A stretch of DNA of 36,399 nucleotides from Desulfobacteraceae bacterium (lineage in GTDB: Bacteria; Desulfobacterota; Desulfobacteria; Desulfobacterales; JAABTS01). This document shows positions 1-36,399 of the stretch, piece by piece (positions within the stretch are counted from its first letter, which is position 1; each line of letters begins with the position of its first letter). Under the pieces are notes generated by a model. The model was not told where the DNA came from. It did not search any database and saw only the letters and a list, made by a program, of their open reading frames with translations. A program made the translations under genes and the position numbers. Location: NCBI GenBank assembly GCA_011389735.1, contig JAABTS010000044.1, forward strand, positions 1 to 36,399. The letters are read 5' to 3'.

Positions 1-6
1 TAGTGG

Positions 7-119
7 CTGAACGAAAACCTCCTCACGCTCCAAGGGGATTTGCAATCCCCGTTTGCCGCGAGAGGGTAGACGCGGGTTGCAAACCAGCTTAGAGCCGTAT
101 TTTGAGACTTTTCGTTCAG
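7..119. repeat. Palindromic MITE/REP-like element, copy A
   Basis: An 11-bp terminal inverted repeat is visible: CTGAACGAAAA at 7-17 and its complement at 109-119. Inside are a hairpin GGGGATT-TGC-AATCCCC (34-50) and a second GGTTGCAAACC-type palindrome (75-85). A related element in reverse orientation lies at about 4541-4652. There is no room for a transposase, so this is a non-autonomous dispersed element. Its parent family is not identified. Confidence 0.6.
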
Positions 120-242
120 TCCTTATACAACGATCTGAAATTCAATTTCCGGAAGGCTATAAAAATAGATCGTGCAAGTCGATAATCTCCGACCCTTGAA
201 GCACGGCGTTTAATCTCCGAAGGACTGTAGAAACGAGCTGTT

Positions 243-1016
243 ATGACACGAACAATATGTATCGCCAATCAAAAAGGCGGAGTCGGCAAAACGACGACCG
301 CGATTAATTTATCCGCGGCCCTTGCGGATGCGGGCAAACGGATTCTTATGGTGGATTGCGACCCTCAGGCCAACGCCACATCCGGTATCGGCATTGACAA
401 AACAGTCAAGCGAAAGATGCTCTATCACGGCCTGATCGATGAGGCCGACGCCGGGAGCCTGTTAATGGACAGTCAAATCGAAACCCTGAAGGTGATTCCG
501 TCCCATGAGGATTTGACCGGGTTCGAAGTCGAAATGATGTCTCATCCGGATCGGGCCACGGCTCTGAAACGCCTTCTTTCAGGAATCGCCGATCAGTTCG
601 ATTACATTATCCTGGATTGCCCTCCGTCTCTGGGGCTTTTGACCATCAATGCGCTTGCGGCCTCGGATTCCCTGCTGATTCCCCTGCAATGCGAATATTA
701 TGCGCTGGAGGGATTGAGCCAGTTGTCAAAGACCATCAAGCGGGTCACCCGGGGGATTAACCCGAAGCTCAAACTGGCGGGGATTTTATTGACCATGTAC
801 GATCCCAGAACCAATTTGTCCCGGCAGGTAGTCGAAGACGCGCGAAATAAATTCGACCGTCAGGTGTATCAGACCGTCGTGCCGAGAAACGTCCGTCTGG
901 GGGAGGCGCCCAGTTTCGGAAAACCCATTTTATTGTATGATGCATCTTCCGTAGGATCGAAGAGCTATGTGGCCCTGGCCAAAGAAATTCTGGGCAGGAA
1001 CCCGGCGGCCGGTTAG
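243..1016 (+). CDS. parA: ParA/Soj family chromosome-partitioning ATPase
   Basis: This is a 257-aa deviant-Walker ATPase that acts with ParB to segregate the chromosome or plasmid. The N-terminus carries the KGGVGKTT P-loop (residues 11-18, signature Lys11), the DCDPQAN switch region with Asp40, and the Walker B stretch ending in LDCPPS (Asp125). Length and motif order match chromosomal Soj-type ParA proteins without an N-terminal HTH. parB begins 42 bp after its stop, so the two very likely form one operon. No strong Shine-Dalgarno is visible before the ATG. No parS palindrome was recognised in the window. Confidence 0.95.
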   Translation: MTRTICIANQKGGVGKTTTAINLSAALADAGKRILMVDCDPQANATSGIGIDKTVKRKMLYHGLIDEADAGSLLMDSQIETLKVIPSHEDLTGFEVEMMSHPDRATALKRLLSGIADQFDYIILDCPPSLGLLTINALAASDSLLIPLQCEYYALEGLSQLSKTIKRVTRGINPKLKLAGILLTMYDPRTNLSRQVVEDARNKFDRQVYQTVVPRNVRLGEAPSFGKPILLYDASSVGSKSYVALAKEILGRNPAAG

Positions 1017-1058
1017 ATTCCGCATGGACGATCGTTATTAAATCAGGAAAAAATTGAT

Positions 1059-1949
1059 ATGCAAACAGAGAAAACGGATAAAGATACAAGAAGGCCCAAA
1101 AAATCGGCCCTGGGACGGGGACTGGCCGCTCTTCTACCCGACGCCGACGAGATGGATGAAGAGATCAAAGAATATTTCATGTGCGAAGTGGATGCTATCC
1201 GCCCCAATCCGTTTCAGCCAAGGACTCAATTCCCGGAGGCCGAAATGAAAGAGCTTGCCGATTCCATACGTGAGCAAGGTGTCATCCAGCCGCTTCTGGT
1301 CAGGAATACGGATGCGGGATATGAGCTGGTCGCCGGGGAACGGAGGCTAAGAGGCGCCAGAATGGCCGGATTGAATCTGGTTCCCGTAGTGGTTAAAGAG
1401 GTGTCGGAAAAACAGCTCCTCGAAATATCCATCGTGGAAAACATTCAAAGGGCGGACCTGAATCCGATCGAGGAATCGGAATCCTATCACCGGCTTATGA
1501 CGGAATTCAATCTGACTCAGGAAGAAGTGGCCGACCGGGTGGGCAAGAGCCGTTCGGCGGTGGCCAACTTTTTAAGGCTTAAAAACCTTCCGATCCAGAT
1601 CAAGGAAACCATTCTGAACAACACCATCAGCATGGGGCACGCCAGGGCGCTTCTAGGCGCCGACACGCCCGCTCAGATGAGCGAAGCATGGCGCATTGTG
1701 GTGAACAAAGGGCTTACCGTTCGGGAGACCGAAAAATTGATCAAACGGATGAAGGCGGAACGGGAAAAACCGCCGCAGCCCGAACCCGGCCCCGAGGAAA
1801 ACTATTTCACTTCCGTTTCCGAGGAATTGTCCAGGCATTTAGGAACCCGCGTGCAAATCCTGAAATCCGGGAAAAAGGGTAAAATGACGATCGAATTCTA
1901 CGGAAATGAAGATCTCGACCGCTTGCTCACCATTTTGAAACCTGTGTGA
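1059..1949 (+). CDS. parB: ParB/Spo0J family DNA-binding CTPase
   Basis: A 296-aa partition protein. It has the short N-terminal ParA-stimulating segment (KKSALGRGLAALLP, residues 15-28). The ParB/sulfiredoxin nucleotide-binding domain follows, with the GERRLRGA motif near 92-99 and ENIQRADLNPIEE near 124-136. The HTH (LTQEEVADRVGKSRSAVANFLRL) comes next, then a C-terminal dimerisation region. ParB binds parS, loads as a CTP-dependent clamp and is moved by ParA. Its stop overlaps the GTG of the next frame, consistent with one transcript. Confidence 0.95.
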   Translation: MQTEKTDKDTRRPKKSALGRGLAALLPDADEMDEEIKEYFMCEVDAIRPNPFQPRTQFPEAEMKELADSIREQGVIQPLLVRNTDAGYELVAGERRLRGARMAGLNLVPVVVKEVSEKQLLEISIVENIQRADLNPIEESESYHRLMTEFNLTQEEVADRVGKSRSAVANFLRLKNLPIQIKETILNNTISMGHARALLGADTPAQMSEAWRIVVNKGLTVRETEKLIKRMKAEREKPPQPEPGPEENYFTSVSEELSRHLGTRVQILKSGKKGKMTIEFYGNEDLDRLLTILKPV

Positions 1950-1954
1950 CCAAA

Positions 1955-2389
1955 ATGAAAACCATGAAAACGATTTGTGTTATCGATGGACAGGGCGGGG
2001 GCATTGGAAGCGCCGTCATCAAAAAAATCAAAGAGATGTACGAGGAAACCCTGGAGATAATCGCGTTAGGCACCAACGCCATCGCTACGGCTCAGATGCT
2101 AAAATCCCGGGCCAACAAGGGCGCATCCGGAGAAAATGCGATTGTACGCACGGTTCAGCAGGTGGACTGCGTTATCGGGCCGATCAGTATTCTCATGGCG
2201 CATTCCATGATGGGCGAAGTAACGCCTCGCATGGCCGAGGCGATCGCCGTGTGCGACGCTCGAAAATTTCTAATTCCGTTGACTCAGGAAAATATTGAAA
2301 TCGCGGGTCTTTCGGCCGGGCCGCTCCCTCATTTAATCGATGACTTGCTGGAAAACCATCTCAAGCATTTTTTAACTCAGAAACCATAA
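1955..2389 (+). CDS. DUF3842 family protein
   Basis: A 144-aa protein starting with a nucleotide-binding-like glycine-rich strand (ICVIDGQGGGIGSAVIKKI). It continues with a conserved core, GTNAIATAQMLKSRANKGASG and VDCVIGPI. This matches the DUF3842 family, whose biochemical function is unknown to me. A GTG at 1946 overlaps the parB stop and ATGs occur at 1955 and 1964. The family usually begins just before the ICVIDG strand, so the ATG starts are preferred over GTG. It sits between parB and the cooT-like gene on the same strand. Confidence 0.75.
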   Translation: MKTMKTICVIDGQGGGIGSAVIKKIKEMYEETLEIIALGTNAIATAQMLKSRANKGASGENAIVRTVQQVDCVIGPISILMAHSMMGEVTPRMAEAIAVCDARKFLIPLTQENIEIAGLSAGPLPHLIDDLLENHLKHFLTQKP

Positions 2390-2408
2390 CGACGCAAAAG
2401 GAAGAATC

Positions 2409-2600
2409 ATGTGTGAAGCCAATGCTTATCTTATCGAGGGCCAGGACAACAAATTGATCATGGAAGCGGTGGACACCGTGAAACCTGAAGAAGACGGGAT
2501 CAGTCTGGTCAGCATATTCGGAGACCGGAAATTTTTGAAAGCCACCATTCATTCGCTTTCTCTGGTGGATCATAAAATATTTCTGAAACCTTCCAATTGA
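2409..2600 (+). CDS. CooT-family small nickel-binding protein
   Basis: A 63-aa protein beginning MCEANAYL, the hallmark of the CooT family (PF10133), where Cys2 takes part in nickel binding. The rest (LVSIFGDRKFLKATIHSLSLVDHKIFL) follows the family's small beta-barrel pattern. Characterised CooT proteins assist nickel delivery to carbon monoxide dehydrogenase, but no CODH gene is in this window, so the partner is unknown. AGGAAG lies just upstream of the ATG. The gene lies 4 bp before ispH, suggesting cotranscription. Confidence 0.8.
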   Translation: MCEANAYLIEGQDNKLIMEAVDTVKPEEDGISLVSIFGDRKFLKATIHSLSLVDHKIFLKPSN

Positions 2601-2604
2601 TTTC

Positions 2605-4323
2605 ATGAAAATATTCATCGCCAGAACCGCCGGTTTTTGTATGGGGGTTCGGCGGGCCGTCGAGATGGGTCTGGACGCGCCCGGAAATCGTGAAAAACCC
2701 ATTTTCACTTACGGTCCGTTGATCCATAACCCTCAAGTGCTGGGGCTTTTAAAAGAAAGAGGCGTCACGGTTCTTGACGAAATTCCGGAAAACGGCCGGG
2801 GAACCGTTTTAATTCGTGCGCACGGCGTTCCGCCGAACGAAAAAAACCGCCTGATCGACGCCGGATTCAACGTCATTGACGCCACATGCCCCCGGGTAAT
2901 CAAGGTTCAGACCATTATTAAAAAACACGCCGCTCAGGGATACCGGATCATTATCATCGGCGACGAAGATCATCCGGAAGTCAAAGGCCTGCTGGGTTAC
3001 GCAGGCGATATCGGCCACGTGGCGGGATCGATGGCGGAGCTGGAGCGATTTGCCGATTTTGAAAAAGCGATCATTGTCGCTCAAACAACTCAGAACACCC
3101 AGTTTTACAATGAAGTGCGAGCCTGGGCCCTGGAACGTGTTCCCCACTATAAAATTTTCGACACCATTTGCGATTCCACGGAAAAACGGCAGCAGGAAGT
3201 CAAGGAACTTGCGGAATCCGTGGACGCCCTGGTTGTCGTAGGCGGCAGGAACAGCGGAAATACGAGAAGACTGGCCGAAATCGGGGCGGAAACCGGGAAG
3301 TCCGTGTATCACGTGGAAACCGAATCCGAATTGGATCTCGACAAGCTTTCGGACGCCAAACGAGTCGGTATTACCGCCGGCGCCTCCACTCCCAACTGGA
3401 TTATCCGGAAAATTTACCGCACCATAGAAACCTTGCCGCTCGAAAAAAAAAACAGCGTAAAACGTGTCCGGTTTATAGTCCAGCGTACTTTGTTGCTGAC
3501 CAATAGTTACGTTTCCATCGGGGCGGGATGCTTGTGTTACGCCTGCTGCAAGCTCCAGGGCATTACCGGATACTGGCCCTTTGTCGCCATAGCCGTCCTC
3601 TACGTTCAATCCATGCACATGCTGAACCATCTGACCGGAACCGACGCCGACCATTACAACGATCCGGATCGGGCCGAGTTTTATAACCGGCATAAATTGT
3701 TTCTTTCGGCTCTGGCTATAGCCTCCGGAGGCGCGGGGCTCATGACCGCCCTGACAATGGGCCTGGAACCCTTTCTATCTTTATTGATCCTGAGCTTACT
3801 GGGGCTTTCCTATAATCTCAACCTGGTTCCCGCTGGATGGAAAGCGTTCAAAGTCAGACGGATAAAGGATATTCCAGGCTCCAAGGCCATCCTCATCGCC
3901 GCGGCCTGGGGAATCGTAACATCGGTTTTTCCCAATTTGTCGGTTTCCGGCCAGATCAATTCAGGAACGCTCATAGTCTTCATCTGGGCCGTATCCCTGG
4001 TGTTCGCCAGAACCGCCTTTTTCGACATTATGGACGTTCAAGGGGACCGGATCGTCGGAAAAAACACCATACCGATTCTGCTAGGAGAAAAAAAAACCCT
4101 TTCCCTGATCAAATGGATGCTGTTCATGATTTTTTTTCTTCTGCCTATCGCCGGCGTCTTGAACCTCACCGCTATGAACGGTTTTTTGATGTCGATTTGC
4201 CCACTGGCCCTCTTTCTGGTTATCACGGCCCACCAGAAAGGGTTGATACAGCCCGGCGTGAGACTCGAATTTTTAGTTGAATCCCAGTTTATCTTGTCGG
4301 GGGCCGCGGCTTTTTTTAGCTGA
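2605..4323 (+). CDS. ispH: IspH (HMBPP reductase) fused to a UbiA-like membrane prenyltransferase domain
   Basis: A 572-aa protein with two halves. Residues 1-280 are a full IspH, the [4Fe-4S] enzyme that makes IPP and DMAPP in the MEP pathway. The three cluster cysteines are Cys12 (FCMGV), Cys95 (ATCPRV) and Cys189 (TICDST). His41, His73, His123 and Glu125 are in the expected motifs. Residues 290-572 are strongly hydrophobic and look like a UbiA-superfamily intramembrane prenyltransferase. An N...D motif lies at 341-349 and the second motif DIMDVQGDRIVGKNTIP at 474-490 carries Asp474, Asp477 and Asp481. IspH is normally about 280-320 aa and soluble, so the fusion is unusual. Its reading frame is continuous with no stop or slip at the joint. 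Confidence 0.9.
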   Translation: MKIFIARTAGFCMGVRRAVEMGLDAPGNREKPIFTYGPLIHNPQVLGLLKERGVTVLDEIPENGRGTVLIRAHGVPPNEKNRLIDAGFNVIDATCPRVIKVQTIIKKHAAQGYRIIIIGDEDHPEVKGLLGYAGDIGHVAGSMAELERFADFEKAIIVAQTTQNTQFYNEVRAWALERVPHYKIFDTICDSTEKRQQEVKELAESVDALVVVGGRNSGNTRRLAEIGAETGKSVYHVETESELDLDKLSDAKRVGITAGASTPNWIIRKIYRTIETLPLEKKNSVKRVRFIVQRTLLLTNSYVSIGAGCLCYACCKLQGITGYWPFVAIAVLYVQSMHMLNHLTGTDADHYNDPDRAEFYNRHKLFLSALAIASGGAGLMTALTMGLEPFLSLLILSLLGLSYNLNLVPAGWKAFKVRRIKDIPGSKAILIAAAWGIVTSVFPNLSVSGQINSGTLIVFIWAVSLVFARTAFFDIMDVQGDRIVGKNTIPILLGEKKTLSLIKWMLFMIFFLLPIAGVLNLTAMNGFLMSICPLALFLVITAHQKGLIQPGVRLEFLVESQFILSGAAAFFS

Positions 4324-4403
4324 TCTACCGGCCGCCGGGAATTCGGCGGGAAGATACGAAGGACATGGACTAAATAACCTGATAATCGGGGATGGTTCTA
4401 AGT

Positions 4404-4537
4404 TCAATACCCGTGAATGAATATAATTCATATTTTTGAACAAAAGTAAAAATGGCGCTGACAGCCCGTTTAAACAGGCAAGGATGCCTGTTTTACTGGG
4501 ATAAAACCGGCTGCATGGTATTCATTCACGGGTATTG
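4404..4537. mobile_element. MITE-like element with 19-bp perfect terminal inverted repeats
   Basis: CAATACCCGTGAATGAATA at 4405-4423 is an exact reverse complement of 4519-4537. The element is flanked by GTTCTAAGT on both sides (4395-4403 and 4538-4546), a candidate 9-bp target-site duplication. The interior (about 95 bp) contains a small hairpin around AACAGGCAAGGATGCCTGTT and no coding capacity. It is inserted beside the palindromic element at 4541-4652. The mobilising transposase is not in the window. Confidence 0.65.
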
Positions 4538-4540
4538 GTT

Positions 4541-4652
4541 CTAAGTCCTGAGAACGCTCTGAGCGGGTTTGTAACCCGCGTATTCCTGTCATGGCCAACG
4601 GGAGTTGCAAATCCCCAAGAGGCGTAGAAGGTTTTCGTTAAGCCGCTAATTA
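4541..4652. repeat. Palindromic MITE/REP-like element, inverted copy A'
   Basis: Read on the minus strand this stretch aligns with the element at 7-119. Shared blocks are AACGAAAACCT (at 4629-4639), GGGGATTTGCAA, CGCGGGTT-CAAA and AGAGC, in the same order. Its inner palindrome GCGGGTTTGTAACCCGC (4563-4579) is better preserved than in copy A. The two copies face each other and bracket the parA-ispH run. It also lies directly upstream of brxA, so the BREX promoter must lie in or beside it. Confidence 0.55.
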
Positions 4653-4681
4653 AAGGCAATGTTGACTTCAAAGGGCGATTT

Positions 4682-5293
4682 TTGAACAAATCAAGCACCA
4701 TAATTCAATACAAAAGCAATATAACCACCGGCGGCTTGATGATCCGGGAAAGCCGTGTTATTGCACGGCTGCTGCTTGACGGCGCCGATGATCAAACATG
4801 GCGGCAGGCCATTGTCATCGATAACGCCTTGCAAAAACGAAGCATCGAATCGGCGAAACGCCAGGCGAACATGATCAAAAGCCGGTTGACGCTCGTGAAA
4901 CCGGAACTCTGGGAATTGATCGTCTCCGGATCATCCGGCGAAACCGTTCAGGCGCTTTTGGCTGCATCGATCAAACACAGCCGCCTGCTCGGCGATTTCA
5001 TGAACAGGGTGGTCAAATCCCATTGGGGCGAATTTCAAAAACGCCTGACCCCCAGAGACTGGGACGATTATCTCGACCTTTGCGCCCAGCTCGATCCGAC
5101 GGTAAATGCCTGGACAGATTCCACCCGGAACAAACTTAAGCAGATCGTGTTTAAAATTCTCGCCGAGGCCGGTTATATCCATTCCACGGCATCCCCGGAA
5201 CTGGCCCCGGTGTCGGTGGAACCCGCCGTCAAACAATATCTGATAAAACATTCGGAACAATATGTACTCAACTGCATGGAGGTTACGCCGTAA
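4682..5293 (+). CDS. brxA: BREX protein BrxA (DUF1819)
   Basis: A 203-aa protein matching BrxA, a small DNA-binding protein of type 1 BREX. Typical features are the early segment TTGGLMIRESRVIARLLLDG and the middle stretch RLLGDFMNRVVKSHW. The start is a TTG with an AAAGGG-type ribosome site a few bases before. The next ATG downstream would remove conserved N-terminal residues. Its stop abuts the brxB ATG, so the two are translationally linked. It is the first gene of the BREX operon. Its exact biochemical role is not settled; family members resemble NusB-like RNA-binding folds. Confidence 0.9.
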   Translation: MNKSSTIIQYKSNITTGGLMIRESRVIARLLLDGADDQTWRQAIVIDNALQKRSIESAKRQANMIKSRLTLVKPELWELIVSGSSGETVQALLAASIKHSRLLGDFMNRVVKSHWGEFQKRLTPRDWDDYLDLCAQLDPTVNAWTDSTRNKLKQIVFKILAEAGYIHSTASPELAPVSVEPAVKQYLIKHSEQYVLNCMEVTP

Positions 5294-5866
5294 ATGATTG
5301 ACTTCAAACAGCGCATGGATAAAATCCTCGACCGGATCACATCCGATGAATTGCTGAACAACAAAGGGCTCGGCAACGAAATCGGATTTTATATTTTCGA
5401 TTATCCGCCGGAATTCGAACTGGAGATGCGAGCGCATATTCAATTCATCGTTCGCCAGATCCCCAAAGTGAAACCTGATCTTCGGTTCACCCACATCAAC
5501 CTGTTCGATTTGCTGACCGGCCATCTGAAAGACCGAAAACTACTCGACCGGGCCATCCGGATTCAAAAAGAAAAAGGAAACCAGGAATTGTTAAAAGCGG
5601 TCAAGGGCGCATTGGGCGCGGATAAGATAGCCAAAGTATTCGTCAGCCGGGCAGATCCAAAAGAAAACGATCTGGTGATGGTGTCCGGGGTCGGTTCGGC
5701 GTACCCGCTTCTGCGAAGCCATAACCTGCTGAACAACCTTCATGCGCTTATGGAGGCCACGCCTCTGGTGATGTTTTACCCCGGCGTGTACACCGGACAG
5801 GGAATGCGGTTGTTCGGCAAGCTTAAAGAGGTGAACTATTATCGCGCGTTTCGATTAATATGTTGA
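5294..5866 (+). CDS. brxB: BREX protein BrxB (DUF1788)
   Basis: A 190-aa protein of the BrxB/DUF1788 family. Supporting motifs are GLGNEIGFYIFDYPPE (about residues 25-41), the central VSGVGSAYPLLRSHNLLNNL and the C-terminal FYPGVYTGQGMRLFGKL, all characteristic of BrxB. It directly follows brxA (the ATG is the base after the TAA). BrxB has no established catalytic role and is needed with the other core proteins for defence. The C-terminus ends right at the start of a GTTGAAT-type repeat array, so the last few residues (FRLIC) may have been altered by that repeat. Confidence 0.9.
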   Translation: MIDFKQRMDKILDRITSDELLNNKGLGNEIGFYIFDYPPEFELEMRAHIQFIVRQIPKVKPDLRFTHINLFDLLTGHLKDRKLLDRAIRIQKEKGNQELLKAVKGALGADKIAKVFVSRADPKENDLVMVSGVGSAYPLLRSHNLLNNLHALMEATPLVMFYPGVYTGQGMRLFGKLKEVNYYRAFRLIC

Positions 5867-5936
5867 ATTATGAATGTTGAATTATGAATGTTGAATTATG
5901 AATGTTGAATGTTGAATTATGAATGTTGAATGAGGG
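5867..5936. repeat. GTTGAAT/TTGAATTATGAATG short tandem array
   Basis: About five imperfect 14-bp units (TTGAATTATGAATG) plus single GTTGAAT units fill the space between brxB and the four-helix-bundle gene. The units are the reverse complement of the ATTCAAC heptamer in the arrays at 6346-6444 and 6838-6930, so the blocks can pair with one another. Confidence 0.85.
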
Positions 5937-5941
5937 GTTTT

Positions 5942-6310
5942 ATGATTGGGAAACCGAATATTATTGAAGAGAAAACTTTTGAATTCGCCAAGGGGATTGT
6001 TGGAATTTATAAGTTTTTGATTTATGAAAGGAAAGAATATGTTTTATCCAAACAGTTGTTGAGATCGGGGACTTCTATCGGCGCAAATGTTCAGGAGGCT
6101 CAGGCGGCCCAAACAAAAAAAGATTTTATCGCCAAAATGGCGATCGCCTCAAAAGAAGCCCGTGAAACAAGATACTGGCTGAGACTTCTCATTGAAACCA
6201 ATTTTCTCAACATCGATAATGACGTAATCAAAAATGTTGTGCATGAGGTTGAGCATATCATCAATATCTTGACAAAAATCGTAAAAACCTCACAAGGGAA
6301 TTATGCTTAA
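5942..6310 (+). CDS. Four-helix-bundle protein (23S rRNA intervening-sequence / S23-like family)
   Basis: A 122-aa protein that is helical throughout and matches the family first seen in 23S rRNA intervening sequences (TIGR02436-like). Diagnostic parts are LSKQLLRSGTSIGANVQEAQAAQ and FIAKMAIASKEARETRYWLRLL. The ATG at 5942 starts the conserved MIGKP..EEKTFEFA segment; an earlier in-frame ATG at 5930 adds only four residues. The family's molecular role is unclear, and related Avd proteins bind nucleic acid in retroelements. It is not a core BREX gene: it interrupts brxB-brxC and is flanked on both sides by heptamer arrays, which suggests it arrived as a unit. Confidence 0.85.
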   Translation: MIGKPNIIEEKTFEFAKGIVGIYKFLIYERKEYVLSKQLLRSGTSIGANVQEAQAAQTKKDFIAKMAIASKEARETRYWLRLLIETNFLNIDNDVIKNVVHEVEHIINILTKIVKTSQGNYA

Positions 6311-6312
6311 TT

Positions 6313-6444
6313 TTGAATTATGAATGTTGAATGCTGAATTTCCCCATTCAACATTCAACATTCAACATTCAACATTCAACATTCAACATTCAACATTCAA
6401 CATTTAACATTCAACATTTAACATTCAACATTCAACATTTAACT
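6313..6444. repeat. Heptamer array, GTTGAAT turning into (ATTCAAC)n
   Basis: The array starts with GAATTATGAATGTTGAAT-type units (6313-6340) and then switches strand into about 13 head-to-tail copies of the 7-mer ATTCAAC (6346-6444), some with TTTAAC. The two halves are mutually complementary and could fold as a long hairpin or cruciform. It lies just after the four-helix-bundle stop. Confidence 0.9.
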
Positions 6445-6837
6445 GTAGATTGTCACGATAAATTACCTGTATAATGTCGATTTATTTTACCAGTCATTAA
6501 CCATATTTCAAGGAATTAGGTCGATATTATGTACAGGTAGCATAGTTGAGAATCTGAAGGTAAAAGAAGTTGACTTAAAATAAGAGCTATCACTTTGAAA
6601 TGATTGCAAATTTATATTTTACATTTTTGTAACAAATAGATGGTTAAAATTTGGGGAGTTATTACAGGCGCCTTATTGAGACATAATGCCCTCATTCACC
6701 AAGATAGATTCCTATTCAATGAAGACAAGGACTGGTTCAAAGAGAAAAAGGCTTTGCACGGTGTATTACCTTAAATTTCTCATCAGTGGTAAAATAAAAT
6801 GATAAATTTAGGCCTTTTTCAGGCAATATACCTTGAC
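6445..6837. other. AT-rich non-coding island between two heptamer arrays
   Basis: About 390 bp, clearly richer in A and T than the brx genes around it, with no gene I can recognise. The only plus-strand open frame of note is a 44-codon ORF at 6640-6774 (starting MVKIWGVITG, ending ALHGVLP). It has no clear ribosome site and no recognised match. Because near-identical ATTCAAC arrays flank it on both sides, it may be an inserted segment or the remains of one. Confidence 0.5.
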
Positions 6838-6930
6838 GTTTTACATTTAACATTCAACATTCAACATTCAACATTCAACATTTAACATTCAACATTCAAC
6901 ATTCAACATTCAACATTCAACATTCAGCAT
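6838..6930. repeat. (ATTCAAC)n heptamer array upstream of brxC
   Basis: About 12 direct copies of the 7-mer ATTCAAC, with occasional TTTAAC and a final TTCAGC variant, end 22 bp before the brxC start. It has the same orientation and almost the same sequence as the array at 6346-6444, so the two can recombine and delete the island between them. Confidence 0.9.
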
Positions 6931-6952
6931 AAATCATTAAGGAGAGCGAGTT

Positions 6953-9900
6953 GTGAAGATAAGGCAAATATTCAAAAAAAATATAGACCGGCCCATAAAC
7001 GGCGTGGTGAAAGCGGATCAACTTGAAGAATCGGTGGTGTGGCAGGAGCTGGAGGAATATGTGGTCACCGGCGAACTGGACGGCCATATCCGGAAATTTC
7101 TGTCATCCTATCTGGCGGCGCTTGACAAACCTGGCGATCCTGTGTTGAACAGCCGGAACGGTATCTGGGTGTCGGGTTTTTTCGGTTCCGGAAAATCCCA
7201 TTTCATCAAAATCCTCTCGTATTTGCTGGAAAACCGAAACGCCATGAATCCGGAAACGGGCGAAGAAAAGCGGGCATTGGCGTTTTTTGAAGAAAAATTC
7301 AAAGACGCCATGCTGCTCGGCGATTTAAAACGCGCGGCCCGGTCCGATACGGAAACGATCCTGTTCAATATCGACAGCAAGGCGGACGCGGCCGAAAACA
7401 AAGCCACCCTGCTATCCGTGTTCTGGCGCGTGCTGAACGAAAAACAGCAATTTTGCAGTGAATCTCTCCATTTGGGGGAAATAGAACGCTATTTATTCAA
7501 AAAAGGGAAACTGGACGCATTCAAAACCAGATTCCGCGAAATCTACGGATCGGATTGGGAAAATGAACGGGACGCCTATTCCCTGATTCAGGATGAAATC
7601 GTCGAGGCGCTTTCCGAAGTCCTCGGCAAAAGCAAACAGGCCGCCAATGACTGGTTTGAAAAATCCGAAACCGAGTTTAACCTGTCGGTGGAAAATTTCG
7701 CCCGACGGGTCAAGGAATATCTCGACGTAAAGCCAGCCGGAAGCCGTATTGTGTTTCTCGTGGATGAAATCGGCCAGTTTATCGGCGGAGACACGCGCCT
7801 GATGCTGAATCTGCAAACCATTGTCGAAGACCTTGGCCGTCTTTGCGGCGGACGCGCCTGGATCATCGTGACATCCCAGGAAGACATCGACGCGGTGCTC
7901 GGCGAATTCACAAGTTCCAAGGCCAATGATTTTTCCAAAATCCAGGGGCGCTTTTACACCCGGCTGTCTCTGTCCAGCAGCAACACGGACGAAGTCATCC
8001 AGGCGCGGCTGCTCAGGAAAAATGAACCGGCCCGGGCGGAACTCGAGTCCCTGTTCGCCGAAAAAGGCGACATTCTAAAAAATCAGTTGACGTTCTCATA
8101 TGACACCCGGACTTTTAAAAATTTCGATTCTCCGGATGATTTCTGCGATATTTATCCGTTTGCGCCATACCATTTCGCCCTGGTTCAAAAGATTTTCGAA
8201 TCGATTCGCAAGGCCGGGGCCACCGGGCTTCATTTGAGCCGGGGCGAACGGTCCATGCTCGACGCTTTTCAGTCCGCCGCCGTCAATATTTCCGGCATGG
8301 AAACCGGGGCCCTGGTTCCGCTCCATGAATTTTTTCCGTGCATTGAAAGCTTTCTCGACACCGCCGTCAAGCGGAGCATCGACCAGGCCCGGGACAATCC
8401 GGGCCTTGAAATTCCGTTCGATGTCAAGATTCTTCAAACCCTGTTTTTAATCCGCTATGTGGATATCATCAAACCGAACATCGATAACCTGGTCACGCTC
8501 TGTATCGACGAAACCGACACGGACCGGATCGATCTCCGGAAAAACATCGACGCCGCTCTGGAAAGGCTCGAAAAACAAAACCTGATCAACAAAAACGGCG
8601 ACCTGTATTTCTTTCTCACCAATGAGGAACGGGAAGTGTCCCGGGAAATTAAAAGCATTGACATTATGTCGTCCGATGAAAACAAGCTTTTGGGAGATAT
8701 CATTTTCGACGAGGTTCTCGGCCGAATGACCAAATACAAACACGCCGCCAATAAACGTGATTATCCGGTGAACCGCGTATGCGACGGCAAGCCCTTCGGC
8801 AAGGAACTCAATGATGAAATCGGGATCGAATTCATCAGCCCGCTTAAAAATGATTATGAACTGTTTATTTCCGCCAAATGCAACATCCACAGCTCGGACC
8901 GGAACGGCCATGTCATTATCAAGCTTCCGGACGATCCGAAACTCGTCTCGGAAATCCGGACTTTTTTGCAAACTCAAAAATATGTCAAGCAAAAGACCGA
9001 TGCAGCGGCGTCCAACACATTGAAAAAAATATTGCGGGATCGCAGCGAACAGAACACGGAACGTAGAACCCGGTTAAAAGAACTGCTCGAAACCCTCATC
9101 CCCGGATCCGATTTTTTCGCCCTCGGCAAACCGCTCGAAATCAAGGCTGAAACCGCGGTCAAGGCGGTCGAGGAGGCGTTCGACCATCTGATCGCGAACG
9201 TTTTCAACAAATTCGATTATCTTGAGCATGTTTACGATGATCCGCTCAATGAAATCAAGGAAACCCTTGCGATCAACGCCGTTGCCCAGCAGCAGTTGAC
9301 GCTTGAGCTTGAAACCGGAGCATCAAGAGACATAAAGGAAATCAAGACTTATATCGAACTCAATATCGCGCAAAACCATCCTGTATATCTCCATGAAACC
9401 GCAGCCTATTTCAGCAGGAAACCTTATGGCTGGAACGAATATCAGACCGTTGTTCTGGTCGCCAGAATTTTTATGTCCGGCATTATCGATCTGGTGAACG
9501 ACATTGGCAGAATTCTCCCCGCCGAAGCTTACGCGATTCTGGCGAAAACCCAGCAATGGAAAACGGTCCGGCTGATTAAAAGGAAAATTCCGTCGGAAAA
9601 GGACATCAAAAACGCGCAGGCCCTGGGCAAGGAATTGTTTGGAAAACATGCACCGGACGGCCATGACAAATTGGCTGGATATATCCGTGACGGCCTGGGC
9701 GGCTGGATACAATTTCTCGAAAAATACAAACCTCTGGCCGACACTGGTAATTATCCGGGAAGCCGGGAAATAGGCGATTGCCTGGAACTCGCCCGCCAAA
9801 TTCTGAAGGTTCGGGATTCATACGAATTGATCAAGGCCTTCAACACCAAACGAAACGAGCTGGAAGACGCATCGGAAGATCTGGCCGATCTCAAAGATTT

Positions 9901-10546
9901 CTACAATAATCAGAAACAGACCTGGGAAACCCTCTGCGCCGCGATGCAGAAATTCAAGGTGAACCGGACGGCCCTGGAAAAAAATCCGGACACGGCCAAA
10001 GCCATCCAAAAAATGGATCAAATCCTGGCGACGCCCTCTCCCTACGCCATGTTGAAAGACGTAAACAATCTGATCGCGTCGGTGCAAACGGTCAATGACG
10101 CGCTGGTCGCCGAACAATGCGAGAAGGCCGTTCAGGAGGTCGATGGCAAAATTCAATCGCTTATCGGCCTGCTCGATGAAAACAAGGCGAAGGATGATTT
10201 CCGGAACCGCATGTTATCCCCTTTGCAGGGGTTTAAGAAAAAAATCGAATCGGAATACAGCATTCCTCAAATCGACTATTATATAAAGGAAGCGTTTGAA
10301 ACTTTCGACGATAAATGGGTTGAAATCGAGGAGGCGTTTAAACCCAAACCCAAACCCAAACCCGATCCAGTATCCGGAAAAATAGAACCTGTTTTAATAA
10401 AAAAAGAGGTGAAGACCATCCAACCGTCAAGCTATAAACATAAAGGCTTTCTCGAAACCGAAGAGGATGTCGATGTTTATCTTGACAGATTGAAAGCGGT
10501 GTTGATTGATGCTATTAAAAATAATAAACGGATTCGGATTGTTTGA
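6953..10546 (+). CDS. brxC: BREX P-loop ATPase BrxC
   Basis: A 1197-aa protein, the usual length for type 1 BrxC. The Walker A motif GFFGSGKS lies at residues 75-82 and a Walker B-like VFLVDEIGQF at about 266-275. The long C-terminal half is helical and probably coiled coil. A short Lys-Pro linker (KPKPKPKPDP) near residue 1130 precedes the final conserved segment. GTG is the chosen start because GGAGAG lies 7 bp upstream and the family's first motif (IRQIFKKNIDRPINGVV) begins at once. BrxC is essential for BREX exclusion of phage and is thought to couple ATP use to the complex of PglX, BrxB and PglZ. Confidence 0.95.
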   Translation: MKIRQIFKKNIDRPINGVVKADQLEESVVWQELEEYVVTGELDGHIRKFLSSYLAALDKPGDPVLNSRNGIWVSGFFGSGKSHFIKILSYLLENRNAMNPETGEEKRALAFFEEKFKDAMLLGDLKRAARSDTETILFNIDSKADAAENKATLLSVFWRVLNEKQQFCSESLHLGEIERYLFKKGKLDAFKTRFREIYGSDWENERDAYSLIQDEIVEALSEVLGKSKQAANDWFEKSETEFNLSVENFARRVKEYLDVKPAGSRIVFLVDEIGQFIGGDTRLMLNLQTIVEDLGRLCGGRAWIIVTSQEDIDAVLGEFTSSKANDFSKIQGRFYTRLSLSSSNTDEVIQARLLRKNEPARAELESLFAEKGDILKNQLTFSYDTRTFKNFDSPDDFCDIYPFAPYHFALVQKIFESIRKAGATGLHLSRGERSMLDAFQSAAVNISGMETGALVPLHEFFPCIESFLDTAVKRSIDQARDNPGLEIPFDVKILQTLFLIRYVDIIKPNIDNLVTLCIDETDTDRIDLRKNIDAALERLEKQNLINKNGDLYFFLTNEEREVSREIKSIDIMSSDENKLLGDIIFDEVLGRMTKYKHAANKRDYPVNRVCDGKPFGKELNDEIGIEFISPLKNDYELFISAKCNIHSSDRNGHVIIKLPDDPKLVSEIRTFLQTQKYVKQKTDAAASNTLKKILRDRSEQNTERRTRLKELLETLIPGSDFFALGKPLEIKAETAVKAVEEAFDHLIANVFNKFDYLEHVYDDPLNEIKETLAINAVAQQQLTLELETGASRDIKEIKTYIELNIAQNHPVYLHETAAYFSRKPYGWNEYQTVVLVARIFMSGIIDLVNDIGRILPAEAYAILAKTQQWKTVRLIKRKIPSEKDIKNAQALGKELFGKHAPDGHDKLAGYIRDGLGGWIQFLEKYKPLADTGNYPGSREIGDCLELARQILKVRDSYELIKAFNTKRNELEDASEDLADLKDFYNNQKQTWETLCAAMQKFKVNRTALEKNPDTAKAIQKMDQILATPSPYAMLKDVNNLIASVQTVNDALVAEQCEKAVQEVDGKIQSLIGLLDENKAKDDFRNRMLSPLQGFKKKIESEYSIPQIDYYIKEAFETFDDKWVEIEEAFKPKPKPKPDPVSGKIEPVLIKKEVKTIQPSSYKHKGFLETEEDVDVYLDRLKAVLIDAIKNNKRIRIV

Positions 10547-10578
10547 ATTGTGTTGAATGTTGAATTTTGAATGATAAA
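10547..10578. repeat. Short GTTGAAT repeat block after brxC
   Basis: GTGTTGAATGTTGAATTTTGAATG follows the brxC stop almost directly and leads into the ribosome site of the next small gene. It is a short member of the heptamer family found elsewhere in the locus. Confidence 0.7.
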
Positions 10579-10591
10579 TGAGGAGAAAAAC

Positions 10592-10819
10592 ATGCCGACT
10601 ATGGAGATTAACAGGGTTTTAGAAAATTTTAATGATCTGCCCCTGGATGAAAAGGAATATGTCGCGGATTTGATCAAAAAGCAGATTACTGAATTCCGGA
10701 GAGAGCGAATCCTGCAACGGGCGAAAGAAGCTGGAAAAGACTTTAAAGCGGGAAAGGTAAACCGCGGAACTGTTCATGATCTTTACAGGGATTTAGAAGA
10801 TGCGGGTGTTGAATGTTAA
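10592..10819 (+). CDS. Small antitoxin-like protein without an adjacent toxin
   Basis: A 75-aa acidic/basic helical protein (MPTMEINRVLENFNDLPLDEKEY onward). It resembles small antitoxins that precede RelE- or PIN-type toxins. The ATG at 10592 is chosen over an in-frame ATG at 10571 because GAGGAG (10580-10585) is correctly spaced before it. No toxin gene follows: the next 320 bp hold repeats only. The last residues (AGVEC) are encoded by a GTTGAATGTTAA repeat, so the original C-terminus may have been lost. Assignment as an antitoxin is by resemblance only. Confidence 0.55.
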   Translation: MPTMEINRVLENFNDLPLDEKEYVADLIKKQITEFRRERILQRAKEAGKDFKAGKVNRGTVHDLYRDLEDAGVEC

Positions 10820-10848
10820 GTGTTAAATGTTGAATGTTGAGTGGGGTA
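10808..10848. repeat. GTTGAAT repeat block after the orphan antitoxin
   Basis: Five degenerate GTTGAAT/GTTAAAT units run across the stop codon of the antitoxin-like gene and beyond it. They belong to the same heptamer family as at 5867, 6346 and 6838. Confidence 0.65.
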
Positions 10849-10930
10849 TGCTAAATGAAGGAGCCGTGTTATTTTTCCGGTGTGAGATTCAAGCTGAAAA
10901 GAAAGGCGGTTGATTTCAATTCGCGTGTTT

Positions 10931-11046
10931 GTCTGAACCTGGATTCACAGGATTAAAGGATTCACCGGGATTTGAGCGGTGACAAGTTGACGGAGAAAGG
11001 ATTGAATCATGGTTAATTCATTCATCCTGTGAATCCCGGTTCAGAC
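10931..11046. repeat. Inverted-repeat element with 23-bp arms
   Basis: The arm at 10931-10953 (starting GTCTGAACC) is the reverse complement of 11024-11046 with one mismatch in 23. About 70 bp of non-coding sequence lies between. It occupies the gap between the orphan antitoxin and pglX. No other gene is seen in 10849-11145. A short ATTCAAC block (11096-11130) stands just before the pglX ribosome site. Confidence 0.75.
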
Positions 11047-11095
11047 GAGATGAGGCGATTTTTCCTTGCTCCCAAGCTCTGCGTGGGCGCGAGGA

Positions 11096-11130
11096 GCATT
11101 CAACATTCAACATTTATAATTCAGCATTCA
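11096..11130. repeat. ATTCAAC block upstream of pglX
   Basis: Two exact ATTCAAC units followed by degenerate ATTTATA/ATTCAGC/ATTCAAA units end 16 bp before the pglX ATG. The position mirrors the array ahead of brxC. Confidence 0.7.
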
Positions 11131-11145
11131 AAACAAGGAAAAAGA

Positions 11146-14100
11146 ATGAACACATCAAAAATAAAAAACTACGCGCCAAACGCCAGAAAAGAATTCATCC
11201 AGGCGGTGGCCGAACGGGCGAACGTATACGGCGTTTTCGGCGATGACGCCATCGATCCGGTGGAGATCAAGGGCGATGTCGCCTTTATCGGCGGGCGGAC
11301 GTTTTCTCAAGCGGAGGTTGAACGGCGGGAGACCCTGGTAAGCCGCATCAAGGGCGAAGGATTCGACAAGGTTGTGGAAAAATACGCCTACACCTGGTTT
11401 AACGCCTTTGTCGCGCTTCGGTACATGGAAATCCATGATTACCTCGGGCACGGGTTCCGAGTGTTGAGCAACCGGAACGGATCGAACATCCCCGAAATTC
11501 TGGAAAACGCCGCCGATGTCGAACTCGACGGCCTGGATCGCCAAAAAGCCGTTGAACTCCGCCTGGCCGGAAACAGGGACAACGAATTGTACCGGCTCCT
11601 GATCGTGGCCCAGTGCAACGCCCTGAACGCGGCCATGCCCTTTTTGTTCGACAAGATCGACTCCGTGACCGAAATGCTCCTCCCCGACAACCTGCTCCAT
11701 TCCAATTCCCCGGCGGGCCGGCTGGTCCGCGAGATCGGCGAGGAAAGCTGGAACAACGTGGAAATCGCCGGATGGATGTACCAGTTTTATATTTCCGAAA
11801 AAAAGGATCAGGTGATCGGCAAGGTGGTCAGGAGCGAGGATATTCCGGCGGCCACCCAGCTTTTTACGCCCAACTGGATCGTGAAATACATGGTTCAGAA
11901 CACCCTGGGGCGGCTGTGGCTGGCGACCTGTCCGGATTCGCCGCTCCGGGACAAAATGGCATATTATATCGAACCCGCCGAACAGGAACCCGAAGTTCAA
12001 CGGCGGCTCGCGGAAACCACGCCCAGGGAACTGAACCCCGAAGAAATCAGGTTTCTCGATCCCGCCTGCGGGTCGGCCCACATTCTGATCGAAGCCTATG
12101 ATCTGTTCAAGGAAATTTATCTGGAACGGGGATACCGCACCCGCGACATTCCCCGGCTGATCCTGGAAAAAAACCTTTTCGGCCTGGATATCTGCGACCG
12201 CGCCGCTCAACTCGCCTGTTTCGCCCTGTTGATGAAAGCCCGCGAGGACGACCGCCGGATTCTGGATCGATCCGGTGTTTCCCTCAATGTCATGGCGATT
12301 CAGGAAAGCCGGGAATCGGATTTGCGGCATATCGACACCTTTTTCAAGGGCGATGACCTTCGGGAAACCCGCGATGTGCTGAAGGAACTGGTTTCATTGT
12401 TTGAACACGGTAAAACCTTTGGCTCGTTGATTGAAATTCCCGGCCATATCGTGGAAAAGATCGATGGTGTCAGAACTGCTGTTTATGAAAAGCTGGCCTC
12501 CTTTCGTTATGCGAGAAATGTCCAAAATGTTCTGGCACTTTTGAGACAGGCGTGGCTTTTATCTAAAGGGTATGATTGCGTGGTTATGAATCCTCCGTAT
12601 GTGGGAAGCAAGGGATTGAATCCGGATTTAAAGGCTTTTGCAAAAAATAGGTATCCGGACAGCAAATCAGACTTGTTTGCTGTCTTTATTGAACGCTCTC
12701 TCGAACTGTCAATGAAAAATGGTCTTGTCGGAATGATCACCATGCAAAGCTGGATGTTTTTATCATCATTTGAAAAGCTTCGTGAAATGCTTCTCAACCG
12801 GTATACGATTTTCTCAATGGCGCATTTGGGCGCTCGTGGATTTGACTCCATAGGCGGTGAGGTTGTTTCAACAACGGCGTTTATTTTATGTAATACTTAT
12901 CATCCTGAATATAAAGGTGATTATTTCCGTCTCGTGGACGGTGATTCTGAATCTGAAAAAGCTGATATGATTCAGAATGGATTAAAACAAGCTTCAGATT
13001 GCGGTTGGCGGTATACGGCGTCTTCTTCTGATTTTAAGAAAATTCCTGGTGTTCCTATAGCGTATTGGGTGAGTGAACAGATAAAAGATATTTTCGAAAA
13101 GAATCCATCGATAGAAAAAATTGCATTGCCAAAACAAGGATCAACAATTGGAAATAACGATAAGTTTCTACGAATGTGGTATGAAATTCCCAAAATAAAT
13201 GATAAGAAATGGAAAAAATGTATAAAAGGAGGGGATTTTCGAAAATGGTATGGTAATTTATTATACATGATTAATTGGGAAAATGATGGCGAAGAGATTA
13301 AATCAACTGGAAGAGCAACTATCCGAAATGCTAATTACCTTTTTCGAAGCGGTATTGAATGGTCACGAATTTCAAGTACAATGACTTCTTTTCGAATATT
13401 AGAAAATGATTTTTTCCATGAGAGCGCTAGCGGCGTTTGCTTCCCTGCCCCAGAAAAACGATATCAAATACTTGCGCTTTTGAATACAAAAGTGACCCGT
13501 TATGTTTTAGGAATGTATAATCCAACACTAACGTTTCAATCTGGAGACATTTCCAATCTGCCTTATATAGAGGTTGATACTATGGAAATAGCTCATAACA
13601 TTATAGAATGGTCAAAAGCTGACTGGAACTCTTATGAGATTTCTTGGGATTTTTTCAATCTCTCAATCCTTCAGAAAGGAATAATACAAGTAAATATTGA
13701 AGAATCTTGCAATAGATTATTTCAATTTTGGAGAAACATAGCTGAAGAAACAAAAACCCTCGAAGAACAAAACAACAAGCTCTTCATAGAAGCCTACGGT
13801 TTACAAGACGAACTAACCCCGGAAGTACCCCTGTCCGAAATCACCCTGACCTGCAATCCCCATTACCGCTACGGCGGCGATAAAAGTGAAGAAGAACTGG
13901 AAGCCCTGCTGCTGACCGACACCATGAAGGAACTGATTTCTTACGCCATCGGCTGCATGATGGGCCGCTACCGTCTCGACCGCCCCGGCCTGATCTACGC
14001 CCACAGCGGCAACAAGGATTTCGAAAAAATCTACTACAGCCAAAACGAAGCCCCCCATTCAACATTTAACATTCAAAATTCAACACAAAACAAAGATTCA

Positions 14101-14754
14101 ACACAAAACAAAGATTCAACACAAAACGAAGATTCAACATTCCCTCCGGATGATGACGGAATCATCCCAATAATGGATCAAGAATGGTTCCCGGATGAAG
14201 CAGCCAACAGGTTCATAGAATTCATAAAAACAGCCTGGCCCCCGGAAAATCTCGAAGAAAACCTGAAATTCATCGCGGACGCCCTGAAACCGAAAAGCGG
14301 CGAATCGCCGATGGAAACGATCAGGCGGTATTTGAGTACGGGGTTTTACAAGGATCATCTCCGGATGTACAAAAAGCGGCCTATTTACTGGCTTTTTTCC
14401 AGCGGCAAACAAAAAGCGTTCGAATGCCTGGTCTACTTGCACCGGTACAATGAAACCACGCTGTCCCGGATGCGCAGCGCGTATGTAACGCCGCTCCAGG
14501 GGCATTTCAGCGCCCGGCTCGAATTCCTCCAGAACGAAAAAGACGCCGGGGGATCGGCGTCCGCCCAGCGGAAAATCGAAAAAGAGATGGAATCGATCCG
14601 CAAAAAACAGGAAGAGTTGCGAAAGTTCGATGAAGAATTGCGGCATTACGCGGACATGAGGATCGCCCTGGATTTGGATGACGGGGTGAAAGTGAATTAC
14701 GGCAGGTTCGGCGGGTTGCTGGCGGAAAAGAAGGCTGTTACCGGGGAGAAATGA
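11146..14754 (+). CDS. pglX: BREX type 1 adenine-specific DNA methyltransferase PglX
   Basis: A 1202-aa N6-adenine methyltransferase that marks host DNA and is needed for BREX defence. The SAM-binding motif FLDPACGSAH is near residues 303-312 and the catalytic NPPY at 482-485. The start is ATG 11146, giving MNTSKIKNYAPNARKEFIQ, which is typical of the family, with AAGGAA upstream; a longer frame from 11029 reads through repeats. The part encoding about residues 450-880 (12490-13790) is much more AT-rich than both ends. This fits a target-recognition region acquired by exchange. Near residues 970-1000 an in-frame repeat adds three STQNKD-like hexapeptides. Confidence 0.93.
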   Translation: MNTSKIKNYAPNARKEFIQAVAERANVYGVFGDDAIDPVEIKGDVAFIGGRTFSQAEVERRETLVSRIKGEGFDKVVEKYAYTWFNAFVALRYMEIHDYLGHGFRVLSNRNGSNIPEILENAADVELDGLDRQKAVELRLAGNRDNELYRLLIVAQCNALNAAMPFLFDKIDSVTEMLLPDNLLHSNSPAGRLVREIGEESWNNVEIAGWMYQFYISEKKDQVIGKVVRSEDIPAATQLFTPNWIVKYMVQNTLGRLWLATCPDSPLRDKMAYYIEPAEQEPEVQRRLAETTPRELNPEEIRFLDPACGSAHILIEAYDLFKEIYLERGYRTRDIPRLILEKNLFGLDICDRAAQLACFALLMKAREDDRRILDRSGVSLNVMAIQESRESDLRHIDTFFKGDDLRETRDVLKELVSLFEHGKTFGSLIEIPGHIVEKIDGVRTAVYEKLASFRYARNVQNVLALLRQAWLLSKGYDCVVMNPPYVGSKGLNPDLKAFAKNRYPDSKSDLFAVFIERSLELSMKNGLVGMITMQSWMFLSSFEKLREMLLNRYTIFSMAHLGARGFDSIGGEVVSTTAFILCNTYHPEYKGDYFRLVDGDSESEKADMIQNGLKQASDCGWRYTASSSDFKKIPGVPIAYWVSEQIKDIFEKNPSIEKIALPKQGSTIGNNDKFLRMWYEIPKINDKKWKKCIKGGDFRKWYGNLLYMINWENDGEEIKSTGRATIRNANYLFRSGIEWSRISSTMTSFRILENDFFHESASGVCFPAPEKRYQILALLNTKVTRYVLGMYNPTLTFQSGDISNLPYIEVDTMEIAHNIIEWSKADWNSYEISWDFFNLSILQKGIIQVNIEESCNRLFQFWRNIAEETKTLEEQNNKLFIEAYGLQDELTPEVPLSEITLTCNPHYRYGGDKSEEELEALLLTDTMKELISYAIGCMMGRYRLDRPGLIYAHSGNKDFEKIYYSQNEAPHSTFNIQNSTQNKDSTQNKDSTQNEDSTFPPDDDGIIPIMDQEWFPDEAANRFIEFIKTAWPPENLEENLKFIADALKPKSGESPMETIRRYLSTGFYKDHLRMYKKRPIYWLFSSGKQKAFECLVYLHRYNETTLSRMRSAYVTPLQGHFSARLEFLQNEKDAGGSASAQRKIEKEMESIRKKQEELRKFDEELRHYADMRIALDLDDGVKVNYGRFGGLLAEKKAVTGEK
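14058..14142 (+). repeat. Heptamer-derived repeat inside the pglX reading frame
   Basis: The stretch begins with ATTCAAC/ATTTAAC units and continues as three copies of an 18-bp unit ending in GATTCAACACAAAAC. Eighteen bp keeps the frame, giving the peptide unit STQN(K/E)D. The heptamer family that fills intergenic gaps of this locus has thus become protein-coding here. The insert lies between conserved C-terminal blocks of PglX and is probably a surface loop. Confidence 0.8.
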
Positions 14755-14758
14755 ATTT

Positions 14759-14788
14759 TACCGCGGAGGCGCGGAGAACGCAAAGGAG
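14759..14788. repeat. Half copy of the CACCGC hairpin repeat
   Basis: TTACCGCGGAGGCGCGGAGA-like sequence followed by ACGCAAAGGAG matches one arm of the hairpin repeats at 18813, 19716 and 26036. It lies between pglX and the AlbA_2 gene, and its last bases (AAAGGAG) serve as the ribosome site for that gene. Confidence 0.6.
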
Positions 14789-14800
14789 TAAGGAGTCGCC

Positions 14801-16261
14801 ATGCCGTTTCGAATTGATGAACTGATCACGCTGCCGGAAGGAAAAACGCTTGAATTCAAGCGCGATCTTTCGTCTCCTAAAAATTTTCTAAAAACCATTG
14901 TCGCATTCGCAAACAGCGCGGGCGGCCGTCTGGTTTTCGGGGTCGAGGACGAATCCCGGATTCCCGTGGGCGTGGATAATCCTCTGGATGAAGAGGAACG
15001 GCTTTGCAATATCATCGCCGACGCAATCGAACCCAGACTGGTTCCCAATATTGAAATGGCGACGGTCGATAATAAAACGCTCATTATCGTGGATGTTTTC
15101 GTCAGCGGGTCCCGTCCGCACCGGATCGCCGGCGAAGGCGCGGAGGGCGTTTATGTTCGGCTGGGATCGTCCAACCGCCGGGCGGATCGTGAACTGATCG
15201 GCGAGCTTGAACGCAGCGTCCGGGGGATTACCTTTGATGAAACCCCGCTCCCGGATCTGAAGATCGACGATCTCGATTTGCAGGCGGTGCAGGCGGCGTT
15301 CGCCGGCAAACGCAAAGTTGACGAAAAAGCGATGCTCTCCCTCAAGCTGATAGTTCGTGAACAGGGGCGGCTGGTTCCAACGGCAGGCGGTATGCTGCTG
15401 TTCGGCGGCGAAGAACGCGAAATGCGGTTTCCCGACGCCTGGGTGCAATGCGGGCGGTTTTCAGGCAAGGACAAGTCCGAAATTTTCGATCATACCGAAA
15501 TTTACGGCCACCTGCCTGACGCGGTGGATGCCGCAATCAATTTTTTGAAAAAGCACGCCATGCGGGGCGCGGATCTTTCACAAATCCGGCGGCGGGATGT
15601 TTGGAGCATTCCGCTGAATATTATTCGGGAAGCTGTTATCAATGCCCTGGCGCATGCGGATTATTCTCAAATCGGCGGGCCGGTTCGGATTTCCTTTTTT
15701 GATGACCGTATCGAAATCGAAAATCCCGGTATTTTATTGCCGGGGTTGACTATCGAAGATATCCGCCAGGGCGTTTCCAGATTGCGGAACAGGGTTATTT
15801 CGAGGGTTTTCAGGGAACTGGGCCTTATCGAACAGTGGGGAAGCGGCGTTCCGCGCATTTTTAAGGAAGCGCGGGAACTGGGACTGCCTGAACCGCGGAT
15901 TGAAGAAATCGGCATGAGATACCGCTTCACTGTGTATCCGCCTGAATCGAACGAATTAAATACACAATATAATCAGACGGATAACCTGACAACCGAACAA
16001 GCTACCGAACAAGCTACCGAACAAGCTACCGAACAAGTAACCGAACAAGTCAGCCGTTTGCTTGCATATTTAAAAAGCCGGCGTCTGGGAGTTCGGGAGA
16101 TCATGGACGGTCTGGGATTAAAACACCGTCCTACGTTTATATACAACTATTTACAGCCGGCGCTCGAAAAAGGACTCGTTGAAATGACCCATCCGGATTC
16201 GCCCAATAGCCCGAATCAAGGATACCGGCTGACGGAAAAAGGAAAACGCATGTTGGGATGA
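14801..16261 (+). CDS. AlbA_2 (Schlafen-like) / HATPase_c_4 putative regulator or nucleic-acid-binding ATPase
   Basis: A 486-aa protein. The N-terminus is an AlbA_2 domain (EGKTLEFKRDLS near 12-23, NSAGGRLVFGVED near 38-50). The centre carries a GHKL-type ATPase piece (REAVINALAHADYS near 273-286, later WGSGVPRI). A winged-helix-like C-terminus ends the protein. Five TEQ(A/V) tetrapeptides (about 398-417) link the last two parts; such low-complexity linkers are common in this family. Members are often annotated as transcriptional regulators or RecG-like. It lies between pglX and the TA cluster and may regulate or accompany BREX, but it is not a core component. Confidence 0.8.
   Translation: MPFRIDELITLPEGKTLEFKRDLSSPKNFLKTIVAFANSAGGRLVFGVEDESRIPVGVDNPLDEEERLCNIIADAIEPRLVPNIEMATVDNKTLIIVDVFVSGSRPHRIAGEGAEGVYVRLGSSNRRADRELIGELERSVRGITFDETPLPDLKIDDLDLQAVQAAFAGKRKVDEKAMLSLKLIVREQGRLVPTAGGMLLFGGEEREMRFPDAWVQCGRFSGKDKSEIFDHTEIYGHLPDAVDAAINFLKKHAMRGADLSQIRRRDVWSIPLNIIREAVINALAHADYSQIGGPVRISFFDDRIEIENPGILLPGLTIEDIRQGVSRLRNRVISRVFRELGLIEQWGSGVPRIFKEARELGLPEPRIEEIGMRYRFTVYPPESNELNTQYNQTDNLTTEQATEQATEQATEQVTEQVSRLLAYLKSRRLGVREIMDGLGLKHRPTFIYNYLQPALEKGLVEMTHPDSPNSPNQGYRLTEKGKRMLG
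15992..16051 (+). repeat. Five 12-bp tandem units in the AlbA_2 gene
   Basis: ACCGAACAAGCT occurs three times exactly, followed by two variants ending in GTA and GTC. Each unit encodes Thr-Glu-Gln-Ala/Val, so copy-number change would lengthen or shorten the linker without a frameshift. Confidence 0.9.
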
Positions 16262-16387
16262 ATTGAAAAGGGATATTCATAATCTTTGATAAAAACAAAT
16301 ATTTGAATTCTGTTTGCGTTTATGGGATAATTTAACATGCTGGATAAAGAAGGATTGAAACTTATGAGAAAAAAGAAAGGAAAACCA

Positions 16388-16615
16388 ATGCTATTTGACC
16401 GAATAACCCGCAATCCTGCTCAGATGAACGGGCAACCGTGTATTAGAGGAATGAGGTTGACTATTCGACGTGTCTTGGAAGTGATGGCGATGTATCCTGA
16501 TCGTAGTGAAATTTTTGAAGAATATCCGGAATTAGAAGAAGAAGACCTTCGCCAGGCGCTTGAATTTGCGGCCGCGAGTTTGGATGATAGGCTCGTTGAG
16601 CTAAAGTGTGCATAA
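16388..16615 (+). CDS. DUF433 domain antitoxin-like protein
   Basis: A 75-aa DUF433 protein: FDRITRNPAQMNGQPCIRGM, then RLTIRRVLEVM and a helical end (EDLRQALEFAAASL). DUF433 proteins are usually the antitoxin partner of DUF5615/PIN-like toxins. The ATG at 16388 follows AAAGGAAA, and it gives the normal family length; the longer frame from 16337 is less likely. No DUF5615 gene follows, so this is an orphan. Confidence 0.75.
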   Translation: MLFDRITRNPAQMNGQPCIRGMRLTIRRVLEVMAMYPDRSEIFEEYPELEEEDLRQALEFAAASLDDRLVELKCA

Positions 16616-16652
16616 TGAATAAAGCTGCTGCCGCTCTTATAATTTGGAATGT

Positions 16653-16856
16653 ACCTGCTATGGCTTTTCAGATAATATGAGCAATCCGTTTAAAAAGAAT
16701 TCGACGAATTATAATGGCGTCAGGATATGCAAACACTCAGGCAAGAAGCAATTGATATGATTTTAAAGATGCCGGAATCTGTAAAAATAGATGGCATTAT
16801 GTATCGGTTATATGTTATCGACAAAATTCGAAAAGGCAGGGAAGCTGTTGCAGGGT
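16653..16856 (+). repeat. 204-bp direct repeat, copy 1
   Basis: From ACCTGCTATGGC to GTTGCAGGG this stretch is about 85-90% identical to 18883-19086, with both copies the same length. It contains the upstream region and the first about 43 codons of a small antitoxin-like gene. Confidence 0.85.
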
Positions 16857-16888
16857 GGGGTGATGAAAATCCATTGAATTTGGGATAA
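16727..16888 (+). pseudogene. Truncated small antitoxin-like gene, copy 1
   Basis: It reads MQTLRQEAIDMILKMPESVK, then IDGIMYRLYVIDKIRKGREAVAG, 53 codons in all. The first 43 residues match the second copy at 18957. After GREAVAG the sequence switches to an unrelated tail (WGDENPLNLG) instead of the expected helical end with a C-terminal Trp. The ATG is preceded by GTCAGGAT. It is probably a 3'-truncated antitoxin of the kind paired with RelE/ParE toxins. No toxin follows directly. Confidence 0.5.
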
Positions 16889-17067
16889 AAGTATCATCCG
16901 GTTTTTATTCCTTTCATCCTGCTTTTGTTCCAGTAAATTTTGATCGAGAAATCAGTTACCGGTCAGCCAATACCCTTTTTGGTTGCGCCTCAGATTCGGA
17001 ACAAATTCGGGAGGAAAAATTTGACTAAAATTGGCATGATTTTCTTCACCCCAGTAATGTACCATTT

Positions 17068-17346
17068 ATGATCAAGACGTTTAAACATAAAGGGTTGCGC
17101 AAATTTTATGAAACCGGTGAAGTCTCTGGCATTCAGCCAGGTCATAAACAAAAATTAAGAATTCGCTTAACAGCATTAGATACTGCCACCTGCATGGATG
17201 ATATGGATATACCAGGTTTTCGGCTTCATCCATTAAAAGGTGACCGAAAAGGGTTATGGGCGATCGACGTCAGTAAAAACTGGCGGGTTGTTTTTAACTT
17301 TCAGGAAGGCAATGTCTACGTTGTTGACTACGAGGATTATCACTAA
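17068..17346 (+). CDS. higB: HigB/RelE-family mRNA interferase toxin
   Basis: A 92-aa basic toxin of the HigB (plasmid-maintenance killer) group. It starts IKTFKHKGLRKFYETG and contains FRLHPLKGDRKGLWAIDVSKNWRVVF, with the expected beta-sheet core and C-terminal VVDYEDYH. HigB cleaves mRNA on the ribosome. The order toxin-then-antitoxin with a one-base TAATG overlap to higA is the standard HigBA arrangement. This is the only TA pair in the BREX region where both genes look intact. No clear ribosome site is seen ahead of the ATG. Confidence 0.9.
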   Translation: MIKTFKHKGLRKFYETGEVSGIQPGHKQKLRIRLTALDTATCMDDMDIPGFRLHPLKGDRKGLWAIDVSKNWRVVFNFQEGNVYVVDYEDYH

Positions 17347-17636
17347 TGGGTATGTTCAATCCCCCACATCCTGGTGAGTTTATAAAAGAGGTTTATCTTG
17401 ACCCATTTAATTTTAGCTACCGCACAGTGGCGGCAAAACTAAAGGTATCTCCCTCAACTTTACAAAGAATTATTAAAGGCAAAAGCAGCCTCACTCCCGA
17501 AATGGCTTTACGTTTATCAAAGACTCTTGGCCGTACCCCAGAGAGTTGGTTGACTATGCAAGATAATTATAATCTCTGGCAAGCAAGGCAGATCGTTAAT
17601 TTGGAAGAGGTTGAACAACTTCAAATTCCAGCATAA
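17346..17636 (+). CDS. higA: HigA-family antitoxin (XRE HTH)
   Basis: A 96-aa helix-turn-helix protein starting with the family signature NPPHPGEFIKE. The HTH is at about residues 26-60 (YRTVAAKLKVSPSTLQRIIKG, then LTPEMALRLSKTLGRTPESWL). HigA neutralises HigB and normally represses its own operon. It is translationally coupled to higB through overlapping stop and start codons. Confidence 0.92.
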   Translation: MGMFNPPHPGEFIKEVYLDPFNFSYRTVAAKLKVSPSTLQRIIKGKSSLTPEMALRLSKTLGRTPESWLTMQDNYNLWQARQIVNLEEVEQLQIPA

Positions 17637-17641
17637 AATCA

Positions 17642-17729
17642 ATAGGCTAACCCATAAGGATTGAACTGACCGGGCGTAAAAAAAATAGCCTATGGAAACC
17701 CGGATGGTCTTCCCGGTCAGATTCAATCC
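17642..17729. repeat. Interleaved inverted repeats downstream of higA
   Basis: GGATTGAACTGACCGGG (17658-17674) is complementary to 17712-17729 with one extra base. ATAGGCTA (17642-17649) is complementary to TAGCCTAT (17686-17693). The two stems interleave, so both together would form a pseudoknot-like fold. It may be the higBA transcript end or a small mobile element; there is no U-tract to call it a terminator. Confidence 0.5.
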
Positions 17730-17749
17730 ATTGTTCATCGTGTCAAGAT

Positions 17750-17881
17750 AAATCCGGATCGTTGGGATCGTAGGAAAAAATTCGTGAAATTCGATAATTC
17801 TGTCCAGTGGGTGAAAGTCCCACCTGATTAAAGCTGAGCCGGCGGATCAGTAGTGAAGTCTGAGAGGGTGTTTTAAAAATA
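17750..17881 (+). mobile_element. Possible group II intron 5' fragment
   Basis: The segment includes CCAGTGGGTGAAAGTCCCAC (17802-17821), a hairpin GTGGG-tgaaagt-CCCAC similar to one in domain I of many bacterial group II introns. It is followed by a second hairpin GAGGGTGTTTTAAAAATACCCTC-like stem at about 17863-17886. It ends where recognisable vapC sequence begins. No maturase is here. A separate intron 3' end lies at 26561-26732 on the other strand. The assignment rests on resemblance, and a long open frame through the same bases is an alternative. Confidence 0.3.
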
Positions 17882-18130
17882 CCCTCTAAGAGAAACAGGC
17901 TATCGCTTGAAGACGCCAGACGGGGGCTCGCCATTTTCAACAGCATACCCATTCGTTATATCGAGCCTGATTTTACAAACGCCGTGTCAATATCCAAACA
18001 AACCAACATGTATGCATATGACGCGTATTTTTTGGATTGCGCATTGAGGCGGAAAGCGCCATTCCTGACGCTTGATTCAAGGTTGAAAGCAATGGCGCAG
18101 GATCTTGGAATCACCATACTGGAGGTGTGA
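17882..18130 (+). pseudogene. VapC-like PIN-domain toxin, 5'-truncated
   Basis: The plus-strand frame ending at TGA 18128-18130 reads RLSLEDARRGLAIFNSIPI, then RYIEPDFTNAVSISKQTN, MYAYDAYFLDCALRRKAPFL and TLDSRLKAMAQDLGITILEV. The block YDAYFLDCALRRKAPFLTLD is the C-terminal half of a PIN domain and holds the third and fourth acidic positions. The N-terminal half with the first active-site Asp is missing, replaced by the intron-like segment. Two bases separate its stop from the Phd-like antitoxin ATG, the spacing of a once-working pair. Confidence 0.7.
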
Positions 18131-18131
18131 C

Positions 18132-18377
18132 ATGCATATTTACACATATTCGGAAGCCCGGCAAAAATTCGCCGCCGTTCTGGAGCAAGCCGAGAATACG
18201 GGAAAAGTTTTAATCCGAAGAAAGGACGGGCGTGTTTTTGCTTTGGTTCCTGAAAAAACAGCGGTCTCCCCTTTGGATGTTCCTTCAATAAAGGCTGATA
18301 TTACAACTGAAGAACTGGTCAATATCATACGCGAGGGAAGGGAAAGGCGGGATCATGACATGAACCGGGGATTTTAA
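18132..18377 (+). CDS. Phd/YefM-family antitoxin
   Basis: An 81-aa antitoxin: MHIYTYSEARQKFAAVLEQA, a central KVLIRRKDGRVFALVP strand-turn-strand, and an extended C-terminus (SIKADITTEELVNIIREGRE). This is the usual DNA-binding N-terminus plus toxin-binding tail of Phd proteins. GGAGG (18121-18125) within the end of the vapC remnant is its ribosome site. Its likely partner is the truncated upstream PIN gene, so it now lacks a working toxin. Confidence 0.85.
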   Translation: MHIYTYSEARQKFAAVLEQAENTGKVLIRRKDGRVFALVPEKTAVSPLDVPSIKADITTEELVNIIREGRERRDHDMNRGF

Positions 18378-18410
18378 CGGATTGCTCGGATTTCGTGGAT
18401 TCAGAGGTAG

Positions 18411-18430
18411 GGCGGGGTTCCGTCCCCGCC
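18411..18430. repeat. GC-rich hairpin GGCGGGG...CCCCGCC
   Basis: A perfect 7-bp stem with a 6-base loop lies within a GTAGGGCGGGG context between the Phd antitoxin and the next antitoxin. The same GTAGGG-type motif recurs in the repeat cluster at the window end. There is no T-tract, so it is not a typical terminator. Nothing else is seen in 18378-18527. Confidence 0.6.
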
Positions 18431-18527
18431 GTCTCGTCATCCATTGATACATCGGCGGAAGCGCCACCCATATGCAACAGGCTAACGTCAAAAAATATTT
18501 TATCACAAAGATAAATGGGAGAATAAA

Positions 18528-18746
18528 ATGGAACTCGAATATTTAACGGATAAACAAGGACATCATAAAGCTGTTGTTGTTCCGATTGATATCTGGAAAA
18601 AAATAATATCGACGGACAGCCCTTCGATTGAAGAATTAACCGAAGGAATGGAGGATTATTGTTTGAACAAGGCGATGGATGAGGCGAAATATTATACTGC
18701 GGTTGGTCGTGAAGAAGCTCTGAAATTTTTAGAGGAAGAAAATTGA
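18528..18746 (+). CDS. Antitoxin-like protein upstream of a RelE stub
   Basis: A 72-aa acidic protein: MELEYLTDKQGHHKAVVVPI, DIWKKII and an acidic helical end KAMDEAKYYTAVGREEALKF. It resembles Phd/RelB-like antitoxins. GGGAGAA lies before the ATG. Its TGA overlaps the ATG of a RelE-like start (TGATG), the coupling normal for such pairs. The partner is truncated after about 22 residues, so this antitoxin no longer has an intact toxin beside it. Confidence 0.65.
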   Translation: MELEYLTDKQGHHKAVVVPIDIWKKIISTDSPSIEELTEGMEDYCLNKAMDEAKYYTAVGREEALKFLEEEN

Positions 18747-18883
18747 TGGAAGTCACCTATAACAAGCTTTTTTTGAATGATTTGAAAAAGCTGAAAAAAT
18801 TGCTAAAAATTCTCACCGAAAAGGCGCAAAGTTCGCAAAGAATTCTCTGCGCTCTCCGCGCCTCTGCGGTGAACAATAAATGA
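18746..18883 (+). pseudogene. RelE-like toxin stub truncated at a hairpin repeat
   Basis: The frame starts MEVTYNKLFLNDLKKLKK, a good RelE-type beginning. From residue 24 it runs into the CACCGC repeat (18813-18872) and ends as repeat-encoded residues plus VNNK. A RelE toxin is 85-95 aa, so the catalytic part is gone. The antitoxin upstream is whole. Confidence 0.7.
18813..18872. repeat. CACCGC hairpin repeat, copy 1
   Basis: TCACCGAAAAGGCGCAAAG at the left is an imperfect complement of CTCCGCGCCTCTGCGGTGA at the right, giving a 60-bp near-palindrome. Closely related units lie at 19716-19773 and 26036-26108, and half a unit at 14759. Confidence 0.85.
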
Positions 18884-19086
18884 CCTGCTATGGCGTTTCA
18901 GATAATATGAGCAATTCGTTTAAAAATAACTCGAAGAATTTAAATGGAGTCAGGATATGCAAACACTCAGGCAAGAGGCTATCGATGTAATTTCAAAGAT
19001 GCCGGAATCTGTAAAAATTGATGATATTATGTATCGGCTGTATGTTATTGACAAAATTCGAAAGGGTAGAGAGGCTGTTGCAGGGG
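18883..19086 (+). repeat. 204-bp direct repeat, copy 2
   Basis: The partner of 16653-16856, same length and orientation, starting directly at the TGA of the RelE stub. Recombination between the copies would delete higBA, the vapC remnant, the Phd antitoxin and the RelE stub. Confidence 0.85.
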
Positions 19087-19135
19087 AAACGTCGTTTCAA
19101 TCGAAGCAATGAAAAATGAAGTCAAATTATGGTGA
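18957..19135 (+). pseudogene. Frameshifted small antitoxin-like gene, copy 2
   Basis: It opens with MQTLRQEAIDVISKMPESVK, then IDDIMYRLYVIDKIRKGREAVAG. In frame it stops at 19112. Adding one base at the GGGG run (19083-19086) restores NVVSIEAMKNEVKLW and a stop at 19135, the kind of helical tail with a final Trp expected for this antitoxin type. The break is therefore a one-base deletion in a G run, a slippage or a sequencing error. No intact toxin follows; the rest up to 19207 holds nothing I recognise. Confidence 0.55.
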
Positions 19136-19207
19136 ATGTTCTCATAAAAATACACCACAAAGGCGATGAGTACGATGATACATTTCGATAGTTGAAAAGG
19201 AACTTTC

Positions 19208-19486
19208 ATGATTTCTGATAAAGACAAACAGATCATCATTTCTCTGGCGGAAAAATACAACGTGCGGGAAATGTATCTTTTTGGTTCCTCCGTGGAAAAG
19301 GAAACTGAACCAAATGATATTGATATCGCGGTCAGAGGTATCGCTCCGGATGATTTTTTCGATTTTTACGGAAAATTATTAAGGTTATTGTCAAAACCCG
19401 TGGATGTGGTCAATCTCGCCAATGTATCTCGTTTCACGGATGCAATCGAAAAAACGGGGATCAAAATATATGAGCAGTCTACCTGA
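19208..19486 (+). CDS. MNT-type nucleotidyltransferase (antitoxin-like)
   Basis: A 92-aa minimal nucleotidyltransferase. The polymerase-beta motif LFGSSVEKETEPNDIDIAV (about residues 24-42) has the GS and the D-x-D catalytic pair. In MntA/HepT systems such proteins modify and silence a HEPN RNase toxin. No HEPN gene is adjacent: the next gene starts inside its last 17 bp in another frame. It may be an orphan or may have lost its partner. AAAGGAAC precedes the ATG. Confidence 0.8.
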   Translation: MISDKDKQIIISLAEKYNVREMYLFGSSVEKETEPNDIDIAVRGIAPDDFFDFYGKLLRLLSKPVDVVNLANVSRFTDAIEKTGIKIYEQST

Positions 19487-19691
19487 AAATATTTTAACAA
19501 AATTTAACAGGCTTCCGGCTGAATTAAAACAGGAAGCAGCGGATTTTGTAGAATTCTTGATGCTGAAACATGAAAATCAAATACAGAACCAAAGCCGGAA
19601 AAAGCCTCAATTTGGAAGCTGCAAGGGGCTGTTTGTCATACCGGATGATTTTGACGAACCATTAAAGGATTTTAATTCCTATATGAAATGA
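19470..19691 (+). CDS. DUF2281-family antitoxin-like protein
   Basis: A 73-aa protein: LPENILTKFNRLPAELKQEA, ADFVEFLM, and the conserved C-terminal GSCKGLFVIPDDFDEPLKDF that marks DUF2281 proteins. These are usually VapB-like partners of PIN toxins. It overlaps the nucleotidyltransferase by 17 bp. Its stop (ATGA) overlaps the start of a toxin stub that stops being VapC-like after five residues. Confidence 0.8.
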   Translation: MSSLPENILTKFNRLPAELKQEAADFVEFLMLKHENQIQNQSRKKPQFGSCKGLFVIPDDFDEPLKDFNSYMK

Positions 19692-19774
19692 ATCTCTTTT
19701 TAACTCAGGAATATGCACCGCAACGGCGCAAAGTTCGCAAAGAAATCTCCGCGATCTCCGCGTCTCTGCGGTGA
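19688..19774 (+). pseudogene. VapC-like toxin stub truncated near a hairpin repeat
   Basis: ATG 19688 overlaps the DUF2281 stop, as in DUF2281-VapC operons, and gives MNLFL, a usual PIN-domain start before the first Asp. It then reads TQEYA and enters the CACCGC repeat at 19716, ending at 19774. Only the first residues of the toxin remain. Evidence is positional plus five residues, so confidence is moderate. Confidence 0.45.
19716..19773. repeat. CACCGC hairpin repeat, copy 2
   Basis: CACCGCAACGGCGCAAAG and CTCCGCGTCTCTGCGGTG form the arms of a 58-bp near-palindrome. It is followed 26 bp later by the pglZ ATG. Confidence 0.85.
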
Positions 19775-19799
19775 ACAAAAACATTGAAAATACATAAAC

Positions 19800-22412
19800 A
19801 TGAACCTGACTCAAATACAAACAGCGTTAAACACATTATTTCATGAAAAAGGCGAACGCATTGTTTTCTGGCATGACGGCGACAGAGAGTTTGAAGACTC
19901 GCTGCCGTCGATCGAACTGGACGGAATCAAGACGGTCCGGATGGATACGGTTGCGCCTCTGGAATTGAAAATCGATATCGAATCCGGCGATCCCGAAACC
20001 AGGTGGCTCCTTTACGCCCCGTTCCACGAACCTGATCCCGAAGACGACTGGCTCCTGGATATCCGAATGTACAGCGAAAGTTTTCAAGCGGATAAGGCGT
20101 CGATCATCTTCAATGAATTGAACCTGGCCCATCAAAGCGTCCGGCCGTATTTAAAAACGCGCACCCTCTTTTTCAATAATAAGGAACGTTTGAACCGGCT
20201 CCGGAAATGGGTGAAACCCGAAGACCGGGAAGACGATATCGATTTGAAAATGCTGGCGGTGGTTGTCCGGGCCGACCAGCCGGATTTCTTTTCCGTGCTG
20301 TTGAAACTGTTCGAGTCTTATTGCAACGGCGGCGAGTTGAATCTGACCGAACCGTCCGTGCGATGGGCTGAGATTGAAAAGCTTGAACTGGCGCCGTCCT
20401 TCTGGAATTTCGCGGCCCGGATGTTCGGCTACGTCAATGAGGACAACCCGAAAATCAGCGATTTTCTGATCCGTTTGTTTGTCACCGATTTCGCCAATCA
20501 ACTCAAGAGCGATCCGCCGGCGGCGTTGGCGCATTTTGTGATTCAGAATCAGGATTACGCCATGAACGCCACGGTCTTTCCGGCGCAATGGCGGAGCAAT
20601 CTGCATCATTTCAGGAATTACAACCGGATTTCTAACCATATCGGTGAAAAGCTGAAGATTAAGGACCTGCTGATCGCCTGTCCGGTGGAGGATCTCGCGG
20701 ATGTCATGACCTTCGAGGCTGCGGAACGGCGAATCATCAGCGGATTGCGGGACCGGATCATCAAGGGCGCCGATACCGGCGATTCCGTCAGAAATCTGAT
20801 AAAAATACGGCTTGACGGTTATTGGGCGACCGCCGTTATGGACACATCAGGAAAGGCGAACCAATACCGCACCGTATACGCCGCGCTCGAAGCCGCGCTT
20901 CAATTGTTCGATCTTCGCACCGAGTACGGAGACGGATTCAGTTTTCAGAGCGCGGAGGCCATGTTCAAAGCTTACTCCGGTGCATTGTTCCGGTTCGATC
21001 AGCTTTACCGGCGATTCAGCGAACTTTCGGACGACGTGGAAACGGCGGGCTGGGATATATTGAAAAAATTGCGTAGGACCGTTGAGGACTGCTACAGCGG
21101 ATGGTTCATGGACCGGATCGCCCTGACATGGGGAGAATTTCTTGACGGCGGAGGCTTTTTGACACAATGGAAACTGCCGGGTATCGTCAATCAGTTTGAT
21201 TTTTTCAACCGGTATGTGCAGCCGTCGCTTAACGAGCCCGGAAGGAGCCGGATTTTCGTGGTAATCAGCGACGGATTTCGGTATGAAGCCGCCGAGGAAT
21301 TGATGCGGACCATCAATGGGAAACAACGCCTGAAAGCCGAAATTCAACCGATGCTGTCCGTGCTGCCGAGCGACACTGCGACAGGCATGGCGGCCTTACT
21401 GCCTCATAAAAAATTGACTTTCAACGAGAAATCCGGCGTGGTTCTGGTGGACGGCAAACCGTCCGGGTCACTGGAACAGCGGTCGAAAATTCTGTCCGGA
21501 CATCATGGGATCGCGATCAAAGACGACGCGTTGACGGCCATGAGCCGGGATCAGGGACGAGAATTCGTCAAACCGCACCGGATTATTTACGTTTACAACG
21601 ACCGGGTGGATTCGACCGGCGACAAAGCGGGGTCGGAAGATCAGACCTTCGGCGCCGTAAGAAAGGCCATCGACGACCTTGCGGCGCTGGTCAATTATAT
21701 CATCAATAATTTGAACGGAACCCGTGTGGTCATCACCGCGGATCATGGATTCGTGTATCAGGATACGCCGCCCGCGCCGATGGACAAAAGCGTTTTTGAC
21801 AAGACCGGCAAGGATGTGGTGAAAGATCATAAACGGTTCGTCCTGGGGCGGGGACTTGAAAAATCCAAAAACACTTTTTGGGCTGATACGGCCGTCACGG
21901 CGAAATGCAGCGGCATGAACGTTCTGACGCCCAAGGGAACGAACCGGTTCAATTTCATGGGCGGAGCCAAATATTACCACGGCGGGCCTCTGCTTCAGGA
22001 AATCGTTGTTCCCGTATTGACCGTGTCGGAATTGAAAGGCAAACGGCTCGAAGAGACCGCGATCCGGCAGGTAGGTGTGGCCATGGTCGGAACGTATAAA
22101 AAAGTGGTCACCAATATCCCCCGGTTCGAATTCATCCAGACCGACGCCGTATCCGACCGGCTGAAACCGCGAAGCCTGAAGATATCCATCCGGGATGGAA
22201 ACGAATTGATCAGCGACGAAAAACTCCTGACATTCGACAGCGAATCGCAGTCCCTCGACGACCGGAAAAAAGATGTCCGGCTGACGCTGAAATCCGGACA
22301 AACAATAGACAACAATCGCGAATATTATCTGGTGCTTAGAAACGCCGATGACGACACTGAATATGACCGGATTTCTCTTGTGATTGATATTACGTTCGCG
22401 AACGACTTTTAG
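19800..22412 (+). CDS. pglZ: BREX alkaline-phosphatase-like protein PglZ (BrxZ), type A
   Basis: An 870-aa protein of the PglZ family with an alkaline-phosphatase-superfamily core. The first metal-site motif VVISDGFRYEAAEEL is near residues 486-500 with Asp at about 490. The second, ITADHGFVYQ, is near 646-655 with its Asp-His pair. The N-terminal 450 residues are the usual helical BREX-specific part, including RTLFFNNKERL. The C-terminal beta-rich segment is complete. PglZ members have metal-dependent nuclease or phosphodiesterase activity and form the BREX core with PglX, BrxB and BrxC. Its ATG follows the TA remnants, so expression depends on transcription through them or on a local promoter not recognised here. 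Confidence 0.95.
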   Translation: MNLTQIQTALNTLFHEKGERIVFWHDGDREFEDSLPSIELDGIKTVRMDTVAPLELKIDIESGDPETRWLLYAPFHEPDPEDDWLLDIRMYSESFQADKASIIFNELNLAHQSVRPYLKTRTLFFNNKERLNRLRKWVKPEDREDDIDLKMLAVVVRADQPDFFSVLLKLFESYCNGGELNLTEPSVRWAEIEKLELAPSFWNFAARMFGYVNEDNPKISDFLIRLFVTDFANQLKSDPPAALAHFVIQNQDYAMNATVFPAQWRSNLHHFRNYNRISNHIGEKLKIKDLLIACPVEDLADVMTFEAAERRIISGLRDRIIKGADTGDSVRNLIKIRLDGYWATAVMDTSGKANQYRTVYAALEAALQLFDLRTEYGDGFSFQSAEAMFKAYSGALFRFDQLYRRFSELSDDVETAGWDILKKLRRTVEDCYSGWFMDRIALTWGEFLDGGGFLTQWKLPGIVNQFDFFNRYVQPSLNEPGRSRIFVVISDGFRYEAAEELMRTINGKQRLKAEIQPMLSVLPSDTATGMAALLPHKKLTFNEKSGVVLVDGKPSGSLEQRSKILSGHHGIAIKDDALTAMSRDQGREFVKPHRIIYVYNDRVDSTGDKAGSEDQTFGAVRKAIDDLAALVNYIINNLNGTRVVITADHGFVYQDTPPAPMDKSVFDKTGKDVVKDHKRFVLGRGLEKSKNTFWADTAVTAKCSGMNVLTPKGTNRFNFMGGAKYYHGGPLLQEIVVPVLTVSELKGKRLEETAIRQVGVAMVGTYKKVVTNIPRFEFIQTDAVSDRLKPRSLKISIRDGNELISDEKLLTFDSESQSLDDRKKDVRLTLKSGQTIDNNREYYLVLRNADDDTEYDRISLVIDITFANDF

Positions 22413-22461
22413 AGTTATACTGGATTATGAATGTTGAATTGGAAATATATACTTCCAATGG

Positions 22462-22556
22462 TCATAAATGAAAACTTTTATGGATGGGACATGATAGCGA
22501 CTTTTAATTTAAAAATGTTGCAAGCTGCGTTTCTGCATTCTTATCATTTATGCATT
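22462..22556 (+). repeat. Direct repeat flanking the FxLYD-like gene, left copy
   Basis: Starting TCATAAATGAAA and including TTTTATGG, GGGACATGAT, TTTAAAAAT and GCATTCTT, it aligns with 23363-23458 at about 80% identity. A single ATGAATGTTGAATT heptamer unit (22426-22439) lies just upstream, after the pglZ stop. Confidence 0.75.
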
Positions 22557-22653
22557 AGGAGGCGTAGAAAAAAACTTTTGTGCTTTTTAAGGACGCGCTT
22601 TTAAAGCACCTGCCTCATTGTTGACTTTATGCTAATTAAGAAAAGGAGATTAC

Positions 22654-23325
22654 ATGCAAAGCTCAAATGAAAGACATTCCAGGATATCCGAATGTTATTT
22701 AATCGTTTTATGTCTAATATCGATTTTTATATTTAAATCGACGGTAGTTGCAGGGAATCCGGGACAAATTAATTTCCAAGAAAGCCTGAAAATTATCGAT
22801 AGCAAAATTCACTTTTCTTCAAGTGAAAATCATAATTCTATTTCATGTATTGGAACTATTCAAAACAATTCAGGCTTATATTGGGATGAATTAGTAATCG
22901 AAGTGCAATATTTTAATAAAGAAAACACTCTGATCGATACAATTACTGAATATTATTATGATTTAGTTGTTCCTGCAAATGATAAGGCGGCCTTTCGTAT
23001 AAAAGGCGTTGCGGATAAAAGCGCGAGTGAGTATATTGATCACAAGGCGCGCATAACCACCGCAAAAGTTTATAATAAACCGCAGAAAAAAACAAAAAAC
23101 AAAGCGTTGACTAAAATGCTGATTAGCTGGGCGCCATTATTGTTTCTTATCGCCATTTGGATCATATTTATGAAAAAATTAAGTGGGAAAAATTCGCCTC
23201 AGCGCGAAATGATGGCGACGCAAAAAGAGCTGATCGAGCTGATAAAAGAGCAAAACAGCTTGTTTAAAAATCTTGTTGAAGTAATCGCCAATCACACTGC
23301 AAAAATCGAATCGAACGACAAATAA
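22654..23325 (+). CDS. Membrane-anchored protein with FxLYD-like domain
   Basis: A 223-aa protein. An N-terminal hydrophobic segment (about 13-35) acts as a signal or anchor. Residues 40-145 form a beta-rich extracytoplasmic domain (SCIGTIQNNSGLYWDELVIE, later YYYDLVVPANDKAAFRIKG) that resembles FxLYD domains. A second membrane span (WAPLLFLIAIWIIFMKKL, near 168-185) and a short cytoplasmic helix rich in Glu, Lys and Gln follow. GGAGAT precedes the ATG. It is more AT-rich than the brx genes and is bracketed by direct repeats, so it looks inserted between pglZ and brxL. No function is assigned. Confidence 0.6.
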   Translation: MQSSNERHSRISECYLIVLCLISIFIFKSTVVAGNPGQINFQESLKIIDSKIHFSSSENHNSISCIGTIQNNSGLYWDELVIEVQYFNKENTLIDTITEYYYDLVVPANDKAAFRIKGVADKSASEYIDHKARITTAKVYNKPQKKTKNKALTKMLISWAPLLFLIAIWIIFMKKLSGKNSPQREMMATQKELIELIKEQNSLFKNLVEVIANHTAKIESNDK

Positions 23326-23362
23326 TGTAAAGCATATCCGGGGGAATGTTTACTCTCAATAA

Positions 23363-23458
23363 TCATAAATGAAAGTTTTTATGGAAGGGACATGATTGTG
23401 ACTTTAGCTTTAAAAATATTGTAGGAGGCGGTTTATGCATTCTTTATTATTTATGCCC
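23363..23458 (+). repeat. Direct repeat flanking the FxLYD-like gene, right copy
   Basis: It repeats the left copy at 22462-22556 in the same order: TCATAAATGAAA, TTTTATGG, GGGACATGAT, TTTAAAAAT, GCATTCTT. The 900-bp spacing places the gene exactly between the copies. Confidence 0.75.
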
Positions 23459-23491
23459 ATTAAAAGTATATAGTTCAATCTTTAAGGGCTT

Positions 23492-23708
23492 GATTCTAAT
23501 TTCGGCCACTAAATGGTGTCGGGTTACGCGTGGACGGCATCAGATGTTAACCCCGGAATAAAGTGTTGAAATTTCGTAGCTGTTTGAACGGCATGTATTC
23601 GCTAACCCGACCTACGGGAGAGCTGCAACGGGTTGTTTTCTCCCGTAGGTCGGATTAGCGCAGCGTAATCCGACATCCGGCAAAACCAGACTGGCCGAAG
23701 CTAGAACC
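23492..23708. repeat. Large imperfect palindromic element upstream of brxL
   Basis: The outer arms GATTCTAATTTCGGCCACT (23492-23510) and 23690-23708 match as inverted repeats in 15 of 19 positions. Next inward, TGTCGGGTTACGC pairs with GCGTAATCCGACA. The centre is a 20-bp hairpin GCTAACCCGACCTACGGGAG (23601-23620) with 23640-23659 (one mismatch). There is no coding capacity. The outer motif (ggTTCTA..TTCGGCC) recurs at 29607 and 34780, suggesting one element family. Confidence 0.7.
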
Positions 23709-23748
23709 ATGCCCACATTTAACATAACCCACTCAAGAGGGATAAAAA

Positions 23749-25782
23749 TTGACTGAAGAAAACACCGTAGATGAATTGTTGAACGCCCATTTCGCCGGAA
23801 AAGTAATGCGGAAAGATTTGACCAAGCTGTTAAAAGGCGGGGCCAATGTGCCGGTTTACGTGCTGGAATATCTACTGGGGATGTATTGCGCCGTCAATGA
23901 TGAAGGGGAGATTCAGGACGGCCTCAAGAGAGTCAAGGATATTCTATCCGAGAATTATGTCCGGCCCGATGAATCCGAAAAAATCAAATCCAGAATCAAG
24001 GAACTCGCCAATTATAAGATTATTGATAAGGTCACGGTCAGGCTGAACACAAAAAAGGATCTGTATGAAGCGGAATTGTCGAATCTTGGGGAAAGAGGGA
24101 TCGAAATTTCGAGCCGTTATGTGAAAGAATTTGAAAAGCTGCTGGTCGGCGGAATATGGTGTATCATCAGCCTTACTTATTTATATGAAAAGGAATCCAA
24201 AAGCTCGCCGTTTCGGGTGACGGAACTGAAGCCGATCCAGATGCCGAATCTGGATTTGCAGTCCGTATTCGACGGACGGCGGGCGTTTACGGAAAGCCAG
24301 TGGATCGACGTGCTGCTACGATCAACCGGCCTTGAACCGGTCCATTTTGACGAACGCGTGAAGTGGCATCTCATCACTCGTTTGATTCCGCTGGTGGAAA
24401 ACAATTACAATATTTGCGAACTGGGGCCGAGGGGAACGGGTAAAAGCCATGTGTACAAGGAAATCAGCCCCAATTCCATCCTGGTGTCCGGCGGCCAGAC
24501 CACGGTTGCGAATCTGTTTTACAATATGAGTTCCCGGAAAGTCGGCCTGGTGGGAATGTGGGACGTGGTCGCGTTTGACGAAGTCGCCGGAATCAGATTC
24601 AAGGACAAGGACGGCGTACAGATCATGAAGGATTTCATGGCGTCCGGGTCTTTTTCCAGAGGAAGGGAGATGATCGGCGCCAACGCCTCGATGGTGTTTG
24701 TGGGCAATATCAACCAGAGCGTGGATACACTTCTGAAAACATCGCATTTATTCGCTCCGTTTCCCGAGGAAATGATCGATTCCGCCTTTTTCGACCGGAT
24801 GCACTGCTATCTGCCGGGTTGGGAAATTCCCAAAATGAAGCCTGAATTTTTAACCAACCAGTATGGATTGATCGTGGATTTTCTGGCTGAATTTTTTCGC
24901 GAAATGCGCAAGCGGAGTTTCCGGGATGCGATAGATCCCTATTTCAGGATCGGGAACAATTTGAACCAGCGGGATGTGATCGCGGTTCGGAACACGGTTT
25001 CGGGACTTTTGAAATTGCTGTATCCGCACGGAGAATTTGACAGGGACGCGGTCGAACGGTGTTTTGTATATGCGCTTGAATCCCGGCGGCGGGTCAAGGA
25101 ACAGCTCAAGCGGATCGGCGGCATGGAGTTTTTCGATGTCCATTTCAGCTATATCGACAATGAAACGCTTGAGGAAAAATTCGTGAGCGTTCCGGAACAG
25201 GGCGGCGGGACACTGATTCCGGACGGGCCCATGAAACCGGGAACCATGCATACGGTCGCTCAGGGCGCCAACGGCCATCTGGGGTTGTACCGGCTGGAAC
25301 TTCAGATCGTCGCCGGAACCGGAAAACTTTCCATATCCGGATCGGGGGCGGGTTCAAAGACAAAGGAGGCGATCAAGATCGCGTTCGATTATTTCAAGGC
25401 CAATATTTCCAGGGTCAGCTCGTTCAGCAAGGCGGGCGACCATGATTATCATCTCCATGTCGTGGAAATGCATAACACGGGCGCGGCGTCGGCGCTGACC
25501 TTGTGCAGCTTCCTCGTATTTTGTTCCGGGCTGATGAACAAACCGGTTCAAAGCCGGATGATCTGTCTCGGAGACATGAGCCTGGGCGGAAATATAATCC
25601 CGGCGGAAAATTTCGCCCAATCGCTTCAGACCGGATTCGACGCCGGCGCAAGACGAATTTTAATCCCCATGAGCAGCGTCGGCGATATCCCGACCATCCC
25701 CGGCGAATTGTTCGCCAAATTTCAGACCAACTTTTTTTCCGACCCCGTGGATGCTGCTTTTAAGGCGCTTGGGGTGGAGTGA
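23749..25782 (+). CDS. brxL: BREX AAA+ protein BrxL with Lon-like domain
   Basis: A 677-aa protein ending the BREX operon. The AAA+ core has Walker A GPRGTGKSH near residues 226-234 and Walker B VVAFDEVAG near 272-280. The C-terminal Lon-protease-like domain covers about 505-670. In a gapless comparison with the remembered E. coli Lon site, the catalytic Ser falls on Ala580 (TGAASAL) and the catalytic Lys on Ala623 (NFAQS), so proteolysis is not expected. BrxL proteins form ring-shaped DNA-binding hexamers and are needed for defence but not for methylation. TTG is the start, with AAGAGGG upstream. Confidence 0.95.
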   Translation: MTEENTVDELLNAHFAGKVMRKDLTKLLKGGANVPVYVLEYLLGMYCAVNDEGEIQDGLKRVKDILSENYVRPDESEKIKSRIKELANYKIIDKVTVRLNTKKDLYEAELSNLGERGIEISSRYVKEFEKLLVGGIWCIISLTYLYEKESKSSPFRVTELKPIQMPNLDLQSVFDGRRAFTESQWIDVLLRSTGLEPVHFDERVKWHLITRLIPLVENNYNICELGPRGTGKSHVYKEISPNSILVSGGQTTVANLFYNMSSRKVGLVGMWDVVAFDEVAGIRFKDKDGVQIMKDFMASGSFSRGREMIGANASMVFVGNINQSVDTLLKTSHLFAPFPEEMIDSAFFDRMHCYLPGWEIPKMKPEFLTNQYGLIVDFLAEFFREMRKRSFRDAIDPYFRIGNNLNQRDVIAVRNTVSGLLKLLYPHGEFDRDAVERCFVYALESRRRVKEQLKRIGGMEFFDVHFSYIDNETLEEKFVSVPEQGGGTLIPDGPMKPGTMHTVAQGANGHLGLYRLELQIVAGTGKLSISGSGAGSKTKEAIKIAFDYFKANISRVSSFSKAGDHDYHLHVVEMHNTGAASALTLCSFLVFCSGLMNKPVQSRMICLGDMSLGGNIIPAENFAQSLQTGFDAGARRILIPMSSVGDIPTIPGELFAKFQTNFFSDPVDAAFKALGVE

Positions 25783-26035
25783 GGGGTGAATATTCAGGCG
25801 CCCTTCCGGCGGCGTGCATGAAATGATCTTCAACCGGGGATATGATGTTGTATCAATACACGGTCCCTGACGCCAGGCTTTCCTGAAAAGGGCCAGAAGC
25901 AATTAATTACGCGATGATTGGAGCATATTGGGAATATGTTTCAGATGCAGGTATTTCCATACATTCCAACCTCATCATTCCTTCAAGGTGAAACTCGATA
26001 GCATGGGATTGGTTCCATTTCCGGCCAATATGTTT
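25783..26035. other. Gap after brxL with no recognisable gene
   Basis: These 250 bp hold no open frame or repeat that I can support. No Rho-independent terminator with a T-tract is seen after brxL. Confidence 0.5.
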
Positions 26036-26108
26036 TCACCGCAGAGGCGCAAAGGACGCAAAACAGTCGATTTGTTTCACCTCTGCGAACTTTGCGCCTC
26101 TGCGGTGA
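26036..26108. repeat. CACCGC hairpin repeat, copy 3
   Basis: The best-preserved copy: TCACCGCAGAGGCGCAAAG at the left and CTTTGCGCCTCTGCGGTGA at the right are exact complements (19 bp). The spacer holds further partial complementarity. It sits inside the 3' part of the minus-strand toxin stub. Confidence 0.9.
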
Positions 26109-26271
26109 GTTTATTCCGGCATTGGTTGTGGCCTGATTTTGAACCAAGCCCCATAGCATTTTTAATAAGCGTTTCAACTAACAATTCAAAATTATGCCGT
26201 GCAAGTCTTTGAATTTCTGAAGGTAATGCTTCGAAGCATTTCCCAAATTTACTTGATGTATAGTGTTTCAA
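26077..26271 (-). pseudogene. RelE-like toxin stub truncated at a hairpin repeat
   Basis: Reading from 26271, MKHYTSSKFGKCFEALPSEI followed by QRLARHNFELL is the N-terminal third of a RelE-like toxin family whose members are about 85-90 aa. The sequence then diverges (VETLIKNAMGLGSKSGHNQC) and runs into the CACCGC repeat, ending in repeat-encoded AEAQSSQR. The start overlaps the antitoxin stop by four bases (ATGA-type), as in intact pairs. Confidence 0.65.
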
Positions 26272-26468
26272 ATCTCTCTGGCCTTGCCGGCGGTATATTC
26301 TTCCAGTGCTTCTTCAGCAAGTTTATCAAGCTTTCCTGATGCCGCATCCGCTTCAATCTGTGCATCCCAAACGTCAGCATCAAATGCGACAAACCAACGC
26401 CGAAATTCTATTAATTCTTTCTGTGTTAATTGTGTTATTTCTCGTTCAATTGCTTCAACTGTCGCCAT
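26268..26468 (-). CDS. Antitoxin-like protein of the truncated minus-strand pair
   Basis: A 66-aa protein, MATVEAIEREITQLTQKELI, then EFRRWFVAFDADVWDAQIEA and an acidic C-terminus with KLDKLAEEALEEYTAG. This is a common small antitoxin encoded just before RelE-like toxins. GAGGAGAAA lies before its start when read on the minus strand. It is complete while its toxin partner is not. Confidence 0.7.
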   Translation of the reverse strand: MATVEAIEREITQLTQKELIEFRRWFVAFDADVWDAQIEADAASGKLDKLAEEALEEYTAGKAREI

Positions 26469-26560
26469 ATTTTCTCCTCATTCATTTTATGGTTAATGCA
26501 TATTTTGCACATTTTCGAGGATCGGGTAGGACAGTGGCCTCACGGCCCCCTTCCCCCCTA

Positions 26561-26595
26561 AGAACCGTGCGTGACAGTTTCCCGTAACACGGCTC
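26561..26595 (-). ncRNA. Group II intron domain V
   Basis: On the minus strand this reads GAGCCGTGTTACGGG, AAAC, TGTCACGCACGGTTCT. That is the conserved domain V hairpin of bacterial group II introns, with the GAGCCGT...ACGGTTCT stem and a GAAA-like loop. It is followed by AGGGGG-type sequence typical of intron 3' ends. Together with the maturase tail at 26637 it shows that the 3' end of an intron remains. The rest of the intron is absent. Confidence 0.8.
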
Positions 26596-26636
26596 AAGCG
26601 TTTCGAAAGATCATTTTTTCGGAGCGGCCCGGCAAT

Positions 26637-26732
26637 TCACATCCCCCATGTCATTGCAATTTTCGCTTTCTTGTCATGTCTGCGCTTATAGAAGTATGCT
26701 GCATCTTCTTTTGTGTATGGATTGGCGTGGGC
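26637..26732 (-). pseudogene. C-terminal remnant of a group II intron maturase
   Basis: The minus-strand frame from an in-frame TGA (26733-26735) to TGA 26637-26639 reads AHANPYTKEDAAYFYKRR, then HDKKAKIAMTWGM. The NPY...YF.KR pattern is that of the last residues of intron-encoded proteins. It lies about 40 bp upstream of domain V, the normal distance. No reverse-transcriptase or maturase core precedes it. Confidence 0.6.
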
Positions 26733-26750
26733 TCAAAATCTTGACATACC

Positions 26751-26793
26751 TTTGAATACCGATTTTCGACAGTTTTGTCAATCGGTATTCAAA
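26751..26793. repeat. Perfect 14-bp inverted repeat
   Basis: TTTGAATACCGATT (26751-26764) is the exact complement of 26780-26793, with a 15-bp loop. It stands where the intron remnant loses coding sense. It could be an element end or a hairpin. A GTAGGTCGGGTTAG motif (26834-26847) and GTAACCCGAC (26933-26942) form a wider inverted pair further right. The interval 26794-27081 has no gene I can support. Confidence 0.7.
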
Positions 26794-27081
26794 GGGCTTA
26801 TCGGTCTTTTTGGATATTTCATCGACTGAAAAAGTTTTTCGCGTAGGTCGGGTTAGCCGGCACCTGCATTTCAAACATCCCCGTAAATTTTTTAGATGAT
26901 CATAATTGTCTTAAAATCCCATGCCGACCTCGCGTAACCCGACGTTGCAGTCTGAAAAAATCCGGGGATTTCCCGAGACTTACCAATACTTTCGGCACAA
27001 CCATCTTGCGTATTTGTTTCGACGCCTCCGCTTGGCCATTCGCCGGAGTTGTTGGTAAACAAGCCTTGCATGGAGCGAACG

Positions 27082-27333
27082 AACGGCCGTCTGGGATTGT
27101 ACCGGCTCGAACTCCAGATCGTCGCCGGAACCGGAAAGCTTTCCATCTCCGGATCGGGGGCCGGTTCAAAGACAAAAGAGGCGATAAAAATCGCGTTCGA
27201 TTATTTCAAGGCCAATATTTCCAGGGTCAGCTCGTACAGCAAGGCGGGCGACCATGATTATCATCTTCATGTCGTGGAAATGCATAATACCGGGGCGGCG
27301 TCGGCGCTGACATTATGCAGTTTCCTCGTATTT
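27082..27333 (+). pseudogene. Fragment of a second brxL (Lon-like domain)
   Basis: This aligns without gaps to 25270-25521 of brxL, residues 508-591 (from NGHLGLYRLELQIVAGTG to LCSFLVF). Most differences are at third codon positions. Only two residue changes are evident (His to Arg near the start; Phe to Tyr in VSSYSKAG). It therefore comes from a related but diverged brxL that evolved under selection, and is not a recent copy. Both ends are abrupt. The frame runs on only to a stop at 27364-27366. Confidence 0.9.
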
Positions 27334-27442
27334 GAGAATATGTTTTATAGTCTTTCAGAAAAATAACGCAACCGCCGCGATACACAACATGATCACTCTT
27401 TCGATAAACACATGGGAAATCGGAGAACTTGACCGGCTCTTC

Positions 27443-27482
27443 ACAAAAAAAACCGCGTCCAAAAGGACACGGTTTTTTTTTA
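27443..27482. terminator. Rho-independent terminator (bidirectional)
   Basis: An A-run, CCGCGTCC, AAAA, GGACACGG and a nine-T run form a strong 8-bp stem (one G-T pair) with a tract on each side. It works best as the end of the minus-strand lipase gene, whose stop is about 50 bp away, and can also stop plus-strand transcripts. Confidence 0.9.
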
Positions 27483-27529
27483 ACAGCGTTATGATTATCT
27501 GATGGTTCTACATAATCGGTTAAGCTTAA

Positions 27530-28432
27530 TTAGAATCCCCGGTTTTTGAGATCACGAACCATATCCCGGTAGAATTCCCTTGCGTCGAACCCAGGGGTGA
27601 AGCCGGGGAGAAGTCCGATGCCGCGGTCTACGATAGCGAAGTGGCTTACGCCGCCGCACCACCAGGCCCCTGATTCAATGCCCTTGAAATTGGCGTAAGG
27701 AGCGGAGTTGACCCATACTGCCCCGTCATTGCCCCATTCGCCGCCGAGATTCATAACGATGCTGGTCGCCTGAAGCGCTGCATCCAGGATAGGTCCTTTA
27801 ATTTTGGCGCCGTAGCTCTGACAGTAAACGCCGCTGGCGCCCGAGTTCAGATCGCCGGCCGAAGCGTTGAACGCCGCCATGGTGGATCGAAGCAGTTGAT
27901 AACCGGCGTCCAGGCTGTTCGGAGATTCGTCGCCCTGAATGATCCGTCCGACGACGTTCAGCATATCGCCGACATAAGGTTCCGCCCAGTCGGGAATAGC
28001 GCCGAGGATGATGTCGGCAAGAACGCTGCCTTTGTGAGGGCTGGCGACAGTGGTGAAAGAAGCTACATAATTTTTCATGTAGGGATATTTTTTGAACATG
28101 GCCCGTGTGTCAAGGCCGCCTTTTGAATGGGCGATAATGTTGACTTTATTGACCCCGTAGGCGTCCATGACATCTTCGATTTTCTGTTTGATCTGATCCG
28201 CGTTTTCATCGCTGCTTGACCAGGCGTCCTGTCCGCCGCCTTCGACGATGGCGCCGTATGATCTCAGATAATTGGGAACACGCCCAAAATAGTCAAAGCC
28301 CAGCGTGTTGTCGCCCAGGGCCACGCCGTGAAGCAGAAGAACGGGATATTTCGTGGTGCAGTCTCCAGCAAATCCGTTGCCGGCCATTCCGATCATTGCG
28401 ATGCTTAACGCCAAAATTACCAGTTTTTTCAT
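27530..28432 (-). CDS. Secreted lipase (alpha/beta hydrolase, Pseudomonas/Burkholderia-type)
   Basis: A 300-aa exported lipase or esterase. Residues 1-22 are a Sec signal peptide ending in GFA. VLLLHGVALG (31-40) is the oxyanion-hole strand. The nucleophile elbow IIAHSKGGLD (99-108) places Ser103. Asp236 (GNDGAVWVNSA) and His264 (GVSHFAIVD) fit the rest of the triad in the lipase family I arrangement. The ATG at 28432 is preferred to one 45 bp upstream because AGGAGAGG directly precedes it and the signal peptide starts there. No lipase-specific foldase gene is adjacent. Confidence 0.88.
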   Translation of the reverse strand: MKKLVILALSIAMIGMAGNGFAGDCTTKYPVLLLHGVALGDNTLGFDYFGRVPNYLRSYGAIVEGGGQDAWSSSDENADQIKQKIEDVMDAYGVNKVNIIAHSKGGLDTRAMFKKYPYMKNYVASFTTVASPHKGSVLADIILGAIPDWAEPYVGDMLNVVGRIIQGDESPNSLDAGYQLLRSTMAAFNASAGDLNSGASGVYCQSYGAKIKGPILDAALQATSIVMNLGGEWGNDGAVWVNSAPYANFKGIESGAWWCGGVSHFAIVDRGIGLLPGFTPGFDAREFYRDMVRDLKNRGF

Positions 28433-28466
28433 TTTTCCTCTCCTTTTTAATTGAAAATCGTTAAAT

Positions 28467-28487
28467 ACCATGAACATCGTTTATGGT
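28467..28487. promoter_or_regulatory. Possible operator palindrome upstream of the lipase gene
   Basis: ACCATGAAC-ATC-GTTTATGGT is a 21-bp near-palindrome (one mismatch per arm) 35 bp upstream of the lipase start. It could be a regulator site. Only symmetry and position support this. Confidence 0.3.
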
Positions 28488-28600
28488 GCGAGTATATAAA
28501 AGAGGCGTCGAATGGTCAATCAGCGCAAGTCGGATTTCAAGCTTCACAAATTCTGACTCTATCTTTCATTTATTCCGACTCCGCTAAAACCGTTATGCGG

Positions 28601-28620
28601 GGCGGCTTTTCCAGGCCGCC
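28601..28620. repeat. GC-rich hairpin in the lipase to SEC-C gap
   Basis: GGCGGC (28601-28606) and GCCGCC (28615-28620) form a 6-bp stem with an 8-base loop in the divergent region. Apart from it, 28433-28763 holds no gene that I can recognise. Confidence 0.45.
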
Positions 28621-28763
28621 ACAATATAAACGCCGGCAAGCTTGACCAACCGCCAAATAAATAGTAAGATACATCCCAAAAGTCAGGCGATAAGAGGCGC
28701 AAATGGCATAAGTTCAAAACATCATGGAAAAAACCTTGAAACTGGGAATAAGGATTGAAAACT

Positions 28764-29603
28764 ATGATTTCAGTATTTGACGGCGATAAAATTGAATTCA
28801 CTTTTGACGCTGGAAAAAAGAAAGGTGAAAAATATACAGGTGATTTTCATATATGCGATAGTCCGACATGTTCTTGCACGAGTATCTTATTTAATTTAAA
28901 AAGCGGCCGGCCTGATGAAACCGAAGAATTTCATTTTTATATCGATGTTTTAAAAAGAGAACCATTGGAAACCGGTATAAAGGCCGTAACGCGTAAAGAC
29001 ATGGAATTCGCCGGGTTATTTGCAAAAGATATTTCAGATGAGGATTGGAAGGAATTTTATGAATTCTTTAAAAACGTCAAAAAATACATCATCGATAATA
29101 CGCCCCTTTCAAAAATACAAATTGATTTTCCCGCTGATAGTATCGAAAATCACAGCCGTATGGTGGGCTATTATGAAACTTTTCCTTATGCGGAAATGCT
29201 GAATTTCAAACTGGATGACGCTTCTTACACAATCGATGACCAGTATTGTCTCAAAACCAATTGTTCCTGCAAACACACCGTAATAGGCTTTATTCCCATT
29301 AGTGAAGACGGCGAATTAAACGGAAAAACTGATTATATATATTTCAATTATATAAACAAGACATGGGAAATCGAGGCGCATGACTCGGAAGCGGATATAG
29401 CCCGTTTGGTCGGGAAGGTAATAGAGAACAAATGGCATATTTTGTTCAAGGAAAGACACAAGAAACTGAAAACATTATACAAAATGAATAAAAATGATTT
29501 CAAGAGCGCTCAAAAAAACAGCGTCGCACCTGTAAAGAAAACAGGCAGAAATGCTCCCTGCCCGTGCGGAAGCGGAAAGAAATATAAGAAATGTTGCATG
29601 TAG
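28764..29603 (+). CDS. SEC-C motif protein with two N-terminal Cys clusters
   Basis: A 279-aa protein. The C-terminus GRNAPCPCGSGKKYKKCC is a SEC-C zinc-binding motif of the SecA tail type. Two further Cys clusters are spaced through the protein: CDSPTCSCTSILF near residue 34 and CLKTNCSCKHTVIGF near 160. Each is followed by a similar strand, suggesting a duplicated zinc-binding domain. ATG 28764 (MISVFDGDKIEF) is chosen; TTG 28755 would add three residues. Its role is unknown. Confidence 0.75.
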   Translation: MISVFDGDKIEFTFDAGKKKGEKYTGDFHICDSPTCSCTSILFNLKSGRPDETEEFHFYIDVLKREPLETGIKAVTRKDMEFAGLFAKDISDEDWKEFYEFFKNVKKYIIDNTPLSKIQIDFPADSIENHSRMVGYYETFPYAEMLNFKLDDASYTIDDQYCLKTNCSCKHTVIGFIPISEDGELNGKTDYIYFNYINKTWEIEAHDSEADIARLVGKVIENKWHILFKERHKKLKTLYKMNKNDFKSAQKNSVAPVKKTGRNAPCPCGSGKKYKKCCM

Positions 29604-29606
29604 GTG

Positions 29607-29637
29607 TTGGTTCTCAGTTCGGCCAAAATCCCCCTAT
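29607..29637. repeat. Copy of the GGTTCT..GTTCGGCCAAAATCCCCC repeat
   Basis: GTTGGTTCTCAGTTCGGCC followed by AAAATCCCCCT matches, in opposite orientation, 34765-34795. It directly adjoins the truncated end of the UPF0175-like stub. Confidence 0.75.
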
Positions 29638-29639
29638 AA

Positions 29640-29705
29640 CTACTCCGCAGTGATTCGCATGGCGGGAAAAACAACTTCCGGTATTTCGATTGTTAATGTC
29701 GTCAT
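29640..29705 (-). pseudogene. UPF0175-like antitoxin stub
   Basis: From ATG 29705 the minus strand reads MTTLTIEIPEVVFPAMRITA, then E and a stop. This is the N-terminal end of UPF0175-type antitoxins, which are about 80 aa with a later HTH. AAAAGGAAC precedes the start. The break coincides with the dispersed repeat at 29607-29637, which replaces the remainder of the gene. Confidence 0.55.
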
Positions 29706-29781
29706 ACAAGGTTCCTTTTCTTTTATGACTATAATACTCCAATTTTGGTTTTTCTTGGCATGATTCTTGCTGTTACCCGGG

Positions 29782-31689
29782 CTATCCCGAACTTTCTCCC
29801 TCACGAATAGTTTCAAGGGCTTCCCATCGGCCATAGGCGGTTTCGATTTCCTGCTCCAGGCCCTCGAACCTTTCCTTTACGGCCGCTATCTCCGTTTTCT
29901 CCGTTTTATAGAATTTCGGATCGGCCATGGCGGCGGCCAGGGTTTCACGTTCCGATTCCAGCACTTCGATTTTACCGGGCAGATCCCGGAGTTCGAGCGT
30001 TTCCTTGAAACTGAGTTTTCGGGGCTTTTTCGATTCGGGTTTCCGGCTTTTTTTAGCGGACGCCTTTTTTTCAGGAACCGGCGGCGATTGAGGCTCGGGG
30101 CGCTGGATCAACCAGTCGTCATAACCCCCGGCGTATTCGGTAAGCCCGCCTTTGTCGTCAAAAGCGATCGTTCCGGTGACCACATTGTTCAAAAAAGCGC
30201 GGTCATGGCTGACCAGCAGGATAGTATGCGGAAAATCAAACAGAAGTTCTTCGAGCAATTCCAGTGTTTCCGCGTCCAGATCGTTTGTGGGTTCGTCCAG
30301 GATCAGCAGGTTGGAGGGTTTTACGAAGAGTCTGGCCAGCAGTAGCCGGTTTTTTTCGCCTCCGGATAGGATATACACGGGCGTCCGGCATCGTTCCGGG
30401 GTAAACAAAAAATCTTTGAGATAGCTGATCACATGCCGCCGTTGACCATTGATCGTCAGAAAATCGTTTCCATCGGCGATATTTTCCTGAACTGTTTTTT
30501 CTTCATCGAGGGCTGTTCGCAGTTGATCAAAGTAGACCGGGGTTAAATCGGCGCCGTGCCGAACCTCCCCTTCCGAGGGGGCGATTTCCTTGAGAAGGAT
30601 TTTCAACAGGGTGGTCTTTCCCACTCCGTTGGGCCCGATAACGCCCAGTTTATCACCGCGCATGACGGTCGTGGAAAAGCGGTCGATAATCCGTTTGCCT
30701 TCATAAGAAAAACTCACATTTTTGGCCTCGATGACAATTTTGCCGCTTTTTTCGGATTGCTGCAACCGCATGCTCGCGTTTCCGGGCTGTTGACGACGCC
30801 TGCGCCGTTCTTCGCGCATTTCCTTGAGCTTTCGAACCCGCCCCTCGTTACGGGTGCGCCTGGCCTTGACCCCCTGCCTGATCCACGCCTCCTCCTGAGA
30901 GAGCGTTTTATCGAACCGTGCGTTCTGCTTTTCTTCGGCTTCCAGATCCGCCCGGCGACGTTCCATAAAGGTTTCATAATTGCATTGATGGGAGTAAATC
31001 CGGCCCCGGTCCAGTTCCATGATCCGGGTCGCGATTCGTTTGAGGAATTCCCGGTCGTGAGTGATGAACAACAAGGTTTTGACATGTCGCAGAATGAAAT
31101 CCTCCATCCAGACGATGGTGTCTATGTCCAGATGGTTGGTGGGTTCGTCGAGAAGAAGCAGGTCGGGGTTTGTTACAAGCGCCTTTGCAAAGAGCGTCCG
31201 GCGTTTCACTCCCGCGGAAAGGTTTTTGAACCGGGCGTCCGGGTCCAGGCCGATCCGGGACAGGATGCTGTCTATTTCCGGCAATAGCTCCCATGCGTCC
31301 TCTTTGTTCAGCCTGTGTTGCAATCGTTCCGGTTTACCGTTGGACGGGCCTGTGCGATCTTTTTGGGAGGCGCCGGCGATCTTCCGGTGTTCGGCCAGAT
31401 CCCGGCCTTTTTGACCGAAGGCCGACGCGGTGACATCAAACACGGTTCCTGCAAAGGCTTCGGGAACATCCTGATCCATCGCCGATACGACAATTCCTTG
31501 TTGCCTGATGCTTTCACCGGCGTCCGGGCGGATTTCGCCGGTGATAAGCCTGAACAAAGTGGTCTTGCCGACGCCGTTTCTCCCGATCAATCCAATACGT
31601 TCTCCTTTTTCAATTTGCAGGTCGACGCCGTCGATCAACGGCGGAGCGTCGATTCCCCAACGGGCGTTTTTCACGGTAATCAGCGCCAT
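29782..31689 (-). CDS. uup: ABC-F family ATPase (Uup-like)
   Basis: A 635-aa protein with two ABC cassettes and no membrane span. The first P-loop GRNGVGKT is at residues 36-43 with signature LSAGVKRR near 158. The second P-loop GPNGVGKTT is near 350 with signature LSGGEKNRLLLARL near 440. The linker between them is rich in Arg and Glu. A C-terminal coiled coil with LPGKIEVLESERETLAAAMA, followed by DPKFYK, is typical of Uup. Such proteins act on ribosomes or on DNA-associated processes. It is 27 bp downstream of the RlmL-like gene on the same strand, so cotranscription is likely. Confidence 0.92.
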   Translation of the reverse strand: MALITVKNARWGIDAPPLIDGVDLQIEKGERIGLIGRNGVGKTTLFRLITGEIRPDAGESIRQQGIVVSAMDQDVPEAFAGTVFDVTASAFGQKGRDLAEHRKIAGASQKDRTGPSNGKPERLQHRLNKEDAWELLPEIDSILSRIGLDPDARFKNLSAGVKRRTLFAKALVTNPDLLLLDEPTNHLDIDTIVWMEDFILRHVKTLLFITHDREFLKRIATRIMELDRGRIYSHQCNYETFMERRRADLEAEEKQNARFDKTLSQEEAWIRQGVKARRTRNEGRVRKLKEMREERRRRRQQPGNASMRLQQSEKSGKIVIEAKNVSFSYEGKRIIDRFSTTVMRGDKLGVIGPNGVGKTTLLKILLKEIAPSEGEVRHGADLTPVYFDQLRTALDEEKTVQENIADGNDFLTINGQRRHVISYLKDFLFTPERCRTPVYILSGGEKNRLLLARLFVKPSNLLILDEPTNDLDAETLELLEELLFDFPHTILLVSHDRAFLNNVVTGTIAFDDKGGLTEYAGGYDDWLIQRPEPQSPPVPEKKASAKKSRKPESKKPRKLSFKETLELRDLPGKIEVLESERETLAAAMADPKFYKTEKTEIAAVKERFEGLEQEIETAYGRWEALETIREGESSG

Positions 31690-31716
31690 AGCGGTTTTAT
31701 ATCCTTTTTAACGATC

Positions 31717-32865
31717 TCAGTATAGTTCAAATTTGGCCACGCGGCCGTCGAGTCCCGCGTTTCGGACCGGTTTTTTGAACGCGGGTTTCAGGCCGATCGA
31801 TTTCAACATTTCCCGTACGCCGAAATAGATGTAGGCTACCGATCCTTTACATCGCTGTTTTAAAAAATCGCCGAAGTCTTTATAAAACATTCCAAGTTCC
31901 GCCTCCCGGCCCATCCTGACGCCGTAAGGCGGATTGCAGAAGATAATCCGGTTTTCAAGGGATTCAATATTTTTGAAATGTTTTTTCGACAATGATATTC
32001 GGCCGCCGCCGGGCAGCACGCCGCAATTGGTCCTGGCGGCCCTGATCGCTTCGGCGTCCATATCGCTTCCCGATATCAACCCCTCCGGAGGCGTTTTCAT
32101 CAGAGCGTCCGCTTCGGCCTTGACCCGTTTCCAAATTTTTGGGTCGAAATCCGGCAGATGTCGAAATCCGAAATTTTCCCGAAAAAAGCCCGGGGGTATT
32201 CGGCATGCGTAAATCAAGGATTCACAAAGAAGGGTTCCTGAACCGCACATGGGATCATAGACCGGAATATCGCCTTTCCATTCACTGAACGACACCATAG
32301 ACGCCGCCAGAACCTCCTGCAACGGCGCCTGGACGCTCTTGCGCCGGTAGCCCCGTCGGTGCAACGACCCGCCGGACGTATCCAGGCCGATGGTTCCCCG
32401 TTCTTTTTTAATATGCAGATTGATCCATACATCCGGTTCCGTTTTGTTCACATCCGGCCTGCGGCCCGTTTTATCCCTGAAAAGATCCACGACCGCGTCT
32501 TTCAAGCAAAGGGCCGCGTATTGAGAATGGATGAGGTTATGGTTTTCCGATACATTGGAAAAAACCCCGAAGGTGTTATCGTTTGTAAAAAAGGACGGCC
32601 AATCGATAGACCGGCCCGCTCTGTAAAGATCGTCCCGGTCCCGGCATTTGAATGTCGTCAGAGGGGCGATCACCCGGGTCACGAGCCTGGCTTTGTAATT
32701 GATTCGGTATAAAACCTCCGGATCGGCTGTAAATTCAACCGTTCGAAATCCCGGTTCGGCTTCTTTGGCCCCCAGGGATTTCAATTCCGATGCGGCTATG
32801 GTTTCCAGGCCGCCCGGCGTCTGAGCCGTATACCGGCCTGTTTTCTGATATTTGAATGGCGTCAA
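31717..32865 (-). CDS. THUMP-domain 23S rRNA (guanine-N2) methyltransferase, RlmL N-domain type
   Basis: A 382-aa methyltransferase. The N-terminus (KYQKTGRYTAQTPGGLETIA) and THUMP region lead to LHRRGYR, then the SAM motif YDPMCGSGTLL and the catalytic NPPYGVRMG. This matches the m2G2445-forming half of RlmL without its second (RlmK) half. The TTG at 32865 is chosen because GAGGGGA lies just before it; an upstream TTG at 32895 would add ten residues with no ribosome site. Stand-alone RlmL halves are common outside gammaproteobacteria. Confidence 0.85.
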   Translation of the reverse strand: MTPFKYQKTGRYTAQTPGGLETIAASELKSLGAKEAEPGFRTVEFTADPEVLYRINYKARLVTRVIAPLTTFKCRDRDDLYRAGRSIDWPSFFTNDNTFGVFSNVSENHNLIHSQYAALCLKDAVVDLFRDKTGRRPDVNKTEPDVWINLHIKKERGTIGLDTSGGSLHRRGYRRKSVQAPLQEVLAASMVSFSEWKGDIPVYDPMCGSGTLLCESLIYACRIPPGFFRENFGFRHLPDFDPKIWKRVKAEADALMKTPPEGLISGSDMDAEAIRAARTNCGVLPGGGRISLSKKHFKNIESLENRIIFCNPPYGVRMGREAELGMFYKDFGDFLKQRCKGSVAYIYFGVREMLKSIGLKPAFKKPVRNAGLDGRVAKFELY

Positions 32866-32941
32866 TTTTCCCCTCGATATGAACGTCCGCTTCAAACGGA
32901 CGGCTTTCTACGATACGAATGATATATACAGGTTTTCCGAA

Positions 32942-33017
32942 ATTTAATTTCACAAGCCGGCGTGCCTGGGATCATGATATTCGGATATCCCCGGCCGGCG
33001 ACACAGTGAAATTAAAT
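32942..33017. repeat. Inverted-repeat element between rlmL-like gene and kinase
   Basis: ATTTAATTTCAC (32942-32953) is the exact complement of GTGAAATTAAAT (33006-33017), and GCCGGC occurs inward on each side. The 76-bp near-palindrome lies in the divergent intergenic space, about 50 bp from the kinase promoter. Confidence 0.7.
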
Positions 33018-33068
33018 CGCCGTAAGACTATAGCCTGCCGGAAGGTTGTCGCGCAATGGATTTTATGC

Positions 33069-33099
33069 TTGACAAATATTCACGGTTTAAAGATACATA
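33069..33099 (+). promoter_or_regulatory. Sigma-70-type promoter of the histidine kinase gene
   Basis: TTGACA (33069-33074) and a -10 near GATACATAA (33092-33100) stand 17-19 bp apart, and GGAGG at 33131-33135 is the ribosome site. The spacer begins AATATTCACGG, which also appears in the promoter of the response regulator gene. Confidence 0.6.
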
Positions 33100-33141
33100 A
33101 CTGTTCAAAGAATCATAAAAAAATTACACCGGAGGCCGCTG

Positions 33142-33891
33142 TTGGATCCAAAAACATTGAAAATTGATTTGCTCGTGCATGATTTGAAAACCCCTCTCGC
33201 CATTATCGACGCAGGCGTCAAATCGCTGCTGAAAAATCCTGAAAAATACGGGCCGATCAGCAAAAAACAGGAAAAAGTGCTTAACCGCGTATATCGGAAC
33301 TCCAGGCTGACTCAGCGTCTTGTGGCCGATATTCTGGAACTCGGCAAATCAAGGGAAGGCAAAATCAACCTCGATTATGTGACTCCCGAGAGCCTGATCC
33401 GCCAGGCGCTGATCGAAATTTTCGATCTGCATAACAGCGGCGTTTCAGACGATATCAAACAATGCGGATCCCTCAAAGATCTGGAAACGGTGCTCGATTC
33501 CGCCGATATTGCAATCGAATCCGATGAATCCGTCTGGCTTCGTTCCTTTCTTCTGGACGAAGCGAAGATGCTTCAAATCATCCGCAACCTGATCAGCAAC
33601 GCATTGAAGTACAAAAAAACGTCCGTGAAAATCAGATGCGTACAAACGGACGAAAGCCTGTCCCTATCCGTTCGCGACGACGGGGAAGGAATACCGTTAA
33701 AAAACCAGCAACAGATTTTTGAATGCTATTTCCAGATGGATCCTCGGCCGGACAGTATTGTTCGAGGGCATGGGTTAGGGCTTGCGGGAGCCATGATTCT
33801 GGCGAACGATATGGGCGGCGCCCTGTCCCTGGAAAGCGATACGGGAAAAGGCGCCGAGTTTACGATTACAATGCCTATAAAGTCTTGTTGA
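33142..33891 (+). CDS. Cytoplasmic sensor histidine kinase
   Basis: A 249-aa kinase without any sensor or membrane segment. The H-box VHDLKTPLA puts the phospho-acceptor His13 almost at the N-terminus. The ATP-binding part has the N-box IIRNLISNALKYK (about 146-158), the G1 box RDDGEGIP and the G2 box GHGLGLAGA. The start is TTG, 7 bp after GGAGG. It probably receives its signal from a partner protein. Its last 17 bp overlap the 3' end of the convergent response regulator gene. Confidence 0.88.
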   Translation: MDPKTLKIDLLVHDLKTPLAIIDAGVKSLLKNPEKYGPISKKQEKVLNRVYRNSRLTQRLVADILELGKSREGKINLDYVTPESLIRQALIEIFDLHNSGVSDDIKQCGSLKDLETVLDSADIAIESDESVWLRSFLLDEAKMLQIIRNLISNALKYKKTSVKIRCVQTDESLSLSVRDDGEGIPLKNQQQIFECYFQMDPRPDSIVRGHGLGLAGAMILANDMGGALSLESDTGKGAEFTITMPIKSC

Positions 33892-34399
33892 GTTCGTCCT
33901 TCGAGGCGATAAATTTCTTGTCGAAATCGTCCCAGAAATCCCTGTCCTTTTCCGTCCATCCGGATCCGAACTTCCGATCAAAAAAGGGCTTCAGCTTCAG
34001 GAACCATCCGGCGCCCTTTTCATCGCCTTTTTGGGCGGATGATATGATTTCCGCGGCAAACTCGGCGATATCGCTGATCTTATCCTTGGGCACGTAAGAC
34101 TGCGCTCCGGATTTCAAAGACTTGACCAGGTTATCCGGGCTCAAAGCATGCGCCGTCAACATCAACACCGGTATCTCTTTTTTCCTCGCGATCTCCAAAA
34201 GCTTATACCCGTTTACGCCCATGATATCAAGAATTGCAAGATCATATGCGTTTTTTTCCAGAAATCTTGATCCGGTTTCAAAGTCAGGAGCCGAATCGAT
34301 ATTGCACATATCCAGCAATTCTTCGAGCGTTTCCAGAATATCCGGTTCATCATCGACAATCAAAATCCGTTTTCCGTCCAGTATCTCAGTTTCCCCCAT
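33875..34399 (-). CDS. Response regulator with receiver domain and short C-terminal extension
   Basis: A 174-aa protein. The receiver domain has acidic Asp16 and Asp17 (LIVDDEPD), the phospho-acceptor Asp58 (LAILDIMGVNGYKLL), Thr82 and Lys105 (YVPKDKI). After residue 125 comes an unrecognised about 50-aa tail rich in aromatic and charged residues (GWFLKLKPFFDRKFGSG), with no DNA-binding domain, so output is likely through protein contact. AAAGGAGGTC at 34403-34412 is a very strong ribosome site. It is convergent with, and overlaps, the kinase gene, its probable partner. Confidence 0.88.
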   Translation of the reverse strand: MGETEILDGKRILIVDDEPDILETLEELLDMCNIDSAPDFETGSRFLEKNAYDLAILDIMGVNGYKLLEIARKKEIPVLMLTAHALSPDNLVKSLKSGAQSYVPKDKISDIAEFAAEIISSAQKGDEKGAGWFLKLKPFFDRKFGSGWTEKDRDFWDDFDKKFIASKDELNKTL

Positions 34400-34432
34400 T
34401 TACGACCTCCTTTAATTGCACATGAATTATTG

Positions 34433-34462
34433 GATATATGCCTTCCGTGAATATTTTGTCAA
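34433..34462 (-). promoter_or_regulatory. Sigma-70-type promoter of the response regulator gene
   Basis: On the minus strand TTGACA (34462-34457) is followed 17-18 bp later by TATATC/ATATAT (34433-34439). The spacer begins AAATATTCACGG. That word at the same place in the kinase promoter suggests shared control. Confidence 0.65.
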
Positions 34463-34507
34463 CCCCTTTTCATCATCCGCAATCCTTTCGACGGCGTTTC
34501 AGTGATT

Positions 34508-34717
34508 CTAAATCAGTTTGGCCAAAGCGTGAAGCGCCAGCTTGTATCCTTCCGCCCCGAATCCCGAGATCACGCCGGTAACGATATCCGAAATCATGGA
34601 TTTGTGTCTGAACGGCTCCCGGCGGTAAATATTGTACAAAAGGACTTCGATGACCGGCGCATCCACCAGCAGCAGGGCGTCCCGAACCGCCACGCTGCTA
34701 TGGGTGTACGCCGCCGT
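34508..34717 (-). pseudogene. aroQ: aroQ (type II 3-dehydroquinate dehydratase) 3' fragment
   Basis: The minus strand reads [40 protein letters not shown] and [20 protein letters not shown]. This is the C-terminal half of AroQ with its YTH and REPFRHKS substrate-site segments. AroQ is about 145 aa; only about 70 remain. The N-terminal half with the catalytic Tyr and Arg is missing, and the break is next to a dispersed repeat at 34738-34795. Confidence 0.8.
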
Positions 34718-34737
34718 CCACCTGAGTCGGAATTAAA

Positions 34738-34795
34738 GTCCCCCATTTTCAAAGGGGGATTCAGGGGGATTTTGGCCGAACGTAGAACCAACCCC
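34738..34795. repeat. Copy of the GGTTCT..GTTCGGCCAAAATCCCCC repeat
   Basis: On the minus strand this reads GTTGGTTCTACGTTCGGCC, then AAAATCCCCCTGAATCCCCC and a hairpin CCCCC-attttcaaa-GGGGG (34739-34757 on plus). The first half is shared with 29607-29637. It lies at the breakpoint of the aroQ fragment. Confidence 0.8.
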
Positions 34796-34805
34796 GGACC
34801 ATGCG

Positions 34806-35972
34806 CTAATCGCCAGGCCGGACCGTGACCGCCATCAATTCCGAATCGTCCGGCGCATTCCGCCCGCCGCCGATTTTTTTCCATTCCTCGAACGTAATAC
34901 CGCCCCGGCTCAATTCTTCTATTTCCATCCGGTAGCCGATAAACCGGCTTTCGGTTTCAAAAACGGTTTCCATCAGGCTGATCAATTGAGGAAGTTTCTG
35001 TACGCATTTTTTGAAGTGGGCGGAATCGTCAAAACTGTATTTCACGATTCGGGCCTGCTGTTTAAGACTTTTCTTCACGTTTGAAAGCGAAGGGACTTCC
35101 CATTTGATCGTATCTTTAAAATCAGATAATTCGGGCCGTTTTTCAAAATAGGGCGCCGGCAGGTTTTTCGTCCAGGACTGCGGATCTTTTGACAATTTGA
35201 AGAAATTTTCCCGTTGCGCCTCGAAGACGGCGTTTTCGTCAATTTGAGAATCGAGCTGAAGCCACTGGTAAACTTTCGCCAAACGCCGCAAATCGATCTC
35301 GCCTTTGAGTTCCGGATGCAAATACGCGGCCGGATTATCCGTCAACAGAAGTTCAACATACTTTTTAAGAAGCGGGTGAACGTCGTTTATGCCTTTATTG
35401 ATGCATTCCCGGGCTGTATCGGCTTCTATCAGTTCAAGATAACACATGGCTTTCGCCGCCAGCATCAGCCACAAGGTGTCAAAGAAATGTTCGACCCGGT
35501 GTTTTTTATCCAGTTCGCTGTCGATAAGCGCCATGTATTCGTTCTCCGCCACCAGAAACCGGTCTATGGCGTTCAGCGCGGCGTCCTTCCGGTTTTTGGC
35601 GTCGCGCATGGTAAAGGCGTTATTGGCCTGTTCAAGAGCGGCTCTGCATCTGGCGTAAATCTGCAAATCGATTTTGGCGCCGATATTTTCCAGCAGCTCC
35701 CTGTGTTCTGAAATATGCTTTTCAATGCGATTTAAGCGATGCATAATAACGGAGAATTGCATTGTGCAAACGCCCAGATTGAGAATGCAGGCGGGCGATC
35801 CGATTGACGCCGCCAGGGAAAAATCCGTCACGGGTTGAATTTCACGGAGCCAGCAGACAATCTCCTTGCTCGAACTGTCCCTGATTACGCCGCCGATTCT
35901 TTCATAAAGCCCGCTTTCAAGATTGTTCTGAATTGCGGACGGTATACTCAAAGCCACATCGATTGTTTTCAT
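34806..35972 (-). CDS. Hypothetical protein, 388 aa, mostly helical
   Basis: I do not recognise this protein. It starts MKTIDVALSIPSAIQNNLES. A weakly hydrophobic stretch (SLAASIGSPACILNLGVCTM, about 52-71) is followed by a coiled-coil-like segment (MHRLNRIEKHISEHRELLEN) and long helices to about residue 190. The C-terminal half is more mixed, ending with ISLMETVFETESRF and a Glu-rich segment. There is no signal peptide or known catalytic motif. The helix-coil layout resembles uncharacterised proteins of toxin or defence neighbourhoods, but that is only an impression. It ends 11 bp before the repeat at the aroQ fragment. Confidence 0.6.
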   Translation of the reverse strand: MKTIDVALSIPSAIQNNLESGLYERIGGVIRDSSSKEIVCWLREIQPVTDFSLAASIGSPACILNLGVCTMQFSVIMHRLNRIEKHISEHRELLENIGAKIDLQIYARCRAALEQANNAFTMRDAKNRKDAALNAIDRFLVAENEYMALIDSELDKKHRVEHFFDTLWLMLAAKAMCYLELIEADTARECINKGINDVHPLLKKYVELLLTDNPAAYLHPELKGEIDLRRLAKVYQWLQLDSQIDENAVFEAQRENFFKLSKDPQSWTKNLPAPYFEKRPELSDFKDTIKWEVPSLSNVKKSLKQQARIVKYSFDDSAHFKKCVQKLPQLISLMETVFETESRFIGYRMEIEELSRGGITFEEWKKIGGGRNAPDDSELMAVTVRPGD

Positions 35973-36094
35973 AATGCCTCAACAATTATTTGATTCATGG
36001 GTTTCCGGAAAACAGGTATTTTTATTTATTCGTTATTCTTAAATGATGAATTGGCAAAATCCATATCAGATTTTGCCGGCGATTTCAAAACAAA

Positions 36095-36399
36095 AGCGCC
36101 GCATAATTTTTGGGGATAATTCATCCGGCAGGGGCCCGAACATCCCCTGTGGTAGGGCCGTCCCTACGTGGCGGCCGTTCATGGCGCCGCATACTTTTTG
36201 GGGATGATTCATCCGGTAGGGGCCCGAACAGCCCCGCCTCGTAGGGCGGGGCTACCGGTTGTGGTAAACTCCGGTTTTTTTGGTGGAATTGTTCCCGTTG
36301 TGGCGGGGTTGTTCCCGCTCGGCGGTCTGTGGTAGGGCCGTCCCTACGTGGCGGCCGTTCATGGCGCCGCATGCTTTTTGGGGATGATTCATCCGGTAG
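36095..36399. repeat. Repeat cluster with 179-bp periodicity
   Basis: A 73-bp block starting CTGTGGTAGGGCCGTCCCTA occurs at 36148-36220 and again at 36327-36399 with one clear base change, and the window ends inside or at the end of the second copy. A shorter related piece (GCGCCGCATAATTTTTGGGG) starts at 36099. Between the blocks are a GTAGGGCGGGG hairpin and GGCGGGGTTGTTCCCG units. No gene is supported here. Confidence 0.85.

Follow-up and report, generated by a model that had tools for sequence, protein, structure and literature searches.

Introduction

The stretch of DNA analysed here (the window; 36,399 nucleotides, contig JAABTS010000044.1, from a Desulfobacteraceae bacterium) raises the question of why IspH (LytB, HMBPP reductase) should be continued in the same reading frame into a membrane domain of the UbiA prenyltransferase type. 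The two lie in a single forward-strand frame of 572 residues without internal stops (window 2605–4323). An earlier note on this DNA described a complete IspH joined without a frameshift to a UbiA-like domain with both aspartate motifs, proposed that the fusion places precursor supply beside a consumer at the membrane and took the domain pair to be one not known to have been described.

The pair has in fact been known since 2015, when fusions of IspH and UbiA in sulfate reducers, primarily Desulfobacterales, were reported from a network of 15,660 IspH sequences (Rao et al., 2015, Chem. Sci.; PMC4746011). The passages of that paper that concern the fusion put forward precursor supply beside a consumer as likely and state that an active full-length fusion protein was not obtained. 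The window protein is of the same kind as these fusions and not a different one. A full-text literature search, with most subscription journals outside its scope, returned no study of the fusion after that of Rao et al.; PMC12605070 mentions it as a citation only, and the phrase 'IspH fused' in PMC11218510 refers to a two-hybrid construct and not to a natural fusion. Added here are the distribution of the fusion across the phylum, a tree of its origin and losses, purifying selection on the membrane half and the incompleteness of the canonical aspartate motifs in nearly all of the relatives examined. The reading that we prefer, with confidence a little short of even, is that the membrane half is a docking and coupling module: it would keep IspH positioned above a UbiA-type cavity and would have ceased to work as an ordinary UbiA enzyme.

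The IspH half and the joint

Residues 1–278 (window 2605–3438, forward strand) form a complete IspH half. The Pfam family LYTB (PF02401) matches residues 3–274 with an E value of 2e-90 and 303 bits (cut-off 24.5), and the NCBIfam model TIGR00216 scores 285 bits on this half (cut-off 187.85). Three cysteines, C12, C95 and C189, which we take from the known family to be the three cluster-binding ligands of IspH, are unchanged in all 42 aligned fusions. In the predicted structure, residues 1–278 match Escherichia coli IspH (PDB code 3f7t) with a Z score of 32.1 (VIA-align). A search of the organism's own genome gave the fused gene as its sole IspH match.

The joint to the membrane half is short (residues ∼279–290, window 3439–3474, forward strand, from an alignment of 139 fusions and the model), and the AlphaFold2 model shows no long loop there. 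Counted from residue 276 to residue 290, the aligned stretch is 14 positions long in 117 of the 139 fusions and 12–15 in 138 of them, a constancy that is weak as evidence, since many other segments of 38 residues in the same alignment are equally or more constant.

The membrane half

The remainder of the frame (residues ∼291–572, window 3475–4320, forward strand) is a UbiA-fold membrane domain with nine predicted transmembrane helices. Pfam UbiA (PF01040) covers residues 325–543 with an E value of 2.7e-13 and 50.2 bits (cut-off 34.2), so that both halves of the protein lie above curated cut-offs. From NCBIfam the second half drew sub-threshold prenyltransferase models alone, with PRK13591 at the top (6.5e-11), and the MqnP model was absent among the 21 NCBIfam matches to the window protein up to an E value of 1. 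In profile comparison the closest protein of solved structure is 6m31, a digeranylgeranylglyceryl phosphate synthase and thus an archaeal lipid enzyme (E value of 9.8e-08), and in a search of a viral library the only convincing matches were viral UbiA-like proteins.

The AlphaFold2 model, built with 42 sequences, has a mean pLDDT of 86.1 and a pTM of 0.76 and places nine membrane-capable helices, one of them just 14 residues long, between residues 301 and 571. Residues 295–572 match Aeropyrum pernix UbiA (4od5_A) with a Z score of 19.1 and an r.m.s.d. of 3.1 over 254 residues (VIA-align), followed by Archaeoglobus fulgidus UbiA (4tq4; Z = 17.6), 8djk_B (Z = 15.4) and 6m31 (Z = 14.4). Matches at Z scores of about 13–15 were not counted as kinship, because they include soluble prenyl synthases (up to 15.2) that share a common helical-bundle fold. 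The domain thus matches UbiA and not a membrane family of another kind, and the fusion of IspH to a UbiA-fold membrane domain described in the earlier note is backed by sequence, family distribution and predicted structure alike.

If the N terminus is assumed to be cytosolic, lysine and arginine account for 17% of residues in the inside loops, or 13.9 of 81.5 per protein, but for just 4% in the outside loops, or 0.9 of 24.0, across 139 rows. This bias fits a predicted topology in which the aspartate-motif loops lie on the cytosolic side, below IspH.

Aspartate motifs and conserved residues

The starting set comprised 163 IspH proteins that begin with GFCxGV and nine that do not. For alignment, the 158 proteins of at least 480 residues and four of the nine gave 162, reduced to 139 non-redundant rows by identity of the last 200 residues. 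Left out were L120, which is broken, L045, with an in-frame TGA in IspH, L099, whose IspH is split over two frames, L171 and L172, which lack the fusion, and the truncated L048, L051 and L073. An order group of 86 rows was taken as the rows below L112 together with L168 and L170; it is sorted by number and not by taxonomy, and the other 53 rows include one row of the same order, L112.

An alignment with HMMER places N341 on N68 of A. fulgidus UbiA (AfUbiA), from which residues 345 and 349 correspond to D72 and D76; D198 and D202 were equated with residues 477 and 481 through their DXXXD spacing, the HMMER alignment being gapped there. The first canonical motif, NDXXDXXXD, reads N341-H-L-T-G345-T-D-A-D349 (window 3625–3651, forward strand) and is degenerate, the first of its two canonical aspartates being a glycine. 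The second motif, D477-V-Q-G-D481 (DXXXD; window 4033–4047, forward strand), is intact, with D481 kept in 137 and D477 in 119 of the 139 fusions. Of the two aspartate motifs announced by the earlier note, the second therefore stands and the first does not.

Residue 345 is glycine in 80 rows of the order group and aspartate in three, leaving 83 of the 86 without an equivalent of D72, and residue 349 is aspartate in 82. The other 53 rows have aspartate at residue 345 in 43 cases and at residue 349 in one. All four canonical aspartates are present in three of the 139 fusions (L019, L061 and L119), and the first motif is complete, with its asparagine and both aspartates, in three of 139. The asparagine and four aspartates are found in 21 of 21 separate MqnP-like UbiA proteins, one being that of the window genome and 20 coming from fusion-bearing genomes, where they were taken from the best-scoring matches and so lean towards canonical motifs and slow divergence. 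In AfUbiA, according to the passages of PMC4106721 on the metal site, Mg2+ is held by N68, D72, D198 and D202, whereas D76 makes no direct contact with it. Of the alanine changes at these four residues and at R22 and K146, four of six abolish GPP binding, D72A among them, while D198A and D202A are mild; the equivalents of the four Mg2+ ligands in E. coli MenA are required for function (PMC4106721).

The principal alternative to a docking and coupling module, a serious one that we nevertheless judge somewhat less probable, is that prenyltransferase activity persists in the UbiA half, on a rebuilt metal site, and that the fusion supplies IPP and DMAPP locally for a membrane product; Rao et al. 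argue in the same direction in the passages noted above (PMC4746011). The fold, the second motif, Asn341 and Tyr403, all conserved in the order group, speak for it. The window protein keeps N341, Y403, D477 and D481, residues of the ordinary mechanism, and a shifted DXXXD pair, D349-x3-D353, is carried by 77 rows of the 86 in the order group and by no row outside it; both facts count against the module, and the shifted pair means that the metal site may have been rebuilt instead of lost. Against an active enzyme stands the absence of the D72 equivalent from the window protein and from nearly the whole order group; the idea of supply beside a consumer is weakened by this loss, given that the residue is kept in every one of the strong-match control UbiA proteins. 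A further point against local supply is that the substrates of UbiA enzymes are long prenyl diphosphates and that IspH itself does not make these. Outside the order group, where the D72 equivalent is mostly kept and the D76 equivalent lost, the fused domains may be active, to judge from their residues, since D76 makes no direct contact with Mg2+ in the part of the AfUbiA study cited (PMC4106721).

Selection and separate UbiA genes

Over 190 pairs drawn from 20 genomes, mean pairwise identity falls from 0.50 in the IspH half and 0.47 in separate UbiA proteins to 0.31 in the fused UbiA domain. In 186 of the 190 pairs the separate UbiA is better conserved than the fused domain, with controls that lean towards canonical, slowly diverging proteins, and this too tells against an active prenyltransferase. 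The ratio dN/dS of the UbiA half is 0.05–0.35 in all 54 close pairs (Nei–Gojobori; the pairs, 53 of which come from the order group, are not independent of one another), from which it follows that the UbiA half is not decaying in those pairs. Such purifying selection would be expected of an active enzyme. Taken together, these sequence comparisons describe a domain that is constrained, but apparently by a different constraint from that on ordinary UbiA.

They also bear on a third explanation, in which the domain merely keeps IspH at the membrane as a passive anchor and any membrane domain would serve. Changed catalytic residues and fast divergence agree with this. Set against it are dN/dS values well below 1 throughout the 54 pairs and the near-fixation of H338 (138 of 139 fusions), W435 (139 of 139), Y403 (137 of 139) and D481, which goes beyond what an anchor needs; R469 (136 of 139) is likewise nearly fixed. 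We regard a passive anchor as improbable.

Two more UbiA genes are present in the organism's own genome; the first is MqnP-like, and the second resembles decaprenyl-phosphate phosphoribosyltransferase. The former, on contig C462, scores 267 bits against MqnP_DT, itself below the cut-off of 430. The fused domain is therefore not needed as a quinone prenyltransferase, and the idea that the fusion is the only such enzyme of this genome was discarded. Among the 114 genomes of the phylum that match the fused domain (see below), 110 have a best UbiA-family match at an E value of 1e-19 or lower (counted by eye; the exceptions are G197, G242, G255 and G269), compared with 8.8e-14 for the fused domain of the window in its own genome; the best match in these 110, its place being known among the top matches listed, is taken as a separate ordinary UbiA. 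As a separate observation, one frame beside the DPPR-synthase-like UbiA gene (L002:2636–3115) encodes a simple tandem repeat (FNIQHPT/S).

Occurrence

Of 40 order-level genomes, including that of the window, 37 match the window protein and 32 do so at full length, the 31 others in the latter set at 47–65% identity. Among the exceptions, G004, G022 and G035 are cut or split by contig ends, and G012 and G037 have IspH alone. In named genome contigs, an alignment of 19 UbiA halves picked up 260 related stretches; the best 80 of the 260 were examined, and most of these carry titles of Desulfobacterales or Desulfobacteraceae. The same architecture extends across the phylum, in which 114 of 297 sampled genomes match the fused domain (19-row alignment, E value of 1e-3) and 278 of the 297 have IspH itself. 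The figure of 114 is not a full count, as very divergent fusions such as those of family f73 escape the 19-row alignment. No free-standing relative of the fused domain was found in the genomes searched.

The frame that contains the best match has at least 567 residues in 105 of the 114 genomes. Among the nine others, the frames of G200, G227 and G271 start no more than six bases from a contig end, that of G151 starts at base 25, the contig of G313 stops 14 bases beyond the match, and G061 has stop codons within the UbiA half (see below). G116 has a frame of 507 residues in which the match covers the first part of the domain only, and the weak matches in G124 and G253 (E values of about 6e-5, frames of 305 and 315 residues) are probably ordinary UbiA proteins.

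An artefact, whether a stop codon lost by sequencing error or a misassembly that joined two genes, might be suspected in a source assembly broken into 477 contigs, but the recurrence of the in-frame fusion in those 32 order-level genomes, in named contigs and throughout the phylum, and its publication in 2015, lead us to reject this.

Origin and losses

A tree of the IspH half was calculated from 110 rows (109 distinct, L174 having been entered twice), of which 72 are labelled fused and 38 unfused, by a quick IQ-TREE run with SH-aLRT support and a midpoint root. Six changes of state are needed on this tree, compared with a mean of 31.7 after shuffling, a clustering that agrees with a single origin. 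With the large unfused side as the root, the tree fits one gain of the fusion and about five losses; the number of losses is soft, as the well-supported branches alone force just three changes and many forks are open. No detached copy was found in domain-losing lineages, either with a 61-row alignment (G012 and G037) or with a 19-row alignment (G054, G133, G231 and G236). Loss of the domain in about five lineages without a detectable free copy is a further point against an active prenyltransferase, and whole-domain loss is also what a passive anchor might undergo.

The three genomes of family f73 that were examined (L208, L209 and L214) carry on IspH a very divergent membrane domain in which the first motif is unrecognisable. 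Comparison of its profile with that of the fused domain gave a probability of 4% and an E value of 0.01. A profile of the nearest relatives of f73 scored best with L208 (16.5 bits), whereas L209 (3.2 bits) and L214 (2.9 bits) lay within the range of ordinary UbiA controls (up to 6.4 bits). From its position and from the IspH tree the f73 domain is likely to be the same domain, although of the three only L208 scores above the controls by profile. That these genomes keep a fused membrane domain with no recognisable first motif leans towards lost catalysis; it is also compatible with an anchor.

Three broken copies were observed. In G061 (L120:4633–5655) the IspH frame is intact and the UbiA half has an in-frame TGA and TAA, possibly a loss of the domain in progress or an assembly error. 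Two fusions from metagenome assemblies are broken within IspH, one by an in-frame TGA (L045:1103–2827) and one by a change of frame (L099:5132–6858); these breaks are likely to be assembly errors.

Genomic context

Directly upstream of the fusion, on the same strand, lies a DUF3842 gene (window 1946–2389; Pfam), a conserved neighbour in the order, preceded by parB (window 1059–1949; Pfam ParB) and parA (window 243–1016; recognized by eye). In a comparison of 135 loci, a DUF3842-like cluster occupies position −1 on the same strand in 40, and a ParA-like gene lies beyond it in the loci of the order. In the order, too, position +1 is taken by a glycerol-3-phosphate acyltransferase gene on the opposite strand, in 24 of the 135 loci. 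In other lineages among the 135 loci, clusters of family-2 glycosyltransferases (16), polyprenyl synthetases (9) and TlyA-like proteins (6) occur, each neighbour cluster being annotated from one member, and a Dxs-like cluster, recognized by eye only, is present in eight. Offsets of neighbours are distorted by shadow frames, because genes were called as longest open frames. The polyprenyl synthetase and TlyA-like genes near the fusion in some deeper lineages would suit an active prenyltransferase; no conserved neighbour that names a substrate or product was found among the 135 loci.

Directly downstream of the fusion, the window carries a BREX-type defence cluster (4682–25782) with BrxA, BrxB, BrxC, PglX, PglZ and BrxL, as annotated by PADLOC, in the place where loci of the order often have the glycerol-3-phosphate acyltransferase gene. 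A gene for a protein of the 23S rRNA intervening-sequence type (PF05635; window 5930–6310) lies between brxB and brxC, and a frame of 486 residues between pglX and pglZ (window 14801–16261) is matched only weakly, by defence models of the Argonaute-associated and SIR2 types.

Proposed role

In the docking and coupling module that we prefer, one gene would yield one membrane-bound protein. Its N-terminal half would act as a normal IspH and produce cytoplasmic IPP and DMAPP. Its C-terminal half would be a UbiA-fold membrane domain, most like the prenyltransferases of archaeal lipid synthesis, with the mouth of the former active site on the cytosolic side, directly below IspH, and a joint of about 14 residues between the two. 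Remaining under selection, this domain would have departed from ordinary UbiA chemistry with the breaking of its first metal-binding motif, and would tether IspH to the membrane while binding an isoprenoid ligand within its old cavity, instead of serving as a second prenyltransferase of the quinone type.

A more specific form of this idea, which by analogy with an animal system we consider conceivable though unlikely, is a UbiA-derived sensor in which the old cavity reads prenyl diphosphates or a prenyl lipid in the membrane and signals across the joint to IspH. Such a sensor would build feedback into the last step of the MEP pathway, and a signature of its own, H338, N341, Y403, W435 and QGD481, would replace the full UbiA metal site. 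If a sensor or gate of this kind were true, bacteria and animals would separately have arrived at a UbiA protein that watches an enzyme feeding isoprenoid synthesis. The data narrow the question to the role that a UbiA half plays on IspH when its metal site is incomplete, for which the lineages that lost the domain or changed its motifs are natural comparisons.

Comparison with known systems

The fusions of Rao et al. have the same two domains in the same order, with a UbiA-like domain that is likewise predicted to have nine helices; in the passages on the fusion, however, two DXXXD repeats are given and prenyltransferase activity is favoured (PMC4746011), whereas here the canonical first motif is rarely complete and the fusion has been traced through the phylum with its losses. 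AfUbiA and ApUbiA, and the archaeal digeranylgeranylglyceryl phosphate synthase, share the nine-helix UbiA fold but are free-standing enzymes, and AfUbiA has D72 where the window protein has Gly345. Another IspH with an additional C-terminal domain in anaerobes is the IspH–RPS1 fusion, in which the partner is ribosomal protein S1 and not a membrane domain; its model, PRK00087, matches the IspH half here with 308 bits, far below the family cut-off of 624.

In a comparison drawn here, the closest working model for a sensor is the animal protein UBIAD1, described in the relevant part of PMC9314443 as a GGpp sensor bound to HMG-CoA reductase. As in the fusion, a UbiA-fold membrane protein is in physical contact with an enzyme that is central to the supply of isoprenoids (8djk); unlike the fusion, UBIAD1 and HMGCR are two separate proteins, the enzyme belongs to another pathway and control is exerted through protein degradation. 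UBIAD1 is moreover an active enzyme, in contrast to our reading of the fused domain, and the match to 8djk_B shows the fold only, its Z score being tied with those of soluble prenyl synthases. The likeness is thus one of analogy and not of kinship, and the IspH–UbiA protein, if it does act as a sensor, would be a covalent and independently evolved counterpart of the UBIAD1–HMGCR pair.
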